20,640 nt of DNA from a virus, in the IMG/VR virus record IMGVR_UViG_3300027298_000014, positions 1 to 20,640 of that record. One strand, 5' to 3'. Both the position numbers and the translations under genes were made by a program. The notes beneath the pieces were generated by a model that was not told where the DNA came from, ran no database searches, and saw only the letters and a list, made by a program, of their open reading frames with translations. Each line of letters begins with the position of its first letter. The stretch's first letter is position 1. This document shows positions 1 to 20,640 of this stretch, piece after piece.

Positions 1-1526
1 CCGACGTTACCGTTATTTAATATCCACATTCTACCTGTAACACCACTAACGCTTAAATCACTTGTATCAGGGTTAGTTCCTAAAACTAAAGCACCTCCGT
101 AAGCCGCTGTGGTACTTCTTCCATGCCAAATAGCTGATTGCACCCAGTCGTAAGCTTTAAAACAAATCCCCGCTCTAGCTAGCGATGCGTTATTATTGTG
201 AACTTCTATTCCACGAAAAACATCACTGCCACCATCCTCTCTAACATTAAGTTTTTGATCAGGTGTGGTTTCTCCAATACCGACGTTGCCTCTTGAGAAA
301 AATGAATTACCACCATATTGTAATGTTAAGTTTGGACCCTGACCTACTTGAGGAATAAATTGAAAATCAGCAGCACCTTCTGTAAAACGTATTCTACCAA
401 AATTAGTAGTACCTGCTTGTTGAAAATTTATATCGTAATTTGTAGCATTCGTTGCAGATAACAAAGTTAACGACCTTGACCCAGTCAATGTAGAAGAACC
501 TATAGTAACATTTCCATCAGACGAGATTCGCATTTTTTCCGATAACCCTCCTCCGCTTGCTTGGGTTTTGAATACCATATTAATAGCATCTGTACCATCT
601 TTTTTAGCTGATAACTCAATATCATTACCATTCGCACCTAAAGATAAATTAGTTACACTAGAAGCACCAATTTGTACTAGACCCGAAGACGAGATTCGCA
701 TTCTTTCTGTGGCATCTAACGCACTCCCCGTGTTACTTACATTAAATGTAGTAAATCCTCTAGATGAAACCATCATTTGACTCGATGCACCCCCCATGTT
801 TCCAATAGCAAATTTTGCAGCTACATCTCCTCTTAATTCCGTTACAGTTGGATATGTTATAAGCGTGCTTGCTATACGCATTCTTTCTGTGCCTGCTGAA
901 TAAAATGTAGGAAAATAACCTGCTGCAACTCCACCAATTTTTATTTGACCAGTAGCCTGATTAACTGTAAAATCAGCAGTATTAGTATTGTTATATGTTA
1001 AAGACAATCCATAAAAAGCGTTAGTAATTGGAGTCGATATAAAAACATTACCTGCATCATTTATATTGACTCTATCTATACCTCCTGTTTGAAGTGATAA
1101 ACCATAAGCTGAAGAATTTGTACCTAAATAAACATAAGAATTACCAGCATCTACACCCCAATAACCAAGATTTGAACCTGTATAAACTCTTGCCTCCCCG
1201 TTAACGCTTACATTCCCTGTAAAAGTGCCCCCAGCTAATGGCATTTTAGTTGCAATACTATTTGTAACTGTTGTAGCAAAATTTGGGTCATCGCCCAATG
1301 CTGCAGCTAATTCGTTTAATGTATTTAAAGTACTAGGCGCTGAATCAACTAATAAAGCTGCTCTAGCGTCTGCTCTAGCATCAGTATAATACAAATTAGA
1401 ACCTTCAGTAATATGAGCTGTTGTAATACCACTTATTTTATCGCTAGTAACTGCGTTATCCGCTATGTTACCTGTAGCTATCGTTGAGCTCGCTATTAAA
1501 TCACCTGTTACTTTAGTATTTGCCAT
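1..1526 (-). CDS. Tail fibre protein, 3' end cut by window edge
   Basis: The frame is open from an ATG at 1526 down to base 1, giving at least 508 residues with the C-terminus outside the window. The N-terminus reads MANTKVTGDLIASSTIATGN and is followed by a GITTAHITEGSNLYYTDAR segment. Next comes a module around residues 65-100 (LNTLNELAAALGDDPNFATT) and then MPLAGGTFTGNV. These are standard shaft modules of marine phage fibres. Further on are ERMRI segments and NVGIGETTPDQKLNV, and the last visible residues NNGNVG begin another GIG repeat. The same N-terminal modules occur in the neighbouring 987-residue fibre, so the two are paralogues. Role (inference): part of the host-recognition fibre set. 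No receptor-binding tip or S74 chaperone end can be seen because the gene is truncated by the window. Confidence 0.9.
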   Translation of the reverse strand, partial: MANTKVTGDLIASSTIATGNIADNAVTSDKISGITTAHITEGSNLYYTDARADARAALLVDSAPSTLNTLNELAAALGDDPNFATTVTNSIATKMPLAGGTFTGNVSVNGEARVYTGSNLGYWGVDAGNSYVYLGTNSSAYGLSLQTGGIDRVNINDAGNVFISTPITNAFYGLSLTYNNTNTADFTVNQATGQIKIGGVAAGYFPTFYSAGTERMRIASTLITYPTVTELRGDVAAKFAIGNMGGASSQMMVSSRGFTTFNVSNTGSALDATERMRISSSGLVQIGASSVTNLSLGANGNDIELSAKKDGTDAINMVFKTQASGGGLSEKMRISSDGNVTIGSSTLTGSRSLTLLSATNATNYDINFQQAGTTNFGRIRFTEGAADFQFIPQVGQGPNLTLQYGGNSFFSRGNVGIGETTPDQKLNVREDGGSDVFRGIEVHNNNASLARAGICFKAYDWVQSAIWHGRSTTAAYGGALVLGTNPDTSDLSVSGVTGRMWILNNGNV

Positions 1527-1527
1527 A

Positions 1528-1632
1528 TTATTCTTTTATAAAAGTTCCGTTAGTATATACATAGAATACATCTTCATGTAGTACTCTATCTCCTTCTTGA
1601 ACTGCGGGAAAAGGTATTTCGTTAATATCCAT
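1528..1632 (-). CDS. 34-residue micro-gene between two fibre genes
   Basis: This ORF starts with ATG at 1632, ends with TAA at 1528, and is followed after one base by the ATG of the next fibre. The product starts MDINEIPFPAVQEGDRVLHE, is acidic, and ends YVYTNGTFIKE. The upstream leader is A/T-rich with no Shine-Dalgarno, as for its neighbours, and it starts 11 bases after the stop of the 987-residue fibre. The otherwise gapless packing of the strand argues that this stretch is a gene. I do not recognise a family. The position, directly before a fibre gene, parallels the tail-assembly-chaperone-like gene at 4619-4906, so a fibre-accessory role is possible but unproven. The short VYTNGTFI stretch loosely resembles the Y-x-G-x-W motifs of fibre bases. 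Confidence 0.55.
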   Translation of the reverse strand: MDINEIPFPAVQEGDRVLHEDVFYVYTNGTFIKE

Positions 1633-1643
1633 AATTTTTATTT

Positions 1644-4607
1644 TTAATATACTCCTGTTGTGCTATTGCTCTGTGATGAAGCTGTAACTTGAACATTTCT
1701 CCAAGGGTAAGCGGTAAAGCTTTGATGAAAATCAATATTTGGCGCAGAGTAATAATTATGTGATAATACAATAACACAAAAACCATCACTTGATGTATAA
1801 GGACTTTGTACAAAATTAGTCCAGTTACCGGAATTTTCAACGGTAAGACCTGCAAAACCACCACTCCAATTATGAAACATTACAGAGCCATCACCTCTTA
1901 ATGAACCATATTTATAACTTTTTATATAAAAACCTCCCATTATATAATGAGTATTTCCTGAATAACCTGATGAATTAGTGTGTGATCCACCCATCCAAAG
2001 ATTTGTTTTATAATGTACATAAGAATAGCTGTTATTAGCGTAGTATTGACCCGTATGCCAAGCGTATTGTATTCTACCTATTCTCGCTCCACAATCTTTA
2101 TTAAATGCTCCAGTGCCATGGTGCAATTGAACATCCAGCTGAGCTACAGGTGAATTCTCCCCGATCCCAACGAGGCCAGCATTTGTAATCCTCATTCTTT
2201 CTGTTGCTGCAGTTTCAAAAATCATATTATCATTAGAGTGAATATATTGTATTCTACCTGCAAATCCTGCATTTTCATCTCCAAATGTTAGAAAACTTCC
2301 TGTACTTGAGGTTGCAAGTAAAGTCATTCCTGACCAAGTATTGTTCTTAATTAATATACTTGTATTAGCATCTACACCACTTGGCTCCGTTACATTACTT
2401 TGTGCTACTACTAATTTAGTGCTAGGCGAAGTCGTTCCGATCCCGACGTTGCCTCCATTAATCCAACTATCACCAGTTGTATATAATCTAATATTTTCTG
2501 TGGTATTATGGAACATTCGTAAAAGAGGGTCATCAGTTCCTCCACTGGAACCAGTACCTAAATAAACAATTTGATTAGTCGTGTTCTTTTTTATTATTTC
2601 TAACGCAGCGTTTGCATTACTTTTGTCAATAGTTAAACCTCTTCCAGGCGAAGTCGTCCCGATCCCAACGTTTGCATTTGAATCAACGTTTATAGCTATT
2701 GTTCCACTAGCAGAACCTACATATACAGCAAAAGGATTTGTTGTATTTGAATTAATAGTCATTGTTTGACTATTCCCATGCCATGTTTGAAATTGCACAC
2801 CATTAGCATTAGAGTTTGCTTGGTATCTAGTAAATAAATCTCCAGTACTTTGAACATGTAGAGGTTGTTGAGCCAAAGTCGTTCCGATTCCTAATTTATT
2901 ATTAATAATTACATCACCAGTATTATATTGAATATGCATTTTACTATCTCCAACTTCAGCACTGTTTTGGTCATTTACTGTATCCACCAAAAAGTGCAAG
3001 TCCTGTCTTGCTGAATTATCACCCTTAGCCTGTGCTACGATACCAACTTTTCTATAAGCAGTATTTGCTTCAGAATAACCTAAACTTATACCTCCAAAGA
3101 CCCCAGAACTGTTATTTGTTCCTTGACCAAAATGTGCATTTAATGCTGATGCCGCGCCTTTAACTTCAAGTGTTGTTTGAGGCGTAGCAGTTCCAATTCC
3201 TACGTTTTGCGATGAGTTTATTGTTAAAGCCCTTGTATTTCCAGTTTTCAATGAAAATGAATGTGCTGTAGACGTACCTAATGACATATCAGTAGTAGCA
3301 TCATCATAACTCCAATCTCCTGCTACTGCACCGCCATTTCTTTGTGCTTTATAAATTATTACACTATTTCCAGCAGTGTAAATACCATTTGCAGTAACAT
3401 TACCTGAAAAATTTGTGGCGCTATCGTGAAATAATGATATTATTGGTGTTTTAGCACCGTTGTATTCAGTAAGACCAATTTTACCATAAGGTACTGTAGC
3501 AGTTCTACCGCCTTCAAAATATATACCTCTATCATTTGAAGTTCCTAATCTAATAGTACCACCACTACCACTTGCATCAGGCGAACCTTCAAACCTTGCT
3601 ACTTCAACTACACTTCCTGAAGACCCAGGATTTTTAACATGTAACTTAGTGGCGGTAGTATCAAAAGCATATGGATTTAGACTTCCGATTCCGATGCTGC
3701 CTTGGTTAAAAACTAAAGTATTTGGATATGTTGTTGTGTTATTAATTTGCTCAAAAACATATCTTACATTTCCAGCTGTAACTGTTTCTTTTAATTTTAA
3801 TGAGAAATTATCATTACTTGGGGAATAATTCCATTGTTGATAAACACCACTTGATGCGGGTAAAACATTTAATTTAGCATTTGATGTGTTAAAAGATGCA
3901 GCATCATTACTTAAAAGCAAATTTCCTGTTTGTGTTATTTTAACTTGATTAAAAAGTGTTCCAGCATTTTCAGTGGCAAAAAATAATGTACCATTATTTG
4001 TGTCAATTTGGTCCATTGTAATTCTTGCTTTAGAATCTCCTGTATCAGCATTTTCTACAAAATCAATATAAGGTGCATTTGAAGAATTATGTATAATTAC
4101 ATTTCCTGCAAAAGTTGCTGCCCTAGTGCTTGCTACTAAAGTTAATAAGTCCTGATTTGAATTATTTAAAAATCTTATATCATTACTAGCATTACTTTGA
4201 ATTCTTGATATACCTGATATACCACCTAGAGCTATGTCACCCTCAGATGTAGCTCTTACGTATGGCGCTTTTGCAAATCCCGTAAACGTTGGTGAAGCTA
4301 TTGGAGCTTTTAAAGCAATACTATTTGTAACTGTTGTGCTAAAGTTTGCATCATCCCCAAGAGCTGCAGCTAACTCATTAAGGGTGTTAAGCGCTGAAGG
4401 CGATGAATCAACTAAATTAGTTATTTGTGTACCCACATAGCTTTCTGTAGCAAAACTATTTGTAGATAAGTAAGAACTCACTCTAGCATCCGTGTAATAC
4501 AAATTGCTACCCTCTCCAATATGTGCGGTAGTTATACCGTGGCTAGCGTGTAAATTACTCTGGACTATTACGCCGTCTGATATAAGTTTTACTTTAGTTT
4601 GTGCCAT
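1644..4607 (-). CDS. Large tail fibre protein with NVGIGTTSP repeats
   Basis: The product has 987 residues. Residues 24-42 read GITTAHIGEGSNLYYTDAR, and residues 63-100 carry the VDSSPSALNTLNELAAALGDD-type module shared with the flanking fibres. The shaft holds at least six GIG repeats: IGIGSLNP, NVGIGTATP, LGIGTT, NVGIGTTSP twice, and VGIGENSP. Each repeat is followed by a short L-x-V strand, and ERMRIT occurs before the last one. The final 160 or so residues (DNA about 1644-2140) are rich in N, S, Y, W and G. They have no GIG repeat and no S74 motif, so they are the likely receptor-binding tip. The protein should be a trimeric beta-rich virion fibre (family knowledge). It starts 11 bases after the stop of the tail-assembly-chaperone-like gene, with an A/T-only leader. 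Internal stops and frameshifts are absent. Confidence 0.93.
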   Translation of the reverse strand: MAQTKVKLISDGVIVQSNLHASHGITTAHIGEGSNLYYTDARVSSYLSTNSFATESYVGTQITNLVDSSPSALNTLNELAAALGDDANFSTTVTNSIALKAPIASPTFTGFAKAPYVRATSEGDIALGGISGISRIQSNASNDIRFLNNSNQDLLTLVASTRAATFAGNVIIHNSSNAPYIDFVENADTGDSKARITMDQIDTNNGTLFFATENAGTLFNQVKITQTGNLLLSNDAASFNTSNAKLNVLPASSGVYQQWNYSPSNDNFSLKLKETVTAGNVRYVFEQINNTTTYPNTLVFNQGSIGIGSLNPYAFDTTATKLHVKNPGSSGSVVEVARFEGSPDASGSGGTIRLGTSNDRGIYFEGGRTATVPYGKIGLTEYNGAKTPIISLFHDSATNFSGNVTANGIYTAGNSVIIYKAQRNGGAVAGDWSYDDATTDMSLGTSTAHSFSLKTGNTRALTINSSQNVGIGTATPQTTLEVKGAASALNAHFGQGTNNSSGVFGGISLGYSEANTAYRKVGIVAQAKGDNSARQDLHFLVDTVNDQNSAEVGDSKMHIQYNTGDVIINNKLGIGTTLAQQPLHVQSTGDLFTRYQANSNANGVQFQTWHGNSQTMTINSNTTNPFAVYVGSASGTIAINVDSNANVGIGTTSPGRGLTIDKSNANAALEIIKKNTTNQIVYLGTGSSGGTDDPLLRMFHNTTENIRLYTTGDSWINGGNVGIGTTSPSTKLVVAQSNVTEPSGVDANTSILIKNNTWSGMTLLATSSTGSFLTFGDENAGFAGRIQYIHSNDNMIFETAATERMRITNAGLVGIGENSPVAQLDVQLHHGTGAFNKDCGARIGRIQYAWHTGQYYANNSYSYVHYKTNLWMGGSHTNSSGYSGNTHYIMGGFYIKSYKYGSLRGDGSVMFHNWSGGFAGLTVENSGNWTNFVQSPYTSSDGFCVIVLSHNYYSAPNIDFHQSFTAYPWRNVQVTASSQSNSTTGVY

Positions 4608-4618
4608 TTATTTATTTA

Positions 4619-4906
4619 TTATTTTGGTTCTACAGGCCATTCTACGTTTGTTAAACTTGTGTAATTTTTTGTAATATCCCTAAGTTTTTGACGATATATT
4701 TTCCACTCGTCGGACAAAGTTACATCACTATTAGCCATCCAATCTGTTATAGATAATTTTTTATTTCTTGCATCTCTTAATAAATTCAAATCACTTTCTG
4801 CAATTTTATTATTTATCTGTGTTTGTGTTAAACCTGCAAAACCTGATATGTCAGGGCCATTGTGACTTATTATAATTCCATTTTCGTCGTATACTAATTC
4901 TTCCAT
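4619..4906 (-). CDS. Phage tail assembly chaperone-like protein (PF16778-type)
   Basis: The product has 95 residues. The C-terminal half contains LRDARNKKLSITDWMANSD, then DEWKIYRQKLRDITKNY and finally NVEWPVEPK. The order R-x-x-R-N-x-x-L-x-x-T/S-D-W, then W-x-x-Y-R-Q-x-L-R-D-I, then W-P-x-x-P is the signature I know from the Phage_tail_APC family (PF16778). Members of that family lie next to tail fibre genes. The N-terminal half (MEELVYDENGIIISHNGPD) is a short beta-like leader. Its place between two roughly 1000-residue fibres fits a role in fibre folding or attachment. It starts nine bases after the upstream fibre's stop. Assignment is from motif recall, not from a search. Confidence 0.75.
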   Translation of the reverse strand: MEELVYDENGIIISHNGPDISGFAGLTQTQINNKIAESDLNLLRDARNKKLSITDWMANSDVTLSDEWKIYRQKLRDITKNYTSLTNVEWPVEPK

Positions 4907-4915
4907 AATATTATT

Positions 4916-7900
4916 TTATTGTGCAAAGTAATAATTGCTAGTATCATTTTGAGCATATGAATGTATTTTTAGAGAATTTTGAAAACTTGTGGAGTGAGCA
5001 CCTAAATATATTTCTATCATACCTTCACTATAGCCGTTTGATCCACTATCTATTCTAAAACATAAATAACCACTGTAGTTTCCCGCTGTACTGTTTGTTC
5101 CTCTGTAAACATTTAAGTCTTTTGCAATACCAGAGTCCATAATATCTCCTCCAAAAACATTTATTATGCTACCTGAGTAAGTATATCCACCTTTACAAGA
5201 AATATACATACCTCTATTATACAAATACCCTTTTACATAAATATAAAACATAATGTTATCAGAAGTTGTATTCAATGCTACATCTAAATACCTGCTACCA
5301 TCTCTAATGTTTAATTGACCTAAATACTTCATGCCACTACCATTATGCCCAGCTATCTCATTATTCAAAGTAGTATAAAGTGTATCTGCACTTCCACCAA
5401 TGCTTTTATAAACAGTAGACCCTAGCTGCCCATCTGATCTTATCTCAAATCTGTGACCAGCTGTACCACCAGTTGTTGCATCATAGATATAGAACATGTC
5501 TTGAGCTCTAGGATTATTTGTACCACTACCACCAGTACCCATTCTAAACTCTCTTGTATCTGATTTTACAGAAACTTCCGCATAACTAGCAGCAACAGTA
5601 TTATCAACCAATATTCCTCTATTATCACCAGATGTATTTTTTATAGTAAGCTGGCTTGTGGGCGAAGTTGTTCCGATTCCTACACTTCCTGAACTACCAT
5701 CAATATACATCATCGGTGATGGGGAATTAAAGCTAATATCTTTTACAACGCTACCAGAAACAGATGAACCAATAGACAAAACTGAATTATCATTTGTGAT
5801 AAATGCTTGAGCAGATGTAGTTGTTGAAGAACCTTTAATTTCAACCGCTCCTGCACTTGTGATACGCATTCTTTCTGATGGAGCAGTATTTGTAGTTACA
5901 CTTCTTGTTCCAAAAACTAAATCTCCTTTTGTGCTTCCACTACCACTTGTTGTAGTATATCCAATATATGCAGGAATATTAGTTTGTGCATTATATCCAA
6001 AACCAATTAAGTTATTTTGACCATTATTACCTTCATAACCTATTTGTAAAGTCATATCAGCTTTAGCAACTCCTGTTATACCAGTTCTTTTTATTGTAGT
6101 TAATCCAGAACTGTCTATACGCATTCTTTCTACATTGTTAGTAGCAAATTCCATATGGGAATTTTCTGCTAACCATAAAAACGCTTGAGATGATACACCA
6201 ATTCCAACCTCAAAACCGTTGTTTCCTGATGCTGTTGAAGTAAATCTAGCGACACCTTCTGTTCCATTAACGTGCAAAGGTCTCTGAGGCGAAGTCGTTC
6301 CGATCCCGACTTTGCCAGTGGAACCTTCAATAATCATTGCATTATCTTTTGTACCAGCATCAAACCTAATATTACCATTGTTGAACAATATCATTCTTGT
6401 ATCTTCACCATCATCATTAATTGATGTACCGGCTGCGCCACCTTTTATATAAAGAAAACCGTTAGACGCATGTTTTATACTATTTGCATCTCTATTTGTA
6501 TCTGGACCTATTGGAAAAGTTACATTTCCATTACCTTGTATTTTTAATTTTTCATTACCTGCTACTGTAAAAATAAAATCTGATGCTGCCTCTGTTCCTG
6601 TATGAGCAAAAGTTACTGTATCGGTTAAAGCATCATTATTTACATTAAATTGTTGTCCTATCTGTAAATTAGTTGTATAAGTTGCAGGGAATGTTGCTAT
6701 AACTTTGTGATAAGTTCCTGCATTTACATTTAAACCTGTTGATGTTATACTTCCTGAAAAAGTTGCATTGCCATTTGTTGCTATTTCTAAAACTTGTCCA
6801 TTTGGAGTAGTTGTATTTCCACTTTGTACATAAAACCTTAAATTAGTTTCATTAAATATACCCCAAGAAAAATCTGTTCGTGTTAATGCAAATTGAGATA
6901 CATTACTATTTGATGCACCATCTATAATTATTTTGTCTGTTGTTACACTACCAGAAAAAGTTCCTCCCCCAGTTACGTTAATACCAGTAGATTCAATGTT
7001 CATCATACTGTTTCTATTATCGTATCTTATAAAGTTGAAGATATGAGCAGAACCAGATTGTATGTAAAATTCATTATTTGTATCTCTTAAATTAATCCCT
7101 GGATTATTTGCTGCGGGTAAAGCTGAAGTTGAAAATAAAATATTCTTAGCGTTTAAATTACCAGTTAATGTACCACCAGCTAAAGGGAGTTTAGTACCAA
7201 TGCTCGTAGCCGTAGTTGTAGCAAAGTTAGGATCGTCACCTAATGCTGCCGCAAGTTCATTTAAAGTATTCAATGTTGCTGGCGAACTGTCAACTAGATT
7301 TGATATTTGAGTTCCTACGTAACTTTGCGTTGCATAACTACTAAGATCCTGATCACCTGTATTAGTACCAGACAAATTACTTATGTCAGTTTTGTCTTGT
7401 GCAGATAATCCGTGATCACCCCATCCGTAAGCTGTATTCCAGTTTGCAGAGTTGTTTGCTGTAATGCTATACACACCCGAGCCATTGCTTGTCATTAAAC
7501 CAGCAGATGTAAAATCGTGATCGTATAATATATCACCACCTGAATATGCGGAACCTATACTCATAACCTCTATAGATACACCATTTGCAGGTGCAGTATC
7601 TAAAGTTAATGTAGTACCACTTAAAGTATAAGTACCTTTAAATTGGTATACACCATTTAAAAATACTATAGTTTGATTCTCGCTGTGAACGGTTTGTCCT
7701 AATGTGAATGCTGTTGCTGATCCGTTAGCTGTAAATGTATCTGTGTAGATTGCTGTTGGACCACTGTTTATACCCGTTGTAGATATAACCTCTATTTCAT
7801 GACCACTTAGAGGTGCAGTGGAAAATGTTATGGCTGTACCAGAGACTGAATAAGTACTCTTAGATTGATAAACACCGTCTATGTATATATTAGATTGAAC

Positions 7901-8116
7901 TTCATCATTTAATGCGTTAGACAGAGTAAAACCAGTTGTGCTGCCATCACCTGTAAATGTATCTTTGTACATTACAGAAGCAGAATCAGCGGATAGCTGG
8001 CCAAAGGATAAATTACCGGAACCATCTGTTTTAATAACTTGATTGTTTGTTCCGTCTGACGCGGGAAATGTATATGCGTCGTTAATCCTTATGTTACTAA
8101 GAAAACGTTTTGCCAT
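4916..8116 (-). CDS. Large tail fibre protein with tandem N-terminal beta modules
   Basis: The product has 1066 residues. After a MAKRFLSNIRINDAYTFPAS start and a TDGSGNLSFGQLS segment there are two tandem copies of a roughly 64-residue module, at about residues 50-113 and 124-187. Their parallel motifs are DTFTGDGSTTGFTL/DTFTANGSATAFTL, DGVYQSKSTY/NGVYQFKGTY and STAPLSGHEIEV/DTAPANGVSIEV. Then come NWNTAYGWGDHG, a SYATQSYVGTQISNLVDSSP segment and the LNTLNELAAALGDDPNFATT shaft module. The shaft includes KVGIGTTSP and SVGIGTTSP repeats and ERMRI segments. The C-terminus (about the last 150 residues) is unrelated to the shaft, ends NDTSNYYFAQ, and is the probable tip. No S74 self-cleavage motif is present. 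Role: virion fibre, likely receptor binding (family knowledge plus position). Confidence 0.93.
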   Translation of the reverse strand: MAKRFLSNIRINDAYTFPASDGTNNQVIKTDGSGNLSFGQLSADSASVMYKDTFTGDGSTTGFTLSNALNDEVQSNIYIDGVYQSKSTYSVSGTAITFSTAPLSGHEIEVISTTGINSGPTAIYTDTFTANGSATAFTLGQTVHSENQTIVFLNGVYQFKGTYTLSGTTLTLDTAPANGVSIEVMSIGSAYSGGDILYDHDFTSAGLMTSNGSGVYSITANNSANWNTAYGWGDHGLSAQDKTDISNLSGTNTGDQDLSSYATQSYVGTQISNLVDSSPATLNTLNELAAALGDDPNFATTTATSIGTKLPLAGGTLTGNLNAKNILFSTSALPAANNPGINLRDTNNEFYIQSGSAHIFNFIRYDNRNSMMNIESTGINVTGGGTFSGSVTTDKIIIDGASNSNVSQFALTRTDFSWGIFNETNLRFYVQSGNTTTPNGQVLEIATNGNATFSGSITSTGLNVNAGTYHKVIATFPATYTTNLQIGQQFNVNNDALTDTVTFAHTGTEAASDFIFTVAGNEKLKIQGNGNVTFPIGPDTNRDANSIKHASNGFLYIKGGAAGTSINDDGEDTRMILFNNGNIRFDAGTKDNAMIIEGSTGKVGIGTTSPQRPLHVNGTEGVARFTSTASGNNGFEVGIGVSSQAFLWLAENSHMEFATNNVERMRIDSSGLTTIKRTGITGVAKADMTLQIGYEGNNGQNNLIGFGYNAQTNIPAYIGYTTTSGSGSTKGDLVFGTRSVTTNTAPSERMRITSAGAVEIKGSSTTTSAQAFITNDNSVLSIGSSVSGSVVKDISFNSPSPMMYIDGSSGSVGIGTTSPTSQLTIKNTSGDNRGILVDNTVAASYAEVSVKSDTREFRMGTGGSGTNNPRAQDMFYIYDATTGGTAGHRFEIRSDGQLGSTVYKSIGGSADTLYTTLNNEIAGHNGSGMKYLGQLNIRDGSRYLDVALNTTSDNIMFYIYVKGYLYNRGMYISCKGGYTYSGSIINVFGGDIMDSGIAKDLNVYRGTNSTAGNYSGYLCFRIDSGSNGYSEGMIEIYLGAHSTSFQNSLKIHSYAQNDTSNYYFAQ

Positions 8117-8127
8117 ATTAAATTATA

Positions 8128-9132
8128 TTAACCTATTTTACTAACAAGTACCTTTATATCTCCAGAAGTAGGCGCTGCAGCGAAGCTTACAGTAACAGTA
8201 TTAGCATTTGTTCTTACCACATCGGCATAGACCGTGTCAAGTGAACTTGTATCGTAAAGTTGTACAATAACATCTTGTGTTCCTAAGTTATGATTAACAG
8301 CAATTGAAGTTGCTGAGCCATCACCAATTGCTACAGAGTATGTGCTTTCTTGTACGTTTTGTATTGTTTTATAGTTTGTACCATCTTTAGTAAGTTCCCA
8401 AATATCAGATCCTTCATTCCATCTTAATGCTACATTTGTAGCTGTACCTCTTTCAATCTCAATACCAGCGTTTTCGCTAGGTGTACCAGCTTCATTACTG
8501 TTTAAAGTAATTATATTGTCAGCAAGATTTATTGTTTCTGTATTTACAGTAGTTGTTGTACCAGAAACCGTTAAATTACCAGAAACTATTAAGTTTCCAG
8601 AAACTGTAGGGTTAGCTACTAAACCAATTTTTACTTGATTGTTTGATACAAGTGTGTCTATTTCGTTTGCGGTACCAGCAAAAACTAAAGTGTCTGTACC
8701 AATAGTTACACCATCCGTGTTAGGTGTTCCAACATCATCACTTATAGTTAAAGTAGAAGAAATTGCAGCGGTTGAAGCAGCTGTTATTCTACCTTGAGCA
8801 TCTATAGTTATTACGGGTATTGCTGTTGAAGAACCATATGAAGCGGCTGTTACTGCGGTGTCAGCTAAAGTTATAGTTTGCGTGTGTTGACCCGACGTTG
8901 TACTTACTGTTCCTGTTAATCCAGTTCCAGCCGTAATGTTAACACCAGTTATATCACCACCTACATTTGTCCATGCTGAGCCATCATATACTTTTAATTG
9001 GTTTGATGTTGTGTTGTATATCAACCAACCAGCGGTTAATCCTGCAGAAGGATCTGTACCTAGCTTCTGAATTACTGCATTCTGTAATTCGTTTTTGTTT
9101 AAATTAATGTCTGTTAAATATGAAAGTGCCAT
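8128..9132 (-). CDS. Virion structural/fibre protein, cyanophage-like
   Basis: The product has 334 residues. It begins MALSYLTDINLNKNELQNAV, followed by a GWLIYNTTSNQLKVYDGSAW motif at about residues 35-54 that is common at the base of phage fibres. The middle has NLTVSGTTTTVNTETINLAD and ENAGIEIERGTATNVALRW, followed by WELTKDGTNYKTI. I associate this with structural fibre-like proteins of T4-like cyanophages. The C-terminus (TSIAVNHNLGTQDVIVQLYD to GDIKVLVSKIG) is a small beta domain of the HNLGTQDV type, often found at fibre ends. The protein is threonine-, asparagine- and valine-rich, as expected for a beta-helical shaft. It lies between two other fibre genes with gaps of 6 and 11 bases. 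Confidence 0.87.
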   Translation of the reverse strand: MALSYLTDINLNKNELQNAVIQKLGTDPSAGLTAGWLIYNTTSNQLKVYDGSAWTNVGGDITGVNITAGTGLTGTVSTTSGQHTQTITLADTAVTAASYGSSTAIPVITIDAQGRITAASTAAISSTLTISDDVGTPNTDGVTIGTDTLVFAGTANEIDTLVSNNQVKIGLVANPTVSGNLIVSGNLTVSGTTTTVNTETINLADNIITLNSNEAGTPSENAGIEIERGTATNVALRWNEGSDIWELTKDGTNYKTIQNVQESTYSVAIGDGSATSIAVNHNLGTQDVIVQLYDTSSLDTVYADVVRTNANTVTVSFAAAPTSGDIKVLVSKIG

Positions 9133-9138
9133 AGTTTA

Positions 9139-9837
9139 TTAGTTTGCGTATACGCTACCTTGAAAGGAAGCTTTAAATGTTATAGTGAAATTATTGTTAT
9201 CAACGTGATTAATATCGCCTACTATATGAGATCCTCCGGAATCAATAGTGGTTACTGCTGGAAATTTTGCTAAATTATGATTTATAGTGACAGCACTTCC
9301 TGCTGTAAAGTTTATATTTTCTCTTGCGAATGTTTTATCTGTTCTACCAGAGTTATCTAAATTAAATAAATAGTATTTATCTTGTCTTAATGTAGAGTTA
9401 CCATTTAAGAAACCTAATGTAAACGTTACAAAATCATCAGAACTATTTGCTCTTACAGCACTTACAAAAGAATAATGACCAAACTCACTTATGTTATCAA
9501 CTCTTGATATTTTAAGGCCTTGACCAACTAAATGGTTAAAAAATTCAGTTATATCTGTATTTGATATATTTTTAGTAGATACTTTTAAAGAAGTTATTTC
9601 ACTAAAGTTAATACCATTACCTCCATTTGGTAATTTAAACTTACCTCTATCTAAAGGAATATTTTGTATTATAAACTGCTCAACAATACCATCTAAATTT
9701 ATTAAACCTGAAGTGTTTAGAAATGTGGTTATATCTTCTATTCTAAAGTTTTTAGTTTCTCCTCCAGCGTTAGAGCCTAGTACCTTGTCTGTAGCTTGTA
9801 CTGATTCATCTATAGTATACGTACTAATTCTAGCCAT
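9139..9837 (-). CDS. Tail fibre protein with MARIS-type virion anchor
   Basis: The product has 232 residues. Its N-terminus MARISTYTIDESVQATDKVL, with GETKNFRIEDITTFL by residue 40, matches the start of the 1223-residue S74 fibre (MARIS-Y, D-x-LLVGS, TKSYKLSDL). The two therefore probably share a virion-attachment domain. The C-terminal 50 or so residues (AVTINHNLAKFPAVTTIDSG, then VDNNNFTITFKASFQGSVYAN) are the H-N-L-x-K-x-P-x-V domain seen at the ends of many phage fibre and baseplate proteins. No GIG repeats are present, so it is a short fibre or adaptor rather than a long one. It starts three bases after the holin stop and opens the left-hand fibre array. Confidence 0.82.
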   Translation of the reverse strand: MARISTYTIDESVQATDKVLGSNAGGETKNFRIEDITTFLNTSGLINLDGIVEQFIIQNIPLDRGKFKLPNGGNGINFSEITSLKVSTKNISNTDITEFFNHLVGQGLKISRVDNISEFGHYSFVSAVRANSSDDFVTFTLGFLNGNSTLRQDKYYLFNLDNSGRTDKTFARENINFTAGSAVTINHNLAKFPAVTTIDSGGSHIVGDINHVDNNNFTITFKASFQGSVYAN

Positions 9838-9840
9838 CTA

Positions 9841-10302
9841 TTATTTTTTAAATATACTTGTAACCTTTTCACTACTTCGTCCACCAAAGTAAGCTAATAC
9901 AACTGCCATCATTACTTTTTCAAATGTATCATTCCATGTAACTCCTATATGAAATGGTATCGATTCAACACTATCTAATATTCCTGCTAAAGAGAATATA
10001 ACAATACACCACACTAAAACTAGCGGGCGTACGTTTTTAGAAAGCCATGAATCTGATATTGAATCAGCTTGCCACCTTGAAGTGACAGCTTCCATCTCTT
10101 TATTTTGTTGTTCAAATATAAGTTGTTGTAATTTTATTTTTTCATCACTACTTACGTCAGATTTACCTATTGCCGCTATAGCTTCTGCTGGTGTAGATGC
10201 ACCACTGATTAAGTTACCTAATGTAGGGTTAACCAACGAAGCTGCACCAAATAATAGTTTACCTACTGTAGTTTCTGCAAACTTCTTTTTTGGTTTACTC
10301 AT
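9841..10302 (-). CDS. Holin, 3TM family
   Basis: The product has 153 residues. Residues 74-93 read TSRWQADSISDSWLSKNVRP, followed by a hydrophobic segment at about 92-109 (LVLVWCIVIFSLAGIL), a second at about 128-140, and FGGRSSEK at 139-146. The order SRWxxD, SDSWLSKNxRP, membrane segment, then FGGRSxEK is characteristic of the 3TM holin family (PF11351 type). A glycine/alanine-rich stretch at about 14-34 may be the first membrane segment. Family role: forms inner-membrane lesions that release the endolysin at the end of infection. No recognisable endolysin lies beside it. The ATG overlaps the upstream TAA by one base (TAATG), so translation is probably coupled. Confidence 0.82.
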   Translation of the reverse strand: MSKPKKKFAETTVGKLLFGAASLVNPTLGNLISGASTPAEAIAAIGKSDVSSDEKIKLQQLIFEQQNKEMEAVTSRWQADSISDSWLSKNVRPLVLVWCIVIFSLAGILDSVESIPFHIGVTWNDTFEKVMMAVVLAYFGGRSSEKVTSIFKK

Positions 10303-10550
10303 TAGTATTTACAACCTTTTTTCTTAGCTGGTGTTGGTTTTTCGGATTTTGCAACAGATGAATTATCTACAGCTGCTTTAAACTTAGGATTATCATCAAG
10401 CTTACCATCAACTGAAGCTTTCTTTAAACCTGAATTAAACTTTGCGGCTGAACCTAGGTTTAACATTGGATCTTTACCATCTGTACCTACTAGACCTCTA
10501 CTTTTTAATGAGCTGTATATGTTACCAGCTTTTGCACCTTTTGTTCCCAT
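10302..10550 (-). CDS. Small basic protein of unknown function
   Basis: The product has 82 residues. It begins MGTKGAKAGNIYSSLKSRGL and ends KPTPAKKKGCKY, and is lysine-, alanine- and serine-rich. Low hydrophobicity suggests a largely disordered or DNA-associated protein. It has no membrane segment. It sits three bases after the 340-residue disordered protein and overlaps the holin start by one base, in a run of small proteins that share lysine/glycine-rich ends. The absence of other candidates for its slot and the tight packing support it as a real gene. I do not recognise a family. A minor virion component is possible from context only. Confidence 0.75.
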   Translation of the reverse strand: MGTKGAKAGNIYSSLKSRGLVGTDGKDPMLNLGSAAKFNSGLKKASVDGKLDDNPKFKAAVDNSSVAKSEKPTPAKKKGCKY

Positions 10551-10553
10551 GAT

Positions 10554-11576
10554 TTATTTGTTTTTATTTTTTGAACCATATCCACCCATTCTAAAACCTG
10601 GGCCTTTACCGATATTTTTATTCTTATTTATTTGTTGACTAATAGTGTTAATACCACCACTCAATGCTAAATCCATAGATTTTTCAGCACCTTTAATAGT
10701 TTCTGCAGAATCATAACTTGTTAGATTTCTTTTATTTCCTCTAACTTTACCACCTCTTGCTACATTTTGATCAGAAGCTCTTTGAGAATTTAAAGCTTCA
10801 CTTTCAGAAGTTTTTATTATTGCATCTTTTTTATCAATTCTAGCTTTTAGTTTTTTACTTTTCATGTAATCACTTTTACTATCAAAACCAGTGGCTTTTC
10901 TTTCTTTTTCACTCATTGCCTTCCACTCTAATCTAGCTTTTCCTATAGAGTTGTTTTTAGTAGTATTCGCAGCCTGTTTAGTAGTTCTTATATTTTTTCT
11001 ACTTTCATAAGAACTTTGTTTAGTACCATAATCATATACACCAAGTTGTCCTTTTTGTTGATTAGTATCAAGGTTAGTAGTTTTTTCTCCAGGAACTATT
11101 TTATCTTTAGCAGCTTCTTTTCTAGCGGTTTCACGTTTTACATCTCTAGCGTCACCTGGTTGTATTTGGCCCATATCTTTTAGGTAGTTTTCAAATTTTC
11201 CACCATAACCTTTACCAGTTCTAATACCATCAATATCTTGCTCCCAAGCTTGTTTATAACTAGGTAGCTTACTACCTTTTATTAATTTATCTCCAGAGCT
11301 AGTTATTGTTCCTTTTTGACTTTCAACAGAACGTGATATACTTCCATCTTCGTTAATAGAATTTCCACTAGTTTGCAAATCTACATTTTCTGTTTTTACA
11401 CTAGGTGCTACAGCAATAACATCATTATTACTATTTCCAATCATTTTGTTTTCATTATGTTTAGTAAAAACATCTTCTACCATATCAGGGTCGTTACCAT
11501 TACCGACGTCTGTTTTTCCTGTTTGTTTAAAAGGCGATCCTTTTAATTTAAACGGTGTATTATTTTTATAATTCAT
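10554..11576 (-). CDS. Disordered lysine-rich protein with KGSPFK N-terminus
   Basis: The product has 340 residues. It starts MNYKNNTPFKLKGSPFKQTG; the KGSPFK element (residues 12-17) recurs in the next-upstream gene. Two short helical segments look alike: residues 105-135 (YKQAWEQD, then GKFENYLKDM) and 215-242 (RLEWKAMSEKERKATGF, then DYMKSK). Both have a tryptophan, then a G-F/G-K-F turn, then Y-L/M-K. The rest is rich in K, N, S, T and G with few hydrophobic residues, and it ends GPGFRMGGYGSKNKNK. I associate such proteins with structural gene regions of marine phages, but I cannot name a function. A virion-internal or scaffold-like role is a guess. It begins one base after the upstream TAA. 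Confidence 0.85.
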   Translation of the reverse strand: MNYKNNTPFKLKGSPFKQTGKTDVGNGNDPDMVEDVFTKHNENKMIGNSNNDVIAVAPSVKTENVDLQTSGNSINEDGSISRSVESQKGTITSSGDKLIKGSKLPSYKQAWEQDIDGIRTGKGYGGKFENYLKDMGQIQPGDARDVKRETARKEAAKDKIVPGEKTTNLDTNQQKGQLGVYDYGTKQSSYESRKNIRTTKQAANTTKNNSIGKARLEWKAMSEKERKATGFDSKSDYMKSKKLKARIDKKDAIIKTSESEALNSQRASDQNVARGGKVRGNKRNLTSYDSAETIKGAEKSMDLALSGGINTISQQINKNKNIGKGPGFRMGGYGSKNKNK

Positions 11577-11577
11577 T

Positions 11578-11916
11578 TTAAAATTTTTTTAATAATTTAT
11601 CGAAAGGGTTTTGTTTTAAACCAGCACCTATAGCAAACAACTCTGAACCTTTAGCAAAACTAAAGTCACCATTAATAAGATCTTTATTTTCTTCTACCAC
11701 TACACTACTAGTTTTATCAGTTTCTTTGGAACTTGTTTCAGTTAAATCTGGTGGTGGTGGAGTTGAAGGCTGCTGGTTATTACCTGGTGAAGGTTCTTGC
11801 TTTTCACCTTTTACCTTGTTCATAGATCCATAAACCTTTTCAGCACCCTCTACTAGTGCTTCACTTATCTTAAAAGGTGAACCTTTTGCTTTTTGAGTTA
11901 TTGGTTGTGTTTTCAT
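11578..11916 (-). CDS. Disordered protein with KGSPFK N-terminus
   Basis: The product has 112 residues. The N-terminus MKTQPITQKAKGSPFKISEA carries the KGSPFK element at residues 11-16. It closely parallels the 53-residue protein upstream (MITPITIKAK, then QKGPFP). The middle is proline-, serine- and threonine-rich (PSTPPPPDLTETSS), hence disordered. The C-terminus is a short amphipathic segment (FAIGAGLKQNPFDKLLKKF). Its ATG overlaps the TGA of the HEXXH gene (ATGA), so the two are translationally coupled. No catalytic motif is visible and I cannot assign a family. Coupled position and shared motif suggest that it works with its neighbours, probably on the virion (inference). Confidence 0.8.
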   Translation of the reverse strand: MKTQPITQKAKGSPFKISEALVEGAEKVYGSMNKVKGEKQEPSPGNNQQPSTPPPPDLTETSSKETDKTSSVVVEENKDLINGDFSFAKGSELFAIGAGLKQNPFDKLLKKF

Positions 11917-12278
11917 TTTTTTACTTTATCACTTTCATGGTAAGCTTCAGCTTCCCAAGCGTTTGTTTTAGCCCCTTCCTCCATAACTTCTCTATTAAAA
12001 GTTTTCATTGGAGATCTTGTAGATTCTTTCCAGTACACATTGTTATCATCATAATTTAATCTACCTTGTTGCATTTGCTCATGATGTATATTTTCATGAA
12101 CTATAGCTTCTTTTCTTTCAGATCCTTTAACTTTAGAATCAATAAATGTAGTGCCATCTCTATTAGCTTCAGCTTTTATACCACCTTCTAAGTTTTTAAC
12201 AAAAACAGGTCTACCGTATTCTGATAGCTCTTTGTCTATGCCTATAACATCATGTATATTTTTAAGTTTAAAAGCCAT
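11913..12278 (-). CDS. Small predicted zinc metallopeptidase (HEXXH)
   Basis: The product has 121 residues. HENIH at residues 61-65 is a HEXXH zinc-binding motif in a helix-compatible context (RKEAIVHENIHHEQMQ). WEAEAYH at residues 108-114 offers a glutamate that could be the third zinc ligand, as in gluzincin-type small peptidases. Residues 38-50 (EANRDGTTFIDSKV) could supply the beta strand preceding the active helix. The start is MAFKLKNI, and FKLK also occurs near the start of the 340-residue protein. The ATG overlaps the upstream TAA (TAATG) and the TGA overlaps the next ATG. No signal peptide is seen, so it should act in the cytoplasm or inside the particle. Activity is predicted from the motif only; virion maturation or cell-wall cleavage are both possible. 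Confidence 0.75.
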   Translation of the reverse strand: MAFKLKNIHDVIGIDKELSEYGRPVFVKNLEGGIKAEANRDGTTFIDSKVKGSERKEAIVHENIHHEQMQQGRLNYDDNNVYWKESTRSPMKTFNREVMEEGAKTNAWEAEAYHESDKVKK

Positions 12279-12439
12279 TATGAATTTGTTTTTTCAGCAT
12301 GTTTTCTATGAGCTATAACCTCTGGGTGGTTTTCATCAACTTTAATAGGTCCACCAGAACCATCTGCATTCATAGTTACCTCTTGGTTTTTAGGAAAAGG
12401 ACCTTTTTGTTTTGCTTTAATAGTTATTGGTGTTATCAT
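12278..12439 (-). CDS. 53-residue protein with KGPFP motif
   Basis: ATG at 12439 overlaps the TGA of the winged-helix gene (ATGA), and its TAA at 12278 overlaps the next ATG (TAATG). The product has 53 residues. It begins MITPITIKAKQKGPFPKNQE, then VTMNADGSGGPIKVDENHPE and a basic tail with HRKHAEKTNS. The first 17 residues align well with the 112-residue protein two genes downstream (PIT-x-KAK followed by G-x-P-F/G-P-F). Overlaps at both ends make it a convincing gene despite its size. The function is unknown. The HPEVIAHRKHAEK helix has several histidines but no recognisable metal site. Confidence 0.75.
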   Translation of the reverse strand: MITPITIKAKQKGPFPKNQEVTMNADGSGGPIKVDENHPEVIAHRKHAEKTNS

Positions 12440-12876
12440 CTATCTTTATCTTTAATCATATCATCTATAGCTTTGTTATAAACTTTGTCTGTATATGATT
12501 TATTATTAAAAAATTTACTTCTTGTTGATGTAGGTAAGTCTTCTTCAGCTAGCAGTATTCTATATATTCTACTTATTAACTGTTGACCTTTAAATGAAAC
12601 CTTATATATACTATATTTTATAGTAGTTCTATTTCTGTTTCTCCAAGTTTCTATCCAACCTTCACTTCTTAATCTTTCCCACCTGCTCTTGTCCCAGCTA
12701 TAAGTGTAAGTCCCATCTATAAAATCATTACGTGTAAATTGCTTTTTGCAATCAAGATACACTAATAATTCTAAATCAGCATCGGTTAGGCTATAAGTTT
12801 TACAGGCCCATTTTCTAACGAGCCTGTAATATTTAAATAAATTTAATTCCCTAATGTCACTAGTACTTAATTTCAT
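12436..12876 (-). CDS. Winged-helix DNA-binding protein
   Basis: The product has 146 residues. Residues 28-50 (YSLTDADLELLVYLD, then FTRNDF) look like the first helices of a MarR-like winged helix. WDKSRWERLRSEGWIETWRN (61-80) would be the recognition helix and start of the wing, and RNRTTIKYSIYKVSFKGQQL (81-100) the wing and following helix. Similar proteins occur in marine phages (recall only). Possible roles are a late-gene regulator or a DNA-binding particle protein. The ATG overlaps the GroES stop (ATGA), and its TGA overlaps the next ATG. Translation is therefore coupled to the chaperonins, which is an unusual place for a regulator. I see no membrane or catalytic motif. Confidence 0.72.
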   Translation of the reverse strand: MKLSTSDIRELNLFKYYRLVRKWACKTYSLTDADLELLVYLDCKKQFTRNDFIDGTYTYSWDKSRWERLRSEGWIETWRNRNRTTIKYSIYKVSFKGQQLISRIYRILLAEEDLPTSTRSKFFNNKSYTDKVYNKAIDDMIKDKDR

Positions 12877-13130
12877 TCTACTATGACAATGTCCTGATGT
12901 TGTATAACTTGGTAAAGTTTATCTTCCCACTCTATACCGTGACCAGCATGTTTATCGTAATGTACAATATCTCCATCACTTATACCTTTTACTAGGTCAC
13001 CAGAACTTATTACTTTTGCTTTTAAGTACCTAATGTCATTCGACTGTTTATCTGTTATAATAAATCCTCCAACATTTTTAGGTTCTTCTTTTATCTTTTC
13101 TATTACTAGATAGTAGTTTACTGCTTTCAT
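12873..13130 (-). CDS. groES: Phage co-chaperonin, GroES-like
   Basis: The product has 85 residues when started at the ATG at 13130, whose ATGA overlaps the GroEL stop. A start 27 bases upstream at 13157 would add nine residues (MCNIKCKRS) with no GroES counterpart, so I prefer the shorter form. The mobile loop is KNVGGFIIT (residues 18-26), with FII in place of the usual IVL tripeptide that contacts GroEL. The beta-barrel pattern continues with AKVISSGDLV, the SDGDIVHYDKHAG roof region and DIVIVE at the end. Role: heptameric lid for the GroEL ring, assisting folding of viral proteins. A phage partner in the same transcript suggests a dedicated pair. Size is slightly below the typical bacterial 95-97 residues. 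Confidence 0.93.
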   Translation of the reverse strand: MKAVNYYLVIEKIKEEPKNVGGFIITDKQSNDIRYLKAKVISSGDLVKGISDGDIVHYDKHAGHGIEWEDKLYQVIQHQDIVIVE

Positions 13131-14677
13131 ACTTCTCTTACATTTGATATTACACAATCTGCAGAGATAATTGTATTCACAACACTTACCGCATTTATTA
13201 AAGCTGTTTTTGTTACAAGCACAGGATCTATTATACCTGCTTTCATCATGCTATACACATCTCCAGTTGTAACATCTACACCAAAACCTTTTTCTTTAGG
13301 TTCTATATAAGGTATACCAGCGTTTTCTAGTATTGTAGAGTATGGCCATTTTATAGACTCTAATAATATTTGTTCTCCTTCATTCTTAGGTTCGATGTTT
13401 TGAGCAGCATTTAATAATGCAACTCCTCCACCTGGAACAATACCTTCTTTTAAAGCGGCTTTAGTTGCATATATTGCATCTTCAACTCTATCTTTCTTTT
13501 CTTTTAATTCTATTTTAGAATTAGCACCGACCTTAACAACACCTACAGCTCCTGATAGCATAGCTAACCTTTGCTCTAGTTTCTTTTTTAAGTATGCGTG
13601 CTTTTCTTCTTTTATCTTAGCTTCTACAGTTTTTATTCTTTCTACAACATCTTCGTTTCTTTCTTCTATAGTTATAACTGTAGTCTTATTATCAGTCACT
13701 GCTTTCTTAGTAAAACCTAATACATCAGGACTAATCATATCAAGATCATCACCAAGCTCTTCATTTATTAGTTTAGCACCTGTCAACATAGCTAGATCTT
13801 CTAATGTTTCTAACTTACTAGGCCCAAACCCTGGTGGATCAATTATATTTATTTTTATATTGCCTTTGACTTTATTCATAAGTAATGCTGAAAAAGGTTG
13901 TTGATCAACTTCAGCTACTAAAAGCAATGATTTTTTATTCTTTATAACATACTCTAATACACTTTGTATTTTTCTTATGTTAGGTATAGGTGAAGACACA
14001 ATTAATACACAAGCATCTTCTAATTCTATTTTATTCTTTTGTTTATCAGTTATTAGATGTTGAGATTTAATACCTGAGTCAATCTGTACGCCATCTACAA
14101 TATCTACATAAGTTATATCTGTATCAGACTCTTCCATTAAAACTACACCATTTTTACCTACTTGTTCAAAAGCGGATGCTATAGTGTAACCTAACTCTTT
14201 GTCGTTGTTGCACGAAATACTTGCAACATTTTTAAGCATATTACCAGATACTGCTTTACTGTGTTTTGATAAGTACTTATTAACTTTTTGTAATCCACTA
14301 GATATACCATCTTTAATCTGTCTTATATCTATATTTTGTTCAGCATAGACATTTTGTAAAAGTGATTGAGCAAGGACGGTAGCTGTAGTAGTACCGTCTC
14401 CTGCTTCTTTCACTGTGTTTTTAGCCGCTTCTTTTATCAAGGTTGCACCTATATTTTCGACCGGGTCAATCAAGACTACGGATTCTGCTACCGTTACACC
14501 ATCTTTTGTTATCACCGGTCTTCCGAGTGCATCTTCGTAAATTACGCATTTACCAGAAGCGCCAAGGGTTGACTTAACTGCTTTAGCTAGCTTATCAACA
14601 CCTATCATTATTTTTGTTCTAGCATCTGTACCGAAGGACAGATCCTTTACTATCTCACTTGGGTTATTATATTCCAT
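13127..14677 (-). CDS. groEL: Phage-encoded chaperonin GroEL
   Basis: The product has 516 residues and is full length except for the tail. The equatorial ATP site has TLGASG (37-42), ITKDGVTVAE (56-65) and GDGTTTAT (93-100), with D94 equivalent to E. coli D87. VEDA at 398-401 places D400 at the position of the catalytic D398, and GIVPGGG (412-418) is intact. The apical domain runs about 195-380 and includes PPGFGPSK (281-288). The GGM repeat tail typical of bacterial GroEL is absent; the protein ends VISNVREV. Role: ATP-driven folding chamber in the cytoplasm, here probably for virion proteins such as the giant fibres. It lies upstream of GroES, unlike the bacterial groES-groEL order. The leader lacks a Shine-Dalgarno sequence. 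Confidence 0.97.
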   Translation of the reverse strand: MEYNNPSEIVKDLSFGTDARTKIMIGVDKLAKAVKSTLGASGKCVIYEDALGRPVITKDGVTVAESVVLIDPVENIGATLIKEAAKNTVKEAGDGTTTATVLAQSLLQNVYAEQNIDIRQIKDGISSGLQKVNKYLSKHSKAVSGNMLKNVASISCNNDKELGYTIASAFEQVGKNGVVLMEESDTDITYVDIVDGVQIDSGIKSQHLITDKQKNKIELEDACVLIVSSPIPNIRKIQSVLEYVIKNKKSLLLVAEVDQQPFSALLMNKVKGNIKINIIDPPGFGPSKLETLEDLAMLTGAKLINEELGDDLDMISPDVLGFTKKAVTDNKTTVITIEERNEDVVERIKTVEAKIKEEKHAYLKKKLEQRLAMLSGAVGVVKVGANSKIELKEKKDRVEDAIYATKAALKEGIVPGGGVALLNAAQNIEPKNEGEQILLESIKWPYSTILENAGIPYIEPKEKGFGVDVTTGDVYSMMKAGIIDPVLVTKTALINAVSVVNTIISADCVISNVREV

Positions 14678-14703
14678 TTAATTAAATTGTTTAGTGTAAG
14701 TGG

Positions 14704-14997
14704 TTATTTAAAAGTTTTTACAACTTTAGGTCCTTTTAAAAATTCAAGCTTTTTTGTGTAGTGATCTACACTGCCATCAATAGCAGTTTCAGCTCCTTTT
14801 AAAGTTTCCCTTCTAGTTGTATCATGCCATTTATTCTCGTCCTTATAGTCAGAGTGTTCGGCTTGATAAAAACCATTAGGTAGTTGAACAATACGCCAGT
14901 TTTTTTTATTAGCGACGTGCTCCCAAAGCATCCTGGTTTCTTCGGGTACTCCTGGTTCACCTTGTGGCCAGGAATAGGTTTTGTAAAAATAAGTCAT
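14704..14997 (-). CDS. Conserved-looking phage protein of unknown function
   Basis: The product has 97 residues. It starts MTYFYKTYSWPQGEPGVPEE and continues TRMLWEHVANKKNWRIVQLP, NGFYQAEHSDYKDENKWHDT and TRRETLKGAETAIDGSVDHY. It is soluble, aromatic-rich and mixed alpha/beta in appearance, with no membrane segment. It is the first gene after a 48-bp gap containing TATAAATA and a palindrome, and 26 bases upstream of groEL. It may therefore open the chaperonin transcript. I do not recognise a family. Possible roles include a chaperonin accessory or a small tail protein; neither is shown by the sequence. Confidence 0.75.
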   Translation of the reverse strand: MTYFYKTYSWPQGEPGVPEETRMLWEHVANKKNWRIVQLPNGFYQAEHSDYKDENKWHDTTRRETLKGAETAIDGSVDHYTKKLEFLKGPKVVKTFK

Positions 14998-15008
14998 TGG
15001 TTATTGGT

Positions 15009-15016
15009 TATTTATA
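15009..15016 (-). promoter_or_regulatory. TATAAATA, candidate T4-type late promoter
   Basis: The minus strand reads TATAAATA, the exact T4 late promoter -10 element, inside one of the few gaps of this strand and 11 bases before the ATG at 14997. If used, the mRNA leader would be very short. In an A/T-rich genome an 8-base A/T word occurs a few times per 20 kb by chance (another lies inside the fibre gene at 1908-1915), so the evidence is position rather than the word itself. Confidence 0.3.
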
Positions 15017-15034
15017 AGTATATAATCACATGGT

Positions 15035-15046
15035 AAAGTGCACTTT
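15035..15046. promoter_or_regulatory. 12-bp perfect palindrome AAAGTGCACTTT
   Basis: This is a perfect twofold-symmetric 12-mer touching the stop codon of the upstream gene (TAA at 15048-15046). It lies about 20 bases upstream of the TATAAATA candidate. It could be an operator for a dimeric regulator or the base of a small hairpin. It lacks a following T-run on the minus strand, so I do not call it a terminator. Confidence 0.25.
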
Positions 15047-15549
15047 TAATATATAGCACTAACGTTGGTAGTTGCTCCACCAATGCCAAATGGATTAGTG
15101 CTTGTTGAATATCTCCAAAGCGTAGAGTTTACACTAGTCCAACCTGAAGAGCTACCGAAATTAGTTCCTCCTATAATCAAAGTGTTCCAAGTTGGTTTAC
15201 TTATAGCAAAATAAAAGTATATTTTATTACCTTGCCAATATAAAGCATCTACTGCTTGAGAATTAAACTGACCACCAGGATAATTAATACTCCCGAAAGT
15301 ACCAAAAACATGAATAGAAGAATTGTTAGCGTACCCAAAAGCAGTGCTAGAATAATACTGACCTTGCCCAACCTGCATATTGCTATTATAATTATAACTA
15401 GGTGCTCCACTATAGCCATAAAATTCTTGCATACCATCCGGTGCACTTTTGCTCGCGGCTGCCGATAAAGTTCTAAGAGAACTGCTAGAGTTACTTAACT
15501 CCGCTTTTATTTGGCTAATTGATATAGAGCCACTGCTTTGTAATGCCAT
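15046..15549 (-). CDS. Small tail/virion protein with LQSSG N-terminus
   Basis: The product has 167 residues. It begins MALQSSGSISISQIKAELSN, then SLRTLSAAASKSAPDGMQEF and YGYSG. The LQSSG-x-IS-x-x-x-I-x-x-E-L start followed by a x-x-M-x-EFYGYS segment is a recurring N-terminus of small phage tail and baseplate-associated proteins. The rest is rich in S, G, N, Y and W (for example YYSSTAFGYANNSSIHVFGT and GGTNFGSSSGWTSVNSTLWR) and looks like a beta-sandwich that could bind a surface ligand. The start is immediately after the preceding gene's stop with no gap. Role (inference): minor tail or receptor-contact protein. Confidence 0.8.
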   Translation of the reverse strand: MALQSSGSISISQIKAELSNSSSSLRTLSAAASKSAPDGMQEFYGYSGAPSYNYNSNMQVGQGQYYSSTAFGYANNSSIHVFGTFGSINYPGGQFNSQAVDALYWQGNKIYFYFAISKPTWNTLIIGGTNFGSSSGWTSVNSTLWRYSTSTNPFGIGGATTNVSAIY

Positions 15550-15897
15550 TTATGATTCTAATATTACAAGTATTTCAGTTGGTGAAACTTTTTCGTTAAC
15601 TAACTTAGCTACTTCAGCTTCATAAGCCGCTTTCATATCTGGACCTATTATTTTAAATATCCACGCCTTAACTATGTCATTAGTTAAATTATCTTTTTCT
15701 TCAAAGTTAGAAAGATCATTTATAGGTAATACAGTTTTCCTAACTATACTATCTAAAATGCCATCACTATTTGTCCCGGTTAATGTCCATATAACACCAT
15801 AAACAACATTACTTTTAGTTATAGGTGAAGAACTGAAATCTGTGTGACTAGTATACACTTGCAGTGTCTTGCAGTCCCAATTATAAGTTATTGCCAT
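15550..15897 (-). CDS. DUF7936-like virion-associated protein
   Basis: The product has 115 residues. It starts MAITYNWDCKTLQVYTSHTD, continues VVYGVIWTLTGTNSD, and ends with a helical segment (LTNDIVKAWIFKIIGPDMKAA, then YEAEVAKLVNEKVSPTE). The layout is MAIT-x-x-W, a V-x-W-x-L-x-G-T-x strand, then a helix with V-x-x-W-(11-12 residues)-YE-x-x-V-A-x-x-x-x-x-x-x-x-P. It matches small proteins I know from cyanophage and pelagiphage structural regions (DUF7936-type, by recall). It lies one base after the S74 fibre stop. Function is unknown beyond association with tail genes. Confidence 0.7.
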   Translation of the reverse strand: MAITYNWDCKTLQVYTSHTDFSSSPITKSNVVYGVIWTLTGTNSDGILDSIVRKTVLPINDLSNFEEKDNLTNDIVKAWIFKIIGPDMKAAYEAEVAKLVNEKVSPTEILVILES

Positions 15898-15898
15898 A

Positions 15899-18800
15899 TT
15901 ATTTGTTTTTTAATTCGTCTATTTGTTTTTGTAAATCTTTTATACCTTCTATAAGTAATGGTACTATTTTTTTGTAATCAACAGCTTTATAACCGTCTTC
16001 TCTTGTTTCAACAACTTCTGGTAGCACCTCCTCGATTTCTTGAGCTATAACACCTACATCATGCCCTTTATATAATTCTTGGTTATCGTTCCAATCAAAC
16101 TCGTATCCACCTATTTGTTTTATTTTTTCACTGGCATTTGTTATTGGCTTTATATTATCTTTTAATCTTCTATCAGATGATTCAGAAGCTACTATATCAC
16201 CTTTAACATGTAAGCTGTTTGTAGATGATTTTACCCAAAGCATTTTTGAATCGTAGTTTGTGGGCGAAGCTGTGACAAATTTTCTTATTACAAATGACAT
16301 ACCTGGATAATCCCCATCTGTTCTTGGAGCTTCAGGGACGTCTAAAAAGAATGTCTTCATGTACTCATTAACGTGTAATCTTCCAGACACTGCTGTTCTA
16401 GAACCACTATTCTCGTTGAATATAATGTTCATACCACCAGAATAATTAGCTGAAGCTGTAACGCCGTTTGCTGATTGATTAGGTATTATTAAACCAGCAC
16501 CATTCAATTTCATTATTTGTTTTGAATACTGACCGTCTTGTCCTAATTGATAGCTAGCATTTAAATCAAAATAATTGGATCCACCTGCATTAGTCGTAGT
16601 TCCACCTGTCATTAATATTCTATGATGATAATCACTTGATGAGTTTAATGATATACCAGCGCCATATGCGTTAGTTGTATCTGTATTTTTAAATCTACAA
16701 GCTATAAAATCTCCACTTCCAAAAGATCCTTTTATTAAAGCAGTACCAGTAACTTCTAGATTTCCTGCGAATGTTCCTCCAGCGGCTTCTAAGTCGCCTT
16801 TAAATTTAGCGTTACCACCTATTACACTAAACTTAGGTGTATATATATTACCATTTGTTAGATTTATTATAGAACCGGCTGTGCTGTAATCTCCAGATAC
16901 AGAACCGTAGTTTCCACTTTGTATCTGCCCTGTAGTTATATTACTACCATTTATAGTTGTACTACCACTTGTTGACAATGAATTAAACGTTACTACTTGA
17001 TTAAAAGCAAAAGCTTTAATTGCATTAGCAGCGAATGTAACATCACCATATCCACTTCCAGCGGTTGATTCAATTGCGGTGTAAGCAATAGTCCAATATT
17101 GATTACTTGCGGTTCCAGCATACATCAACGGTGATTCATATGCCCAATTTGTTGGTAATGTGTTAGCGGATGTTGAATTAAATCTAGCATCACTAAATCT
17201 AAAACCGCCCGTTATATTAGATGGTGCCGTAGGCGCTGTTGATTGGCCTTGATAATACCATAATATACCAGTGAATGTTCTTTTCCCATCATCTCCATCA
17301 CTACCGTCCGCACCGTCACTACCGTCTGCTCCATCACTACCATTAGATCCATTAGCTCCATCTGATCCATTAGTACCATTAGTACCATTAATACCTGCAT
17401 CTCCTTGTGGTCCTTCCGGTCCTTGTGCACCATCTGCACCATCTGCTCCATCCGCTCCATCTGCTCCATTACTACCATTAGTACCATTAGTACCGTTACT
17501 TCCGGCTGCTCCTGCTGCTCCTACTGCACCAGTGTCACCTGTTATTTGAGCAAAAACTAATCCAGTTACACTATCACCATCAGCCCAAGCTGTAGACGCT
17601 TGTTTTATAGCAAAAAAGTTTTGTGAACCTCCTTTAGTTGTTGATGCATTTGTTCCACTTGAATCGTCTGCATATATAACAGTGCTTACGAATGTTGTTG
17701 GCACATTGCTTAAATCTCCAAATGATACTGTTCCTATATTGGCATTTTTTATACGTACAACACCATTAGCAACTTCAAAAGGGGATTCAGCTGCTGTTCC
17801 ATTATATATTTTAAAGCTATCAGCAGAGAAACTTACTTCAGAAGATGTATCATCAGCAAAGAAATTCATACTAGCTATGTTACCATTAGCATCGACTTTT
17901 AAACCGTATGATGCAGATATAGTACCGTCTATGTTAGCTATGGCTTGTGCTGTTTGATCTACAGCAGCGTATATACCTAAAAATGTTAAAGCAGTATTAT
18001 CTGCTAAACTTTCAGCTTTGGATAATGTTAAAGTTGTTCCACTTATAGAAGCTACAGAAGTTCCAACAGTTAATCCAGTACCTTTTACCACAAGACCTGG
18101 CCTTATCGTTCCAGATACATTATCTATAGAGACTGTAGCTGTACCTGTAAATGTTACCGTTTCACCATCTGAAATAGTTATTTTTGTATCTAAAGTTACA
18201 GATGTACCACTTAATGCTTTTACTCTAACTGAAGAAGCGGTTGATATATAGTTACCAGTTACAAATTGTCCAATCTCTATACTAGAATTAGCTGCGGTTA
18301 TAACTAAATCTTCAGAGCTAGCAACATTTCCGTCTACAGTAGCTGTTGTAGTTGTGTTTGTAGCACCATCAACAATAGCTGTTGCTTGTGTAGATTGTGA
18401 ACCATCTGTTGAATCAATACCTAATACAGCAGATAATGTATCAAGATTACTTGCTTCTGCATAATCAGTTGTATTTTCTGTACTCATTACAGAATTAGCA
18501 AAGGAAGTAGACAACGAAGTTAAATTACCGTTAGCATCAAACGTACCTATATTTGATTGAAGCTTTGTAACTAACCCTGCTGATGCTGTTTCTGCGTTTG
18601 ACTGCGCTGTAGATATAGTACTGTTAATAGCACCTGACACTCCGTTGACATCGCCATTGCTGTCGAATGTAAATTGTGTTTCAAGTTTATCAAGATCAGT
18701 AGCTACGGCACCTGCGGCTGTTGACGATGCTGTTGTGATGCTTGTTGCAAGTGCATCTGCGGTTCCTGTTATACCACCTTCTGTATCAAATGTAAATTGT

Positions 18801-19570
18801 GTCTGTAATTCGTCAATTAATGCAGCTTCTGCGCCTAAAGAGTTAGATAATGTTGTAACAGACTGAGAAACATTAGAAATAGACGTAGAATTAGTGATAA
18901 TTCTGTCATCTGACGTTAATGTCCACACATTTGGTGTTCCGGAAATTAAAACATAGACCTTATTATCGTCATTTGTGTCGTACCATACTGAACCTACAGC
19001 ATTTGTTACAGCTGGAGCATCATCTTGTCTGAATACATCAGGTTTTCCTGCAACTGTAGACGTTAATGTGTTCACTGATGTCGTTGTAGCAAACCTATCT
19101 GATGCTGTAGTAGTGATTACATCATTAGCAAACGCTTCAGACAGCGAGGTTAAGTTACCACTTGCATCGAAAGTACCGAAACTAGAGCCTAAATTAGTTA
19201 CATAAGCTGATTCTGCGAATTTAGCGTTGTTAGTTGTTGTAAATACTTGGTTAGCGAAGCTCTGTGACAAGCTAGTTAAGTTACCACTTGAATCAACAGC
19301 GCCAAAACTGGATGCTAAGTTCAGTGAATACAAGGTACTTGCTTCTATATCAGAGATATTTACGTCTACTTTTTGACTAATTTGAGCAAAACTGTATAAC
19401 TGATCGTCTGTTATTTGAAAACTAGCAAAATAACCTGCTAGATCACTTAATTTGTAAGATTTAGTAATAAAGTTGTCAATGCCGTTTATTGTGTTCTGGT
19501 ATTCGGAACCTACTAATAGATCATTATCATTAGGTGATGTATCTTTAATATATGATGATATTCTAGCCAT
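15899..19570 (-). CDS. Giant tail fibre: tail-tip-like part, collagen-like stretch, S74 chaperone end
   Basis: The product has 1223 residues. The N-terminal anchor MARISSYIKDTSPNDNDLLV matches the 232-residue fibre. Imperfect repeats follow (FGTFDASGNLTSLSEAFAN-type), interrupted at about 175-230 by FRQDDAPAVTNAVGSVWYDT, a segment seen in tail-tip proteins. At about 540-620, GLKVDANGNIASMNFFADD and AESPFEVANGVVRIKNANI resemble the domain after the core of lambda J-type tip proteins. About 28 Gly-X-Y triplets (residues about 677-762) form a collagen-like rod. The C-terminus is a peptidase S74 intramolecular chaperone: SDRRLKDNI with the expected self-cleavage between S1132 and D1133, and a coiled end (IEGIKDLQKQIDELKNK). 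The chaperone trimerises the fibre and is then cut off (family knowledge). It is the only S74 protein visible here. Confidence 0.95.
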   Translation of the reverse strand: MARISSYIKDTSPNDNDLLVGSEYQNTINGIDNFITKSYKLSDLAGYFASFQITDDQLYSFAQISQKVDVNISDIEASTLYSLNLASSFGAVDSSGNLTSLSQSFANQVFTTTNNAKFAESAYVTNLGSSFGTFDASGNLTSLSEAFANDVITTTASDRFATTTSVNTLTSTVAGKPDVFRQDDAPAVTNAVGSVWYDTNDDNKVYVLISGTPNVWTLTSDDRIITNSTSISNVSQSVTTLSNSLGAEAALIDELQTQFTFDTEGGITGTADALATSITTASSTAAGAVATDLDKLETQFTFDSNGDVNGVSGAINSTISTAQSNAETASAGLVTKLQSNIGTFDANGNLTSLSTSFANSVMSTENTTDYAEASNLDTLSAVLGIDSTDGSQSTQATAIVDGATNTTTTATVDGNVASSEDLVITAANSSIEIGQFVTGNYISTASSVRVKALSGTSVTLDTKITISDGETVTFTGTATVSIDNVSGTIRPGLVVKGTGLTVGTSVASISGTTLTLSKAESLADNTALTFLGIYAAVDQTAQAIANIDGTISASYGLKVDANGNIASMNFFADDTSSEVSFSADSFKIYNGTAAESPFEVANGVVRIKNANIGTVSFGDLSNVPTTFVSTVIYADDSSGTNASTTKGGSQNFFAIKQASTAWADGDSVTGLVFAQITGDTGAVGAAGAAGSNGTNGTNGSNGADGADGADGADGAQGPEGPQGDAGINGTNGTNGSDGANGSNGSDGADGSDGADGSDGDDGKRTFTGILWYYQGQSTAPTAPSNITGGFRFSDARFNSTSANTLPTNWAYESPLMYAGTASNQYWTIAYTAIESTAGSGYGDVTFAANAIKAFAFNQVVTFNSLSTSGSTTINGSNITTGQIQSGNYGSVSGDYSTAGSIINLTNGNIYTPKFSVIGGNAKFKGDLEAAGGTFAGNLEVTGTALIKGSFGSGDFIACRFKNTDTTNAYGAGISLNSSSDYHHRILMTGGTTTNAGGSNYFDLNASYQLGQDGQYSKQIMKLNGAGLIIPNQSANGVTASANYSGGMNIIFNENSGSRTAVSGRLHVNEYMKTFFLDVPEAPRTDGDYPGMSFVIRKFVTASPTNYDSKMLWVKSSTNSLHVKGDIVASESSDRRLKDNIKPITNASEKIKQIGGYEFDWNDNQELYKGHDVGVIAQEIEEVLPEVVETREDGYKAVDYKKIVPLLIEGIKDLQKQIDELKNK
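17285..17542 (-). repeat. Collagen-like Gly-X-Y coding repeat
   Basis: About 28 consecutive Gly-X-Y triplets are encoded here, dominated by GAD, GSD, GTN and GSN, with GPEGPQGDA in the middle. At the DNA level it is a run of near-identical 9-base units, prone to slippage length change. X and Y are acidic or polar, with proline limited to GPEGPQ, as in phage collagen-like rods. Confidence 0.85.
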
Positions 19571-19598
19571 GTGTTATATTGTTATAGGGTGTAGTTTA

Positions 19599-19832
19599 TT
19601 AACCTACCTCTCCTCTTGTGTGTGTTGCTCTGTTATAAGCCGTGGTAGTTCTTGTGATAGAACCACCTGGAGTATGGTGTAAGTCTGAGTCAGATCTCTG
19701 TCCGATGCGCTGATTCTCAGCTTTTCTTTTCTTACGCTTAGTAGTCATTGCTGCTGCTTTGTCTCTAGAACGCTTTGCTCTTAGTGCTGCAGGTGATAAT
19801 CCTTGGGAATTACCCGGTTGTTTTCTTGCCAT
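19599..19832 (-). CDS. Small very basic protein
   Basis: The product has 77 residues. It begins MARKQPGNSQGLSPAALRAK, followed by RSRDKAAAMTTKRKKRKAEN and a polar tail ending THTRGEVG. The first 45 residues are an Arg/Lys-rich, alanine-containing helix typical of nucleic-acid-binding peptides. The rest is Ser/Thr/His/Gly-rich and probably disordered. It is the first clear gene of the leftward block, 28 bases before the giant fibre. There is no Shine-Dalgarno sequence upstream. Function is unknown; DNA- or RNA-binding is inferred from composition only. Confidence 0.72.
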   Translation of the reverse strand: MARKQPGNSQGLSPAALRAKRSRDKAAAMTTKRKKRKAENQRIGQRSDSDLHHTPGGSITRTTTAYNRATHTRGEVG

Positions 19833-19930
19833 AGTGTAATAATCACTTAAAAGAGTGGTTTATTAAAAGTGTGACATAAGCCTGTTACTATATATACTTT
19901 AACAGCTAGTGTCACTGTTTTGAAAAGTGT

Positions 19931-19938
19931 TATAAATA
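19931..19938 (+). promoter_or_regulatory. TATAAATA, candidate late-type promoter element
   Basis: This is an exact TATAAATA on the plus strand just upstream of the GGAGTA/TACTCC inverted repeat. It would drive rightward transcription about 200 bases ahead of the first mini-ORF. The word alone is weak evidence in A/T-rich DNA. Confidence 0.2.
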
Positions 19939-19957
19939 GAGGAGTATAGTGTTGCCC

Positions 19958-20065
19958 CTACTCCCCTCGTACCGGTGCTGTAACGCAAACCGAAATGATT
20001 TGACCGGGCCCCACCTGTTTATGACGTTTCGCCATGAAGTTTTTGGGTTTTACCTGTTCACACAT
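19958..20065 (-). CDS. Candidate 35-residue basic protein in GC-rich island
   Basis: An ATG at 20065 opens 35 codons ending at TAG (19958). An in-frame internal ATG at 20035 would give 25 residues starting MAKRHKQVGPGQ. The full form begins MCEQVKPKNFMAKRHKQVGP and ends with the hydrophobic stretch IISVCVTAPV and RGE. The ORF coincides with the GC-rich island, and its codons (CCC, GGG, CCG, CGA) are unlike those of the A/T-rich neighbours. It may be a transferred mini-gene, a leader peptide, or chance coding over a structured DNA or RNA element. It lies upstream of, and in the same direction as, the leftward gene block. Confidence 0.28.
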   Translation of the reverse strand: MCEQVKPKNFMAKRHKQVGPGQIISVCVTAPVRGE

Positions 20066-20140
20066 GTTACAACAACTAACTTTTGTATACATTTGTAATA
20101 TTATATTGTCGTTTTTATTACAGACTCACTACGACACTAT

Positions 20141-20167
20141 ATGGATAATATAAATGTAAGTAATTAA
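20141..20167 (+). CDS. Mini-ORF MDNINVSN (leader-peptide-like)
   Basis: ATG to TAA, eight codons, encoding MDNINVSN. On its own it would be ignored. It is listed because a second mini-ORF 130 bases downstream encodes the near-copy MDNTNVTNNNK, and the DNA around both starts with the same ATGGATAATA. Translation is not demonstrated; both could instead be one duplicated regulatory DNA word. Confidence 0.2.
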   Translation: MDNINVSN

Positions 20168-20270
20168 GTAATTTAATTCAACAGTGAGAGACAGTGTGGT
20201 ATACATACTAACAATTAATAATCACTAAACAAATATACTACTTTTAATTACAAACAGAATACGAATAAAA

Positions 20271-20306
20271 ATGGATAATACTAATGTAACTAATAATAAT
20301 AAATAA
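20271..20306 (+). CDS. Mini-ORF MDNTNVTNNNK (leader-peptide-like)
   Basis: ATG to TAA, eleven codons, encoding MDNTNVTNNNK. The stop lies seven bases before the ATG of the 75-residue gene, the position of a translational leader. The A-rich leader (GAATAAAA before ATG) is like that of real starts in this window. It parallels the mini-ORF at 20141-20167. Confidence 0.25.
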   Translation: MDNTNVTNNNK

Positions 20307-20313
20307 TAATAAT

Positions 20314-20541
20314 ATGAGTAATTTAAAATCAAAAAGATTTGTCATCAGACAGTCACTAATCGGAAAAAATGTAACAGTAGAATTTACTAACAAAAAAGGT
20401 GTCACGCACACTTACAATCATGATAAAGCGTACAATATCATGAAAGCAAACTTAGAAAAAATGGCTTGCTTCATAAAGTACAAATCATACACTGCAACTA
20501 ATAATATTCCAGTAGTGTTAAGAAATGTAGACATAGCATAG
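20314..20541 (+). CDS. Unknown 75-residue protein, rightward
   Basis: The product has 75 residues, is lysine-rich and soluble. It begins MSNLKSKRFVIRQSLIGKNV, then TVEFTNKKGVTHTYNHDKAY, and ends NIPVVLRNVDIA. The predicted pattern is beta strands around a short helix (AYNIMKANLEKMACF), which could be a small nucleic-acid- or protein-binding fold; no family is recognised. It is the only clear plus-strand gene and is divergent from the virion block, so it is probably expressed at a different (perhaps early) time. It is preceded by the mini-ORF pair and followed by the tRNA-like element. Confidence 0.7.
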   Translation: MSNLKSKRFVIRQSLIGKNVTVEFTNKKGVTHTYNHDKAYNIMKANLEKMACFIKYKSYTATNNIPVVLRNVDIA

Positions 20542-20599
20542 CTAACTACCACTTTAAGTTCCACTTGTTTCTATAAGTATAAAAATGCGAATGAGTAAA

Positions 20600-20640
20600 T
20601 GACATAATGGTTTATGTGAGTTCGATTCTCACCATGTCAA
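20600..20640 (+). other. tRNA 3'-end-like element (acceptor stem plus T-arm)
   Basis: GTGAG-TTCGATT-CTCAC (20616-20632) is a perfect 5-bp T-arm with the canonical TTCGATT loop. It is followed after one base by ATGTCA and A (20634-20640), which could be the acceptor 3' strand and discriminator. TGACAT at 20600-20605 pairs with ATGTCA. Only ten bases separate the 5' strand from the T-arm, so D and anticodon arms are missing, and I find no suitable 5' half within a normal tRNA length. It may be a phage attachment core copied from a host tRNA 3' end, a decayed tRNA, or part of a split or permuted RNA. The window ends here, so a CCA cannot be seen. Confidence 0.4.

Follow-up and report, generated by a model that had tools for sequence, protein, structure and literature searches.

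A 20.6 kb virus record, referred to below at its full length as the window, encodes a GroEL and a GroES that belong to a group of viruses in which the ring–ring contacts of GroEL have been lost or deleted, while the residues of the ATPase site are intact and the C-terminal GGM tail is absent. We found no report of a loss of ring contacts in a viral GroEL in the literature searched. The explanation that we favor, with moderate confidence, is a long-established viral chaperonin pair in which a single GroEL ring would be closed by its own roofless lid and would act on head proteins.

The groEL–groES pair and its origin

The two genes are adjacent, at the position given in the preliminary description; they lie on the minus strand (Table 1), and both are identified by profile searches. 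The GroEL matches Pfam Cpn60_TCP1 (PF00118) with 171 bits (cut-off 34) over profile positions 1-488 of 490, and PHROG 5725 ‘chaperonin groEL’ with E=2e-131. The GroES matches Pfam Cpn10 (PF00166) with 32.3 bits (cut-off 21.1) and PHROG 3188 with E=1.3e-11. Both genes are under purifying selection: dN/dS for groEL and groES is 0.05-0.06 when the comparison is with a contig whose GroEL is 96% identical, and 0.09-0.15 with a contig at 82-85%.

Table 1. Positions of the chaperonin genes, their neighbors and related features (window coordinates unless a contig is named).
Feature	Position	Strand	Description
groEL	14677..13127	(-)	Group I chaperonin large subunit, 516 aa, without GGM tail
groES	13130..12873 (from its ATG)	(-)	Co-chaperonin, 85 aa; mobile loop GGFII, roof hairpin missing
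groEL TGA/groES ATG overlap	13127..13130	(-)	ATGA, read from sequence
146 aa gene (family F3)	12436..12876	(-)	Immediately downstream of groES, ATGA-coupled; PHROG 17028, unknown function
97 aa gene (family F5)	14704..14997	(-)	Immediately upstream of groEL; no Pfam family over cut-off
DUF7936 match	15550-15897	(-)	PF25590, 33.6 bits (cut-off 27), function unknown
Fiber genes	3-1526, 1644-4607, 4916-8116	(-)	Share the same ~50-residue PHROG 1197/2631 module
Tail-fiber-assembly-like small gene	4619-4906	(-)	PHROG 8716/4912; between two fiber genes
Tandem Cpn10-Cpn10 gene	L076:16143-16733; G001:39814-40404	(+) in L076	~196 aa; ~1.3 kb past window position 1 by synteny

The gene order had been called reversed, and relative to bacteria it is, as all 45 bacterial loci in the comparison start with groES. 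In the window’s viral clade groEL-first is the rule: the complete cognate pair is co-encoded in this order, adjacent or overlapping, in 80/80 of the nearest viral contigs among the matches listed, so the suspicion that close relatives might lack the pair does not hold. The named phages show both arrangements, with groEL first in Elemovirus, ctfjg026 and Panino and groES first in phi38:1, Calle, immuto and DAC23. Two small families accompany the pair. The 146 aa family is the next gene after groES in 47/81 loci and the 97 aa family sits just upstream of groEL in 69/80; the latter is a possible chaperonin partner.

The overlap of the GroES ATG with the GroEL TGA was read from the sequence just as the preliminary description reported it. 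Among the nearest viral contigs the two genes overlap by ATGA, by 1 nt or over a longer stretch. ATGA is found at the end of groEL in only 12 of the 82 sequences compared, a set that includes the window, the rest having a 1-nt or longer overlap. The same 4-nt overlap is found between groES and the next gene (12873-12876) and at 11913-11916. Because three junctions of the window use it, we regard ATGA as ordinary compact phage coding. Its interpretation as a special coupling device was rejected, as the motif is common in the window and variable among relatives.

The preliminary description also considered a full pair to be rare in phages, which is not borne out: such pairs are annotated in named phages and have been published (PMC7185714; PMC8407431), also from virioplankton, and in a marine flavophage group (group 2) to which phi38:1 belongs, Nishimura et al. 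(2017) found GroEL in 36 genomes (PMC5332604).

The closest long contig among the matches listed (G001, 68.6 kb) has a GroEL that is 96% identical and encodes a terminase (PHROG 6681) and a portal (PHROG 6547). The terminase Pfam family PF03237 had no match in 12 contigs, in which PHROG 6681 did match. Within the phage collection the terminase (TerL) matches only flavophages and ctfjg026, and a Bacteroidota host is therefore likely. At least ~590 related viral contigs were present in each of two viral-contig scans, which makes this phage group abundant in ocean viromes. Contigs of the same clade also turn up inside MAGs labelled Maricaulis, Sphingobacteriales, Euryarchaeota and Rickettsiales (L098-L103, G013-G018). 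Those numbered L098-L103, from bacterial and archaeal MAGs, are groEL-first as well. These are probably mis-binned phage contigs, and they inflate the Cpn60 counts of those MAGs (up to five).

A tree built from 94 GroELs sets all groEL-first viral sequences apart on one side of a branch that has a support of 86. When nine long-branched phage rows are left out, the window clade is supported at 100, with a stem length of 1.2 changes per column, and it is not nested within the sampled Bacteroidota or Pseudomonadota (45 bacterial sequences); the long branches that remain call for caution. A recent capture of a host groESL operon would be in keeping with the Flavobacteriia hosts of the phage relatives and with the best solved-structure match of the GroEL, a reconstructed Bacteroidetes-group ancestor. 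However, a well-supported clade on a long stem outside all 45 bacterial sequences, together with the opposite gene order in 45/45 bacterial loci, makes such a capture extremely improbable. Recent host acquisition, the objection that the preliminary description had raised against itself, is thus rejected by the tree and, under the tests used, the sequences indicate an old viral lineage.

ATP site, ring contacts and lid

The AlphaFold model of the window GroEL (pLDDT 87) aligns with GroEL 4ki8 in VIA-align with a Z of 45 over 506 residues. A Cpn60 domain thus extends over the full length of a group I fold, which identifies the protein as a group I chaperonin, ~37% identical to bacterial GroEL. 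At the ATP site, 16 of 17 positions agree with bacteria, and D52, D87 and D398 are invariant in 92/92 viral GroELs. The exception is P33, which is replaced by A in 91/92. A substitution of D52 in viral GroEL was considered and rejected, as the alignment shows this residue to be conserved. Judged by these residues, the ATPase site is intact in all 92 viral GroELs.

The ring–ring interface looks very different. For the positions considered here, which we take to be contacts on the strength of the E. coli literature, the mean top-residue frequency in the viruses is 0.50 versus ~0.75 expected at equal bacterial conservation (p=5e-4). Bacteria conserve these positions, but they are unconserved even within the viral clade. 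Four residues are altered in the single-ring mutant SR1: 57/92 viruses have kept none of them, whereas 38/45 bacteria retain three or four. Furthermore, most of the clade has deletions of the segments that correspond to E. coli 428-434 and 465-470, and the GroEL model has no helix between residues 453 and 464, a stretch that aligns with one E. coli ring contact. The GGM tail, a usual trait of Cpn60s although not required of all of them, is present in 0/92 viral GroELs versus 42/45 bacterial ones.

The apical surface, where lid and client bind, is conserved inside the clade but with other residues, among them L234Q (91/92), Y203H, L259K and A241I. Such re-specification within the clade fits the expectation for a dedicated lid. 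With regard to lid affinity, the re-specified GroES- and substrate-binding residues were also counted against the explanation that we favor. In the alignment the GroES keeps a mobile loop with a GG-hydrophobic motif within its Cpn10 domain, which identifies it as a Cpn10, and lacks the segment of the roof hairpin. The T4 co-chaperonin gp31 is likewise without roof loops (PMC6318259). T4 relies on the host GroEL, whereas the window encodes its own.

From the lost ring contacts, the missing GGM tail and the roofless GroES taken together, our prediction is a single ring that has its own lid. The two proteins would form a virus-specific group I chaperonin pair in marine podoviruses related to flavophages, with a single polycistronic message for both. 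GroEL would assemble as a heptameric ring, bind ATP and take up unfolded phage proteins; the co-translated GroES would dock on the apical domains by way of its mobile loop and close the chamber. With its ring–ring contacts gone, this ring, in contrast to GroEL14, probably acts by itself (7:7) or forms only a loose pair, and the roofless lid may admit slightly larger clients. We infer in this way the assembly state, lid binding, clients, co-transcription and expression timing. The 14:7 complex that the preliminary description wanted modeled is, on the degenerate ring–ring contacts, a poorer prediction than 7:7.

An ordinary double-ring GroEL14-GroES7, in effect a viral version of the bacterial machine, its interface altered in detail and not in principle, would account for the full-length group I fold with GroEL as its best match, for the conserved ATP site and for the cognate GroES. 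It is rather unlikely, as both E. coli ring-contact segments are deleted, the remaining positions that bacteria conserve are unconserved in the clade and the GGM tail is lost. The main rival to the single ring is a double ring with a new interface, for example an in-register one as reported for phage EL, which would likewise erase the bacterial contacts.

Single-ring phage chaperonins have a precedent in OBP and AR9, whereas that of EL is ring-splitting; all three are phage-encoded and group I-like, as is the window’s, but have no known co-chaperonin (PMC9598537, PMC7185714). With a cognate GroES linked to it in 80/80 of the contigs listed and ~37% identity to GroEL versus ~22-25%, the window GroEL is not of this type.

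Candidate clients

The preliminary description saw in the pair a folding machine for the giant fibers of the same gene block. In the window the pair does lie between a 1223 aa fiber gene and further fiber genes, and an ORF of >=600 aa is found within 6 kb in 54/69 relatives downstream and in 15/25 upstream. However, the fiber chains are 987-1223 aa long (roughly 105-135 kDa) and GroEL usually encapsulates up to ~60 kDa; at about twice this limit, they are too large for the normal cage. In ten of the 25 relatives with enough sequence, the 6 kb upstream of groEL contain no ORF of >=600 aa, and in relatives such as the contig G009 no large gene flanks the pair. In Elemovirus the pair lies away from the structural genes on the opposite strand, in ctfjg026 it does not adjoin the fibers, and the window has a separate tail-fiber-assembly gene. 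Hence, the proposal did not stand up to these comparisons and we consider a dedicated fiber machine improbable. The small gene between the fiber genes is a more obvious fiber helper than GroEL, and the module common to the fiber genes suggests repeated or paralogous fiber parts.

The likeliest clients would instead be head proteins of ~45-90 kDa, such as the major capsid protein and the portal. This is a guess from size, the head proteins of the closest long contig being ~400-800 aa, and from the precedent of T4 and lambda, which use the chaperonin system for capsid proteins (PMC9598537, PMC6318259).

A tandem Cpn10 gene and related phage systems

In relatives, a gene for a tandem Cpn10-Cpn10 protein lies directly or closely upstream of the terminase and matches PHROG 13932 ‘co-chaperonin GroES’. 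It was found in 12/12 long contigs of the clade and also in Elemovirus, ctfjg026, Panino, phi38:1 and Calle; among the other named phages scanned, it was not detected in immuto, DAC23, phi14:2, the Vibrio phages and cr111_1. As the window ends before the corresponding position, we infer the gene in the window’s own virus from these relatives. Two contigs (L245, L255) have the tandem gene and no groEL in the 10 kb upstream; their order may differ or groEL may be absent.

The assignment is based on PHROG 13932 and a fold search. The AlphaFold model of the tandem protein (pLDDT 77) matches chloroplast Cpn20 (7ekq chain R) with a Foldseek E=6e-5 and a Z of 9.3 over 154 residues that cover both halves. 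The C-terminal half alone matches GroES with a Z of up to 8.3, and the N-terminal half is less certain. Matches to the phage GroES family profile, to Pfam and in a sequence search of solved structures are weak. Some phage records already label the gene cpn10 or GroES, and we found no paper on the phage form in the literature searched. A review calls Cpn20, a head-to-tail double Cpn10, chloroplast-specific (PMC5780408). Mixed seven-domain Cpn10/Cpn20 lids are a chloroplast feature, and by the likeness proposed here for the phage co-chaperonins, a three-part chaperonin of single-ring GroEL, roofless GroES and tandem Cpn10-Cpn10 could form mixed seven-domain lids for head-protein clients, a reading that we put forward only tentatively.

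The nearest systems differ in organization. Elemovirus (vB_FspP_elemo), ctfjg026 and Maribacter phage Panino have groEL then groES as in the window, overlapping in the first two, and a tandem Cpn10 that adjoins TerL; vB_FspP_elemo differs in a GroEL identity of ~36% and in the location and strand of the pair relative to the structural genes. In the Cellulophaga phages phi38:1 and Calle (Pervagoviridae) the head gene block includes GroEL, a single GroES and also the tandem Cpn10, but GroES precedes GroEL with one gene between them. Marine et al. (2017, ISME J) reportedly described virioplankton GroEL/GroES pairs with a gene order linked to GroEL phylogeny. The chaperonins of marine virioplankton are, like the window’s, group I GroELs of marine dsDNA phages, some with GroES, that have diverged from bacteria; no description of lost ring contacts or of the tandem co-chaperonin turned up in the literature searched.

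In summary, this group is a variant worth testing, having lost its ring contacts and possessing a cognate lid and probably a further, tandem one. If the three-part reading is true, a Cpn20-type lid would occur not only in plastids but also in phages. So far, the single-ring chaperonins studied in phages are lidless and lidded group I chaperonins are usually double-ring; a single ring with a dedicated lid, if true, would test whether encapsulated folding needs communication between rings.
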